From the NCBI GenBank assembly GCA_030220185.1, contig JASPKZ010009951.1, positions 62,001 to 126,000 on the forward strand: a stretch of DNA of 64,000 bases, given 5' to 3'. How positions within the stretch are numbered: position 1 is the first letter of the stretch; every line of letters begins with the position of its first letter. Both the position numbers and the translations under genes were made by a program. Positions 1 through 64,000 of this stretch are shown one piece after another. This DNA is from Diploptera punctata. Its lineage: Eukaryota > Arthropoda > Insecta > Blattodea > Blaberidae. The notes beneath the pieces were generated by a model that worked only from the letters and a program-made list of their open reading frames with translations, was not told the DNA's origin and ran no database searches.

Positions 1-125
1 TGTCTTTCTACATGAAGTTTCTGTGTCCTTCTTGTTCCTCGTGCATGCCACATGACCTGCCTATCTCAGTATATGAAAATTAACTGTCTTTATTGTATCT
101 GGCTTCCCATAAAGTTCATGTTATG
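1..125 (-). mobile_element. non-LTR retrotransposon 3' fragment (RT C-terminus)
   Basis: The minus strand shows a degraded version of the peptide pattern LRWAGHVARM..E, which recurs in better copies at 6.8, 7.5 and 31.6 kb. It belongs to the C-terminal part of an endonuclease/reverse-transcriptase polyprotein of the same LINE family. The fragment is cut by the window edge and holds stops, so it is not functional. Confidence 0.6.
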
Positions 126-301
126 ACGTTTACGTATAGCTAGATTAATATTTAATTTATCAAGAACGCTTGCCAGTGTCATTTTAGCCGATAAAAAGTT
201 AATATGTATCAACAATAGCCAGTGAGATTTATGGTGACAACTAATTTATTGTATTAAATAAAACAAATTATTGACCGTTACTTAATACAACTGCTACAAT
301 A

Positions 302-450
302 TAGTCCTGAGGTCGACTCAGCCTCTAACTAAAATGCGTGTAGACATATATTCTGGCGGTAAAAGTCGTCCATCACGTAGGGCTGACATATCGTCCCGAT
401 TATCTAGAAAGGTGGGAGCCTTAAGCTCCTGCTTCCCCAAGAGTCTTCTA
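302..450 (+). repeat. SINE fragment, family C (tail only)
   Basis: This stretch matches the body of the SINE at 41728-42012, including GAGGTCGACTCAGCCTCTAA and the later GGGAGCCTTAA..CTCCT block. The tRNA-like head seen in the 41.7 kb copy is missing, so it is a 5'-truncated copy. Confidence 0.65.
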
Positions 451-725
451 AGACCTTTTTTTTATTTCTTTCCTTGTCAACTCTATATTGTGTAGCCTAT
501 GTCATATTATGTATCATTAATCAACTTCGTAGATAATTCAAATTATTATGTGTATAATTTAACCCTGATGAAGTGGAAGAGAAGACCTTACGATCTTAAC
601 TCCATCAGGTAAAATAAATAAATAATAAGCCCTTTAATGGGATCACTTTACCTTTACATAATCCGATTCATAGTAATTTAAAATATCCATCCTGTGACAA
701 AATTACAAATTCTAATGAGCATTAC

Positions 726-900
726 CTTGTTCTTGGGCCCAGTTGAAGAGAGAAGGAACCCTGGATGAAAAACTGGAGTGGCAATTGTTAAAACGTGCTG
801 AAGAATCAAGTCCAACTGTCTCGTAATTTGCCTTCACACCGCACATGAGGGCTGTTGCACATGCAGATGATTCACCAATCTGAGCATCATTGTTATATGT
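726..900 (-). CDS. alkaline phosphatase, internal exon
   Basis: A 175 nt exon on the minus strand, bounded by an AG acceptor (plus-strand CT at 901-902) and a GT donor (plus-strand AC at 724-725, GTAATG). It enters in phase 0 and leaves in phase 1. The 58 codons have no stop and contain GESSACATALMCGVKANYET, the nucleophile region of alkaline phosphatase (phosphomonoester hydrolysis; in insects usually a GPI-anchored gut or Malpighian enzyme). The serine of the E-S-S-A segment aligns with the phosphorylated serine of the classical D-S-A motif. Here the acid is E, a variant I recall from insect members. The exon ends ..VPSLFNWAQEQ, the helix before the conserved TTTR motif, which must lie in the next exon, left of the window. 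I found no other exon of this gene in the window. Upstream exons should lie to the right on the minus strand and may be short or far away. Confidence 0.85.
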
Positions 901-902
901 CT

Positions 903-1615
903 GCGAACATAAACGTCAATTTAAAAAAAATGGTTTGAGAGAGCCTGCTTAGTAAAATATGTAGTTTTATGTAGAAGAGGTGTAAATCATGAGGAGAACA
1001 TCAAAATACACATAGTAAGATTATAAAACAAACAGAGACATACCGTAGACTTATTAGAACTTAGAAAAAGTGTTTTCTAGAAAAAAGGCAGAAAAAAGAA
1101 ACGGAGACTACATGTAGGAAGATTTACTAGAGAAAAACTGTCGAATTCAATAATAAAATTGCACACAATTTGAAAACGAAACAAAGGTTAAAGAAGAATA
1201 CTGGGTGGATAACGAGACCGGAACAGGCCACTAAGCATTTATCCTTGACGGCTTTATGATACTGTTTTTAATACTGACTTTATGATAATGTTTTGCAGAC
1301 TATTAGTCGAAAATACAAATTTCTCGAACATAATGTGCAAATATTATTTGTGCTGTATTTTATAATGCTCGTATTGTCATGAATTGCATAGTAGGCATGT
1401 GGGATATAATTTTCCTCTGGTATGTTTCGATAAATTGCAATGTTACGAATTCTCGTTGATTAACATTAATTACAAAGGCGTAATTAATTTCGTCTTCATT
1501 AATTCAGTTCGCAGTAGTATATTTTTATTTAACGACTATCTTTAACATCTCTTGTCAAATTAAGAGCTGGACGATGAAAGGGTCAACATATTTTATCAGA
1601 GTGTTTTTTTTTAAT
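903..1615. other. intronic or intergenic DNA, no gene seen
   Basis: AT-rich sequence just upstream of the alkaline phosphatase exon, so probably part of an intron of that gene. I see no further exon or clear repeat in it. Confidence 0.5.
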
Positions 1616-1619
1616 ATGG

Positions 1620-1755
1620 TGTAAATGTAGTACACGGGATCCACGGCTTTACTTCCCCTCCTAAGGAAGTCATGCTCATTATTTTACACCCTTGAAAATC
1701 CATCGATCCCGCTAGTTTTAAACCCGGGAATTTCTGAACCAGAAGCATGGCCACC
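1620..1755 (-). repeat. SINE fragment, family E
   Basis: It matches the copy at 33868-34052 on the minus strand, sharing the segment around CCTAAGGAAG and the tRNA-like head remnant near AACCCGGG. It is diverged and has no intact internal promoter. Confidence 0.5.
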
Positions 1756-1914
1756 ATGATTGACTAATTCAGTTTGTGCTACAATCTATTGTAATATAAT
1801 CCTGACTTATAAAAATGTGTGTTTATCACCCGTGTTATGAGAATGGTCGTTTGGAAAATTAATCATCTTATTAACATCATTTTAATTACCATTATGAACG
1901 ATTTTTAAATTTCG

Positions 1915-2060
1915 CCTTACAGGTTAAACTTTAATTGGTCGGATTTCGATGATTTTTTTGAGAATACCTTTCTCGTTTTATTTCAATGACATATACTGAG
2001 TTTAGTTGCGAAAAATCGAAATTTGCAGCCGCTAGAGCGATTTTTAAGTGTTCGCTTCCG
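1915..2060 (+). repeat. fragment of the 25.4-26.0 kb repeat
   Basis: Shares the order (aattggtcggatttc)-(tttatttcaatgacatatactgagtt)-(gcgaaaaatcgaaa)-(ctagagcgattttta) with one unit of the duplicated repeat at 25340-25985. It is one partial, diverged unit. Confidence 0.55.
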
Positions 2061-2699
2061 CTTAATATCCCCTCTTAATGGTCTGATTGTATTGGTTAGC
2101 GATCTCGACCTTACTTTTCTTAATTGATTAATTAAAGCCGATTAAAAAAACATGACGGCCTCTAGATCGTTAACACACACACGTGTACAGTCCACAGCTC
2201 GGAAGAAAGCAACCACGAGGAATTTCTTATGCAGCGTATTACATCAGAGAGATTGTACTTTCTGAACCTTTCTGTCCCCCAGCGGCGCGGCGTGCTAGTT
2301 TCAAGTCTGATGCACAATAATCAGCAGAATTAGCTTGAAATAAACCACAGTGATGCGTGGCATAATTATGACTGTTCCTTTATTTGTGGGCGAGTTGATC
2401 GGATTTCCCTCCCGCGTTTTCATTCACTTCATCTGCGGACTGTACATGTAAGTGTGTGTGTCATGATCATCTTCGGTGTCTAGTAAGTAGTATTGGTCAA
2501 GGTTTTTTAAAAAAAATGTAAAAAATGCCATGAGTATAGCCTCAATAATCACATTCCCTCGGAATACGCCAAAACATGACATAATTGCACCGCAGTTTCG
2601 AGAGATCATTTGAAAGCGTGTCTTTTTAAATTTTATTTTCATGTTAAATATCCTCTCTATGATAAAACAATACTTGTTATAGTAAACAGATGACTATGG

Positions 2700-3017
2700 T
2701 ATACTCGGACCAACGGATTGTGCCCCTGTAGCGCTGGCACCGTTCTTAGAAAAGTACACGTCAATACTGACAACATTTCACCGCACTCCCCTCCCACTAC
2801 GTCAAATAACAGCCATCGAGTAGGGATGTTGCCAAACTTCCCCCAGTGTCATGGCTCTTGAATATTGAATAATACAAGGTTGGAGTCAAGTTGACAACAC
2901 TGAAGTGCAAGAGAGAGATAGAAATGCAGGGAGGGAAATGATTTGCCGAGGCAGAAGAGGAAGTAGGCTTTAGTTCGCATATCTTACGGGGGCACAGATC
3001 CGTTGGAGAGACAATAC
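2700..3017 (+). mobile_element. MITE family 1
   Basis: About 318 bp with terminal inverted repeats: CCAACGGATTGTGCCCC at 2710 and its inverse GGGGCACAGATCCGTTGG ending at 3006. The symmetry extends outward about ten bases on each side (TATACTCGGA and the inverse of GAGACAATA). A second copy lies at 32327-32632 in the opposite orientation. There is no coding capacity. It is a non-autonomous DNA transposon of unassigned superfamily. Confidence 0.75.
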
Positions 3018-3019
3018 TA

Positions 3020-4090
3020 GATTCTATCACATGCCATGTTTCAAAAGCGCACTGGGAGGGTTGTATTCAACGATCACCGAATATTCAAGTGCCTATGATC
3101 ACTAAGGGAAAACATAATTTCAAGTGATAACCCAGTAAATTTATTTTGTGTGTAGTCATTTAAGACTCGATTATTGTGTCTCGTGAAGGCTTCTCTCATT
3201 GGGTAGAAGCTATGATGACATTGGTTGTAACGGCAAAGTCCCTTCAGTAGCGTAGATACCTTGGGATAAACAGTTACAAGTCAGATGGCCGGAGGCTATT
3301 ACTTATCGTTAGTACAATGCAGACTTCTAAATATTTCAAGATTAAATATTTAAAAAATGCATATTTTAATATGGATTTATATGTCATATTTACATAAAAA
3401 TATAATGATATGCATAAAATCAATTTACTCAGTTTTACTTTGGTTTATTTGAATGGACTGTAGGGCATTGCAATTGCGATTTCATACGTCTTACTTGTTA
3501 CCTAATTTTGTGAGAACTGCCCTCATATTTATACGGATTAGGCCCCTATTAGTATGGACTAACTGAAGAGTTCCAGTGGATTAACATATAACTAAAGTTG
3601 ATAAAATAAGCGACTTGTGTAACTCGAATATTAAATGTGCTTCTCCAGCTTAAAATTTAATCTTATTTGGGATTGAAGCCGGATTATCTTTATAAAATGT
3701 TTTAGATGTGGCTTTTGTGCACCGGCCCGACTCTCCAAAATTTGAATGGAATATAGGTTTATTTTCCTTCTGTGCTTTTTCTTTCTTGGCACTTGTGTGT
3801 GTGTGTGTTTGATGCTGTAGATATTGTGATTCGGATTCCGTGCTAGGGGGATAGATGATAATGTGGTATATTTTCAATTAATTTACACACCATTTAGATA
3901 GACCACTGTAAGCAGATAAATTTATAATGTTGTCTTGTGTATAGAAAGGATGTTTGGATATGTGTTTGTGCGTAGTGTAAACGTTGTGTTAGTAGCCCTG
4001 TTAATATTTTATATAACTGAAATTCGTATTTATATAACTGTATGATATTTTTATTATATGCAACTAAATTTCAATTTATTAACAGCAATA
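3020..4090. other. AT-rich DNA, no gene seen
   Basis: No supported ORF, SINE promoter or inverted repeat was found. A short (TG)n run lies near 3790. Confidence 0.5.
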
Positions 4091-4094
4091 TAAA

Positions 4095-4440
4095 TTAAAT
4101 ACCTAAGAAAATCAGCGATGCGACGAGATAGGTTAAGAAACGATAGAATTAGAGAAGAGATCGGATAGGAGAATATTTAATAGAAGTCAATGAAGAGAGG
4201 CAACTGAAATGGTTAGGGTATGTATGCTTTATGTCAAAGGAAAGAAAACTTAAACAAGTAATGGAAATGATAACAGAGGGAAGAATCGGAAGAGGAAGAC
4301 CTAGAGTTAAGTGGGAAAATGCATTCAACAGAATAGGACGAAAGCGAAGCAAAACAATGGTAGAAATGAGAAGAATGTGCAGGGAAGAAGTCGATGGAGA
4401 AACTTTGTCTCCAAGGTGAATCCGACACCAAACGCCATTA
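4095..4440 (+). mobile_element. non-LTR retrotransposon fragment, RT C-terminus
   Basis: The translation contains REEIG..ENI..EVNEERQLKW, then GRIGRGRPRVKWENAF and a basic tail. This is the charged region that ends many insect LINE polyproteins (R.LKWLGHV.RM...G.R..GRP..RW). The 62-codon open segment 4231-4419 is the best preserved part. Frame breaks upstream and the absent 5' part show it is a dead, truncated insertion. Confidence 0.7.
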
Positions 4441-5226
4441 AGGGGCAGATGAAGAAGTAACAATATCTTTCTGGTTTTATAAAATCAGTTGTTCTCTACT
4501 GTTGGCCAATTGCTAGAAACGTTTTTTTTTTTGTCTTTATTACGTTTGTAATGACAGTAATACTACAAAAACAGCGAATCTGCACGTTTACTTGCAGATT
4601 TAATATCGAGTGGCAGTGTGAGCCGTAGTTTAGTTTGGCCTTGGGGTTTTGAGTATCTTAACTTTAGTTTTGACGTTACATAAGACTAATTTATTGCTTA
4701 TGGCAGATATTCTAGGTCTCGATTAAGAGAAAGATCTTCGAATTTGACCTTTTTTTGTTAGGGGCTTTCCGGGGTAAAGATACAGGCATGGTTATCCATT
4801 ACACCGCTCAGATTGTCCGGAGGAAAAAAGTTCAAATCCTCCTGAAAGTTGGCGCCGAAGAATAGAATAATCATATTTAATATAATTCGTTGTTTTCATT
4901 TTCTTCTACAGAGAAACTTTCAATATTAAACCTATGACCATGCTAATTATTAGGATACTTGAGGTCTATAACCTTCTAGATAATATTTACCTATTAAACA
5001 AGCAGGTACTGAGCGTAAAATATGAATATTGCATTATTATTGGAGACTTTAAGTGGACATCTGTGGGTATTTGACCGACTTGGAGAGAAAATAGGCACTT
5101 GGGTTACATAAATGATGTCTTCCTTCTGCCCACACACTTTCCATTCAGAAACACCAAGTCGTTTCTAATGACATTCACGAAAGTGTCGTTGGCAAATAGA
5201 AAACAATACATTGTTTCTTTAATGGA

Positions 5227-5228
<2 letters not shown>

Positions 5229-5307
<79 letters not shown>
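5229..5307 (+). repeat. (CT)n microsatellite
   Basis: Nearly pure CT dinucleotides with occasional TTT and CTCC interruptions over about 80 bp. Confidence 0.95.
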
Positions 5308-5554
5308 GCTACTAGAATATTCTATGAATCTCAAATATATTTTTAGGTATATTGTTAATGTTTGTCTTGGCCCATTGATCTACAATCAAAAATAAAGTCT
5401 AATTACTTAAATATATATAATTAGTGATTATTACGGGTACCTTAATAGTTTTACTGTACAAGATTTTGAATACTTCCAGAGAATTATTATAATACAATAC
5501 ATTTTCATTCACATTGATATCTGTGATCTAGACATTCCATTTTCGTTCTTGGAT

Positions 5555-5700
5555 TTCAGGATCACAGGTTCAAGCTCGGCTGTTTAGAACGGATTTTTTC
5601 AACACCTAACAATTTAAAATATGGCTTCCTTTAAAGAGAAATAAAGCCGTAATCCCGTGTCATAGATTTACAGCCTATAAAACAACTTATTTATAAATAT
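5555..5700 (+). repeat. SINE fragment, family F
   Basis: A box B-like GGTTCAAGCTC is followed by a body ending ATAGATTTACAGCCTATAAAA, which corresponds to the cGTAGATTTACGGC..TAAA end of the copy at 7768-7950. Confidence 0.5.
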
Positions 5701-6049
5701 GTGTGTATATTTATTTACACAAAAATGTTCAGTTATGAATCGCGAAGTTAATGACTTTTAGTGAGACGTGATGATGCTAAGTAAAGTACTATCTATTCCT
5801 ATCAAGTAAAGTTCGGTTTATTTTGGTACCTTTAACAAACAACGAGTGTAAATAATGCTCGAACAATAGGTAATTTGATTTTTTTCTTTAACTGACAAAG
5901 TACTTATTTCGGGCCACTCTTCTGTGGTAACCATTTTCTCTTAGAAAATTACGAACTGTAGAATCATTTTCAATATTTCTGATATAAATTGAATTTATTA
6001 TGAAACTAAACAATCATTTTTAAATTTTATTCTTCTCTTGTTTCTTTTC

Positions 6050-6265
6050 TTTAGGAGCCATTTAACTGTTTTGTGTATTCTGCATCATAAGTGTACTTAT
6101 ACTTTTAGTTTCTTCCTCTGCTGTCGTTTTTATTTTCAGAACTACTTAACTGTTTTCTTCATTCTGCACAACTGTACTGGTCATACTGCTAGGATTGGTA
6201 TTATGTACATTGTGAATTCTTTATAAGGGAAGGGGGAGAACACTGTAAACTCACTTCTTACTCGT
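6050..6265 (+). repeat. dispersed repeat shared with 55425-55625
   Basis: Segments GGAGCCATTTAA, TTCTGCACAACTG and ATAAGGGAAGGGGGAG occur in the same order on the minus strand at 55425-55625. The pair shows a dispersed element, but I found no terminal repeats or coding that would classify it. Confidence 0.55.
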
Positions 6266-6339
6266 AAAATATTTAGCTTTTATATTTGTTTATTTTCATG
6301 GCTCATATATCACGGCAACATAGGCCTAACTAATTTTGT

Positions 6340-7095
6340 ATGTTAATGACTGGAAGTAAATATCAGTAAAACTAAATATATGGTCACACGTAGAAATTCA
6401 TATATAATGGAAATGGACAGCTAATGACAGTGAGGGAAATTTTGAGGAAGTGGCTGAATTCAAATACCTAGGAACAATAATCACAAGTAGGAATGAGATG
6501 CACAAAGAAATTAAACATAGGCTCAATTCTGGAAATGCGTGCTATATGCATTGCAGAGACTTTTGATGTCTCACTCCTTTCAAAAAACGTTAAGCTGAAA
6601 ATATATAAAACTATTATTCTACCAGTTTATTATATGGGTGCGACACATGGACTCTTACTTTAAGGGAGGACCGGAGATTACGAGTGATTGCGAATAAAGT
6701 TCGTAGGAAAATTTTTGGACCAAAGAGGAGATGAACAGGAAAGTGAATGGAGGAAGACTACATGGTCTTTATAGGAAGCCAGATATAATAAGAAACAGTT
6801 AAGTATCATAGACTGCGATGGGCAGGACATGTTGCGCGGTATGGGGAATGAAAGACGTGCATGGAAACTTCTTGTAGGAAAGCCAGAAGGAAAACGCCCA
6901 GTTGGTTTAGACCAAGAATGAGGTGGGGGAGAACGAGAAAACTAACTATGATTTGAGGGAAGCAGATTATACAGGGAATGATTGGAAAAGCATTAGCTCA
7001 GGATAGGGATGTATGGATAGCTTATGTCCGCGCGGCCATTGAACCTACGGGTTCGATAGTGCCAGTGAGTAATAGTAAGTAAGTAAGTAAGTAAT
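6340..7095 (+). mobile_element. non-LTR retrotransposon 3' part, (TAAG)n tail
   Basis: A decayed C-terminal RT region in several frames: KINISKTKYMVTRR, EFKYLGTIIT, then GHVARYGE and GKPEGKRP..GRPRMRW equivalents. It ends in a conserved 3' sequence with the hairpin GAACCTACGGGTTC (7041-7054) and GATAGTGCCAGTGAGTAA, followed by a short (GTAA)n/(TAAG)n tail near 7072-7096. Several frameshifts and stops make it a dead 5'-truncated copy. The same family is at 7135, 13395, 22380, 27208, 31130, 34412, 51590 and 58288. Confidence 0.8.
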
Positions 7096-7134
7096 GCTTA
7101 ACGTGCCATAAACGTATGAAAAATATAGCCCTAT

Positions 7135-7765
7135 GTTATGGCGAGGAGATACTTAGGACCAACATACAGATTCTATTGAGTAATACTAAAGAAAAATATG
7201 GTGAATTGAGAATTAAACATGGACTTAATTCGGGAAACGCGTGCTCTTACGCATTAAAGGATCTCTTGTCGTTCCAACGTCTCAAAAAATGCTAAAATAA
7301 AAATACATGAAACTTTTATTTTTCAAATTATATAAATGCGAAACAAGAGCTCTTACTTTAAGGGATGAGTAAAGAATACAAATATTTGAAAATATAGTTC
7401 CTGGGGAAATTTTTGGACCAAAGAGAGACAAACAGACAGGTGAATGGAGATGAAGACTACTTAACAGTGAGCTACATGATCTGTATGATGTAACGAGAAC
7501 TGTTAAGTCTCGTAGACTGTGATGGGCAGGACACGTGGCACGAATGGGAAATGAAAGATAGTTATGAAAACTCCTTGTAGAAAACCTAGAAGGAAAGCGC
7601 CCAGTTAGTAGGCCAAGGATGATTTAAGAGAATAGCATTAACCATTACTTGAGGGTGGTATATTATTCAGGGGATGATTGGAAAACATTAGTTCAGGATA
7701 ACAATTTATGGAGAACTTATGTCATGGAGGCCATGAACCTCCGGATTCGAAAGTGTTAGTGAGTT
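7135..7765 (+). mobile_element. non-LTR retrotransposon 3' part, second copy
   Basis: Same family and orientation as the element just upstream, but clearly more diverged. RT C-terminal blocks run from ELRIKHGLNSGN to the GHVARMGNER equivalent, and it ends in GAACCTCCGGATTC and GTTAGTGAGTTAG. The two copies are not identical, so they are separate insertions or an old tandem. Confidence 0.7.
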
Positions 7766-7767
7766 AG

Positions 7768-7950
7768 TTATGGATGCCATGTTCCCCTTTGATTCCGAGG
7801 TTCGCGGGTTGAAACCCAGTGAGAATCCATGGTTTTTGCAGGTCGTAAAAATCCTGGTATTGATTCCTTCGAAAGGCAAATAAAGCAATAGGTCATTTGT
7901 CGTAGATTTACGGCACTTAAATAACTTCAAGCAAGAAATAGGGATGTCTG
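7768..7950 (+). repeat. SINE, family F
   Basis: It begins with a tRNA-like part whose box B is GGGTTGAAACCC, and ends in GTCGTAGATTTACGGCACTT, a 3' block also seen at 5.66 kb and in diverged form at 21.74 and 42.6 kb. Confidence 0.5.
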
Positions 7951-8362
7951 AGCAAAATTTTTATGTCCTCAAATCACGGGTATTACTGCTGCTGACACGA
8001 TACTACTACTGCTACTATTATTGTTACTACTAACTGCTATTATCACTACAATGATGCAACTATAGTTGCACAATGGTCACTACCATCACCGCCAGACAAT
8101 ATTAGTGGGTTGTGCCAATTTAATTCCTTTGATGGTTGAATTCCAATCAAATTGGTCGGCTTCGGAATTTTAAGTCAGAAGTCTGGAATACGAGTCTCAG
8201 ACACTTCCATCCTTAACAATGAGAATTATTTTATGATAAAATCTGGGATATAATTGACTACGCAGTAAAAGAAGGAACTCATATTTGAGAAATGCCGTGT
8301 TTAAATCTCTGTGCTGATCATTTTTGCTAGGATTTAATACACACACACACACATATGTATAC

Positions 8363-8456
8363 ATATATAGATGTTATAAATACATTTTTGACATTTGGCA
8401 ATGAAGGCAAATATGATATGAAAAGAAAAATGAATGTATTTATAACATCTATATAT
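8363..8456. repeat. perfect 24 bp inverted repeat with 46 bp loop
   Basis: The arms 8363-8386 and 8433-8456 are exact reverse complements (core GATGTTATAAATACATT) and lie in a TA-rich context. The loop contains ATGATATGAAAAGAAAAATG, close to the arm sequence of the tRNA-like cassettes at 8611, 26072 and 39689. It may be an empty or rearranged member of that family. Confidence 0.8.
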
Positions 8457-8610
8457 ACAAGCGTTACTGCTATAAAGTAAATATTCTCTTTAAAAATTTG
8501 CTTAACTGTTATGTTAGCCACTAGATGTCACTTGGAACAAATTTCCGCTACCTCTTGTGTGAATTGAGAATACTACATGTATAAGAAAAATGTATGTTTG
8601 TGTTGGAATT

Positions 8611-8682
8611 CTTGGGTAGCTCAGTTGGTTAGAGCGCTAAACGTACAGAGTTTAGAGACTCGGGTTCAAATCCTGACCCAAG
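8611..8682 (+). repeat. tRNA-like cloverleaf cassette a
   Basis: A 72 nt sequence that folds as a cloverleaf: acceptor CTTGGG/CCCAAG, D-stem GCTC/GAGC, anticodon-arm stem CTAAAC/GTTTAG with loop GTACAGA, and a T-loop with box B GGGTTCAAATCC. AT-rich inverted flanks bracket it (TATAAGAAAAATG at 8580 and CATTTTTATTTTCATATC at 8688). The loop GTACAGA is not a normal anticodon loop (G at position 32), so it is more likely a tRNA-derived mobile cassette than a working tRNA gene. Confidence 0.6.
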
Positions 8683-8719
8683 CATTCATTTTTATTTTCA
8701 TATCATATATGTATATATT

Positions 8720-8990
8720 TATTTATTTATTTAGTGGCGGTACCATTGTATAAGTCCTCTATCTCTGGGTATCGAGTTCGCGTCTCGTTCATTCCATGGG
8801 GGTTCATGGTTGACGAATCGGAACCAGGACAGATTTTTCTCATGTTTTTCTCCCTTATTCACTACTAAAAATTATGTCAACTACTTCTTCATAGTTGTGT
8901 CATCCATCTCGTTCTATTCAATTTCATCTTCCCAAGTGATGGTACGAGACTTTATCTCATCTCATCCCTCGGCCTGACATGAGTAGAGAA
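8720..8990 (+). repeat. SINE-like repeat, family G
   Basis: Shares layout with 29195-29400: a tRNA-like head, a middle with TTTTTCTC..TTTTCTCCC, and a 3' block CTCATCTCATCCC. It is diverged. Confidence 0.45.
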
Positions 8991-9120
8991 GGTTTATAGT
9001 ATTTTTTGGTATTGCATATAAAATTGATATACTTTATTAGATAAGTATTGTTATATATAATAATTTCTGTAAATAAAAAAATAAACTTAAATATGGATAA
9101 TGTTCCTCTCAATTATGTTT

Positions 9121-9121
9121 A

Positions 9122-9163
<42 letters not shown>
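9121..9163 (+). repeat. (ATT)n microsatellite
   Basis: Pure ATT trinucleotides directly abutting the 5' end of a SINE. A matching run (9515-9560) follows the same SINE, so the SINE landed in, or was duplicated with, an ATT tract. Confidence 0.95.
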
Positions 9164-9164
<1 letters not shown>

Positions 9165-9513
9165 CACTGCTGTGGTCTCGAGGTAGCGTGCTGCCTTGTC
9201 ACGCAGCGGGCCCGGGTTCGATTCCCGGTCGGGGTAGTTTTTCTGGGTGAGGTTTTTATCGGGGTTTTTCCTCACCAGTAAGACAAATGTCAGGAAAACT
9301 TTAAGGCCCAAAAGGTCCCCGAAATCATATGGCCATCATCATCATTCTTCTCATCATCATCATCATCCTTCTCATTATCATCATCCTTCACCGGTGTGGA
9401 AAGCAACGGGAAGCTAGCACACCTACAAATCCCTAGTAAAGCTACAAAGCATAGCATGAAAATGCTATGATTGTAGTGAAGGACCTGCCTTCGGGCAGAA
9501 TTACTATGGATGG

Positions 9514-9515
<2 letters not shown>
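9164..9515 (+). repeat. SINE, family A (full length)
   Basis: The most common repeat here, about 330-350 bp. It has a tRNA-like head with box B GGGTTCGATTCCC, a body with TTTTTCTGGGTGAGGTTTTT and TCATATGGCCATC followed by a variable (ATC)n stretch, and a 3' end with two hairpins: TAGCATGAAAATGCTA (9452-9467, GAAA loop) and CTGCCTTCGGGCAG (9485-9498, UUCG loop), then ATTACTATGGATGGAT. Other copies are at 19633, 20431(-), 24614, 26184, 33050(-), 39203, 45153, 51982, 53011(-) and 58661(-). Confidence 0.9.
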
Positions 9516-9555
<40 letters not shown>

Positions 9556-9579
9556 ATCATCATCATGGTCATCCACGAA

Positions 9580-10095
9580 TTTAGTTCATTTGTTGACCTG
9601 AATCGGCCTGAATAGAAACAGCATCTAAAAGTATTTTGAGTGGATGTCCTGGTATTCTTCCTGCAGGTTAATAGCTTAACATTTGTTCGGGTATCCTGTG
9701 ATCCTCCATTCAATGAACATGTTGCATCCATCTTGACTTATAAATTCTGTTTTCTAAAGGTTCCATGTGTAATTCTCCTAAGATGTATTCATTTCTTATG
9801 ATCTAGTAGTGTGTATTCTGTAGTCCTTCGAAGATATTTCAGCAGATCTAAGTCTCTGTATATCCTTCTGTTTCAATGTTGATACTTCGCTACTATACAA
9901 AAGAGGTGGAAGAGCCAGTGTTTTATACACTTTTAGTCTTGAATGTTTTTGGACTAATTGTGGCTTGAAGATATAATTTATTAACCCTAAAATCCTTTAA
10001 AAAATTGAAATATTTTGCATTTACATCCTTTTCTTCTTCATATATCCTATATATGTAAAATTATTCAGCTGCTCCAAACTTTTATTGTCAAGTTG
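9580..10095 (-). mobile_element. non-LTR retrotransposon fragment, RT C-terminus
   Basis: The minus strand reads LKVYKTLALPPLLYSSEVST, then LKQKDIQRLRSAEI, followed by frameshifted remnants of the EN/RT C-terminal region. The L..Y.....P.LLY..E.W segment is characteristic of LINE reverse transcriptase ends. This is a different family from the 6.3 kb copies. Confidence 0.7.
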
Positions 10096-10101
10096 TTTTT
10101 G

Positions 10102-10104
<3 letters not shown>

Positions 10105-10166
<62 letters not shown>
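10105..10166 (+). repeat. (ATT)n microsatellite
   Basis: About 60 bp of uninterrupted ATT units just past the 5' side of the minus-strand LINE fragment. Confidence 0.95.
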
Positions 10167-10167
<1 letters not shown>

Positions 10168-10611
10168 ACTCATCCCTCATTATAAAGTCAAAAAATGAAA
10201 TGTATTACATTGTCGGAATATGCTTTTATGAATTCACGAAAATGTGAAATAACTGAATAATTGGTTGGGTGGAATGGGGGTGTATTTACGTCAACCGGGC
10301 ATTGATCCGTACCGGGCTGTATCATTACGTACTAACTGTAGAAGAGTACTAGGTTAGTAACATACTGACTGTGCTGGTAGATGGTAGAGATCCACAGTTA
10401 TTCAGGTAATCACTTATTTATCTTATGTGAATCTAGGTCATAACAGGGTATCAGTGATAACAAATTAATTGATTTATAATATGTTTATAGTAAAGTATTT
10501 CACTTCATTTCAATTTACGACTCCAACTAGAAATTATGAATGCTGTCTGAATTAGTAACTATAAATATCCCTATTTCACTTATTGCGGCGTGAAGTCGCG
10601 TTCAGTCGCTA

Positions 10612-11255
10612 TTCCATCATCATCAAGGATTAGACCTTAAGGTCTGTTCCGATCTCATGCTAGAATTGGTCTGTCCATCTTTTACTGGGTCTTCCAACAT
10701 TTCTTCGTCCTAGTGGTTTGGAATTCTATTGTTATCCATTCTATTGATGTGGTCCATCCGTTCAACTCTGTATTGTGCAATTCTATCTAATAGTTTGGAT
10801 ATATTTAGCTCACGTCCTATATTTTCATTTCGTTTTCGATCAGTTATTGCATAGCCATCCACACTCCTCAAAAACCTCATTTCTGACGTTTCTATTCTTC
10901 GTTCCTGGTGTTTTTTGTTAAGACCCAGTGTTTCAATCCATATGGCAGTGTTGGAGCCGCCATTGTTTTATAAAATTTGAAAGTGTCTCCTGTCTAGTTT
11001 CTTTGAGACTTCGTTTTATCGTGTCACACATATAATTAAATTTATTTATTTTGTTTTCAATGTCTTTACTTTTTTCTATATGGCACATTGTATCCCAGGT
11101 AATTAAACTACTCACCTGTTCTATTATTTTATTCTCTAATTGGATTTTTGTGTTTGCAAATGTTGGCTATGTCCGCTTTGTTATCAATATTTGGATTTCT
11201 TTGGGTGTGCTCTTAAAGACAACATCGTTAATCAAGAACTCCGGCGATTTCCGGT
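10612..11255 (-). mobile_element. non-LTR retrotransposon fragment, third family
   Basis: The minus strand encodes KINKFNYMCDTIKRSLKETR, then remnants of Y..A.P.LLYG.E.W and an ..EMRFLRSV.GY-like stretch near 10860. The same family lies at 30740-31125 (minus), where KINKINYMCGTIKRSLKGTR is preserved. It is broken by frameshifts, with no intact ORF over 60 codons. Confidence 0.7.
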
Positions 11256-11259
11256 GATT

Positions 11260-12020
11260 TTGGCAAATTACGATTAATCGTATCTAAAATATAGAGTATT
11301 TAAAAAGCTATTATTAGGGAATCATGCATTGTGCATTTTAGAATGGACCACATGTTGATAAACTATATCGAATGCTATTGATTACATTAGGACGAACTAA
11401 ATGTGTGGTACGGACCTTTTTTTTTTTTCTTGCATTGCGACATCTTTCGTTACTCTGTGCTAAATTAGATAGGTTACATTATAATTTGGACAAGTCAGAT
11501 TAGGATTTGGGTAGGTTAGCTATATTTAGATTTCGTTATGAAATGTATCTTAGATTGTATAGATTTTCATTACTTTAGAAAGTTTAGACAAACGTGACGA
11601 TAATAGACCGCGTCTCAGTGAAATTGGATGTTATACCGAGTGAGGTAACGTGACTGGTCTCCAACACGAAATTACCAATTCCTTTTTTTCCATTGATTCG
11701 GAGCTATCTTTGCAGGATCCTTTTTAAATACTTTTCTCACCAAGAACTACAATATATAAATCTCAGGTCACTAATAACATTCAACATTTTTTTAATATGA
11801 ATTTTCTTAACAATCCCTATTTGAAATATTGACCCGCCTCCTATACCTTATCCGCTGTTAGAGTGATCCTAACTTAAACAAACGCCAATTGTAACCTTCC
11901 GCCATTCGCGCCACAATGACTGTCACATTGACAGGAAGCATGTGAGAAATGTATAAGACATGTGATCGTTGAATGGGGTAAATTACAAGAAAACTGGTGA
12001 GATTTTTCACTGAACTTGTG
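11260..12020. other. no gene seen
   Basis: AT-rich spacer between a LINE fragment and a DNA transposon. No promoter, ORF or repeat is supported. Confidence 0.45.
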
Positions 12021-12025
12021 AAATG

Positions 12026-12703
12026 CAGTGAGATCAGTATAGAATTGGACAGCAGACGCGGGGTTTGTGCTGTGCGGTGACGAAGGTTTACATTTGCAGA
12101 CACGGGACTTGAAATGTGCGCAGACTCAGCAGGATTCAAGCACATCCCACGCATTCACGGTCGCAGTCAGATTGTGTGATTCGAGTGGACACGGTGCTCG
12201 CTCGCTTTTCCTTGTGTACTGAAAGGCGTGTGTATAAATTATTTCAATTTTTAAAATTGTATCTTAATAAATGTGTATCTTATAAGTGTAAACTGAATAT
12301 GTGTGTATAAGTGTAAAAGTGTAAAATGTATAATGGCTAATAATGTTTCTACTGAACAACGTGTATTTATTTATGAAACATATTTGTTAACTCAGTCTGC
12401 CAGCCAAGTACGAAGACTTTTTGAAACACGATTCCCGGATGTTAAATTCTGTCACGTTAAACAGTCCACAATCTTTATAACAATTTTTTTAAAAGAAGTG
12501 TCAAAAATGTATGGACAACGAAGGTGAACAGTTCCAGCACCTGCTTCAATAAATTTGATAAGCACGACAATTTGTAAAATAGTTACAAAAATGTGTGGGG
12601 TTGTATCACCGCGATCCTACGCTGTACGTTCCCTGCCGCGAGTGCGTCAGCAGTGTATAGGGGATCCCCGCGTCTGCTGTCCAGTCCTATTCTGATCGCA
12701 CTG
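12026..12703 (+). mobile_element. deleted DNA transposon with DUF4817-like reading frame
   Basis: Inverted ends CAGTGAGATCAGTATAG..GGACAGCAGACGCGGGG (12026-12065) and their reverse complement (12664-12703) enclose 678 bp. The inside keeps only the start of a transposase-like protein and then runs to the right terminal repeat, so it is an internally deleted, non-autonomous copy. The superfamily is not assigned. Confidence 0.75.
12333..12527 (+). pseudogene. transposase N-terminal helix-turn-helix remnant
   Basis: From ATG 12333 the frame reads MANNVSTEQRVFIYETYL and then ..SASQVRRLFETRFPDV, a pattern I know from insect proteins with the DUF4817 helix-turn-helix domain, thought to bind transposon ends. 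The expected next block (R.TI..L..KF.ETGSV) is present only as frameshifted fragments: STIFITI, then a shifted KEVSKM segment. The catalytic region is missing because the element jumps to its right end. It lies wholly inside the inverted repeats at 12026/12703. The call as a DNA-binding domain is family knowledge. Loss of function is seen directly. Confidence 0.65.
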
Positions 12704-13244
12704 TACAATTCAAATAACTGTTTTTTTACCACTTGTCAAAGGTTTGCCAGATTTTTGTTTTTAAATTTTGATGGAGACACAGCAACAGAAGACTCTACAC
12801 CACCTTCAGTCTTTTGTTGCATCGGATTCGATTGAATTATGACTCAAAGCATCATCCATATGCAATAAATTATTTTAAGTTGTAATTATTAATTAGGCAT
12901 ATTTTAGAATATTTTCTATGTTTTGAATATTATTATTTTCATTCACGAAGAATAACAAGTATATTCAGAGGACATATTTATAATGTAATAAAAGAAGCTA
13001 CTTTTTGGCGTGCTTATTGCTTCTACATCGTGCGTCGGTGTCAATAACCAATGAAAAGCGAGCAGGTCACATAGTTTTGTTTTGATGAGGATCACTTTAA
13101 GAGCGGATAGCCTTTAGTTTGTAGACAATGATCCTGGATACAGAACAAGTAGGAGCACGGTTTTTTTAACCATAATCCATGTTTTTTAGTTATACACTTG
13201 TGAGCCACAATATTTCAGGTTTTCTATTGACCGAAGACATTTTC

Positions 13245-13295
13245 TATCAATTATTATTATTATTGTTGTTGTTGTTCTTCTTCTTCTTCTTCTTC

Positions 13296-13330
<35 letters not shown>
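13245..13330 (+). repeat. compound (ATT)n(TTG)n(TTC)n microsatellite
   Basis: Adjacent trinucleotide blocks TTA, TTG, TTC and TTA over about 85 bp. Confidence 0.9.
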
Positions 13331-13331
<1 letters not shown>

Positions 13332-13394
13332 TGTCAAATACGAATTTATTTTAAATGTAGTGCTCCAGTCTCTGCTTATTATTGTTAAAACTAA

Positions 13395-13905
13395 CTAGAT
13401 CCCTGGCATTATCGAACCCGTAGGTTTATGGCTGCTCGGACATAACCTTTCCATACATCCCTATCCTGAGCCAACGTCTACCAATCATCACCTGTATAAT
13501 TTATTTCCTTCAAATCATTGTTAATGTTATTCTATCTCATTCTTGGCCTACCTAGTGAGCGCTTTCCTTCTGGTTTTCGTATAAGCAGTTCCCTTGCCCC
13601 TCTTTCATTCCCCATTCGTGCTACATGTCCTGTACATCGCAGTCTATGAGATTTAACAGCTCTTGTTACATCTGGTATCCCATGAAGAACATGTAGTTCA
13701 TTGATATTTAGTATCCACCATTCATCTGTTTGTTCGCCTCTCTTTGGTCCAAAACAAAATCCTGAGAACTTTATTCTCAAATGCTCGTAATATTTTCTTC
13801 CTCTTAAACTAATAGGTAATGTTTCGCATCTAAAATAAGTGGGAGAATGACAGTTTTTTTTTTATGTTTTCAGTTTAACATTTTTTGAGAGAAATTGGTA
13901 TGACA
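13395..13905 (-). mobile_element. non-LTR retrotransposon 3' part
   Basis: Same family as 6340-7095. The minus-strand frame 13532-13780 keeps MRIKFSGFCFGPKRGEQTDE, VKSHRLRCTGHVARMGNERG and RKPEGKRSLGRPRMR. The 3' hairpin is intact in reverse (GAACCCGTAGGTTT near 13411). It is truncated at the 5' side. Confidence 0.8.
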
Positions 13906-13959
13906 AAAGACCCTGCAATAACTAAATAGCATGCATTTCCAGAGTTGGGTCTATGCTTT

Positions 13960-14033
13960 TGTTGTTGTTGTTGTTGTTGTTGTTATTTTATTATTTATTA
14001 TTATTATATTATTATTATTATTATCATCATCGT
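13960..14033 (+). repeat. (TTG)n(ATT)n(ATC)n microsatellite
   Basis: Consecutive TTG, ATT and TCA/TCG trinucleotide runs. Confidence 0.9.
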
Positions 14034-14169
14034 CATCGTCAGTTATACAATGTAATTGTAGTATGCCACTTTGTAGTAGCAGAATGATAATTGTTCATAG
14101 TGAGCCAAAATGTCATAGGATGCTTTTACTCATTTATAGTGTTACGAACATTTTAATAACGTAGACTTA

Positions 14170-17100
14170 TGGAACTTTTATAACAAAGAGAAAAAATCTC
14201 AAATGTTTAAACATTGTCAGTATGATAGCTCTGAATGATACTATTCCTACATATTTGCTATCAACAGTTTTAATAATCCAAGTCAATTTTTGACAATGAC
14301 TTCCTATCGAAAAACCTTGATGGAGTTTACCAGAGTTTTTTTCTATGATTTCAATCAAATTTTAAAGCTCTAGCCTCATTATAGTTAACATATGATGACC
14401 GCGAATATCTTCTAAATCATTTTGCTCAGTATGTTTATATCAGTGGCATCTCGTAACCTAAAATATTATCAGGGTTGATATTGAACACAGGAAACTCGTG
14501 CAGATACATATACTGCCGAGACACTTTAGAATTAGCTTCGGCTGATTTTAGTTGCCAAGTAATGTTGCAATGCCACGCCTATTTAAGTGACTAGTCCCGG
14601 TCAGAAACATAGGTATACTAGACTCCATTTCTCATATAAATCAATAATATAAGTATAATACATTATAAGCCTTACAATTTTAATGTTACTAGGGATAGGG
14701 ACCAGGATGAGTTGGCTATATAGTTACTTACGCGTTCAGTTTATCTTCTTCAAAGTGCAGTATGAGAACAGACTTTGAATGTAAATAAATCAGTGCTTCG
14801 ATAACTATGAAAACATTTTGTGCTAAATAACAAGTAAACTGTTGTGTTCTACCTGTAAAGGCACAGTTCTTATTGCTTACGTGATCTGTTTGTACTGAGA
14901 CAGAGGGTGGAAGTGGTTCTTATGCATTGACATAATATATCACCGTACCGTGAATAACCTTACCGTAATCTTAAATGATCTCGCTCCCTAGCCTTGATAA
15001 TAACATTATGTTGACGAGTTTAGTTTTCTTTCGGGCTAATTCCTAGAGGGTCAATTGACGAGATACCACTGATGTATATAACTTTTTTTTATTATTTCCT
15101 AGAGAGTATATTTTTATTGTGTTTTCTTTTTTTTTTTTAGATGGAGTTTTCGCCTACACTTCATCGTGAGACCATAGTCGAATTCTATGTTTGATACACG
15201 TTAATAACGAAATTGAGTTGTTTTTTTAACTGAAATAAAAAAAATCCCATTAGAAAAGAAAAACTATTAAAATGCTTGTGATCGGCATTATTGAAAGAAA
15301 AAAGAAAACCCATCCTTTGATCTTAGGTTATGAACCACAAACTACAAAACAAAAGAGGAAACATGCAAATGTTGAAGCTTTTCGTTCAGTGTTGAATTAT
15401 TTGATAGGCCATATTCTCTTTACCATAGACAATTTTCACTGATGTGTAATTATTCAGTGAAATATTTGTTTTTAGATTATTCGTTTAAAAATATCCACGC
15501 CCCCATGTGATCTTTGACATACATTTGTAATATAATGTATTCACATGAACTGTATGTTGAGTTTAAGTTATCAGATATGTATGTCTTACAAACGTGGGAT
15601 CGCAGTGCTATGGACTACTTATTCTACTCATATTAGAATTATTTTGTAAGAAAACTAAATGATAAACTATGTTAGTATTGTACAGTTATTTATACAGCAT
15701 AATTGAATGAATGGTTTGGAGAGTGATTAAATATATGTAATAAATCACTCCTGCTGTTTTGTTAACTGTTGTAAAATTAGATGAAATTTGTTGAAACCGC
15801 AGTATAAAAGTTTTGAAGTGCCATATTTTAAATTATGGTTCTCTTCAGTGAAGAACTGTATTTCCTCCAAGATTTTTTTTTTTTTCACGGAAAGAGAATT
15901 TTTCAAGGGGGGAAAAAATGGTATGTTTGACTCCTGCCGATGTAAAAATCAAGGGAATGTTTGAAATGCTGTATTAAGGAGATTGGTTCGCGTTACCAGC
16001 TTACTGTATATTCATTTAAATATTTGTGTAGTTTTACGTAAAGTTTGTTCTGTAGTATGACAACAGCTTCTTAAAACAGCTCCCCGATTCTTTACAATAT
16101 ATTATGAAACATTTAAAGTAAAAGTAATTAAATCTCTTCGATTTTCTTTGGAATTGCGGTCTTTGTATGGCCAAAGTTTGCGAAAATACCGAAGCCTTGT
16201 TTTCGGCGTCTGTAATTTCGCTTTCTTCTACTTTGGTCTCTATCAGTTTTTTAACCTTTGTTTTGTTTTCTTGAATACTTCTTCTTGCGTATTCATTTTT
16301 ATTAAGGATCATTTCCACTTTTCTACACATAGACTTCCTTCATCTTTAGCCCCCACGAATAAGGATTAATGAAAACACTTGTTATGACCTTAAATATGTG
16401 TGTATTGATACAATCATAACATGATAAAAGTATCATGTTTTCTATACTGTAATTGTATTTATTGCAGTATTTATTTATTTGTTGATGAAATAGCGTTTTA
16501 TATGAATTAGGATGGTTTATATCATGTTCATTTTAAATCAGATTTGCAGTGTGTCTTAGTTAAGCTTCATTCTCATTGTAAATATATCCTGGTTTAAACT
16601 ATCATACTTGTAGTAAACCATGTGTCGCTCTCAGACACAGTGAAGTATTCTACAGTAAGCTATAGTACGAATTTTATTCATAATATATCAGTAAATGACT
16701 TAAAATAGTAAACAGGCCCTACTGAGGAAAAATTAATTATGAACTCTCAAACGGAAGTCGGATTTTGGTTTCATTATTGCACAATATAATCTCGATATAA
16801 TTTATCCTTGGTAATGCATATTTCACTTACACTTGAATTTTTATTGGAATCTTTGTCTATTAAGTTACCTTTTACATTCCGTCCGTAGCTCTTGGTAAAA
16901 TAATTCTTATTACAAATTACGCAAATGTAGTATATTATATTTTTAAATAGCCCAAATCAGTATCATCTGAAATTGAGTTAATTATATTTTGAATTGTATT
17001 TATTAAGCCTTTTCATTAGTATCAAAATTACATTATGTTCCGTCATGCATTTTGTTTTGGTGGGTTTGAACTGGATAGAACTGAAGTTTTCGCTCAGTTT

Positions 17101-19080
17101 TGCCACCATTATGTTTCTTGACGTTTATGTGTAGGCCTAAACATTTTTCCTAAAAACTAAATAATACTTTACATTGCATCCCGTAAACTAGAATCTACTA
17201 CTAATAGGATCTACTTGTTCCACCGTAAGACTTTTGTAACGAACTTCACCATGCACATTTAGGAAAATATCTTAATGTGACTATATTAGTCAATATATAC
17301 CACTGTCTTTATAGGTACAAGTTGCTTATGTAAACAGTTATTTAAACAATTCATGGATAAAATGCTTCCCTTGAAAATATTCAGATCCACAGGCTAAGAT
17401 TTCAGCAAGAATGTCTACCTTCGAGTAGATAATTGTAAAAAAAAACTGTTGCCTAAATCTGCTCACGGTATCACAACGTGACGGAAACTGAAGGAGAATG
17501 AAGACCCAGATCTTCTAGTGTCTCTCTCTACTAGGAACAGTACCATAGGTAACAGGTAAAATTTAAAGTAGCGTGTAACAACCTACCCTTTTAACAACAA
17601 GCCCCACTCTCCCCTAAGTAAAGTACTCATTGTTCTGTATCAGATTATTTTATTTATTGATGCTCTTGAAATTCAATATCCTGGTCTCAGATTGAATTTA
17701 AAATCGCGTATGTAGGCTACATAATTATATTTATTTAAAAGATGCTATAACATGAGGTTTTATGTATAGAAGGCAATGTAAAGTGTTTTTAGCAATATCA
17801 GTATTTTATACATGACAATAATTTTAAACCTCTATTCTCATTTTTGTTAATCTAACAAGGACGTTGTATATAAATTAAATGTTTTTTTCTTATTTTTTCC
17901 AATATATGTTGAACAATTACAGAAATTCATTGAAACTAGTTTTTAAAACAAAATAAATATTATTTTAAAACATTCCTCACATTGTTTTATTCGGAACTTG
18001 TGTTTATCAGTAAAATTATTTTATTAAATAAAAAGACGTGTGTATACAACATATTGACCACAATTTTGTGATAATCTTCGAATATTAAATGGAAAGTTCG
18101 AATCAATTATAGCTTCTGTTTGAACTTTGTACAGTTCACCTCATTTTAAATATGGTCTAAAACAGGATCGAAAACAATGTTAAAGTTATATTGTTAGCCT
18201 ACAATGTTATATCCATCTCTGAATATCTTCCTTTTCTACAAATTTGAGACTGCGTTTGGAAAATGCGCACATATTGTAGATACAGTTGGTAATTTTATTA
18301 TCTCTATATCAGTTCATATTCTCTGAATTTGGGAAATAATTAGGCCTCTTTGAAAATTAAAACCATAGAAATAGTATAACAAATATAACTTTGACTGCTA
18401 ATCTCTACATTTATTAGTTTTCTTTTATTCAAGACTTGAGATTATCTTATAGAATTCGTACATAGTTAGTTCATAAATTACAATGTAGGTATCGATTATT
18501 ATCGGAATTAAATTCGTAAAAAACTTAAAGAATGTTCAAATGCACATTCATTCTTCAAATAGCGAGGAAAGAAGGCTCAAAAAATGAAAGAAAGAAAAAT
18601 ACTTCTGAAATAATAAATAGAATTATTCCTCACCGTTATCATTTTGTAACAAACTTAAAATACTACATTCGTATTGTCATGATTAACCTACTTAAGAGAC
18701 ACCATCCTCGTCAACTATTAGTTCATAATGAATTCATCCGCCTCTTTCACAATTTGAGCGCATTTTTCAAATAATGTCCGCGATATAAAAATTCTAGTTA
18801 ATTTGCTCTTTGTATTATTTTGTCTGATGTGGAAATTTGAGTGTTAATTTAGGTCCTAAAAACAACAGTTATGTCAGTTTTGAATCATGTATTTGTCGAT
18901 ATCTGTGTCCAATGAGAAGTATTTATAAAATGGCTGATTTGTCTACTTGATTATAATAGCTTCTTAAAACTGAAGATGAATCTGTGAATTTTAGAGTGTA
19001 AAAACATCTATGGTGTAGTGTTACATTTAAAAGTGTACAGAGAAGTAAATAAATTGAAAAGTCAAACAGAACATAGTCGA
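14170..19080. other. AT-rich region without recognisable genes or repeats
   Basis: Nearly 5 kb with no SINE promoter, LINE motif or convincing exon. A minus-strand frame at 16034-16330 is lysine- and glutamate-rich (NKTKVKKLIETKVEESEI) but has no splice sites or homology I recognise. The end of this stretch is probably the promoter and 5' UTR of the gene starting at 19142. Confidence 0.5.
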
Positions 19081-19141
19081 TCAGAATTTAAAGTGCTGTA
19101 TATCTTTAACACTTTATGTATTCTCTGAGAATTTGTGAATT

Positions 19142-19469
19142 ATGATGGAAACTTCGACTCCCCGTCGTGGCGATAGTTTGCTGACTCCGATATCTCTCAG
19201 CGACTTGTCTCCATTGGATGAATTACGCAGTCGGATATCGTCGCCTTTTCAGAGTGCTGCTGACTTATTGGTTCTGCTAACACCAAGTGATCGAGTGCTT
19301 GATTCCTCTATAAGCATCAGCGATATTTCTTCCGTCATCTCAATCCCCTTCTCTGATCCCGTCCTAGACGAGTGCCTGAAGAAGGAAGCTGCCAGAGATC
19401 GGAAACTTGCCAATGAGGATTCGAAGACCTTCTCTCCAGAATTTCAGAAGGCCATGGCCCAATGCAAAG
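19142..19469 (+). CDS. unknown protein, exon 1
   Basis: Starts at ATG 19142. The second ATG at 19145 has the better context (A at -3, G at +4). An in-frame TGA at 19136 closes the frame upstream, so this is the real N-terminus. It encodes about 109 residues rich in Ser, Leu, Asp and Pro: METSTPRRGDSLL, repeated ISLSDLSPLDEL / ISISDISSVISI modules, then a charged stretch DECLKKEAARDRKL and FSPEFQKAMAQCK. A donor AAG|GTAGTA follows at 19470. A stronger alternative, AAA|GTAAGT at 19479, would add three codons. Both leave phase 1, which fits exon 2 at 35891. No signal peptide or membrane segment is visible. I do not recognise the family. The acidic, low-complexity make-up suggests a soluble, probably disordered protein. 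The intron of about 16.4 kb may hide further small exons. Confidence 0.75.
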
Positions 19470-19632
19470 GTAGTAAAAGTAAGTATGATTTCACTTTTAA
19501 TGGGAAAATAAAATAAATTAAAAACATACAAGACATACTATTGCGTTTAGTGTGGCAGATCCATATTACAGATGAAAAAGTATTGAATGAAAATGATAGA
19601 TTAATAATATATATATATATATATATATATAG

Positions 19633-19962
19633 TCCACCGCTGTGGTCTCGAGGTGCCTTGTCACGCAGCGGGCCCGGGTTCAATCCCCGATCGGGGCAGT
19701 TTTTTTCTGGGCGAGGTTTTTATCGGGGTTTTTCCTCACCTGTAAGACAAATGTCAGGAAAACTTTAAGGCCCAAACGGTCCCCGAAATCATATGGCCAT
19801 CATCTTCATCATCATCCTTATCATCATCATCATAATCCTTCACCGGTGTGGGAAGCAACGGGAAGCTACCACACCTACAATTCCCTAGTAAAGCTGCAAG
19901 CATAGCATGAAAATGCTACGATTGCAGTGAAGGACCTGCCTTCGGGCAGAATTACTATGGAT
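19633..19962 (+). repeat. SINE, family A, flanked by (TA)n
   Basis: Full-length copy within the intron. It lacks seven bases of the head (GAGGTGCC instead of GAGGTAGCGTGCTGCC). (TA)n runs of about 25 bp lie on both sides (19606-19631 and 19963-19982), likely a duplicated TA target. Both 3' tetraloop hairpins are present. Confidence 0.9.
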
Positions 19963-20430
19963 ATATATATATATATATATATAAAATCTCTAGCATAACA
20001 TAATACAAAATACTCGGATGTATTTAATAATTATTTATAAACAAATGTGTGTTAATCGACAGGATGCGTCAGCCGGGTTGTCAGCCCTAGGTGACCCCTT
20101 TAACCCCAAAACATGGGTTTGGTAGTTATTTAATACATGGACTTAGTAGGCACTAGTGTCTATAGGTTTATTCCAGTAAAAAATCCCTACCACATCGATT
20201 CAGCGGCAATCCGACTTGTAACATATAGGCCTACATATTTCTTTTATCCAATGCCACCACTTGTCATTTCGACATTCTGGTATTCTCTCCTGGCATGGCG
20301 TTATTGTAACCCACGTCTGAGGTTGGGGCGCCTGGAAGGCGGAGTTTTGCTGCCCCGATGATATATGATAGGTGATGATGATAATGTTGCGCCAGGAGAA
20401 GCCTTAATCCTAAACTTAATGAATATGTTA

Positions 20431-20621
20431 ATGATGATAATGGTGGCCAGATGATGTTCAGGGATCGTTTGGGCCTTAAAGTTTCCTGACATTCGTCTTA
20501 CAGGTGAGGAAAAAAACCCGAAAAAAAACCATCACCCAGGAAACTTGTCCCGACTGGGAATCGTACCCGAGCCCGCTGCGTGACAAGGCAGTATCGCCTA
20601 CCTCGAGACCACAGCGGTGGA
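20431..20621 (-). repeat. SINE, family A, 3'-truncated
   Basis: The minus strand carries the head and box B (CCGCTGTGGTCTCGAGGTAG region, GGGTACGATTCCC) and the body as far as the GATGATGATAAT stretch. The hairpin end is absent. Confidence 0.8.
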
Positions 20622-21235
20622 CAACATTGTTTATTTCCTTTATGAAAAAATAAATTCGCATAGACTGGAAATAGACGGGAATGTAAATGCCACAGGTAGG
20701 CAATTTGAAAACATACAGAGAGAAACAGAACTCAAGAAACTGTCACAGTTTGTTCAGGAATGTTGGGTTAATGTTTTCATATCAGTAACCACTTATTATT
20801 ATTATTACATAGTAATGTGTGGTTGATGTATTAGATATACCTGTATAGCATGTCCTTTGGATTCAGGAATGTGGCCACTAATCGAGTTATCAAAGTATGA
20901 TCCACAATATTATTTTGAACCATGATGAGATGGGTTTTAATAAATTGCAAAGAAACATTATTCAACTAATTACTACCGAAGTAGACCGTGAAGATGTGAT
21001 ATTCAATCAAATAGAAAATTATTGCAATACTGTTTTGAATTAATCATCACAACTTCTCATTCAATAAAACTCAATAATGAGTCACCGGGGACCATAGTTC
21101 CTTATATCAAAAGTCGGACGAGTGCTTCGTTTCCCCAGGGCGTTCGCAAAATATATCAAGGGGTTCCCCAAAACTTTTGCGTAATGGCGGGTTTCGAGAG
21201 GTTAGGCTTATTAATTTTTCCTTCACTTCTGCGAC

Positions 21236-21267
21236 ATAATAATAATAATAATAATAATAATATCATC
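21236..21267 (+). repeat. (AAT)n microsatellite
   Basis: AAT units followed by a short ATC run. Confidence 0.85.
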
Positions 21268-21483
21268 ATCATTATTATTTTAAAATTAAAATAACCCTGC
21301 AATGCCCCTTGTTAAATAATGTGTAACATCGGGAATTTATCACATCATTTCAACAATAAATTAATATTTACCGCGAATGCCCGAGTAGGTTTTAACCGTT
21401 AAGGGATAAGTTAATGTAAGGTTATTAAACCTTTTGCTTGGAATTAAATTTTATGCATGTCTTATGTATGTATATTTAAAAGT

Positions 21484-21552
21484 CAGTGGTTCACCCAACT
21501 CATCCTTGTGGAAGGGGTTCGCGAGTCGAAAAAGGTTGGGGACCGCTGGACT
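21484..21552. mobile_element. possible hAT-type transposon end
   Basis: The strand ends GGTTGGGGACCGCTGG, resembling the CAGnGGTTCCCAACC termini common in hAT elements, preceded by GGGGTTCGCGAGTCGAAAAA. A related GGGGTTCCCCAAAACTTTTG occurs at 21160. I could not define the other end with confidence. Confidence 0.4.
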
Positions 21553-21659
21553 AGTGGTTACGGTAATCGCCTCTGATTCTCCACTAAATTTTCACTCAAA
21601 TAATTAAAATTATCTCCTTGTTCTACTTCTTCGTCCATAGATGTATTTATAGTATTTCT

Positions 21660-21760
21660 TGTCCAGGTTCAAACATGGCTGGGATCGATGGATTTTTTAG
21701 GACTTAAGGATGCTGAATGTGGGTTCCTTGTCATGGATTTACGGCTCGTGAAAAAGAAAG
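21660..21760 (+). repeat. SINE fragment, family F-like
   Basis: Contains GGTTCAAAC and the 3' block TTGTCATGGATTTACGGCTC, which resembles GTCGTAGATTTACGGC in the 7.8 kb copy. Confidence 0.4.
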
Positions 21761-22044
21761 CTAATTTCCGAAAAAAGTGGCCTCTAACGTTTATGGCTCT
21801 TTGAAATGCGAATCTAACGACATTTACTATTAAAAGAGCGTCGTTATATAAAAAAAACCTTATAACAAAATAGGCCCTACTTATCATCCCTGAACACACC
21901 TGTGAAAATCTGTCAGTAGAGTATTGCTCTCCTCGGTATATGTAGGGCTATAATTGTTTATGACTGTAACGATAGTAAGTTGTCAGTTTCTTTAATATTC
22001 TTCTCATTAACTTTTTTTACGTTCGATTTGGTAAAGATTCTTTG

Positions 22045-22350
22045 AATACTGTGTATAATGTCTTAGGCTTCCCTCCGGGATATCTTAAACTTGTCAGGGT
22101 AGAGTGGCTTGCGTGCTTAAATGACCTCGAAAGCTATGTCGGCGTTAGCATTGCTGCCGAATGCGTTACCAGTGCCGGGCAGGTTGAAGGTCAGGGAGGG
22201 AAGTACTTAAGTCGAAAGAGTGACGATTTTTCACCGTAAAAATAAAACCGTCAAGAAACTCGGCCATAGGTTCCATTGGTGTAAAATTTCCCCAAGTAAA
22301 ATAGTCCCCCGTTCGGTCTCTGGCAGGGAATTCATGGCAAAGGCTCAAAC
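22045..22350 (+). mobile_element. 5' untranslated region of the non-LTR element at 22.4 kb
   Basis: This stretch, including GAGTGGCTTGCGTGCTTAAATGA and CCGAAT..GTTACCAGTGCCGGGCAGG parts, recurs in reverse orientation at 34485-34800. Here it directly precedes the endonuclease-coding region and there it is joined to the LINE 3' end, so it is best read as the LINE 5' region. Confidence 0.6.
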
Positions 22351-22379
22351 ACGGGGATATGTTCCTAGGAACATAGAAT

Positions 22380-25275
22380 GCTAGGGCATTATATAATAAT
22401 GGGACATTAGAATATTAACGCGAGAATTAAATAATTCGCCCGTGGATATGGTCGCTTTACATGAATTTAGACGACCAGGAGAAGGTAGTCAGGAAGCTTT
22501 GTAGTATACTATGGGGGTGCAGCGAGACCTGAATTAGGAACGGCTTTTTTAAGTCAGAAGTAGGATCCTTTCTGCTATCCGAGAAGTTGACTTTGTCAAC
22601 GATACATAATTTTTAAATGTAAACGACATGATTTTGTAATCGTAAATGTATATGGTCCCTTAGAAGATAAAGATGACAAGATCGAGGATGATTTTCTATT
22701 ACGAATAATTAGAATATGTTTTCGTGTTCTTTCGCGATATCATGTAAAAATTGTCTTAGAAGATTTTATTGCAAAAGTGGGACAGGAATCTATATTGAGC
22801 CCAACGATGTCAAATTCAGTCTTCATGAAGATAGTAATGACAATAGGGTCAGATTAATCACCTTTGCCACATCAAAGAACTATATCGTCAAGAGCACAAC
22901 ATTCCAGTATACGGTAGTCATAAATACACTTGACATCTCCAGATGGTGAAACTCGAAACCAGATAAATCATGTATTACTGGAAAAACGCTGGCACCATAG
23001 CATCATCGACGGTAGATCAGTTTGAGAGAAGACACTGCAATTCGGATCATCATCCGGTCAGGGTGAAAATCAGAAAACGCTTATTAGAGGAACAAACGCT
23101 AAAGATGATTCTGAAAATTTTGAATTAAAAAAACTTGAGAAATAATGAACTGCGCCAAAAATACTAGATCAAAATTGCTAATAGATTTGAAATACTGGAA
23201 TCATCAGATGAAAATGGGCAGCCGAATAAGAAATGGATATAAATTAAGAATGGGAGACTATGAGATATTACATGAAATTCTCAGCATAAGAAAGCATAGG
23301 TTATTAAAAAAAAAAGAAGCAAAACCAGATAAGGTTTGATGGAGAATTTGCTGAAATTGTAAAGAAAAGGAGGCTAGCACATATGCATTGGTTACACGAG
23401 GCAAATGTAAATTTAAAACAATTGAATAATATCAGAGGGAAACCACTTGGTTATTAAGGAATAAAAAGAGGGAATATTAGAGAGAGAAGATTAATGATCT
23501 TGAAATGAAATGCAAACAATAAGAACATCTGATAATAATAAGAGAGGAAAGAATTTCAAGCTAGAACAAACTTAATTAGGAATGCAAATAGGGATATGAT
23601 TGCAGATTCCAGGAGTATATTAAATAGATAGAAAATACTTTAATCAGCCATTAAATGTACGTGCAGAACAGAATATTGAAGACGATGATTTGCAGACAGC
23701 AGAAATATTAGATCGCAGAACCAAGCGCATTATAGGTTGAAATGGCGATAGAGAAATTTAAGATGTATAAATCATTAGCTTGATGTGGGTTCCAGCACAA
23801 CTGATAAAATCACAGGGAAAAAAAATAATGGACAAGGTACATCGGTTGGTTAATATGATTTGGAAAAAGAGAAAGAAAAGAATCGATTATCATACCAATT
23901 TACGTGAAAGGAAATAAAATTAATTGCAACAATTTAAAAAAAGGTATCTCATTACTTTCAACTTCGTACCCAAATTCTAACATATTATATCCAGACTCCC
24001 CATATTGGTGAGGTAATAGGTGATCATCAATGTGGATTTAGAAGAAATAGGTATACAATAGAACAGATTTTTTAGTATAAGACAGATTTTAGAAAATATA
24101 TAGACTTCTAAAAGGTGTAAGATTAGATTAAGAGGGAGAGATTTATATATTATGCTGCTGGAGTTCAGATTTCGTAGATACGTGTGAATGTGTCTAAATG
24201 ACACAAATAGTAAGGTTCGAGCAGCAAACAGTTTTGAGATACTTTTGAAATCCACAATGAGTTAATCAAGGAGATGCACTATCTCTTCTACTATTTAATT
24301 TTGTACTAGAGCGTGCTATTAAATCTTTAGAGGGCGAAGAAGCCCTACAACATAGTGGTAATAATGTGTTAGTTTATGAATAGAAGTGGGCAGTTAATGT
24401 CAAGCGAGAATTTTTTTAAAGAAATGTCTGAATTCAAATACGTAGTGACAATAGTTACAAACAGGAATGAGGTGCACAGAGAAATTAAACATACGCTCAA
24501 TTCTGAAAATGCATGTTGTTATGCATTCAGGGACTCTACCCAACTTCTCTGAAAATGATATAAAACTATTATTCTTTCAATTACATAAATTCGAAACATT
24601 TACTCTTACTTAGTCCACCGCTGTGGTCTCGAAGTAGCGTGCTGCCTTGTCACGCAGCGGGCCCGGGTTCGATCCCCGGTCGGGGCAGTTTTTCTGGGTG
24701 AGGTTTTTATCGGGGGTTTTCCTCACCTGTAAGACAAATGTCAGGAAAACTTTAATGCCCAAACGGTCCCCGAAATCATATGGCCATCATTCTTATCATC
24801 ATCATCATCATCCTTCACCGGTGTGGAAAGCAACGGGAAGCTACCACACCTACAATTCCCTAGTAAAGCTGCAAGTATACCATGAAAATGCTATGATTAC
24901 AGTGAAGGACTGCCTTCGGGCAGAATTACTACGGGAGGGGGAAAATATTACGAGTGTTTGAGAATAAAGTTCTTAGGAATTTTTTTGGACCAAAGTGAGA
25001 TGATCAGATAGGTGAATGGAGAAGACTATATAATAGTGAACTACTTGATCGTTATTGGAAACCATGTAAGTCTTGTAGATTGTGATGGGCAGGAAATGTA
25101 CGAATGGAGAATGAAAGAGGGGCATGGAAACTCCTTGTAGGAAAACCAGAGTGAAAGCGCCCAGTAGGCAGGCCAAGAATGAGGTGATTTTGAGTTGGTA
25201 GATAATACAGGGAATGATTGGAAGAAATTAGCTCAGGATTGGGTCATGGGTTCGATAGTGTCAGTGAGTTAGTTT
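22380..25275 (+). mobile_element. near full-length dead non-LTR retrotransposon (APE endonuclease + RT)
   Basis: Domains appear in order, in shifting frames. First is an AP-type endonuclease: LNNSPVDMVALHEFR at about 22.42 kb, NVYGPLEDKDDK at 22.65 kb, then a GDFNAK.G..-like block with the segment PNDVKFSLHEDSNDN (22799-22843) and SDHHPVRVKIRKRL at about 23.05 kb. Then comes the RT: NVRAEQNIEDDDLQTAEIL (23.65 kb), the finger/palm segment DHQCGFRRNRYTIEQ.F (24.02 kb), QGDALSPLLFNFVLERAI-like remnants (24.27 kb), and the FKYL.TI.T, GHV.RMENER and GKPE.K.P.GRPRM C-terminus to 25.2 kb. The YADD catalytic block is lost between 24.3 and 24.4 kb, where the body is deleted. A SINE splits it at 24614-24932. 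Many stops and frameshifts make it inactive. It sits in the intron of the 19.1-36.4 kb gene in the same orientation. Confidence 0.85.
24614..24932 (+). repeat. SINE, family A, nested in the LINE
   Basis: Full head, box B GGGTTCGATCCCC and 3' hairpins. The GAAA hairpin has a changed stem base (TACCATGAAAATGCTA). It interrupts the LINE reading TTTACTCTTACTT..GGGAGGGGGAAAATATTAC, so it is younger than the LINE insertion. Confidence 0.9.
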
Positions 25276-25339
25276 TAGTCTTTCTAGGAAACTGCTTGTA
25301 AAACAATATAATAAAACTAGCTAATATCCGGCGTGCAAT

Positions 25340-25985
25340 GCTACGCGTAAATAATTAATTATTAAAGGTTAATTTAATTGCATGGTATACGCTGAGACGA
25401 ACCAAAAATGGCGGTTGCTAGTCAGTTCTTAATGTCGAATTTCAGGTAAACCTCCAGTTCTAATTGTCGGATTTCACTAATTTTTTGATGTCTACCTTGG
25501 CTTGTTTTAAAAGGATATAATGAGTTTTTTTTTTGTGAAAAATCGAAAACTGTGACCTCTAGAGCAATTTTAAAATATTCACTTCAGGTGAATTCCTACA
25601 CCTAAAGGTTTTAGAGGGTCCAATATTAAGTATAAAATATCCACAGGCACGCTCAAACACACACAAAAAAATTTCATCAAAATCGGTCCAGTCGTTCAGG
25701 CAGTTTTTAATTTCGATTTTCAGGTAAACTTCCACTTCTAATTGTCGAATTTCGCTCATTTTTGGTTAATACCTACCTCGGTTTATTTTAATAGGATATA
25801 CTAAGTTTCGTTGTGAAACAGGGAAAATTGTGACCTCTAGAGCGATTTTTAAAATTTCACTTCAGGTGAATTCCTACACCAATGTTTTAGCGGGTGCAAT
25901 TATGAATTTAAACTATCAAGAGACTTACTCAAACACACAAGAAATTTATTCAAAGTCGGTCCAGTCGTTTAGGAGTTCAGTAACA
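25340..25985 (+). repeat. tandemly duplicated dispersed repeat
   Basis: Two units, about 25430-25700 and 25725-25985, share AATTTCAGGTAAACYTCCA, CTAATTGTCGGATTTC, GTGACCTCTAGAGC, TTCACTTCAGGTGAATTCCT and the end TCGGTCCAGTCGTT. The last motif is widespread in insect repeats, but I cannot assign its class. It is followed by (TA)n. Related fragments lie at 1915-2060 and, reversed, 39800-40165. Confidence 0.7.
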
Positions 25986-26001
25986 TATACCCGTATTGAA
26001 G

Positions 26002-26037
<36 letters not shown>

Positions 26038-26071
26038 AATATATAAGAAAAATAAATGTTTGAATTGGATT

Positions 26072-26142
26072 CGCCTGGTGGTGTAATGGATATCACACTG
26101 AGGTACAGACTCAGAGATCCGGGTTCGAATCCCGTCCAGGCG
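26072..26142 (+). repeat. tRNA-like cloverleaf cassette b
   Basis: 71 nt: acceptor CGCCTGG/CCAGGCG (7 bp), anticodon-arm CTGAG/CTCAG with loop GTACAGA, canonical box B GGTTCGAATCC, box A-like TGGTGTAATGG. The flanks form an inverted repeat: TATAAGAAAAATAAATG at 26043 and TTTATTTTTCTTATCATA at 26143. (TA)n lies outside on both sides. The fold is too good for a random SINE head, yet the loop G at position 32 argues against a functional tRNA. Confidence 0.65.
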
Positions 26143-26183
26143 TTTATTTTTCTTATCATACCATATATATATAGGCCTACTTG

Positions 26184-26503
26184 TCCACCGCTGTGGTCTT
26201 GAGGTAGCGTGCTGCCTTGTCACGCAGCGGGCCCGGGTTCGATCCCCGGTCGGGGCAGTTTTTCTGGGTGAGGTTTTTATCGGGTTTTTTCCTCAACTGT
26301 AAGACAAACGTCAGGAAAACTTTAAGGCCCAAACGGTCCCCGAAATCATATGGCCATCATCATCATTATCATCATCATCCTTCACCGGTGTGGAAAGCAA
26401 CGGGAAGCTACCACACCTACAATTCCCTAGTAAAACTGCAAGCATAGCATGGGAATGCTATGATTGCAGTGAAGGACCTGCCCTCGGGCAGATTTACTAT
26501 GGA
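26184..26503 (+). repeat. SINE, family A
   Basis: Full length. The GNRA hairpin loop is GGGA (TAGCATGGGAATGCTA) and the second hairpin is CTGCCCTCGGGCAG, so both stems are kept while the loops change. It ends in (TA)n. Confidence 0.9.
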
Positions 26504-26945
26504 TATATATATATATATATATATACACTGTAAAAGCTTATTCGCGTTTTCATTATTTGCGGATTAAAAAAATTGCGACACAGATCGTGCATTCGCGGCT
26601 AAAAATGTCTTTATTCGCGGATCCAGTCGGTATATTAGAACCAGATTAATATCCTTTATTAACTCATCGGCAATTTTTTTTTTACTGCAGCCACATGCCA
26701 AGGCGACTTTTACAAAGAGCGATTCAAACCATCTGGACAAATAAATATCAAATCAAAACAAACCTTATTGTCACTAAGCCCAAAGTTCGTTATTAAAAGC
26801 CACCGCCGTCGTATTTCACGTGCCACTTTGTCCGTTATAAATGCCGCCCTCGTTACGATCGGTCTTTTATTGTTTCAACTTGTCATTCGTTGAAATAATT
26901 TAGATTGAATAACACGTATATCTTCTACATTGTTTCCAATTTATA

Positions 26946-27140
26946 ATGTCGAGTAAAAGGAAAGAAAATTACTTCCGAAGCTGAAAAAAGTAGTTTTGCC
27001 GCTTAAAGTAAAAGCAGAAATGCTTGAAAGTTTACGCGTTGGCGAGTCGTTTGCGTCTATATCATGCTGTTTCAATGTTAATGAATCAACTGTACGATTC
27101 ATCGAAAAATCTGAAGACAAATAAAGAATTCGATCGCTGA
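26946..27140 (+). pseudogene. Tigger-type transposase N-terminus
   Basis: From ATG 26946 the frames give MSSKRK, KITSEAEK, then KAEMLESLRVGESFASI and NVNESTVRFIEKSEDK. This follows the pattern of the CENP-B/psq helix-turn-helix that binds the ends of Tigger elements (KRK..T...K..IL..L..G.....IA..F.V..STVR.I). One or two frameshifts and a stop after EDK break the frame, and no DDE catalytic core is present downstream. Confidence 0.6.
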
Positions 27141-27207
27141 ATCACAGCTGAATGTCAATCTGAATTGAAAGATCTTTTAAAAGCGGCAAAACAGGAAAAC
27201 ATTACTT

Positions 27208-27334
27208 ACTTACTCACTAGCACTATCGAACCCGTAGGTTCATGGCCGCGCGGACATAAGCTATCCATAAATCCCTATCCTGAGCTAATGCTTTCCAATC
27301 ATTCCCTGTATAATCTACTTCCCTCAAATCATAG
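27208..27334 (-). mobile_element. 5'-truncated LINE insertion with target-site duplication
   Basis: About 127 bp of the 3' end of the LINE family of 6.3 kb, minus strand, with the (AAGT)n tail at the left and the GAACCCGTAGGTTC hairpin. Near-identical flanks AACAGGAAAACATTAC (left) and AACAGGAAACATTAC (right) form the target-site duplication in the Tigger element. Confidence 0.8.
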
Positions 27335-27435
27335 CTAACAGGAAACATTACTAACGTCTTTAATTCCTTGCCTAAGCCTGACAATAATAATTAATAGAAA
27401 TTGTTCAAAATCTCTCATTAATTGATTTTATTTTG

Positions 27436-28880
27436 ACTATTTAACTTATGCCTCAAATGCGAGTCAATGACCAATCACATTTTAATGATTTTTTATTTAC
27501 AACCAATCATAGTCGTGTTTCGCCTCGAATTTATCAACCGAAGTTTATCATATTAAAGAAAGCTCCTCCTTTTTAACATTCTGAATAGGTCATAGCATTA
27601 TTTTGCAGTGACTGACTCTCTAAGAAATACGGCTTCCAGATTTTATAGCCTATATAGTGCATGAATGTCAGCAGATAGCGCATGCGGGAGATAATATAAA
27701 AACATTTGTAGGAATTGATTATACCACAAAAAAAAGAAGAAACCTCTGTTTGCACTTTCTTGAACGAATTATTTTCCAGGAAATGACGTTGCAGAAAAAT
27801 ATAATTGACATATTTACATCATATGACATCAGAAATGAATTAATACCTATATTGTTGGTTATAAATTTCTCGACTAGGGTGCATTCTTACAATATTGCGA
27901 TCCTTTGGCAACAAATCATATGATCTGGTTGCAGTGATGAACAAAAGAAGCAAATGAAGCGTACCAATCATTTCTCTTTTTTTTTCGTAAAGTTTTTAAA
28001 ACTTAATTTCAAACATCGCCGTTTATATTTAAATATATAAATATTTTAAAATAACTATAGTTAAATAATGATTTGTGAGTAAACAGCTTAATTCTATCAA
28101 TTAAATAAAATAAAACTTGGTTCTATTTGATATTCATATTTACTAAGATATAATTTAAATTTTATTCGTTAAATAGTCCTAACAAATACCACTCTTGATT
28201 TCCAATTCTCTAGATAAATTCACTCCTCACTTAGTCGTGAATTGAATTTATCGATAATTTGGAAATCACTCGTGGCATTACTTATGACTATTTAACTCAT
28301 GCCACAAATGCTAGTCAATGACCAATCACGTTTCAATGTATTTTGTTTTACAACCAATGACAGTCGTGTTTCACCTCACTCTTTATCGATTTCTCTTTAT
28401 GAGCTCCTGCTTTTGTGATAAAGAAAGCTCCTCCTTTTTAATGTTCTGAACAGGTCAAAACATTATTTTTCTCCAACATATACATTGAATATAGCAAATA
28501 ATGAAGGGATTCCTTAATTTTACTGAGTTGTTTACTAAAAAAATGAATGAATAACCCGTAATGTTGATTATGATATATAGTTTGATGTGTTTCATTATTT
28601 CTCCACTTGGGTGCACTCTTACAATATTGCGATCTTATTTGGCAATAAATAATATGATCAAGCAGCAGTGAATGAACATAACCTCACATTTCTGATTTGT
28701 TTTCAAACATAGCCGTTTACATTAAATATATAAATATTTTAAAATAACTATAGTTAAACAATGATTTGTGAGTAAACAGCTTAATTTTATTCGTTAAATA
28801 GTCCTAACAAATGCCACTCTTGATTTCCAAATTCTCTAGATAAATTGGAAATCACTCGTGGCGTTACTTATGATAATTTT
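27436..28880 (+). repeat. two tandem copies of an approx. 0.6-0.85 kb repeat
   Basis: Unit 1 (about 27436-28287) and unit 2 (about 28288-28880) both carry GACTATTTAACTCATGCC-like starts, GTCAATGACCAATCAC, AAAGCTCCTCCTTTTTAA, CTTACAATATTGCGATC, TGATTTGTGAGTAAACAGCT and ends near GAAATCACTCGTGGC. An inverted repeat around GATTTCCAATT..AATTTGGAAATC (28197-28270) sits at the junction. A third copy, reversed, is at 46797-48612. Confidence 0.8.
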
Positions 28881-29194
28881 TATTTTATTTTGGAACGTAT
28901 CCCCTCTACCGTATGCCCATACAAATTACAATTTCATATTTGCGGTACATATCCGCCGCGAATAAGGAGCTTTTACTTTATATAAAGATGGATGTATTCA
29001 AATATCGTAATGAGTGTGATCATTTAATGAGCCAACTTCTTAAGATCGCAAGCAATGCTAATCCTAAGTGTTTACATTGATGCAAATTTGCTAGTCATTA
29101 TTAAATAACTGATCGTGGGATGACACTGCAATGGATTGCAGATACGCAACAATGCTTAAGTTTTCCTGTTTATTTTTATGTAACTTTACAGTTG

Positions 29195-29400
29195 TCTCGA
29201 TGGACGCATGGCAAGCACGCGGCTACTCCGATTCAGATCCTAGGTTCGAATTCTGGCGATTCCGGAGGGTATTTGGTGATAGGCCACACCGGGATAAGTT
29301 TTTCTCGGGGTTCTCCCGTTTTCCGAATTTCATTTCACCAACACTCTCCACCCCACTTCCCTCCCTCCCCCATCATTTAATTTTATATCACCCTTCATCT
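29195..29400 (+). repeat. SINE-like repeat, family G
   Basis: Box B-like GGTTCGAATTC, then a body TTTTTCTCGGGGTTCTCCC and the 3' block CTTCATCTCATCTCAT. It shares this layout with 8720-8990. Confidence 0.5.
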
Positions 29401-29977
29401 CATCTCATGTTAAGTAAAATTAGTCTGTTAATAAATATTAACACTCCTTATTCTTCAATGCACAGAACCGAGTCGGAAATATGGCTGAAGATATGGACGA
29501 CTGTTTCTGAAACTGTGAGCCTGTGCTTTGTAGAACACAGTTTATGAGGTGAGATTTTCACAACTAATCATTAATATTTACTAGCAGAAGACCTCATAAT
29601 ATTATTTCCCATAAGACATTTATTTTAAAAATGTGGTTTAGCAAACCACAGGTGTTTAAAATATTAGGCTGTAGTGATCTAATGGTGTTCACACTCATGT
29701 ACTTTCTAATGACTCTGAGCTTAAATGTGTCAACTTCGGGCAGAACAGGACCAAAGGCAGGGTTGTAGTCCTTCCTCGAGGCTCCCAGAAATGGCGGTAT
29801 GAGCAATGTGAGAGTGTTTTAAGAGTGTCGGAAACCAGGGATATTTTTTATTATATACAACTTTCCTCATTAGAGGATTACCTCAAGGACAAAGTGATAC
29901 AATTTTTTTTTTAAATTTATGAAATACATTTTGTAAATGCATTAAAAAAATGTCAAATTGTAATTGAAGTATACGTA

Positions 29978-30585
29978 CTATAAAGTAGAAATTTTGTAAA
30001 GATGGTTCCTTAAAATTGAAATTGATCCTCTAATGGCAGCGATGGCAATTTTAGAAAGACACACCCTGTCCAAATCTAAGGAATTCCAAAATTTAGCTAA
30101 GAATCCTGGTATAGTACCTCTTGTCCCGATCATCAATCCTGTGACAGTTATACTATCTAATTGGTATTTATCTTTGTAATAGTCAATTATTGGCTCATAT
30201 ATGGCTTTCTTTTCACAGTCAACTTCCTCAGGTAGGCCACTATGAGTCTCAAAACGAATTGTGGGATCTAATATCATACCAATTTTAGAAGATGATCAAA
30301 ATGCAAATGTTACTTCCATTAGTGGCCACACCATGAACTTCCTCATAAACTGTGTATCCATAATCTCGCAAGGCTTCTGCCATCATATTTCGAATAGTGT
30401 GGTGCCGAATGTTTCTCAGCGATTCTCCAAACGGACAAGCCCCAAAGACGTGTGCAAGGGTTTCGTGCTCTCTGCGACAACGTCTACAGAGGGTATCGTC
30501 CTTAGATCTGCCCGGTAAAGAACGCACCGCCGATACATTGGCTTGCATTTTAATCGCTTCTCTCCATTCGGAACAAGACAATCCC
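29978..30585 (-). pseudogene. R2-type retrotransposon C-terminus (zinc knuckle + restriction-like endonuclease)
   Basis: Two minus-strand frames abut at about 30280. The first (30581 down to 30285) has a knuckle CRRCRREHETLAHVFGACPF, i.e. C-x2-C-x8-H-x4-C, then IRNMMAEALRDYGYTVYEEV. The second (30277 down to 29978) has ILDPTIRFETHSG, VDCEKKAIYEPIIDYYKD and a hydrophobic end. In R2/NeSL-type LINEs this order is the CCHC motif followed by the restriction-like endonuclease that nicks the target site. A frameshift separates the two parts, and the RT upstream is missing. This LINE class is distinct from the APE-type LINEs around it. Confidence 0.75.
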
Positions 30586-30739
30586 CGATGATCACGAATC
30601 CATTGATTTTCTGGTGTATATTAACAGACTACATAGCACAGTAGATTTACTTTATAGCTGGGAAAAGCGCAATAGATCTTTCACGTCGCTGTGATAGGGC
30701 AGTTTGCCCCCAAGTTTAAATAGAATATGTAACTTATAT

Positions 30740-31125
30740 TCAAATGCAATTCTATCTAATAGTTAGATTATATTTAGTTCACTTCGTATATTTTCATTTC
30801 GTTTTCGATCTGTTACCTGTATATCCAGCCACACTCCTTGGAAACCTAATTTCTGATGGTTCTGTTCTCCGTTCTGGTTTTTGTTAAGACCCAGTGTTCC
30901 AATCCATATTGTAGTGTTGGAACGTCCATTGTTTTATAAAATTTTAAAAGTGTCTCCTTTCTAGTTCCTTTGAGACTTCGTTTTATGGTGCCACACATAT
31001 AATTAATTTTATTTATTTTGTTTTCAACGTCTTCACTTTTTCTACATGACATATTTTATCCCAGGTAATTAAAATTGCTCACCTGTTCTATTATTTTATT
31101 CTCTAATTGGATTTTTACACTTAGT
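30740..31125 (-). mobile_element. non-LTR fragment, same family as 10.6 kb
   Basis: Minus-strand frame 30846-31052 reads MSCRKSEDVENKINKINYMC, GTIKRSLKGTRKETLLKFYK, then VPTLQYGLEHWVLTKTRTEN. The segment LLKFYKTM.VPTLLYG.E.W is a conserved LINE RT thumb region. It ends abruptly at 31125, where a plus-strand LINE of another family begins, forming a head-to-head junction. Confidence 0.75.
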
Positions 31126-31129
31126 GGAT

Positions 31130-31900
31130 TTTTACTCTTAGTGGCTAATAACTACACTAAGAAATTGGGACTGGAAGTAAATATCAATAAAACTAAATAT
31201 ATGGTCACACGCAGAAATACATTATATAATGGAAATGGACAGCTAATGACAAATGAGGGAAATTTTGAGGAAGTGGCAGAATTCAAATACCTAGGAACAA
31301 TAATCACAAATTGGAATGAGATGCAAAAAGAAAATAAATATAGGCTCAATTCTGGAAACGTGTGCTATTATGCATTACACAGACTCTTGACGTCCCAATT
31401 TCTTTCATAAAACGTTAAACTAAAAATATATGAAACTGTTATTCTACCAGTTATATGGATGCGAGACATGGACTCTTACTTTAAGGGAAGAAAGGAGATT
31501 ACACGTATTTGAGAATTAAGTTCTTAGGAAATTTTTTAGACCAAAGAGAGATGAACAGACAGGTGCATGGAGAAGACTACTTAACAGTGAATTATATGAC
31601 CTTTGTAGGAAGCCAGATATAATAAGAACAATTAAGTCTCGTAGACTGCGATGGGGAGGACATGTGGCAAGAATGGGGAATGAATGATGTGCATGGAAGC
31701 TTCTTGTAAGAAAACCAGAGGGAAAACGCCCAATTGACGGACCAAGAATGAGGTGGGAGAATAACATTAACCATGATTTGAAGGAAGTAGATTTTAAGGG
31801 AATGATTGAAAAACAGCTCAGGATAGGGGTACATGGAGAGATTATGTCCGCGCGGCCATGAATCTAGGGGACCGATAGTGTCAGTGAGTTATTTTCCTAC
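31130..31900 (+). mobile_element. non-LTR retrotransposon 3' part
   Basis: Frame 31075-31410 includes KKLGLEVNINKTKYMVTRRN, GNFEEVAEFKYLGTIITN and MQKENKYRLNSGNVCYYALH. The rest follows in other frames: PVIWMRDMDSYFK, GHVARMGNE, KPEGKRPIDGPRMRWENNIN. It ends with a damaged 3' hairpin and GATAGTGTCAGTGAGTTA. Same family as 6340-7095 and 22380-25275. Confidence 0.8.
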
Positions 31901-32326
31901 AGTTGGCAGTGAGCGACATGTGGTCAGCACATCGCTTCGAAGATGATACCTTATATATAATATGTTAATTATTATCATGTATATTTTCGAACCTGTAACT
32001 TCAAAAATCTACTGTAGCTCTTTCCAACTTGATTGATATCGGAACCAAACTTCGGCCGCCCGACTTAGCTCTTGATTAATTTGGTGTCCTTTAATAAACT
32101 TGTTTATATAGTGATAGTCCATTAAGTTTGATTACTTCTTCTCCATCATAGTTTAACCTCTCACTTTAAAGGTATTTTTTATATCCCACGCCGTCTAGTG
32201 CCCTTTCGGAAGAGGAATTTTACACTTTGGATCACATATAATTTTTTGAATGAGTGATCAGCTCAATCAGGTTTCCTCCGAGACAACACAGCATTTAAGA
32301 CGAATACACTACTCACACACACATTT

Positions 32327-32632
32327 ATATTGTCTGTCCAACGGATCTGTGCCGCCGTAAGATATGCAAACTAAAGCGTACTTCCTCTTCTGCCTCGGCA
32401 AATCATTTCCCTCCCTGCATCCTATCTCTCTCTCTTTTCTATCTCTTTTGAATTTGCTCTCAGTGTTGCCAACTCAACTCCAACCTTGCATTATTCAATA
32501 TTCAAGAGCTATGACACTGGGGGAAGTTTGGCAACATCCCTGGTCGATAAGTTACTGTGGTTGTTGTTTGACATTTCTTTTCTAAGAACGATGCCAGCGC
32601 TATAGGGGTACAGATCCGTTAGTCTGAGTATA
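32327..32632 (-). mobile_element. MITE family 1, second copy
   Basis: Reverse-orientation copy of 2700-3017. It shares TCCAACGGATCTGTGCC ends and the interior blocks CCTCTTCTGCCTCGGCAAAT and CTCCAACCTTGCATTATTCA. Adjacent (TC)n near 32430 was also present in the first copy. Confidence 0.8.
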
Positions 32633-32657
32633 CTATACGAGGTGTGTGTGTACCCTA

Positions 32658-33011
32658 TATGTCCCGCATGGGGATATGGGTGCTCCCTAACGGGAGTTTC
32701 AAACTAGGCTAATTTAGTTACGCTTATTTATCTACGGATTCCAACGAGTGACATGTGATAAGCACATCGCCTCAGTGAGACATGTAATCAACTAATATAT
32801 TACTTGGATGGACAGATCCTTTTTATTCAGGTCTACGGTTATTTTATGAGCCTGAAAATCTTCAGACTTGGGACCTACAGCTTGAAGTCCCTCCCGGAGA
32901 ACCTGTCTCTTGCATTTTTTCCATTCTAATAATCCATAGACCCGGCCGGATTTGAACCCGTGACCTTCGGGACTAGATCCAAGGGACATAACCACTAAAC
33001 CACCGCTGTTG
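32658..33011 (-). repeat. SINE, family B
   Basis: On the minus strand a tRNA-like head (box A GGTGGTTTAGTGG, box B GGGTTCAAATCC) leads into a long body with GGTCTACGG.., AGGCTCATAAAA and ACATGTCACTCGTTGGAATC, ending near CCCATATCCCCAT. Full-length copies lie at 35400(-) and 48935(+). Confidence 0.8.
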
Positions 33012-33049
33012 ATTACTAATCCTGACAAATGTGATAATGGTGATAGGCC

Positions 33050-33222
33050 TATGATGTCGAGATAATTTTCGGGGGCCGATTGACCTTAAAGTTTCCTGAT
33101 ATTTGATTACAATAGAGGAAAACCCTTAAAAAAAATTCGCCTAAGAAACTTGTCCCGACCGGGAATCGAACTCGGGCCGTTGAATGCGACACTACTCAGA
33201 CACCACGTTGGTAGACTAAAGA
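33050..33222 (-). repeat. SINE, family A, old copy
   Basis: Head, box B GAGTTCGATTCCC and body are recognisable but strongly diverged, and the 3' hairpin end is missing. Confidence 0.65.
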
Positions 33223-33515
33223 CTCTTTACAAATAAATAATTAAGTTAATATCAAATAAAATGTTTAATCTATCAACCAAATTAATACTATTTTCATTTA
33301 TCCTACATTCCTTTCAACCTCCCATCAAATTATTTCAATGAATTATATCCCTACATTAAAATAGTAGCAGTTCCAGATACTCATTTGATTACCACACTTA
33401 GATTTGACTTGAATTGTTATTAAGTCACGTATCAGAATAAGAATAGCACAGATGATAAGATCATATTCTAAAGTTGGTAATAAAAGATTCCGGGCTATGT
33501 GGCCGTGGTCTATAA

Positions 33516-33581
33516 CTGGCGTTTCTTCCAGACGTTTCTCCCTCAACTGCGGAGGGCATCTTCAGTGGCGAGCGCTTCCAG
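33516..33581 (-). ncRNA. hammerhead ribozyme-like motif, left arm of copy 1
   Basis: The left arm is the reverse complement of the right arm, so the same complete core lies on the minus strand. Transcripts of either strand would carry one sense core and one antisense arm. Confidence 0.7.
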
Positions 33582-33631
33582 CAGTTGTTTCCCTGTCGAC
33601 TGCAGTCGAGTCTACGACAGGGAAACAACAG

Positions 33632-33697
33632 CTGGAAGCGCTCGCCACTGAAGATGCCCTCCGCAGTTGAGGGAGAAACGTCTGGAAGAAACGCCAG
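33632..33697 (+). ncRNA. hammerhead ribozyme-like motif, right arm of copy 1
   Basis: Core CUGAAGA (33648-33654) matches the consensus CUGANGA. Stem II is CCCTC/GAGGG (33657-33661 with 33669-33673) with a seven-base loop and a U55-A74 closing pair with one bulged G. GAAA (33675-33678) follows. Stem III is the minimal ACGU palindrome (33678-33681), with C33682 as cleavage base 17. Stem I is CCA/UGG, then an internal loop, then GCG/CGC and CUG/CAG (out to 33632/33697). This is the minimal type-I form with a very short stem III described for Penelope-like elements. The secondary structure is my pencil fold. Activity is untested. Confidence 0.75.
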
Positions 33698-33867
33698 TTA
33701 TAGACCACGGCCACATAGCCCGGAATCTTTTATTACCATGATTACCGGCCGTGAAAGCCTGCATTTCATATTCTAAAGGTTTTGTTATTATTTTTATTTG
33801 ACGATGCAACTACATCATTAGCATCACAATTCAAACATGGCCGTCATATTTGTTCTGGGGCCTGTTT

Positions 33868-34052
33868 TGTTTAGCCTTGAGGGTCTTTTATGTACCGTAA
33901 ATCTAATACATGGGACTTGCAGCTTTATTTCCCTTCCGAAGGAACCAATTCTCAGGATTTTCATATCCCGAAAACAGCATTGACCATGACCGGACTTGAA
34001 CCCGCATACTTTGATACCAGAGACAAGCATGGTAACCACCGGTCCACATGGA
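33868..34052 (-). repeat. SINE, family E
   Basis: Minus strand: tRNA-like head with GGTGGTTACCATG (box A-like) and GGGTTCAAGTCCGG (box B), then a body to about 33868. A second, more decayed copy lies at 1620-1755. Confidence 0.6.
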
Positions 34053-34411
34053 TCGACATATTCTGAAAGTGAACTGGCATATGCATTGTATACATTAATA
34101 GTTAGCCGGTTATCTCAGTTTTCTTCTGCTTTAATGTTCTAGCCTGGATGTTTCTAACTTCTTAATTAATGGTATCAAGGATTACCCGATTACAGTTAAA
34201 AATATGGACATTAATACTTATTGAATACTCTCATTAAATAATACATAATCTAGTTAATATTATTTCTCATTCTTATTTATAGATGTTTTAGCATTTAAGG
34301 TCATATTGTACCTAGGATCTTTCGTTGTAACCTGTTTCCATTGATTTTATTTTTCTGAAGAAATTAACTGATTTTATTTTCGATGATCCTATGAAATGGT
34401 TATTAAACAGG

Positions 34412-34800
34412 CTAACTCACTGGCACCATCGAACCCGTAGGCTCATGGCCGCGCGGACATAAGCTCTCTATCCTGAGTTAATGTTGAGCCTTTGGCATGG
34501 ATTCCCTAAAGTAGTCCCCGCCCGGAGAACCGAATGGGGGACTATTTTACCTCCGGAAAATTTTGCCACAGAAAAACCCATGTCCGCGATTCTTGACGGC
34601 TGTATTTTACAGTGAAAGATTGTCACTCTTTCGACCAAGGTACTTTTTTCGTCTGCTTATCGTCTTCGACCTGTCTGGCATGTGTAACACTTTCGGCAGC
34701 AATGCTACCGCCAGCATAGCTCTCGGGAGTCATTTAAGCACGCAAGCCACTCCACCACGTCAAGATAAAGATACCATGGACGGAGTACACTAATCGTAAT
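34412..34800 (-). mobile_element. LINE-derived element: 5' region joined to 3' end
   Basis: Read on the minus strand, it starts with the 22045-22350 type 5' region (34800-34485) and continues within a few bases into the LINE 3' end, hairpin GAACCCGTAGGCTC (reverse) and CAGTGAGTTAG. The whole coding part is absent. It is either an internally deleted non-autonomous derivative or two abutting fragments. Confidence 0.6.
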
Positions 34801-35399
34801 CCCTTAAATTAAGAAAATGTTTGTTCGTCCATTACATCATGCTATTAATATTGAATCATCCTTCAAATCAATATCAGAGCTAATTCTGATATCGTCAGAA
34901 ATAGTACGATATTTTGAAATGGTTATTTTTGTATTGGTTGATATTTCCTTGAGACATGCATACTATCGCTTGAACCTTGGAATTCCCCAATTTTTTCCAG
35001 AAATATAATATCAAGAATTGATTAGCGTAAAGTTGGTTATTTTATGATAAACAATATTCTTAGAGCTTATCACTGTAGCATTTCGACAGTTACGTTTACT
35101 GTAAGTCCTGTTCCTCATAAACACAATTCTGCGAACTGCAGTTTTCAATCTCGTGTGATAATGTTGTGATAAACTTGCAAAGTTACCTATCAGAATCTTA
35201 TTGATATCACGATTTAGAAACTTTGCGCAACACAGTATTTCTGTTCAACATTATGCTGTTTCCCAAAAATAATTGAAGCTCTTCAGAACCTTGGTATGGC
35301 GCAACGGATAAAGAACATCGTTTTTATATCATGAACACGATCATAGGAGTAACATTAAGCCAAGAAAATTAATTATAGAGCTTTTATTATTCTTAAGCC

Positions 35400-35777
35400 C
35401 TTTTTCTTCCCTGTGCAAGGGATTAGAGCGCCTCCTAACGGGAATCAAGTTAATTTAGTTACGCTTATTTACCCATAGATGTCAGCGAGTGATAGGGAAT
35501 GTTGGTCTAGCGCCTCAATGAGACATCTGGTGGGTAAGTAAAGTATTTCTGGATGGGAAATGGTCGTTAAATTTTGCATAGAGGCCTTTTTATTCAGACT
35601 CGTGGTTCTTTTACGAGTTTGAAAATTTTCAGACTCAGGCCCCACGGATTAAAGTCCCTCCCGGAGGACTAGTTCCTTGGATTTTTCCATCCTAAAAATC
35701 CACTGATCATGGCCGGGTTTGAACCCGCGTCCCTCAGAACTAGAGGCAAGGTACATAACCACTAGCCCACCCCTGCC
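35400..35777 (-). repeat. SINE, family B (full length)
   Basis: Head with GTGGTTATGTACCTTGCCTC and box B GGGTTCAAACCC on the minus strand. The body includes GGGACTTTAATCC and AGACTCG..AAAAGAACCACGAG. It ends at about 35400. It lies 114 bp upstream of the splice acceptor of exon 2, antisense to the gene. Confidence 0.85.
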
Positions 35778-35890
35778 GACAAGAACTTTTATTTCTCTCC
35801 CTATGTTTTATAATTATAATTGCTTTTAATGGCGAGGAATCTTTAGACACGTGGAATACTATTTATCTTATTTTGTACATATTTTTACAG

Positions 35891-36429
35891 ACTCGAGCCT
35901 CAGTCCAGATGATTTGTCACCTGCAACGACCATGATGGCTGAAAATCTAGAATCCATCATGGAGGAAGCGCAGAAGAGAGTCCAAGTTAAACGTTCTGAA
36001 CCACCGCCTCCTCCGTCCGCCTTGCTCGCCAGTGCTTTGGAAAATTTGAAAAGGAACATAGAAGATTATCATAAGAAAACAGAAGGAGAAGAAGTGGACG
36101 AGGATTCTGACACTTGCGATGAGAGCGAAGAAGAAGAAGACGGAAAACCTGAGAAGCCGAGATCTAGAAAAGCGTCCAAATCAGCAGTTGCAATAGCTAA
36201 AAAATCTTTGTTTGAAGATGAGGAATATTATGATACCAGTTCTGGTATGTGGAGGATGATGTCTGCATATGACAATCTAGTTCTCTCTCGGCCAGGATAC
36301 AAAGAGGATCGTTCTGATGACACTAGTTGGCTAGCGACTCAACCGGTGGTTCATTGGAAAATTATGGAAGAATCCAGAAATAAGTGTATAGATTGGCTTG
36401 ACAGGCATCACGATCTAGCTGGGTTATGA
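35891..36429 (+). CDS. unknown protein, terminal exon 2
   Basis: The acceptor TTTTTACAG ends at 35890 after a T-rich tract. The exon enters in phase 1, matching exon 1 (codon G/A + AC), and ends at TGA 36427-36429. It encodes about 179 residues: SSLSPDDLSPATTMMAENL (again an SxSDxLSP module as in exon 1), a charged helix MAENLESIMEEAQKRVQVKR, a proline run (EPPPPPSA), a helix ALENLKRNIEDYHKK, a highly acidic stretch (EEVDEDSDTCDESEEEEDG), a basic patch (KPEKPRSRKASKS) and an ordered-looking end WRMMSAYDNLVL.., HWKIMEESRNKCIDWLDRHH. The two exons give 288 residues (or 291 with the alternative donor). The acidic run next to a basic patch suggests a nuclear or scaffold protein, but this is inference. 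I do not recognise the family. Confidence 0.8.
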
Positions 36430-36444
36430 ATTCTAGTAACTAAT

Positions 36445-36545
36445 TAACTAACTCATTGACCGTAGGTTCATGGCTATGCAGACATAAGCTCTCCGTACAT
36501 TCCTATCCTGAGCTAATGTGTCCCAATCATCCCCTGTATAATGTT
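36445..36545 (-). mobile_element. LINE 3' end fragment
   Basis: Minus-strand 3' terminus of the 6.3 kb LINE family (CATGAACCTACGGTCAATGA, then AGCTTATGTCTGCATAG), beginning 16 bp after the stop codon of exon 2. It would therefore form part of the host gene's 3' UTR if transcription continues. Confidence 0.7.
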
Positions 36546-36589
36546 TTATTTATATACAGAATTTTAATGTTTACACATCTTTCTGTACC

Positions 36590-37220
36590 TAAAGTTTTAT
36601 TTTTCTTCTCCACTCGTCTCTCTCCATCCAATCCATGTCATCCAGTCCCCTTGCTCTCATTCCAGTTATTTCCTGCATCCACGAGTTTCGAGGTCTTCCT
36701 CTCCTCCTTCTTCCAGGTGGACACCATTCCAATGTTTTCCTGGGTAATCTTTCTTCTTGCATTCGTCGTACGTGCCCATACCAATTTAATTGCTTATACT
36801 GTATATAATCTACTATTGAATAACCAATATTTATTTTTTCTCTTATGACAGTATTTCTTTTTTGTCTAATTTTGAACATCTTGCTGCTCTCCTCAAGAAA
36901 TCCATTTCCATCGACATAAGTTTTTGTTCTAAGTTTTTGTTGAATTTCCAAACTTCAGCTCCATATGTGACAGTACTTCTCACTATTGAATTATATATTT
37001 GTAACTTATTTTTCCTGGTTATATGTCTGTTCCATAAGACTCCATTCATCATTGCTGTTATTGCTCTACCTTTATTTATTCTGTTCTTAATATCACCTTC
37101 TTGTTTATCCTCTTTATCTAATTTTACTCCCAGATACTCAAATTCTTCACATCCTCTAATATACCACTTTTCATCTTCTAATATCAAATTTTCGGTTTCG
37201 GCTCCACATTCCATATAAAA
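36590..37220 (-). pseudogene. non-LTR reverse transcriptase C-terminus
   Basis: Two overlapping minus-strand frames. The first (37214-36843) reads EDEKWYIRGCEEFEYLGVKL, ..RAITAMMNGVLWNRHITRK, YNSIVRSTVTYGAEVWKFNK and EMDFLRRAARCSKLDKKE. The second (36951-36589) gives EKINIGYSIVDYIQYKQLNW, YGHVRRMQEERLPRKTLEW, GRRRRGRPRNSWMQEI and WMERDEWRRKIKL. A single frameshift near 36.88-36.95 kb joins two halves of one RT thumb and C-terminal region. It is a different, better preserved family than the others in the window, so probably a younger insertion. The 5' RT and endonuclease are absent. Confidence 0.85.
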
Positions 37221-37224
37221 TACA

Positions 37225-38435
37225 TGAGGTAAACTCCGGAGTATCTACGGATTTCTTATCTGTCCTGTATTACTTTAGGAAGAAGAATGACTCGTGTTCT
37301 ATCTACATATATTTTTTATTCAAATTTTGTTTTACGCCTTTGCTATTTATGAAGTTTATAGAAACATTCTTACCGCTTGTATTAAAAGTTAATTCAACCT
37401 GTTTCCATCAAATGGTGCAAGCGCTGTCGAAGCACTTCTTCAAGATAGATGCTGTTCTTAATGTTCATTAAAGCAACGTGCTATACTGTTCCGAACTAAG
37501 TTCCAATTGTACTGTAAACAAACTTGCATAAGATATTGGTCTATTGAGGGAACCGTGGTACTACTTTTACCTGTCATATGACTGAATTATATACGGAACT
37601 GTCGCCTTAGAAATATTGTTCTTATGTTATATTGCATTTTACGGGAAATAAGACTGAATACAAGGGGTAAGATGGTACCCAATTAGGAACTTCCTCCATC
37701 TCTTATTCATTTATGACAAAACATTATTAAGGGTCAACCTAATCAGATATTTGCGCTTTTTGCACGATGTCAATTTTTTTTGCAATCCATTATGAGCAGA
37801 ATATATACCCCATGCTGACTCACCTGTAAATTCTGCTGTTATATCCACCGCATTCTCAATAGCAAATGTGGATATTTTTCACTAAATTGTTTGAAAACAT
37901 TCAAAATATGTTTCTCTCCGCTTTTCTAATGACTTCTTTTCCATTGTTTTAAGAAAAACTACAGAAAGCGGCCAGTTGGAAACAATTTAAATCCCAACGT
38001 ATTCTACATTGCGCATGCGAAAGATTATAACAATGCTTATTTAATTTATTAAAATTGTGATTATATATTTTAAGATTATTCCATATAACATATAGACATG
38101 TGCTAGATAGTATATATTTTATTACTTTTATTTCCTTTATTTCGAGTGTTTATTTTCTTACACGCTTAAAGGCAAAACCATTATTCGACAAATGAAAACG
38201 CAATCATACATCTGATTTGCTTACACTACAACTGGAACTTAGCTCGGAAGAAGCTATAAAAATAATTCCTGTGTTGTGATAACCAGACAGTGACATTCAG
38301 AAGATACTGAAGTAGTGTATGGAGATGACTCTGTCGATCACTGTGCAATTACTCGGTGGCCAACCAGATTATCATAAATATTCGGGATAGTCCGCATATT
38401 GCACGAACTTATAACATTGTGCAGATCATTAATAA
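37225..38435. other. no gene seen
   Basis: AT-rich sequence downstream of the unknown gene and LINE fragment. No ORF or repeat is supported. It may include the 3' end of that gene. Confidence 0.45.
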
Positions 38436-38440
38436 CCTAT

Positions 38441-38738
38441 CCAGCCGCTGAGTCTCCGGCCCTGACGTTTTCACGACAATGTTGCCGATATGGATATTCA
38501 GTGGGAGGGGCCACTTTATGTACCGCGTGGAATATCAAATAATTGCGGTTATTAGATATACAGTCGACAACATCGCAGCAATTTCAAACTATATTAGCGG
38601 CGTCAAGAGAAGTGATTGGTTGTGGCAGACGTCCAATCTCACTTCAACTATTTCATTATTGGCATTAAGATGACGAGTTTCTCCCTCCTTACCCCTCGCA
38701 CAACTTAAACGTCAGGGACGGAGACTCGGCGGCTGGAC
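38441..38738. mobile_element. MITE family 2
   Basis: 298 bp with inverted ends CCAGCCGCTGAGTCTCCG (38441-38458) and CGGAGACTCGGCGGCTGG (38721-38738). Continuing inward, CCTGACGTT pairs with AACGTCAGGG-like sequence. A related copy is at 50640-51062. It does not encode a transposase. Confidence 0.85.
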
Positions 38739-39202
38739 CTGTAACAGACGTGTAACAGTGAAAGAATTGTCACTTCGACTGCGTTACACCACATCAGTAA
38801 ATGCTTTGTAAGACAACGCTTAGCCACATAATTATTAGGAAGAGGTCAGAAAAGTTGGGATGGACAGCCCACCTTACAGCTCTAATTGTCAAGATATGAT
38901 TATCATCTTTCGGTAAACTGAAGGAATATCATAGCAGGAGGAGGTTTGAAGTTTGTGTCTCCCTCGTGAAGGCTGATAAACAATGGTTCAGACGTGCTGT
39001 TTCATATATCTATTATGTAATAATTCCAAAGGGACGTAAGGCAGTTGAAAGATGAGATCATGTGGAAAAGTTGTATTTTGTTACCCAAGGATGCATCAAT
39101 ATATTGTAAAGTAAGAAATGTGTGGAACAAAAATATGTTTTTGTTTAAAAGAATATGTGCAATGCTTTTTGAGTGACTTTCGTAAGGCTCTTTTTAATTT
39201 AG

Positions 39203-39513
39203 TACTGCCTTGTCACGCAGCGGGCCCGGGTTCGATCCCCGCTCGGGACAGTTTTTCTGGGTGAGGATTTTATCGGGGTTTTTCCTCACCTGTAAGACAA
39301 ATGTCAGGAAAACGTTAAGGCCCAAACGGTCCCCGAAATCATATGGCCATCATCATCATTCATATTCATCTTATCATCATCATCCTTCACCGGTGTGGAA
39401 AGCAACGGGAAGCTACCACACCTATAATTCCCTAGTAAAGCTGCAAAGCATAGCATGAAAATGCTATGATTGCAGTGAAAGACCTGCCTTCGGGCAGAAT
39501 TACTATGGATGGA
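39203..39513 (+). repeat. SINE, family A, with target-site duplication
   Basis: A slightly 5'-truncated copy (it starts at ACTGCCTTGTCACGCAGCGG). Identical 12 bp flanks TTTTTAATTTAG at 39191-39202 and 39514-39525 define the insertion exactly. Both 3' hairpins are intact. Confidence 0.95.
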
Positions 39514-39639
39514 TTTTTAATTTAGATGTTTTTTTAGCGAATTCTGAAGTAATGAAGCTGTTGAGGATGTTTTCATGACAATATTTATTTTTTCACTTAC
39601 ACCAATCCTATCTAGTAGACACCGAAAACAACCATGACC

Positions 39640-39675
<36 letters not shown>

Positions 39676-39688
39676 AAGAAAAATAAAT

Positions 39689-39757
39689 GCCTGGTCGGGA
39701 TTTGAACCCGGACCTCTGAGTTGATATCTCAGTGCGCTACCACTTACGCTACCAGGC
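39689..39757 (-). repeat. tRNA-like cloverleaf cassette c
   Basis: Minus strand, 69 nt: acceptor GCCTGGT/ACCAGGC, D-stem GCGT/GCGC, anticodon-arm CTGAG/CTCAG with loop ATATCAA, and a T-arm with GGTTCAAATCCC. The flanks are an inverted repeat (GATAAGAAAAATAAATG at 39672 and CATTAATTTTTTAATAC at 39770) within (TA)n on both sides. Formally the anticodon would be AUC, but its flanking repeats tie it to cassettes a and b, so I do not call a functional tRNA. Confidence 0.65.
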
Positions 39758-39799
39758 GAATCCAGAACAAACATTAATTTTTTAATACATATATATATA

Positions 39800-40165
39800 T
39801 ATATGTTAACGCTCTAGCGAGCGCAATTTTTGTTTTTGTCAGGACTAAACTTGGCATATAGCAATCAATTAAAAAAAAGGTAAGATCGAGTTAACTAGCA
39901 ATATCGGACCATGAACATAGGACCATGAACATAGGAGTTTATCAGAAATTAAATTTTAAAAACAGGTTTTACCAGTCAAAAATTTCGAGTTTTTGCAACG
40001 AAACTTAGTATATACTGTTAGAATAAAATGAGGAAGGTATAAAAAATTAACGAAATCCTTCCATAGAAGTGTGGGTTTCCTGAAACCAGAAATTTGAAAA
40101 CAGCTATAGCAATCGCCATGTTTGATTCGTCCCAAGACGTCATTATATATTAGAATTTAATTAAC
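39800..40165 (-). repeat. dispersed repeat, reverse copy of the 25.4 kb type
   Basis: Reverse complements of CTCTAGAGCG, TACTAAGTTTCGTTG and TCGGATTTCGTTAAT-like blocks appear in the expected order, ending near the (TA)n that follows cassette c. Confidence 0.5.
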
Positions 40166-40169
40166 CATT

Positions 40170-41700
40170 GAATTGGTATTGTATCCTGTAAGATACATTA
40201 GTTTAATTTATTTAATATTGTTAATAATGTAATAGAAAAGTTAATCAGTAGAGATTATTTAAATTTGTGTCAAATTATTCAGCAACATTCAAAAGGTAAG
40301 AACTTCCTGTTATGAAGATTTGTTTTCTCTGCAGTTCGACACCCTTAAATAAGTTAGCTTAGGAAATTGAATTTCTCCAATGTAACAAAATAAAGGTATA
40401 TCCCGTAAACCAGCAAAATCGAACCATAACTTCGACTTGCTGAGGAATTCGCTTAGTTTACGCAGTTCCTGCGCGACGGATTTTTTGTTATTAACTAACT
40501 TTCAGGGCTGTGGTTCGCGATATGTATCGATACCAATATTTATTTATTTATTTATTGTTGTTTTTCTGTTTCCCTATCTCATTTACTTTTTTCACTATAT
40601 TTTACTCCAGACTCTGATCTGATAAAATGTAAAGAATTCCCTTTAATGAAAAAATCGTCCAAAGCTTGTGATCGAACCCGGATCCTATATCTTCGTAATT
40701 AGGATCGCTAATCATAACAGATGTGGACAAAAATACTAGTTTACAGATATGCTATGTATGGATGTTGCATGCTATATTCTTAATACATATTGTGAATATC
40801 TTTTGGACGATTCGTTGAAGAAAAAATCGTTAAAAGAAGAAAATTACATTGTAGTTTCACTCCTTCGTTATATAGGGGCCTATTATTTCTGCAAATTAGC
40901 AAATGCATTTAATGTTTGGCATGTAAATATGAATTTACTCTTTAAAAAGGTAACTGATATAAAATATCTTCAATCAAAACTTCCAGCCAATATTCATGAA
41001 ACATCTGAAGTTTGTTTCCACTCTATAATTAAATATTAAAAGTAAAACAACTTACAAATATAATGTACTCATTTACTTTCCTTTGTTTTTTCTTGATATT
41101 TACCTATTAACATTTCTTGGTAGCGGATGCATTGTAAATACAGCATTAATAATATGTAAATATTATATTTTTATGTATTCGCTTAATATTCTCACTTGTG
41201 TTAATATTATATATCTCTTATATATTTATTTAATTAATCAGTTCTTATTAATAAATAATTTAAAAATAAAGATTATACAACTGTATTACTTTTATTGCTA
41301 AATGCCCTCCGAAAACCTGCATGACAAGTTTATCTTGTAAAGATAGACCCATTTCTTGAATTATGATTGCTTAAGGTTAAATGTTTACCGTGTATTTTAT
41401 AATAATGTAATACGTACTGGGCCAGGTATAGATTTACTACTTGGAAATGAACCTACGCCGCAGACCACTTTCCCGTTCTGCGCAGATTTGTAGTAATGGG
41501 AGTCAGTTGTCCTTTTGAGTTTTTCTGTGTTAAATCATCTCTCTACCAGCCTTACACTGTGTTATATTAAATTCCCTTAATTCAGTATTCCCAGTCGGAG
41601 AGTGACTAGAGTAACTCGGCCTATTGGACAGCCCTTCACCTGACTTTGTCGCCGACTATTATGTTCACATGAGTACATACTTATAGGTTTTATTTCCAAC
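40170..41700. other. AT-rich DNA, no supported gene
   Basis: An open frame of 96 codons at 40749-41039 has no recognisable motif and AT-biased content, so I do not call it. The rest shows no repeat I can place. Confidence 0.45.
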
Positions 41701-41727
41701 ATGTATATATATATAACTCTGGGGAAC

Positions 41728-42012
41728 GCCGTAGCGTAGTGGTTAAGGCGCTGAGCTACAAGCCGGAAGGTCGACGGTTCAAGTTCCGGTGGGGTCAGAA
41801 TTTTTAAACTGACCAAAACCTTCTGGCGGCACTATGTCCCTGGGGTCGACTCAGCCTCTAACGTAAATGAGTATCAGACGTTTGTTCTGGGGTAAAGGCG
41901 GCCGTCACGCAGGGCTGACAACCCGGCCGTCATCAAGTGCCGATTGTCTAGAAAAAGTGGGAGCCTTAACCTCCTACTACCCCAAGGGATTCCCGAGGCC
42001 TGTAGTGGGACT
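41728..42012 (+). repeat. SINE, family C (tRNA head and body)
   Basis: The head shows box A TAGCGTAGTGGTTAAGGCG and box B GGTTCAAGTTCC. The body contains TGGGGTCGACTCAGCCTCTA and GGGAGCCTTAACCTCCT. A headless copy is at 302-450. It is preceded and followed by short (TA)n. Confidence 0.75.
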
Positions 42013-42019
42013 ACTTTAC

Positions 42020-42325
42020 TTTATATATATAACTCAGGCGATGAAGACTGCGGTTAGGATGGTCCATGTTCGATCCCGGGAAACAAGGAGTGGAGATCCT
42101 TCATCGCTCAATATTATCCAGACTGGTCCTGAGACCTTTCCAGCATTAATTGTGATTTCAAAAGTATCCGAAAACTGTTTGCCTACATGCACCCTACTCT
42201 TTGTGCCATTTAGACACATTCGTATAAGTCCAATTTTTTAGGAATTCCGATCCCGGGAAACAAGGAGTGGATATCCTTCATCGCTCAATATTATCCAGAC
42301 TGGTCCTGAGACCTTTCCAGCTTCC
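42020..42325 (+). repeat. direct duplication of an approx. 78 bp SINE-like segment
   Basis: The block CGATCCCGGGAAACAAGG..CAGACTGGTCCTGAGACC..TTTCCAGC occurs at about 42072-42141 and again at 42247-42321 with few differences. The first copy is preceded by a tRNA-like GGTTAGGATGGTC stretch. Confidence 0.75.
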
Positions 42326-42479
42326 TGTAAAATGAATACGAGGAGCTTTTTGGGGCAAAATTCGGTCGGAGCAAAGAGATAACCATATTGCCTTTTTATC
42401 TTGTTGTTGAATAAGGATAGTGTGTCCACGCCCCCATGTGTCTACCTGGCCTGTTATTAAGATTGCCTTTACTTCTAAT

Positions 42480-42640
42480 AACCAAAGATTCCTGATTCCG
42501 AAGTTCGTGGGTACGAATCTGGGCATGAGTCGAGTTTTTTTTTTTTTTTTTTCAGGATTTGAAAATCGTGTATGAAAATCTAGTCATGGGACCCATGTTG
42601 TAGATTAATGACACATAAAAGCACAAGTCTGAAATAAGAT
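42480..42640 (+). repeat. SINE fragment, family F-like, with long T run
   Basis: A diverged box B (GTGGGTACGAATC) is followed by an approx. 17 bp T run and the 3' block GTTGTAGATTAATGACACATAAAAG. Confidence 0.4.
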
Positions 42641-43477
42641 GCTTTTGAGCAAACATTTTTGCCATGCCATATTCTGTTTTGAACTGTAACGTTAACGACA
42701 TATGTGTTGTTAAAAGCATAGTTATATAAAGAATACTACTACTACGTAAAAGGAAAAGTTGACTGTATTGCAGTGTTTCATTATCGGGTTATCTGCTGTT
42801 ATCTATTGCTATTCAGATAAACGTGGAAACATCAATAATTTCATCAGTTCACACAGTTCAGCAGTAAATATATTTTATAGGTAAGTAATGTTATTCATTG
42901 CAATTATTATTTAATGTTCATACTCGTTTTCGTTCTATCTTTCCCTTATTTTAACTTTCTGCTTAATATATTGCCTAATTCCGTGATAGTTTTTTTTTAC
43001 TTTTTTTCTGCAAATATAACATTTTAGATAATGGTGACAAAATATGAGTACAGGAATAGAGTTTGAACCTTCCTTGAGATTATTTATCAAATTCACTCTA
43101 AACCGATGTTGTCCCCAATATCTCATTCTTTTTTCCAAGACAAGGATTCCTAAATACGTGATATGACTCGCAAATCCAATATATCGATATCATAATACCG
43201 TGATATTAAAACAGAAACTTATAAATAAAAAATAAAACTTAATTCGCCGTTTATTAAAGTTGATATTCAATATTAGAAGCTATATGAGGGCAAATACAAA
43301 CATTTATATGTGGTGATATCAAACGACATTTAATATTTAGGCCTATTTTCCTTCTAAAAATAAACTTACCATTAAATAATAATATAAAGAATACACGTGG
43401 TGATAACATATTTGCAAACAATATACTGGTCTTACTTTCTAGCAAAAATACTGTCTTCTATAAACGTAAGCATGAAA

Positions 43478-43582
<105 letters not shown>

Positions 43583-43649
43583 GATTTAGAGTAACAACGA
43601 AAATTGAAAATACAGAAAAAAAAATCAGTAATTTAACGAACAATGAAGA

Positions 43650-45150
43650 AACTATTTTAGGAAATTGGTTTCAAATAAATGCATACTTAGCCGCTATAGG
43701 CTTAATTATTATAGTCCTGCTACTGAGTAAAATATGTAATTTTAATATAAGTGAATTCTTTGTAATGTAACTAATATGAAAGCTTATTAATATTCTTAAG
43801 AATTTTCTTCTTATGTCTACATTCACACGGTTAAATATGAGAGACAGAGCCATATCATAGAAAACGTTTAAAAATAGTAAATTCTAAAGCTGCTATACCA
43901 TTGTTTTATCCTTTTATATTGTTAGACTCGTGTATAAGTTGATTCAGTTGATATATTAAACAAACGCTCAAAATATAGAACATTTTTTTCGAGGATAGTC
44001 ATGAGGAGAGCAAAATTACTTCTTCAACCACTTTCAACATCGTGATGGCTTTTGAGGCTTTGCATTGGTTTTCAAAAGGCGGGCAAAGCAATAAAAAAGA
44101 AATAAGAAAGATTATGCTATGTCTGGAGTAACCCAGTAACTGCTTTTCAAAAAAACATTTAATTCAACGACAACAAATTTAATTTTTATGACGGAGTTAG
44201 GAATATCGCGAACCCTACTCTAGGTTTATTCATAACTCATGCATTGCCATTATTTCGATTAAAACTATGTTTAACTGTAAACATTATTCAGTGAAATTAA
44301 TTAATAGACATGCAGCAGCCATATCAGTGTTGAAGAATGCAATATAGGCGAAATAAATTGTAATAAATTTACAAACGCCAAAATAAAGTTTATTTAAAGT
44401 ACAAAGTAGGTTTCTTTATAATAGGCCTAGATTATTTCCAGCTTCAAATACATGTAGATATTATATACAACTTGATATCTCGTTTATTTTATTACCAATG
44501 TCCACATTGGCATTTAATTTGTTTTAAATATGTGTACTTGATGTCTGATTGATTTAATAGTATCTCAGAAATTTCGTGTTCCATTTCTGATTATATTATT
44601 TTTTCTTTTAAATTTATATGTTATACTCAGGCTCATGCGCGTAATTGAGTAGCTTCTTGAATTGGAAAGTTCCAAATTTGTTTTAGAAATGTTGGAATTA
44701 AAGTTGAAGTGTTCTTGGATTCAACATCGTTCAATTGAGCTAAGATGCTGAGTGTGAACTATTGAGACTTTTCGACAGGGATATGGCTTTTCATAGCTAA
44801 ATATTATTTTTAACGCGCCACGTGTATCTTGTAGGAACTAATGGATTTTAACTTATCTTCCGAAGAAAAACTGGGTTATCGAATGTTTACCACTCGATAA
44901 ATCCATCATCTACTTTTGCTGGGACCATACCCGAACATGGATCTAAAGACGAATTCTCGGTGGTTTTACAACATAATGCAAGTATGTCTACTTATACCAA
45001 ACACAAAATAAACTCGTAAATGACTTGGTGTATGTTCCAGTTTTTTTTACATGTTCAATTACCGAGTAATATTACGTGTTTGTGTTTCTATATTCTGTTC
45101 CTCTAAGTTCTGAACAACAGTAGGCCTATATGTATTATAGTCCAATAACT
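43650..45150. other. no gene seen
   Basis: AT-rich sequence with no ORF, splice-flanked exon or repeat that I can defend. Confidence 0.45.
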
Positions 45151-45152
45151 AA

Positions 45153-45312
45153 TCCCACCGTCGTGGTCTTGGGGTACGCAGAGGACCCGGGTTCGATCCC
45201 CGGTCAGGACAAGTTTTCTGGGTAAAGGTTTTTCTTTAAGGGTTTTCCTATCCTGTGACAAATGTCAGAAAACTTTAAGGCCAAATGATTCCCGAAAATT
45301 ATTTAACATCAT
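45153..45312 (+). repeat. SINE, family A, old 3'-truncated copy
   Basis: Head CCACCGTCGTGGTCTTGGGG, box B GGGTTCGATCCCC and body to CCCGAAAATTATTTAACATC. It is diverged and lacks the hairpin end. Confidence 0.75.
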
Positions 45313-45712
45313 AATCATCCTGTAATATTATCCTTGTTTAGCCTAATGTATGGAGTGTCTTGCCTTAAATATTGGTGTTATCTCGGAAGTGGCCCCGACA
45401 TTCAGCTAATTACTCATCCGAGGAGGCCCTCCATGTTCTTGAGTGGCCAAGAAAGTAAGTGTGTGATCTAGAGTTTTAAATCCTATCCCTACAGGTGCTG
45501 TTCCTGTATGGGACACGTAAAGTACCTATAAATGGAGAGGCTAATCTAAGATAAAGAAAGAGATAATCTAATAACTCTATTCTAATTAAAGTTCGAATTT
45601 TAATTTGTTTATTTTGTGTGGGTTCGCGGGAATGGCAGTTGACACTGTCAGTATAATTTCCACGTTTGTGAAGCCTTTAAGTTATGAAAGGTGTATTTAA
45701 ATGCAATTGCAG

Positions 45713-45947
45713 CTTTAGGTCTACATCTGTCACCTTCCCATGAAATGGACTACTTCTTGGTCGGGTTTCTGCACGAAATCAAACGAGTTCCTTCGTCTGT
45801 AGTCACGAATGACGGAGCTAGGTCGTCCATAGATGTAGATCAGATATATGACGGAAATGTTAGCGTCAATCTTAATATAGCATATTCGAGTATTGAACAC
45901 CCACTGACATCGGAAACTGTATTATTGATGAGCCAAGCTTCCTATCG
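45713..45947 (+). CDS. candidate internal exon, unknown protein
   Basis: A 235 nt stop-free segment framed by an acceptor ..AATTGCAG (45712) and a strong donor TATCG|GTAAGTAG. It enters with two bases completing a codon and leaves in phase 2. The 78-residue translation begins LGLHLSPSHEMDYFLVGFL, continues HEIKRVPSSVVTNDGARSS, IDVDQIYDGNVSVNLNIA and ends ..SETVLLMSQASYR. It is balanced in composition and unlike the surrounding AT-rich DNA. The opposite strand is closed. I do not recognise the family and could not find the neighbouring exons, so a chance open frame or a fragment of an unrecognised transposon remains possible. Confidence 0.45.
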
Positions 45948-45959
45948 GTAAGTAGTAGG

Positions 45960-46795
45960 GCTCCAATCAACATCATAGTTGTTCTGTGGTTTGAACTCAA
46001 TTCTAGAGGCAGCTTCTCATGTTATTAGTGAAATGGAATATTTTAATTGCTAAATGTTTTCTATATACATCATAGCTACTGTAGTCGATGCCCCCATTTC
46101 GGACTATGGAAATTTCTTATGCATGCACTAATCTGAGACATAGTATTTACTTTCTGTCCTAATAGTAACTTACATCAATATAGGATCCATGGATGTTAGC
46201 ATGGCTGGACTGTGCCGATGTGTTTTTTATCACAAGAGGATCTTACACATTTTCAGTTGTCGATCGCCTTGAAATTTTGCATCCATAGAGACTATATTAA
46301 ACGAATACTAAACACAATAAATGGCCATCTAATACATACCGTAACATTCCGAAATTAAATGTCAAACTATTGTGAAAATCTTGTAGTTTAAAAACTTCTT
46401 ACCAAGATTAGCCCATATCTGTATTTATTTATAGACATTCTGTAAAGCTCTTTATCAGAAATGTAAATATATGTACAAAACACAACTTCCGAAAGTATTG
46501 CACGGACGAGAGGCGTACAATAAGATTGAAGAGGTGTCCTAACTATGAACTATACACGAGCTTTATATTATGACCAGAGTTTTCAGCGTTTTTCAGTCTG
46601 TTTTTGACGGACATTTTTGTATTTAGCATTATATTAATATAGCATCAACATATGCAAAGTTTTAAGATGATAGACGACTGAAAATCTAAGATTATCTTGT
46701 AAGAGTAATCCCCAAACTTCAAGCAACGAAAGCTAAAAGTTCGCCATTTTTCATCATTCTGTTTCCAAGTCTCATGAAGCATTTCTTTCATTAGA
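45960..46795. other. no gene seen
   Basis: Nothing supported between the candidate exon and the repeat nest at 46.8 kb. Confidence 0.4.
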
Positions 46796-47537
46796 TAAAG
46801 AGTAATTATCATAAGTCATTTCACGAGTGATTTTCAAATCATCGATAATTTCACTAGTCACGAAGTGACGTGTGAATTTATCTAGATAATTTTGATATCA
46901 AGAGTGGCATTTGGTAGGACTATTTAACGAATAAAATTAAGCTGTTTACTCAAAAATCGTTATTTAAATATAGTTACCGGTATTTTAAAATATGTATATA
47001 TTTAATGTAAACGGCGATATTTGAAAACAAATCAGAAATGTGTGGTTATGGTTAATTTGTTTATCTACTACAACTTGATCATATTATTTATTGTCAAATA
47101 AGATCACAATATTGTATGATTACACCCTAGTGGAGAAAAAATGAAACATATAAAACTGTATATTATAACCAACATTATAGGTTATTAATTATTTTTTAGT
47201 AAACAACTCAGTAAAATAATTATTTGAAAACACAATTATTGAACACACAATTGAGTTGCTCAGTGGAAAAGAGGCACATTCCACAAATCTGCCGATTGTG
47301 AGTTTTTGTTATGGTTAAGTAGATCCTGCTATCTTGCATCAATTCCAATAACTATTTGCACGGTGGTATGTGTCTATTCTTTAACAAGGAGCATAATAAA
47401 ACTTGAAGATTCTGAATTATAGAAATAGCTAGTGGAAAAAAGGCACATGCCACATTCTTTCTCTTTTATCTCAAGTGGTTACAGTCAATGTTCCTGATAG
47501 GTTGGCAGAAATGAAACTAACCAATCAGAATATAGTT

Positions 47538-47583
47538 CCACTGCCCTCTGGATCTATAATATTATAGATCCAGAGGGCAGTGG
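47538..47583. repeat. perfect 46 bp palindrome without spacer
   Basis: CCACTGCCCTCTGGATC.. to ..GATCCAGAGGGCAGTGG, centre between 47560 and 47561, 23 bp per arm with no mismatch. It could form a cruciform in DNA or a full hairpin in RNA. Confidence 0.97.
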
Positions 47584-47835
47584 CAGTTCTCAAATTATCT
47601 ACAACATTTTCAATATGTCTTACATAGATGTTGAAGTTTAATGCGTTTTCTGAAGAAAAAAAGGCAAGTTAATAGTAAAAGAAGGAATCATCATGAAAAT
47701 AAGTGGGAGGATAATGAAAGAAAAGTCTGAAAAATAGTGTATAACAATAAGAAGATTGTGCCAACAAAGGAGTTTGTAAATAGTGGAACACGTGTTGCAA
47801 ACTAATATCATGTGATTTCACTCCACTAATGATTA

Positions 47836-48195
47836 ATGAAGGTAAGAGAGGTTATGCAAAAAAGAGAAAAGATGAAACATAAGTCAAAGGAAGGTTTCAT
47901 TCAGGTACTATGCTCGTGTAATACTAGCGAACTTGAAGTCTGTAGAAGTGCATTTCTAGCAGTCCACGGAATATCAATAAAATGTTTAAGAACTGTTCGG
48001 AAAAGTGAAGAATGTGTTAGGAAAGTTTCTGATGATGAAGAAGAAAGTCAATCAACATCAGAAATTTGTGTCCATACACCCACTGAAGATGGAAGAGGCA
48101 TTATGTGGGGCATATGCCACTACTTAATTTGCACAAATTACTTGTCCTATTACTTAAAAATTCTTAATACTAGGAATATTTCAACTAATATTTAA
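47836..48195 (+). pseudogene. transposon-borne protein fragment
   Basis: A 119-codon frame inside the TIR element. It has a basic, lysine-rich start (MKVREVMQKREKMKHKSKEG), then FIQVLCSCNTSELEVCRSAF, LAVHGISIKCLRTVRKSEE, and an acidic stretch SDDEEESQSTSE. The pattern VCR..FL..HGIS.K.LRT..K recalls the N-terminal region of a class of insect transposase-like proteins, but I cannot name the superfamily. There is no DDE triad, so the element is non-autonomous. Confidence 0.5.
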
Positions 48196-48629
48196 TACGA
48201 TATTCAATACATCATCTACTTCAAGATTCTGGTTAAAAAATTAAAACATAGTGTCCATATTCCATTTTCAGAAATTCCTTGTTTCTGTAAAATAGTTTTC
48301 TTGTGGCATGTGTCTTTATTCCACTGGGAAACTCAATTATCAAATGTGTAGTTCGAAGGAATATGTTCGTTATTTGCTATATTCAATGTATTTGTTTAAG
48401 AGTCAGTCACTGCAAAATAATACTCTGACCTATTCAGAATATTAAAAAAGGAGGAGCTTTTTTATCACAAAAGCAGGAACTGGTAAAGATAATTCGATAA
48501 AGAGCTAGTTGAAACACCGACTGTCATTGGTTGTAAAACAAAATTCATTGAAACGTGATTGATCATTGACTCCCATTTGGGGCATGAGTTAAATAGTCAT
48601 TATTACTACATTATGACTACTCGTATACA

Positions 48630-48770
48630 GAATGGACAATACAAGATTACCCAAAATGATCAACACCTACAAACCACATGGAAAAATATCTTTGGGACGG
48701 CCCAAGGAAAACGATGGACTTGAGACCGGAACAGGTCGCATTGACCTAATCCTGGAAAGGAAGAAGAAGA
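48630..48770 (+). pseudogene. LINE RT C-terminal scrap
   Basis: The translation MDNTRLPKMINTYKPHGKIS, LGRPKENDGLETGTGRIDL is the R.P....Y.P.GKR..GRPK..W pattern at the end of several LINE polyproteins. It lies at the outer border of the repeat nest. Confidence 0.5.
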
Positions 48771-48934
48771 TTACTACATCCATATATGAAATTGAGGGAT
48801 TACGTCAAACAAATTGATTGAATCTCTCGCTTGCTAGCCAGTGACAGTAACCACTTCAATCAGTCTTGGCTTTTCCCAGTTACACCAGAACTTATTTATA
48901 TACGCGTAAATATATATTTATTTAGTTAGTTATT

Positions 48935-49320
48935 TGAGAGGGCCGTGGTGGTCTAGTGGTTATGTTCCTTACCTCTGGTCCCGAGAGTTGCGAATTCAAA
49001 CCCGGCCGGGGTCGATAGATTTTTAGGATGAAAAAATCCAAGGAACAAGTCCTCCGGGAGAGAATTTAAATTGTGGGTCATGAGTCTGAAGATTTTCAGG
49101 CTCGTAAAAGAACCGCAAGCCTGAATAAAAATGCCTCTGTGCAAAATTTAACCGACCTTCATCCATCCAAGTAATATCTTAGTTGGCCACTAGATGTCTC
49201 TTTGGGGCGATATGCTAACAATATGCCACTCGTTGACATCTGTAGGTAAATAAGCGTAACTAAAATTAGCGTGTTACGAAACTCACGTTAGAGAGCACCC
49301 ATATCCCCATACATGTCGTA
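48935..49320 (+). repeat. SINE, family B (full length)
   Basis: Head GTGGTGGTCTAGTGGTTATG (box A), box B AATTCAAACCCGG, body with GTCCTCCGGGAG, TTTTCAGGCTCGTAAAAGAA and ACTCGTTGACATCTGTAGG, 3' end near CACCCATATCCCCATACATG, followed by (TA)n. Confidence 0.85.
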
Positions 49321-49324
<4 letters not shown>

Positions 49325-49364
<40 letters not shown>

Positions 49365-49431
49365 GGTGTGTATTTTATAACTATATTAGGCGTAAATATT
49401 ACAGATTCGGTATATATATATATATATATAT
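49325..49431 (+). repeat. (TA)n and (CA)n microsatellites
   Basis: Two TA runs (49325-49353, 49412-49430) with a short CA run (49354-49364) between them. Confidence 0.9.
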
Positions 49432-50058
49432 GTTTGCTGAAATGTATTCTATGCGCCGTGCAATGTATCAATGTATATTCTATTTAGAAATCTTATAAAA
49501 TCTGTGATGTATAATTTTGCCCAATTGGATTTTGAAATGGAGCATATTCTGTATTTTACTGTTGTATTGTGGAAGAGCTGTTTCTCGACATTAGAAAAAC
49601 AAGTATGAACTGTCATTAATCAACAACAAATGTTTTGTGTTGTTTATTTATGCTTGGCACCTGTGAACAGTTTTCTATTTGCAAGTTTTATTGCCTGTTG
49701 AACTACTCTAGTCAAAACAAGCCAAATACATTCCTCGCATAAATTCTCCGAACAAATAAATGTCGAATAATAATAACTAGGATTCTTACTCATATTCCTC
49801 TTTCTTCATTTCATCATCAAAAGTTTCTATTTCATTGTTCCTTTTGTCGATTTCGACATTATTTTATTTCCGGGAAAAGATAAATCAATTGCATGCACTC
49901 ATGTATATTCAGACACATTAAAATGTATTGTATCTGGCATCACTGTAGACTTATAAATAATAATAAAGAAAAGCGCACGAATGTGCATAGTGTCATATAC
50001 ATTGTACATGTTAAGTTTCTTTGCTGTAGGCTGTTATTGATTTGGTCCTTTCTTTGCA

Positions 50059-50355
50059 TCATTGGATGTGGCATTTTCCACACTCTTTGCCGCACAGTTC
50101 ACTGGTTGGATCATGGAATAGCTTGATGGTGCATATCTTATGATGAAAACCATTGATTCTGAGCCTAGTTATCACATGTCGGAGGTCATAGTTTGCTCTG
50201 GTCCAGTCTCGATTCAGAAAGACATCTGATGCATAGAAGTCCTCTTGTATTTCCGCTCTTTTTTCTTTCCTTTTTTGGACTGCTGATTTCCAGGCTGTCT
50301 TGGCTGGCAGTTGAAGTTGAAGCCTTAGGTCTTCTAAGAAGGTTTCCATTGCCAT
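50059..50355 (-). pseudogene. LINE RNase H-side C-terminus fragment
   Basis: The minus-strand frame ends DLRHVITRLRINGFHHKICT..FHDPTSELCGKECGKCHIQ. It follows the ..V.L.RLR.GH..L......P.C..CG pattern that closes many jockey-like LINE ORF2 proteins, with the zinc-knuckle cysteines. The upstream part is not recognisable. Confidence 0.5.
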
Positions 50356-50639
50356 TTCATATACTAATGTGGAGGGGTGATCTTCGAGACTTATACATAA
50401 GGGGACGTTTAGACAGGTGGTTTGTGTGATTATTTATCACCTGTATATGGAACGGATCTTTGGACTTCTGACAATTCAACATTAAGAATTGTGGGTCTGT
50501 GTTGTCACAGCAACGCATTCAACAACCAATCACTGCGTGCTCATCCCTAAGGCGCTTTCACATACACCAGCCAAACCTGAGATGGTGGCAATGACGGCAC
50601 CCTAGCAATGAAATCAAATGAGAGCTTTCATACACAGCC

Positions 50640-51062
50640 CGGTCCGGCAAATTTACCGGTCTGGCAGCCGACACTATCTATAGTCCAGCTGCCGAGAGCT
50701 GGCTCTGACAGTGTTGCCGATATGGATATTCAGTGGGAGGGGCCGCTTTATGTACCACGCGGAATATCAAATCAGCGCACTTTCTGTTTATCCAGAACGT
50801 AAATATTATGAATCTAAGAAATAAATGCTCATTTTATTATGCGAAATTGAAAATGAAACAAAAATACGAGTTCTCATTTATCGCTATTAAACTCGCTATT
50901 CAGCCGACAACATCGCAGCATTTTCAAACCTTACTAGCGGCGTCAAGAGCAGTGATTGGTTGTGGCAGACATTCATTCCCACGTTAACTACTTCCTTATT
51001 GGCAGTAGAGGGCGGATTTCTCCCTTTACTCCTCATATAACCTAAACGTCTCAGTGGCTGCA
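50640..51062. mobile_element. MITE family 2, second copy
   Basis: Shares with 38441-38738 the block TGTTGCCGATATGGATATTC..GGGAGGGGCC, CGACAACATCGCAGCA, GCGGCGTCAAGAG and AGTGATTGGTTGTGGCAGAC. It carries an extra approx. 110 bp in the middle (about 50770-50890), and its ends are diverged. Confidence 0.75.
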
Positions 51063-51589
51063 CTATAATGCAGTTAGTATTGAATTAGACAATTTGGATG
51101 CCGGAGATGTGTGTGTGGTTTATTTACACATCAGTATTGCAGTTTTTTCATCACGATACGTCTTTCATTGGTTTCCTGCATTTCAGTCATTGCGAAAATA
51201 AGTAAATAGTGAAAGTACAATATCATGGCGTTGACAGAACTTCTGGAATGTAAACCCTGCGTATGGGATAAAACAGTTGATCGTTTTAAACATAAAATCG
51301 AAAAACAAAATGGGTGGAATAAAGTGTTACATTTTCGAAGAAGATCTCCAATAAAAATACAAAATAGAACAACTAAAAATAGATTATTATAGGCTCTAAT
51401 AAACGTTGGATGGAGACATTTGGCCGCCACTGGCTTCGGTTTTACCGGTATGTGTGATAGCGCCCTCTCTCACCCACAAACTGTAACATTCTCGCAAAGT
51501 AATTTGAAAAGTTGGAAGTTCTCCAAAATATAACCACGTGATTTGTTTGGTTTTTATTTCTATCTTAAGTATTAGTATCCAATTAATGA

Positions 51590-51745
51590 GGTGGGAGAAT
51601 AACATTAACTGTGATTTGAAGGAAGTAGATTATACAGGAAATAATTGAAAAGCATTAGCTCAGGATAAGGATGTACAGAGAGCTTATGTCCGCGCGGCTA
51701 TGAACCTACGGGTTCGATAGTCCCAGTGAGTAAGTAACTAAGTAT
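51590..51745 (+). mobile_element. LINE 3' end insertion with target-site duplication
   Basis: Last 150 bp of the 6.3 kb family, from GAGGTGGGAGAATAACATTA to the hairpin GAACCTACGGGTTC (51702-51715) and the GTAAGTAA tail. The flanks AGTATCCAATTAAT and AGTATTTTCCAATTAAT resemble a target-site duplication. Confidence 0.75.
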
Positions 51746-51981
51746 TTTCCAATTAATTACTGAGTATTTCTGTTGTAATTATACCTTTTTCATTATTCAT
51801 GCGATATATTACCCTGTTTGAAATACAAATTCTGGCGCGCTGATATTCCTACCACTACCGCTGTAGTAACTCATGAGTGGTAACATTGTACCCCTTTCTC
51901 TAGATTTCAGTTGTAACTGTCGGAAGTTCAAATATCCGTTAATTCAACTAATTCAGAATTGGTCCATGTTATATGTATATG

Positions 51982-52312
51982 TCCACCGCTGTGGTCTCGA
52001 GGTAGCGTGCTGCCTTCTCACGCAGCGGGCCGGGTTCGATCCCTGGTCGGGGCAGTTTTTCTGGGTGAGGTTTTTATCGGGGTTTTTCCTCGCCTGTAAG
52101 ACAAATGTCAGGAAAACTTTAAGGCCCAAACGGTCCCCGAAATCATATGGCCATCATCATCGTCCTTATCATTATCATCATTATCATCCTACACGGCGTT
52201 GAAAGCAACGGGAAGCTACCACACCTACAATTCCCTAGTAAAGCTGCAAGCATAGCATGAAAATGCTATGAATGCAGTGAAGGACCTGCCTTTGGGCAGA
52301 ATTACTATGGAT

Positions 52313-52316
<4 letters not shown>
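51982..52316 (+). repeat. SINE, family A, with (TA)n 3' neighbour
   Basis: Full length. The second hairpin has loop TTTG. It is followed by about 40 bp of TA (52316-52355). Confidence 0.9.
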
Positions 52317-52357
<41 letters not shown>

Positions 52358-52359
52358 CT

Positions 52360-53010
52360 ATGAATGAAGTGACACAAGAACGACATACTCCAATACGAAT
52401 GATGCCGCAATGGTCAATGTATTATCCATTTAGGTTTATGCAACATTGTTCGGCTACCAGAAAAAAATATACGTAAACAGCAATGCTACCGATGTATAAA
52501 TAGCCAGTTTGTCTTTGACGAAGAGGTCCTTTAAAAATATTAATAATTTTAACTACTGCAATAAGGGTTAAAAATAAATAGGTTTTTTTTTTCTATGAGT
52601 ATCTGGACTTCTGGAAGCCTACAGTAAGCCTAGTAATTTGGGCCTATGGTACATATTCGCTCATACTCTCTATCCAAGTTTCCACATTAAAGAGAATTAT
52701 CGGCTTTTTATTTAATTACTTCATTTTAGAGTTATAGATTATAATAGGTGCATTCTAACTGTTTGGTAATCATTATTGAAATTACATAATAATTTAACGG
52801 TGTTCAAAACATTAGTAGCAGCTACATCCAGCCGTTATATATCCCCAACTTTATAGTTTAATTAATCATTAGTTAAAAATTACCTAATGTACAAAGTAAA
52901 TGTACAGTAGACGGTAGAGTACTCCGAAATGAGTTCGAGAGTTTAAAAAATTCAGCAGTTTAAAAATGTCAATTTTAAATTCCCGAGATGTTGAACGATA
53001 AATATGATAA
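52360..53010. other. no gene seen
   Basis: AT-rich spacer between two SINEs. Confidence 0.4.
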
Positions 53011-53319
53011 TCCATCCAGCCATAGTAATTCTGCCCGAGGGAAGATCTTTCACTGCAAACATAGCATTTTCATGTATGCTTTGCAGCTTTACTAGGGAAT
53101 TATAGGTGTGGTAGCTTCCCGTTGCTTTCCACACAGATGAAGGATGATGGTGATGGCCGGATGATTTTCGGGGACTGTTGGGCCCTAAGCTTTTTGACAT
53201 TTGTCTTACAGGTGAGGAAAAACCCCGAAAAAACCTCACCCAAGAACCTGTTCCGACGGGAATCGAACTCGGGCCTGCTGCGTGAAAAGGCAGCACGCTA
53301 CCTCGAGACCACAGCGGTG
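53011..53319 (-). repeat. SINE, family A
   Basis: Full-length minus-strand copy with the hairpins in reverse (CTGCCCGAGGG near 53031). It is followed by (AAT)n at 53333-53385. Confidence 0.9.
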
Positions 53320-53329
53320 ACATAATGAC

Positions 53330-53390
53330 GATAATAATGATAATAATAATAATAATAATAATAATAATTAATAATAATAATAATAACAGT
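53330..53390 (+). repeat. (AAT)n microsatellite
   Basis: AAT and GAT units over about 60 bp. Confidence 0.9.
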
Positions 53391-53394
53391 TAAT

Positions 53395-54835
53395 ACTTCT
53401 ACAGCTTAAAATAGACATGGAACGATATTTTCCTAACTCAAAATACTCAGGTTGGACACCATTTCTCTTTATTTGATCCATGAGATCTGGGATTTGTTGT
53501 ATATATTTTTCTGTGTATGATAGGCTATTAAATTCAAATAAATTCTAATATAGAAAGTATAGATTATTATAATTTTTGTACCGTAGACAGTAAAATGATT
53601 GAGACATTTATCGTATCATATCAAAAGTATACATCATTTTTCCAAATTCGATAGATTCTCAAAATTAAAAAAAAATGCCAATATACTAGTATCTCAAATT
53701 TTACATTAATTTGTCTATATAGTTGCCGAAACTATTGAATCATTTATGCAACATGACAATGCTATTTTTATATACTGTAATAAGTAGCCTTCTCTCCATT
53801 AAATTTAGATGGGCTGGCCTTCACCTGTCCTCCTATGATAACAGCTGTTTCATTTTATGAAAGAGGTGGAAGTATGTGGGTGCCAAGTCTGTTATATTCA
53901 AAATAAGTTCGCACTTGAACTCCAGAAGGTCCTGTATTTGTTGGCCAGTTTAAGGATGATTATTACTTGGGGAAAATATAAAAGCCCAACACCAATTTTC
54001 TATGTTATGAAATGATGTTCAGATATTTGGGACCTTGAGAAATATACCCGTAAATAATCATCATCAGCGTTACGCATGAGTAATGGGGCTCACTTCGCTT
54101 CCCGAAAATCATACCAGTTCTTTCCCCAAGACGTGGTATCTCTTCAATTTTTTTTAATCTAACAGAGTAACGCCTGTTTTGAGAATTTCTGTCCGAAAAT
54201 TTCTTTGGAAAGAATGAGTTTGTTTAGTTCACAGAGGGACTCGAAGCTTTGAAGGTAGCTAGTAAGAAAAATTATTTGTACACATGCTTATCTTAATTGC
54301 TATTAAACTCATCGGTTTCTTGTAGATCAAATCGATACTTCGGTCATTTAAGGCTGCATACTTCCCGATGATATCTTCATGGAATGGGTGTGTTTTCGTT
54401 AATTGTAATAGAAGTTCTTTCTGAATTTTAATATTCCCCAAAGAAGAGTTTCTCTTCTGAAATTGCATTCCTCGGGTATGTTTTTATATGCTTCAGACAA
54501 GAAAAACTTTTTTCCACAGGGTGAGGAGCATACCATGGAAATTCCTTAAACAATGACCATTTGAATCTAAGATTGTAGTGTTTATCTGAATATTTGACTT
54601 CTTTTGTACTACATATTTGTAGAGATTCAGTAGGCGTCTACAATTTAAAACTTACTTTTTATATTCATCTTTCTAACGTGAAAAATGTGTTTCCAATAAA
54701 ACACTCAATACATCGTTAAACAGGATTCATATTTAAAACACCACAACAATAGCCGAATAACGTGATACGAAAAAATTTCATACACAAAGCCTTGAATCAG
54801 ATGGTTTCGCTACTTCACTTGCGAGTATTTTGTAA
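53395..54835. other. no supported gene
   Basis: A minus-strand frame at 54259-54468 (MQFQKRNSSLGNIKIQKEL..) is open but has no splice borders I trust. I see no repeat signature. Confidence 0.4.
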
Positions 54836-54839
54836 TGCT

Positions 54840-55207
54840 AGACCTTAGCGGGTGACGTAACGGTTGTCAAGTCGACCAGCGAGCTAAGCTCCCCCGGAGG
54901 TCCAACAAAGTGGAAAGTACTTGAGCGCTGGCCGTAGGCCAGAATAACAGCACGCGGCGCGGGCGCTCTCTGTCACAACGATGAGTCCCGCCTGGTATAA
55001 TAATACAGAAATATGTTTGGTACTAAAACCAACAATCGTGATAAGGAAAATAAAGTTTAAAAATAATTCTGGTAAAAATAAGGTGAAGTGACACTTCCCC
55101 TGAAGAGCCGCTTTTGTTTCCTCGTGGCAGGAAACCAGCCTTACCGCCGAGTAAGACTGTTGATGGGACTGTCTTCTCAGAGTTAAACACACTAGGGTGG
55201 ATTTCAT
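54840..55207 (-). other. GC-rich island with a 107-codon open frame
   Basis: 54850-55000 is clearly GC-richer (GCACGCGGCGCGGGCGCTC) than the surrounding DNA. The minus-strand frame 55207-54884 stays open over the whole island: MKSTLVCLTLRRQSHQQSYS, AVRLVSCHEETKAALQGKC, a hydrophobic stretch LFLNFIFLITIVGF and an end ..RPALKYFPLCWTSGGA. The odd composition suggests translation of a repeat rather than a protein gene. I cannot place it. Confidence 0.4.
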
Positions 55208-55424
55208 TTTAGCTTTCAGTAATGTTTTATTTCACTATTATGAACGAAACGAAACTTTTTTACTGAAAGTCCAAAATATTGCCAATCTATAAACATAATT
55301 AGTATAAATATATTTTTGACACGTTTCATGGAAGGTTTAACATTAATGAACAAAATGTTTTACATTGCCTTTTTATATGAACCATGGAAATAAAACAAAT
55401 ATAAACATCTAGCCATTATTTTTA

Positions 55425-55625
55425 CGAATAAGAAGTGAATTTACAGTATCCTCCCCCTTCCCTTATAATGACGTCACAACATATACAGCATCAACTCCAG
55501 CTGTCACCAGTGCAGTTGTGCAGAATACAGTAACAGTTAAATGACTCTAAAAGTAAACATCATAAGAGTAACCTACATTTTTTCAGAACAGTTAGCAAAT
55601 ACACGCAATTAAATGGCTCCAAAAT
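55425..55625 (-). repeat. dispersed repeat shared with 6050-6265
   Basis: Reverse-orientation counterpart of the 6.05 kb repeat, with TCCTCCCCCTTCCCTTATAA and CAGTTGTGCAGAAT. Confidence 0.55.
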
Positions 55626-55879
55626 GAAAATAAACGATAGGAAAAACATCTACAATTACACTGAGCAACAAAAAAGAAACTTCTTTTTTATCTCAGAAAG
55701 AAAAATATGTGATTCTGATAGCATTTTTTCTCCTGAATTCAAATATGATGTCGGTTTTTCTCCATCACGCAAAGTTTCCGAGAGACAGGAATTTATAATT
55801 TCAAACACTTTAATATTTTTTACATTCGTAACTACACAATATTCGAACATTCGGACTCACCTAGAAAGTAAGAAATGAC

Positions 55880-56040
55880 GATTTTCTGCTATATTTTGCC
55901 TGTGGAGCATCCCTCTTGATGGTCCAACAATAATCGGCCAGCATATTAGGATTCCATTTGCCTTGATATCTCTTTTCCATAGCTGAAATCTTCTGAGTTA
56001 GCTCATCCCCGTTTTATTTTACAGTTGACAAATGGATGAA
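55880..56040 (-). pseudogene. multicopy transposon-like protein family, C-terminal fragment
   Basis: About 48 stop-free codons on the minus strand: ..GDELTQKISAMEKRYQGKW, NPNMLADYCWTIKRDAPQAK, YSRKSS. This matches the last part of copies at 57020-58175 (minus) and 60925-61803 (plus). I recall the pattern RFHQ.I..ME.RYQGKW...MLADYCW.LKRD from multicopy arthropod proteins, but have no trusted name for it. The rest of the protein is missing upstream. Confidence 0.65.
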
Positions 56041-57019
56041 AAAACGTTTATTAAAAATAATTATTTAAATCCATTACTTGAAATTGAAATAAAAAAAACA
56101 CTGTGGGTGATTTAGAAATTCCAAATACATATTTGAAAACACGTTAAAAACTGCATTAAGTACAACTATTGGTACTGATGAGACAAAAATCACGTTAACC
56201 AGTGTTATTATTAGGTTGCATAATAAATGCAAATCAGTATCATATACGTATATCGAAAGTGATCCCACGGTTTGTAATTTGTAAGGGGAAATATTTATTA
56301 TGGTAGAGTGGCCCGAAAGCACTTCGTCAGTTCAATAAAAATAAATTAATTGATCAAATTACCCACTTGCGATCACTTTTTAAATTCACTATATTTCAAT
56401 CAGTCAGTCCGGGTTCATATATATTAATATGCCATCTCTTGTAGGTAGTTTTACAAATAAATAATTATCTCACAGCCCAAAATTTCTATCAATTGTTTCC
56501 TTTTTCTCTTCTTGTTTGACATTCATAAAAAGCCATTTTCATTGGTTTCTTTAGAATGTTTCACTTATATTGGTTTCATATATCTTTTTCACTATTTCAT
56601 CACTGGGCACACATCGAATTAAACAAATTTAGAATTTATTATTTTGATCTGATTTTAACGTATTACCGTGTTTAAGTCTTTGAACTGATGTCACCAACCT
56701 AGCCATCTCGAAAAACCCCAAAAAATGACCATTTGAACGATTTTCATATTTTCTCCGTTGCTTCAAATGTGTTGAGTGTCGTTAAAAACAATATATTTCC
56801 ATTCAGTCACACATATATTTGCTACGGGCCATTAATTAAACTGGTCTACAAAAAAAACTTTTTTAAAGGACTATATATAAATCTAAGCTATTATTTCCAT
56901 ACTCAGTTCAAATATGTTTTCAGATTTTTTCCCATCAGACAGGATTTTTTGTGGCATGTGTTTTAAATTTTAAAATAATCACTACTTACGAAACATTAAA
57001 CCATTAAACATAGACTAAT

Positions 57020-58175
57020 TATGGCTTATCTAAAAAGTTGTATATGATGATTTTCAGCCATATTTTGCCTTTGGGATGTCTCTCTTCATAGTCCAGCAGT
57101 ATTTGGCCAGCAAACTGGGATTCCATTTGCCTTCTTACCACTTCTCTATTCTATAAATCTGCTGATGAAGACGTTCATATCTTCTGTAGAGAGAGCTCCA
57201 AGATTTTCAGGCAAAGAGTCTAGGTGGGAGTCCAAGAAGTGAATTTTTAAAGTCATGTTGCATCCCATTACCTTGTATCAATTCAGAAGATCACTCATCA
57301 TTTCACAAGATATTTTTTACTTTCTTATTGTCAAGGAAGCCAGAAGGGATATTTTTAATGATTTCGACGCTTTTTTTTTTTTCGATGGATGTAACAATTC
57401 CTCAAAACGTTCATCATCCGATATTAGTGGTCTTATTTGTGGCCTATAAAAATTCCTTCCTTCAATTTTGCATCACTTATTTTAGGAAATTAGCAATTCA
57501 GATACATAAATGCTGCAGTCGTATTTTGTTTCCGTCTTTGATCCAAGGCTTGATCCTTGAGATGCGGGCAATGTATAAGGTACACCTTGAAGTGGGTTGC
57601 TAGCCCGTTTTCATGGCGGGTTTATTATTCGGGGTTTCCTCCCTAGGCCGATTGCCTTCACCCAGCTCCACAGCTCAGCCTGCCCCGTTTTATCTCGTCT
57701 TCCTCCGAGGAGTGATTTGGAAATAAAACAGGATGAAAATCCTACAAAGTATGATTAAGAAGAAGAAGAGAAGAAGAAATACTGCAGAATTATTATCCAT
57801 TGCTTTTACAAAATTAGCATAAGCCCCAGTTTTATATGTAGGGAGATAAATGCACTTTTCTTTTGTGATTCACTAATGTGGTTTTTGATACGTTTTTAAG
57901 CCCAGGAATAAGATTTTTATGTTTATGCCATTGTTCCTATCCCCTTGGGCCTCATTCACACAAGAAACAGCAGAATTTAATGTATCCAAGTTGCAAATCT
58001 AACAATGCTTCTGTGATCAAATCTCCGCAGATATTACAGTTAAGTTTTGTATACTGATTTTTTTATTTTCTAACAGAAGTTTCATATTTTCATATGACTC
58101 TTTCACATCAGTGACATGCGCAACAAATATTGATGGTACTCATCCTCTCCTGTAGCCTTCAGTTTAAGTTACAGA
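57020..58175 (-). pseudogene. multicopy transposon-like protein family, long decayed copy
   Basis: Read on the minus strand from about 58.15 kb: PSIFVAHVTDVKESYENMKL, GDLITEALLDLQLGYIKFCC, FLCEWGPRG.EQWHKHKNLI-like, ..YIKLGL, VKAMDNNSAVF, then after the nested insertion FMYLN..FPKISDAKLKEG, IFIGPQIRPLISDDERFEEL, GCNMTLKIHFLDSHLDSLPE, NLGALSTED, and the ERLHQQIYRIEKW..GKWNP / LLAKYCWTMKRD end. Several frameshifts and stops make it dead. Block order is the same as in the plus-strand copy at 60.9 kb. The CCF.C.W segment with KIHFLDSHLDFFP suggests a zinc-binding core, but the function is unknown to me. Confidence 0.7.
57519..57776 (+). mobile_element. SINE-like insertion with (AAG)n tail and target-site duplication
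   Basis: 258 bp flanked by AAATGCTGCAG (57508-57518) and AAATACTGCAG (57777-57787). It ends in an (AAG)n run. Removing it restores the frame order of the surrounding pseudogene (NNSAVF to FMYLN). The family is not seen elsewhere in the window. Confidence 0.8.
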
Positions 58176-58287
58176 GCCACCGATTGTTCTCAGCAGTACA
58201 ATAGCATGAACATTCTAAAGTATGTAGCCTATGCAATATAAAAATACTCAGTCATGGTCTCAAATATAGAATAAATTAAAAACTAAT

Positions 58288-58660
58288 TGTCATTAACAAA
58301 CCTGTAGGTTCATGACCGCATGGATATAAGCTCTCCACACATCCCTATCATGAGCTAATATTTTCCAATCATCCCCTGTATAATCTACTTCACTCAAATC
58401 AAGGTTCATGTTATTCTTCCACGTCATTCTTGATCTACCAACTGTCAGTTTTCCCTCTGGTTTTCCATCAGTAAACTTGCATGACCATCTTTCATTCCCC
58501 CATTCGTGCCACATGTCTTACCCATCGTAGTATGCGAGACTTAACCGTTTTTATTATATCTGGTTTGCTATAAAGATAATGTAGCTCACTGTTATGTAGT
58601 TTTCTCCATTCGTCTGTCGTTCATCTCTCTTCGGTCTAAAACATTTCCTAAGAACAATAT
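58288..58660 (-). mobile_element. non-LTR retrotransposon 3' part
   Basis: Family of 6.3 kb on the minus strand: WHEWGNERWSCKFTDGKPEG, KLTVGRSRMTWKNNMNLDL, and 3' end CATGAACCTACAGG (hairpin loop changed). Confidence 0.75.
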
Positions 58661-58760
58661 CCATCCATAGTAATTCTGCCCGAGGGCAGGTCTTTCACTG
58701 CAATCATAGCATTTTCATGCTTTGCTTTGCAGCTTTACTAGGGAATTATAAGTGTGATGG
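58661..58760 (-). repeat. SINE family A, 3' fragment with exact duplication
   Basis: Only the last 100 bp (hairpins included) inserted, flanked by the 13 bp duplication CTAAGAACAATAT at 58648-58660 and 58761-58773. The insertion of a bare 3' end shows that this part is sufficient to be copied by the retrotransposition machinery. Confidence 0.92.
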
Positions 58761-59549
58761 CTAAGAACAATATAAGTTCAATTAATTTTGAAAATCACAT
58801 GTTTACAATTTTGATGTATTTTTTTCATTATTAATAAAAAAATGTCTGATTAATGAAAGGTATTTGGAGAGAATGTGTAATTAAAATAATTGATAATGTT
58901 AAAAGTGAAAAGATAATGAAGTAAAACAGTAATATATAGGCCCTACTGGCAATATAATAAATTGTGTTGAATTAAAAACTATTTTATAAAACCTAAGGGA
59001 TGAGTCATTCCCTTCATTGCATTGAGCGACCGCCACTGGTTTGTGGTTGTTCTCAACTCATCTACAATAGACCTATAGTTCATTCACTCCAAATTTTCAT
59101 TCACTAAAGTTTGTTGTACGATTATAAATAGCACAGTGGGAGACGTGATTTGTAATAAATGTCTAGATAATGATATGAGGTTATTAAAGAAAATATCTTG
59201 GCAAGAGTATCTGACCCAATCTAAAAATAGTTCACCAATGCCTCCTTGTCATGAAATTGGAACACACACAATGTATTCCCAACAGAAAACCTTTCTGAGT
59301 TGTGAGTTTTGGAAATTTAATTTAGGTCTCCGCTGCAAATTTGATATCGCAGCGACATTTTTATTAACGAATGGGAGACTGTTTAATAAAATAACTTTGG
59401 CGATTTAAAACATGCGATTTATATTCCACCTTTTAGAAGAGTAGAAAGCTGACAGTGTGTTATTAGAGGTCTAAAATAAAATAAGTTAAAATATACCTTC
59501 TTAGATAAAATCCGTCGTCCTCAACTTATAAAATATGTAATCTTTATGC

Positions 59550-59587
59550 CTGTAGGCCTTTCAGAACATCCGTTCCATCTTCAGCAG
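59550..59587 (-). ncRNA. hammerhead-like motif, left arm of copy 2
   Basis: The minus strand of the left arm has CUGAAGA, stem II GGAAC/GUUCU, intact GAAA, stem III AGGCCU, A17 and CUG/CAG. It is the better preserved of the two arms. Confidence 0.65.
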
Positions 59588-59693
59588 TTCACTCTTCGCT
59601 ACAGCATCCAGTATGATGGTCGTGACTCACGACAAAGCCACATTAGGACCAGCAGCATCAACCATCATACTGGATGCTGTAGCGAAGAGTGAA

Positions 59694-59731
59694 CTGCTGA
59701 AGATGGAACGGATGTTCTGAAGGGCCTACAG
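59694..59731 (+). ncRNA. hammerhead-like motif, right arm of copy 2
   Basis: Stem I CUG/CAG (59694-59696 with 59729-59731), core CUGAAGA (59697-59703), stem II GGAAC/GUUCU (G-U at the base) with loop GGAU, GAA at 59719-59721, stem III GGGCCU (palindromic, AGGCCU in the left arm), cleavage base A59728. In this arm the fourth A of GAAA is G. The left arm keeps GAAA. Confidence 0.6.
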
Positions 59732-60014
59732 GCATAAAGATTACATATTTTATAAGTTGAGGACGACGGATTTTACCTAAGAAGGTATATTTTAACTTAT
59801 TTTATTTTATGACTCTCCACCTCAACGGTTTTAACAATGAATTTTATTAATATTATTAGAGGTAGCTTCAAAAACTCTCTGTAGGCCTATCACACGTATA
59901 AAGCTGTTGAAAGCGATTAAATATTTAACCTTCGTCGATACGGTAATTTTTTCTTTCTCTTAAACCGACGCCAGTCAATTTTTTTCTGTTTAACTAATTA
60001 TGAGGGAAAAATAC

Positions 60015-60268
60015 AAGGAAAACGTTTTTCCGGGAGGGAGTTGAGGGACTTCTTTAAGCTGTGGGTCCCGACTGTGAAGAGTTTCAGGCTCGTAAAAGAA
60101 CCATAAGCCTGAATAAAAAGGTCTCTGTGCAAACTTTACCGACTATTTCCCATCCAATAATACCTTAGTTACCCATTAGATGTCTCATCGAGGCGCTAGG
60201 TCGATTTCCTATCACTCATATCACTCACTGACATCTTTGATAAATGATCTGAACTAAATTAACTTGGT
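60015..60268 (+). repeat. SINE, family B, 5'-truncated
   Basis: Body only: CGGGAGGGAG, TTTCAGGCTCGTAAAAGAAC, CCTGAATAAAAAGGTCTCTG and the TCACTCACTGACATCT 3' block. Confidence 0.75.
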
Positions 60269-60924
60269 CAATAACATTAGCCAACAATGAAAATTTAACT
60301 GGAATGAAGTAAATGTTTCGCAAGTATATCGACCACAATGAAAAGCTCGAATTAGCTCTCATTTCCAAGTAAAAGGGGGTGCATTAAACCCTTTTAAATT
60401 ATGGTTTTGTTTTGGTTAATTCAGGCAAGCAGCTACAGCAACATCACTATTTATCCGAGGATCATGCTTCGAACCCCATTCTCTTCAGAAAAGAACAGTA
60501 TTTAAACGGTACCATTCAAATGCCCCTATCATGTACCCGAGTCGAGCAAAATTGAAGGAAATTGAGATTTTTTCTGAAAATCTCTTGTTTTTAAGTTCGG
60601 CCCCCCTGTACCCACCTGTGTTAACGCACCGATCTCGAAATCAACTGAAACATACTAAGAGGTGCACGCAATGTTTGTGCAAAATTTCAATATTCTATGT
60701 GCAACACTAAGGCCAAAGCGATGACGTCATTACCCCCAATGTCTCGACGCAGAAGAGCATATTACTATACGTAATGTGTTTTACAATGCATCCACGCTTG
60801 AAAAAAAAAAAGACAAAAGCTTTACTAGAAATGTTTAAAGGCAATACTTACATTACTCTCTTTGGGATAATGGCAGCTATGGACATTAACTATAAAGTGT
60901 TGAGTGGAGGTTGTTCATCGACTC

Positions 60925-61803
60925 CTCCAAAATAAGCCTTAAATTGGGTCCTACTGCATAATTGCAACGTGTTACATCGATTCGATTGGGTATGCACCTT
61001 ACATGAAAGAAACATATGTTAACATGAAGCAATTGTTATTGCGATTGAACTATGACCAGTTTAACTGACAGATTTCCGGGGATCTGAAAATCATAGGCTA
61101 CAACAGGTCTATAACAAGTTCTGTTGCTTCCAGTGCCTCTGGGATAGCCGCGCCATAACACTTAATTATAAAAAGAAAGATTGGCCTAAGAATTAATCAC
61201 TTGAACCAGACCTCACTATGTTATGCAAGAAGCACTTGTCGAATTCAAGAACGCAATTCTCCCTACTCTTCATGTAAATTGGGCCTAACGGAAAACTTCG
61301 TTAAGACCATGGACAAAACTGGGGTAAAATTAATCTATTTGCGCTAGAAATTTCCACGGCTTAGTGAGACGAAAAAAATAAGGAGGAAATTTTCGTGGAT
61401 CTCCAGATACGGAAAATGTACAAATATGAGTATTTCAACACCATCCTGACAGGTCATGAAAAGTTAACTTGGGATGGACTTTGTTCAAGTGTCAACAACT
61501 TTCTAGGAAATAAGAGGGCAGAAAACTTGTGGCAAATCTTCTGCAATGCTACGATAAACTGGGGTGTAACATGCCCTTAAGTTACATTTCTTAGATTCCC
61601 ACTTGGACTTTTTTTTCCTGACAACTGTGGTGCTATAAACAACGAGCACGGGGAACGCTTCCACCAGCATATTTCGAACACGAAAATGAGATACCAGAAA
61701 ACGTATAGTGCATTAATGTTAACCGATTACTGCTGGAAACTAATTAGGAAATCACCAGCAGAAAATTACATATGCCAGGCAAAAAGGTTGCGCCTTCAGT
61801 AAC
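60925..61803 (+). pseudogene. multicopy transposon-like protein family, plus-strand copy
   Basis: Blocks in order: LLHNCNVLHRFDWVCT, YVNMKQLLLRLNYDQFN, ..QISGDLKIIG, LQQVYNKFCCFQCLWDSRA, NYKKKDWPK, KLGLTENFVKTMDKTG, FPRLSETKK, EEIFVDLQIRKMYKYEYFNT, LTWDGLCSSVNNFLGNKRA, LKLHFLDSHLDFF, EHGERFHQHISNTKMRYQK, LMLTDYCWKLIRKSPAENY, stop at about 61803. The open run 61395-61580 is the longest intact piece. At least four frameshifts and stops break it. With 57.0-58.2 kb and 55.9 kb it makes three independent copies in 6 kb. Confidence 0.75.
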
Positions 61804-61982
61804 CTTTCTCCAAGAGATATAACTAAGGTAAATATGTACATAAGCTTATATAGGTAATGACATAAAGTTATCAACTTTTATAAGATTCATGATGTGTTCC
61901 GTTGAGGTTTATTCAAAATTAATATAAAATTATGGAATATTCACCTGAAAGGTCCGTCTCCTCAACTTAATTAATCATTTAA

Positions 61983-62018
61983 CTGTAGCGCTTTCGGGAC
62001 TTGTCCGATCATCGGCAG
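61983..62018 (-). ncRNA. hammerhead-like motif, left arm of copy 3
   Basis: The minus strand has CCGAUGA, a weaker stem II (one mismatch), GAAA, AGCGCU, A17 and CUG/CAG, mirroring the right arm. Confidence 0.5.
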
Positions 62019-62396
62019 GATTCAAAACTGACATGTAAGAACTGCAACAAATTTTATATAGGAAGGGCAAACAGGAGTTTTAACATCAGATTCAAAGAAC
62101 ATTTTCGAGACTTCATTCACGCAGAAGGGAAATCAAGCTATGCAAAACACGTTATCCATGAAGGACATCGCATGTTACATATTGAAAACACCCTAACAGT
62201 AATGCACAGAGAAAATAATCCAGCGAAGATAAACGTACTCGAAGAGATGGAAATCATGAAAGCAGCTCACAACGACAGCCTGATAAACGAAAACGAACCC
62301 AATACATGCAACCCCCTCTACCAGATATTCAGTGAAAGACCAGTTTTGAATCCTGCCGATGATGGGACAAGTCCCGAAAGCGCTACAGTTAAATGA
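62001..62396 (+). pseudogene. Penelope-like GIY-YIG endonuclease domain fragment
   Basis: An open frame (TTG as first codon, so no true start). The core reads LTCKNCNKFYIGRANRSFNI, RFKEHFRDF, SSYAKHVIHEGHRM. This is the C-x2-C-x3-YIG-x3-R-x4-R-x2-EH pattern of Penelope endonuclease, which nicks DNA for target-primed reverse transcription. The first and last parts (..SDHRQDSK and NPADDGTSPESATVK) are translations of the inverted arms and not native protein. Residues GIY are represented by the C-terminal half only (YIG), and the RT domain that should precede it is missing, so the fragment cannot be autonomous. Confidence 0.85.
62353..62388 (+). ncRNA. hammerhead-like motif, right arm of copy 3
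   Basis: Stem I CUG/CAG (62353-62355, 62386-62388), core CCGAUGA (62356-62362; consensus CUGANGA, so position 4 is C instead of U), stem II GGGA/UCCC with loop CAAG, GAAA (62376-62379), stem III palindrome AGCGCU (62379-62384), cleavage base A62385. Both arms have the C4 change, so activity is doubtful. Confidence 0.55.
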
Positions 62397-62474
62397 TTAA
62401 TAATTAAGTTGAGGAGACGGACCTTTCAGGTGAATATTCCATAATTTTATATTAATTTTGACATAAAGTTAGCA

Positions 62475-64000
62475 TAACTTCACAACCAGAGCTAATCATG
62501 CATTTTCATTAACATTTTCGTTATCAGCACACCTGAAAACATAAATATTAGCTGTTTCCTTGCCAGTTACAGAAAAATAAAAGTATTTTTTTTTTTGGCT
62601 AGTGTAATAAGTTCCCATTAGGAAGCGCCTAATTCCAGTACATGGACGGAAAGTACTTAAAAAGAAACTAATATTTTGTTAAATTAATGTTCAAGATCTT
62701 TCTCTTTAAACAATATAAAGCATTTTGCACCTGATTGAACTCAATACGTCCAGCATGATGGGCTAGCGCATAACTTCCAGTCTAATAAAAAAATCCCTAT
62801 CTCTTTGATTTCCAACCTCCAGCAAGTAGTGGGTCAGAATTTATGAGGTTTAATGAGGGTGTTTCAACTGCATAAACGTCTTTGTGTTGGGGTTATGCTG
62901 TAAGGTCAACCTATTTTAAAGTTATATAGAAATTAATGTTGTCTGTTGGTTGCGAGAGCTGAAGATATTGTGTTCTAATCCTAGACCAAAGTCCATAATG
63001 TTCTCTCAAATCGTTTTAACTACCGCCACCAGATGGCTAGTCTGGAAACATAATTTTTTATATTTCTTAAGTAGTTAAAAAACAATTTTAGGAAATACTT
63101 TACAACGTGTGACGCGAAAAAAATTAAGTTCCAATCGTACATCATGCGCATGCGCCAATAAATGTGAAACGGTTTACACTATGGAACCACGGGATGAAGC
63201 CAACATATACACGATATTTAACGAACCTAAAAGCTAACCTAACGCAATTTCAGTATTCTACTGTGAAAGACCAACCTAAAATCTAACCTAACACAATTTA
63301 AGCACTTTAACCTGTGAAAGAATGCAACGCCCAAAATAAATATTAAGTTCTGAAATTCTGAAGAGTATGTGTACAGTTAATTAGTACATACTCTATGTTA
63401 GCTGCACTGGAACACGTATTTATTGTTGCACAGAATATTCGTTAAAATCAATATGGCTGCCACGTCTTCATGCGACGTATGCAGTTAAATATCATAGAAA
63501 AATATATTGAAATAATCGTTAGAAAAATGTGAAAATCATTGTAAATGGTGGAAAATAATTTGAAAAATTAAACCCTAAGAGTAAATTTGACAGGAGTATA
63601 ATTAAAGAAGTCGCGTCACAGGTTGTAAAGTTTAGTTCAGTTTTCATTAATTCTCCAAGTCTGGCTTGTTTAAAAGAAGCATTTTTTTTACTATAGACCA
63701 TTTAAAACATGCAAGTTTGTTAATTTTTTTTCAGTGGAATAATATAGCTTAAATAATAATTCAATTTAATGTCATTTGAAATTATTCAAAACTCTTAAAT
63801 TTATTAAATATTAATATTCAGGTACATTACACTATACTGGGGAATATATTTTAAATATAGAAGCTTTTGCATACTTAGATTTTTGTGTTGAATTCTAAGG
63901 TCAATAATACATTTGTTTGATTCGCGGATTTAGCATCGCCTATTTCTTTTTCGAGACTGTTCACAACGTGAAAAGATTTGTTTCTACACGTGAGAAAATG
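62475..64000. other. AT-rich end of window, no gene seen
   Basis: No supported ORF. A diverged direct duplication with AACCTAAAAKCTAACCTAAC occurs at about 63228-63276 and 63282-63325. Confidence 0.45.

Follow-up and report, generated by a model that had tools for sequence, protein, structure and literature searches.

The 292-base element at 33474-33765 of the window (the whole stretch of 64,000 nucleotides that was analysed) is a member of a dispersed family of Penelope-type pLTR insertions that carry a hammerhead core and number in the thousands. We consider it likely that its two inverted arms arose together in a single integration, with both 3' ends of a staggered cut of ~13 nt priming RT on the same short RNA.

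Let us look at the element itself, which is bracketed by 13-nt direct repeats. The near-perfect inverted arms described in the earlier note are indeed present (124 nt each, at 33475-33598 and 33615-33738, 99% complementary, with a spacer of 16 nt between them), and so is the 13-bp target-site duplication that it reported. The tail of 27 nt is found on the right side only, the left arm being without it. Each arm carries a minimal hammerhead motif, one per strand as the earlier note had it, with the core in the order CTGAAGA, 5-bp stem II, GAA, ACGT and C17. The "long stem I" of that note is wrong, since only 3 bp of contiguous stem I (CCA/TGG) adjoin the core. There is no ORF of at least 80 aa within the element, only an open frame of 37 aa, and no ORF with RT and GIY-YIG as an autonomous PLE would have; the element is a non-autonomous product. 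The features of the element, together with those of two other places in the window, are collected in Table 1.

Table 1. Positions of the hairpin element and of related elements in the window
Feature	Position	Strand	Remark
Left target-site duplication, TCATATTCTAAAG	33461..33473	.	Other copies carry different duplications
Left arm, antisense pLTR copy, begins at site B (ACCA), tail-less	33474..33600	-	Boundary alike in most sampled copies
Mirror hammerhead core	33531..33565	-	
Head-to-head centre joint	33597..33602	.	Exact point uncertain because of short matches
Right arm, sense pLTR copy, begins near the common 5' end (C)ATTCGCAG	33602..33738	+	
Hammerhead core, stem III palindrome ACGT	33648..33682	+	Predicted cut after C33682
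37-aa open frame	33654..33764	+	ATG overlaps the hammerhead core; open through to the tail end
One-sided tail, site A	33739..33765	+	Ends here at GCATT, elsewhere extends up to CCACTA
Right target-site duplication, TCATATTCTAAAG	33766..33778	.	
Second hairpin family, same plan, AGGCCT stem III hammerhead core	59460..59863	.	
11-bp duplication TTATTAGAGGT of the second hairpin	59460-59470, 59853-59863		
Second hairpin arms	59465-59620 / 59661-59816		Tail ~59817-59852, one only
Penelope GIY-YIG endonuclease fragment (frame 61989-62396) between inverted pLTR-like arms	61913..62461	+	

The second hairpin is also one of many, and the best 40 of its 1,907 candidates (the window's own included) all match in both orientations. 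In both arms at 61913-62461 the hammerhead core carries C in place of U4, and no target duplication was found there. Five frames of the window gave no Pfam match.

Copies of the hairpin and their enzyme-coding relatives

The size of the family can be judged from its tail. In the genome of 3.12 Gb, 6,534 places match the tail pattern at no more than one mismatch (the control gives 0), and exact counts over the whole genome give 2,021 arm ends, 974 of which are then followed by the tail. A search with the 292-nt query, which favours full hairpins, returned 657 candidates, and the best 40 of these, when scored, all match in both orientations and are hairpins. This set consists of the window copy and 39 others; L041 and L046 are the same locus taken twice, so it represents 39 loci. 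The duplication is 12-16 bp long in 33 of the 40 copies, with a sequence that varies from copy to copy, while the remaining copies have 20 bp (one, in a simple repeat), 7-9 bp (four) or none (two). The duplications are 78% A+T, as compared with roughly 60-70% in the 2-kb blocks of the window. Right ends fall mostly between GCATT and GCATTCCACTA in these 40 copies, and left ends mostly begin at GGTAAT, plus or minus one or two bases. There are two preferred outer ends, ~33 nt apart: site B, without the tail, is 85 nt from the ATG, and site A, with the tail, is 118 nt from it. The anatomy is that of a Penelope-like insertion, with inverted pLTRs, a tail at one of them, a target duplication and an AT-rich target. 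The earlier view of a mobile unit made of a Penelope-like pLTR with a minimal hammerhead is right; the absence of duplications from other copies, named in advance as the result that would speak against it, did not occur, and other genomic copies have the same hairpin form with duplications at their flanks. At L021, the left arm and ~46 bp of flank are duplicated beside the hairpin, as if by a template switch into host DNA.

A second sample of 30 loci was picked by the tail alone, and 24 of them are head-to-head hairpins. A left arm is missing from the other six, among which L106 has a 14-bp duplication, so single-arm insertion occurs as well. The duplication is at least 11 bp in 20 of the 24 hairpins (two of them in simple repeats), 8 bp in one and absent in three. 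The tail is at the opposite end by selection, and the left arms of 19 of the 24 stop at q141-143 (BLAST alignment ends), with the other five ends at q120, 136, 136, 148 and 148. One locus, L087, has an inverted piece of the tail ~106 bp outside the left arm and is a possible two-tail case. The first 100 arm ends listed include 26 close pairs that are head-to-head, 0 that are tail-to-tail and one that is same-strand. Counted by exact match, exactly one tail is present in 23 of the 26 head-to-head pairs, two in 0 and none in 3; among the last, C432 has a tail when one mismatch is allowed.

An enzyme-coding PLE of the same anatomy, a candidate helper, is present in the genome. Matches to the GIY-YIG endonuclease (EN) are very common, the best 150 of 45,023 first-look candidates being all over the cut-off. 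A search with one of these matches, L048, gave 175,223 candidates; among the best 150 of them, which were scored, all 13 neighbouring EN pairs less than 6 kb apart are head-to-head, with gaps of 96-2,732 bp. Four pairs were fetched, selected for their short gaps. All four have a hammerhead pLTR at both outer ends and exactly one tail each, and three have duplications (12, 13 and 12 bp), L110 being without a convincing one. L109, L110 and L111 are palindromic across their full 1,370-1,447 bp at ~98%, and in L112 arms of 677 bp flank a stretch of 135 bp. A stop-free frame of 838 aa with RVT_1 and GIY-YIG domains is found at L113, the plan of which is inverted pLTR, pLTR, ORF, and pLTR with tail. 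Placed beside these elements, the hairpin seems to be the minimal form of a general plan.

A parent with the same pLTR was not found by the GIY-YIG search, by the L048 lead or by a search with the 37-aa frame. At L048 an 88% pLTR lies beside an EN, an adjacency that may be a chance neighbourhood. The longest frame in the 37-aa search is 193 aa among the 150 scored of 26,224 candidates, a depth at which a parent may be missed. The tails of the hairpin and the enzyme-coding families differ. The motif GTGAAAG is in both, in a possible small stem-loop that may be a protein-binding feature.

The hammerhead motif and its predicted cut

The earlier note had named beforehand the lack of a match to the Rfam hammerhead models as the result that would count against its ribozyme, and Rfam gives no hammerhead at the element, at the gathering cut-off or even at E<=10. 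What Rfam does report there are miRNA families, below their cut-offs, which are matches to a long hairpin, and it likewise missed both of the other Penelope hammerheads tried. A bare hammerhead descriptor finds 4 hits in 150 simulated 64-kb sequences that have the dinucleotide steps of the window; a match to the descriptor alone is only moderately significant. Stronger support than this comes from other Penelope families, as 14 motifs with a perfectly palindromic stem III are found in 14 of 30 GIY-YIG loci and 0 in 60 simulated sets. Ten of the 14 belong to a single family and four to two others, giving three families overall.

Six cores (three of them in the window) were compared, and since they were picked by the motif itself their support is not independent of the search. 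Their helices differ in sequence and all pair. Stem III is ACGT, ACTGCAGT, ATCGCGAT (twice), AGGCCT or AGCGCT, which makes five palindromes; an ATG overlaps each of the six cores, and U4 is changed to C in one. The parts of a minimal type I hammerhead are all found, namely CUGANGA, stem II, GAA, A15.1-U16.1, H17 and stem I. When a single sense arm is folded, no hammerhead appears and the stability is not unusual (z 0.55), a weak test because stem III would be intermolecular.

Minimal hammerheads with a palindromic stem III are expected to act as dimers in Penelope elements, according to excerpts of three papers (PMC7761336, PMC6155905, PMC6466107), and the excerpt of one of them says that the dimers require a tandem arrangement (PMC6466107). 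The palindromic stem III of the present motif would fit such dimers, and the hammerhead, acting as a dimer, probably has a function in the wider Penelope cycle. The hairpin has one motif on either strand, and in a read-through RNA the two would pair with each other. The predicted cut at q86/87 coincides with an arm end in 0 of the 24 sampled hairpins; those that come closest are the ends q83 (L101) and q94 (L088), and the single-arm L093 starts at q81. Because no sampled arm end is at the predicted cut, cleavage seems not to set the insertion ends. The predicted cut, which the pairing of the arms would hide, does not seem to be needed for the hairpin form.

Centre joints and the origin of the hairpins

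Each centre joint links two arms, with break points that vary in the neighbourhood of a common 5' end. Thirty-five distinct centre joints are found in the 40 similarity-chosen copies (39 loci), and the 24 tail-selected hairpins have 24 different pairs of end points, some of them deep within the arm. With its own joint and its own arm lengths in nearly every copy, the hairpin looks like an insertion product and not like a template, and the suggestion that a pLTR pair had been reduced to a mere hairpin that could still transpose is not supported. The longest right arms reach (C)ATTCG, with a T preceding in L014 (TCATTC), and this sequence at the hairpin centres resembles what we take to be the arthropod initiator.

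The two arms of a copy can also be compared with each other. Of 32 carriers of shared source variants, 23 have them in both arms and 9 in a single arm. Over 39 copies the differences between arms sum to 43, against a permuted mean of 84, and a sum as low is reached in 0 of 20,000 permutations. The variant in arm column 113, a C>A change near site B, is confined to the right arm in 4 of the 39 copies (L009, L010, L011 and L044), which have differing joints. Deep co-truncation of the arms is seen in 6 pairs as against 1.2 expected (8 of 100,000 shuffles), at cut-offs of 30 and 15 nt that were chosen after the data were seen. Over all 24 hairpins the two arm ends give a Spearman coefficient of 0.24, which is not significant (p 0.26), and a weak linear correlation (Pearson 0.43, p 0.04).

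In the single event that we favour, a Penelope RT/GIY-YIG protein would cut AT-rich DNA and leave 3' overhangs, one of which would prime at site A and the other at site B, ~33 nt upstream. Both cDNAs would then extend to the 5' end of the RNA near (C)ATTCGCAG or to a break, the 3' ends of the cDNAs would be joined via short matches into a head-to-head inverted repeat, and fill-in would yield the target duplication. The template could be any copy whose transcript begins at the common 5' end, since initiation inside the RNA would make the downstream flank irrelevant. The purified Penelope protein of Anolis cuts and extends both strands, and it begins RT at two neighbouring positions within the RNA, with 111-118 nt into the ORF the most frequent; the Anolis tail is the stretch between these two RT start sites, and hammerhead mutants insert as well as the wild type (PMC11167929). 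The two outer ends of the hairpins match the two RT start sites of this protein. The Anolis start sites are equal on both strands, with no fixed pairing of A and B shown (PMC11167929).

There are other ways in which such hairpins might be made. That the hairpin itself is mobile, as a fold-back element whose RNA or DNA is copied whole, would be in line with the presence of both arms in 24 of the 30 sampled loci and with the four centre joints that occur at two loci each, the arms of one pair (L015 and L016) being identical too. The centres, however, are distinct in 24 of 24 and in 35 of 40 copies, the source variants are mostly in both arms though the joints differ, and two pairs of copies (the window copy with L030, and L015 with L031) have equal break points yet differ in the source variant, so that copying of the whole hairpin appears quite unlikely, although some ready-made hairpins may have been copied. 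Alternatively, the 3' end of a single tail-primed cDNA could fold back and copy itself. This would suit the near-perfect palindromes and the co-truncation, and self-priming on an antisense template is the published suggestion for head-to-head Penelope repeats in the excerpt of PMC3846280. The fold-back copy, however, is expected to run through the tail into the primer, whereas the left arms stop at q141-143 in 19 of 24, mostly beside the duplication; we regard such a snap-back as unlikely.

Perfect hairpins may also have been inserted and have lost their centres later, through cruciform cutting and repair. Long palindromes are unstable, and a symmetric loss would likewise give co-truncation, but in three of the four enzyme-coding insertions the palindrome runs right up to the centre, at three different lengths, an outcome that would be rare from two independent break points, and centre loss seems very unlikely. 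It is highly improbable that the family is a retrozyme, made by reverse transcription of hammerhead-cut circular RNA from tandem arrays. The hammerhead and one tandem array of ~434-bp units (C3393) would speak for it, but that array is a single locus, where all 14 occurrences of the upstream sequence (at most 2 mismatches) are found, and full arms end at the common 5' end, ~85 nt upstream of the predicted cut and not at it. The hairpins show neither tandem direct repeats nor ends at the hammerhead cut. Hardly credible is a fold-back DNA transposon or MITE moved by a transposase, as the terminal inverted repeats are long but the ends are asymmetric, with a tail at one, and the arm lengths vary by up to ~100 nt; neither symmetric terminal inverted repeats nor a duplication of fixed length, as in a MITE, is found.

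The array on C3393 (L114, 2982849 to about 2989000) is a direct tandem array, with 14 units by the upstream sequence, and each unit read holds a single sense arm with a hammerhead. In a 1-kb piece it is shown by BLAST and missed by Tandem Repeats Finder. As the source of a retrozyme it was rejected, being one local array only; it is perhaps how a retrozyme could start.

Coming back to priming from both strands, we hold evenly balanced a broader reading, in which twin priming at two preferred sites on one RNA would be the main integration route of Penelope, each hairpin would be a frozen record of an event, and pLTR-only hairpins would be a self-sustaining non-autonomous class with the hammerhead silenced by the inverted form. 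If this is true, a hairpin records the cut, the two start points and the two end points of a single event.

Comparison with known systems

The excerpt of PMC3846280 describes Pen2a of Adineta vaga (mentioned also in the excerpt of PMC8969392) as having inverted head-to-head pLTRs with a 31-bp tail at one, a 9-bp target duplication and palindromes at the joint. The hairpin family is like Pen2a in the inverted head-to-head pLTRs, the tail at one pLTR and the target duplication. It is unlike Pen2a, as the element appears in that excerpt, in that the whole insertion here is two pLTR copies, that there are thousands of copies and that the duplications are ~13 bp. PAc, the Penelope of Anolis, also has a hammerhead near the ORF start and AT-rich targets; its two RT start sites bracket the tail and both strands are extended in vitro (PMC11167929). 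Unlike the hairpins, PAc is an autonomous tandem element, and doubled hairpin products are not described for it in the abstract and main text of PMC11167929. The in vitro work left the later integration steps of Penelope unvalidated (PMC11167929).

The motif shares a minimal, palindromic stem III with the minimal type I hammerheads of Penelope elements (excerpts of PMC7761336, PMC6155905 and PMC6466107), and differs from those in the excerpts in its inverted placement on opposite strands, with no tandem dimer in one transcript. Like the metazoan retrozymes, in the excerpt of PMC7229834, the hairpins are small and non-autonomous with a type I hammerhead; unlike the retrozymes described there, they are dispersed inverted doubles with no tandem direct repeats. 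In the open-licence literature, covered by titles and abstract openings, we found no pLTR-only hairpin families and no twin priming of Penelope, and we do not claim that these are unpublished.

Penelope integration becomes testable by counting, as there are thousands of short young copies in which both ends and the joint can be seen, and the copies suggest that the hammerhead cut is not what sets the ends of an insertion. In the twin priming of LINE-1, the two strands of one target each prime a cDNA, and the two cDNAs are joined in inverted orientation as an occasional by-product. In the hairpin family, unlike LINE-1, twin priming would be the main route, and it would take place at two preferred sites.
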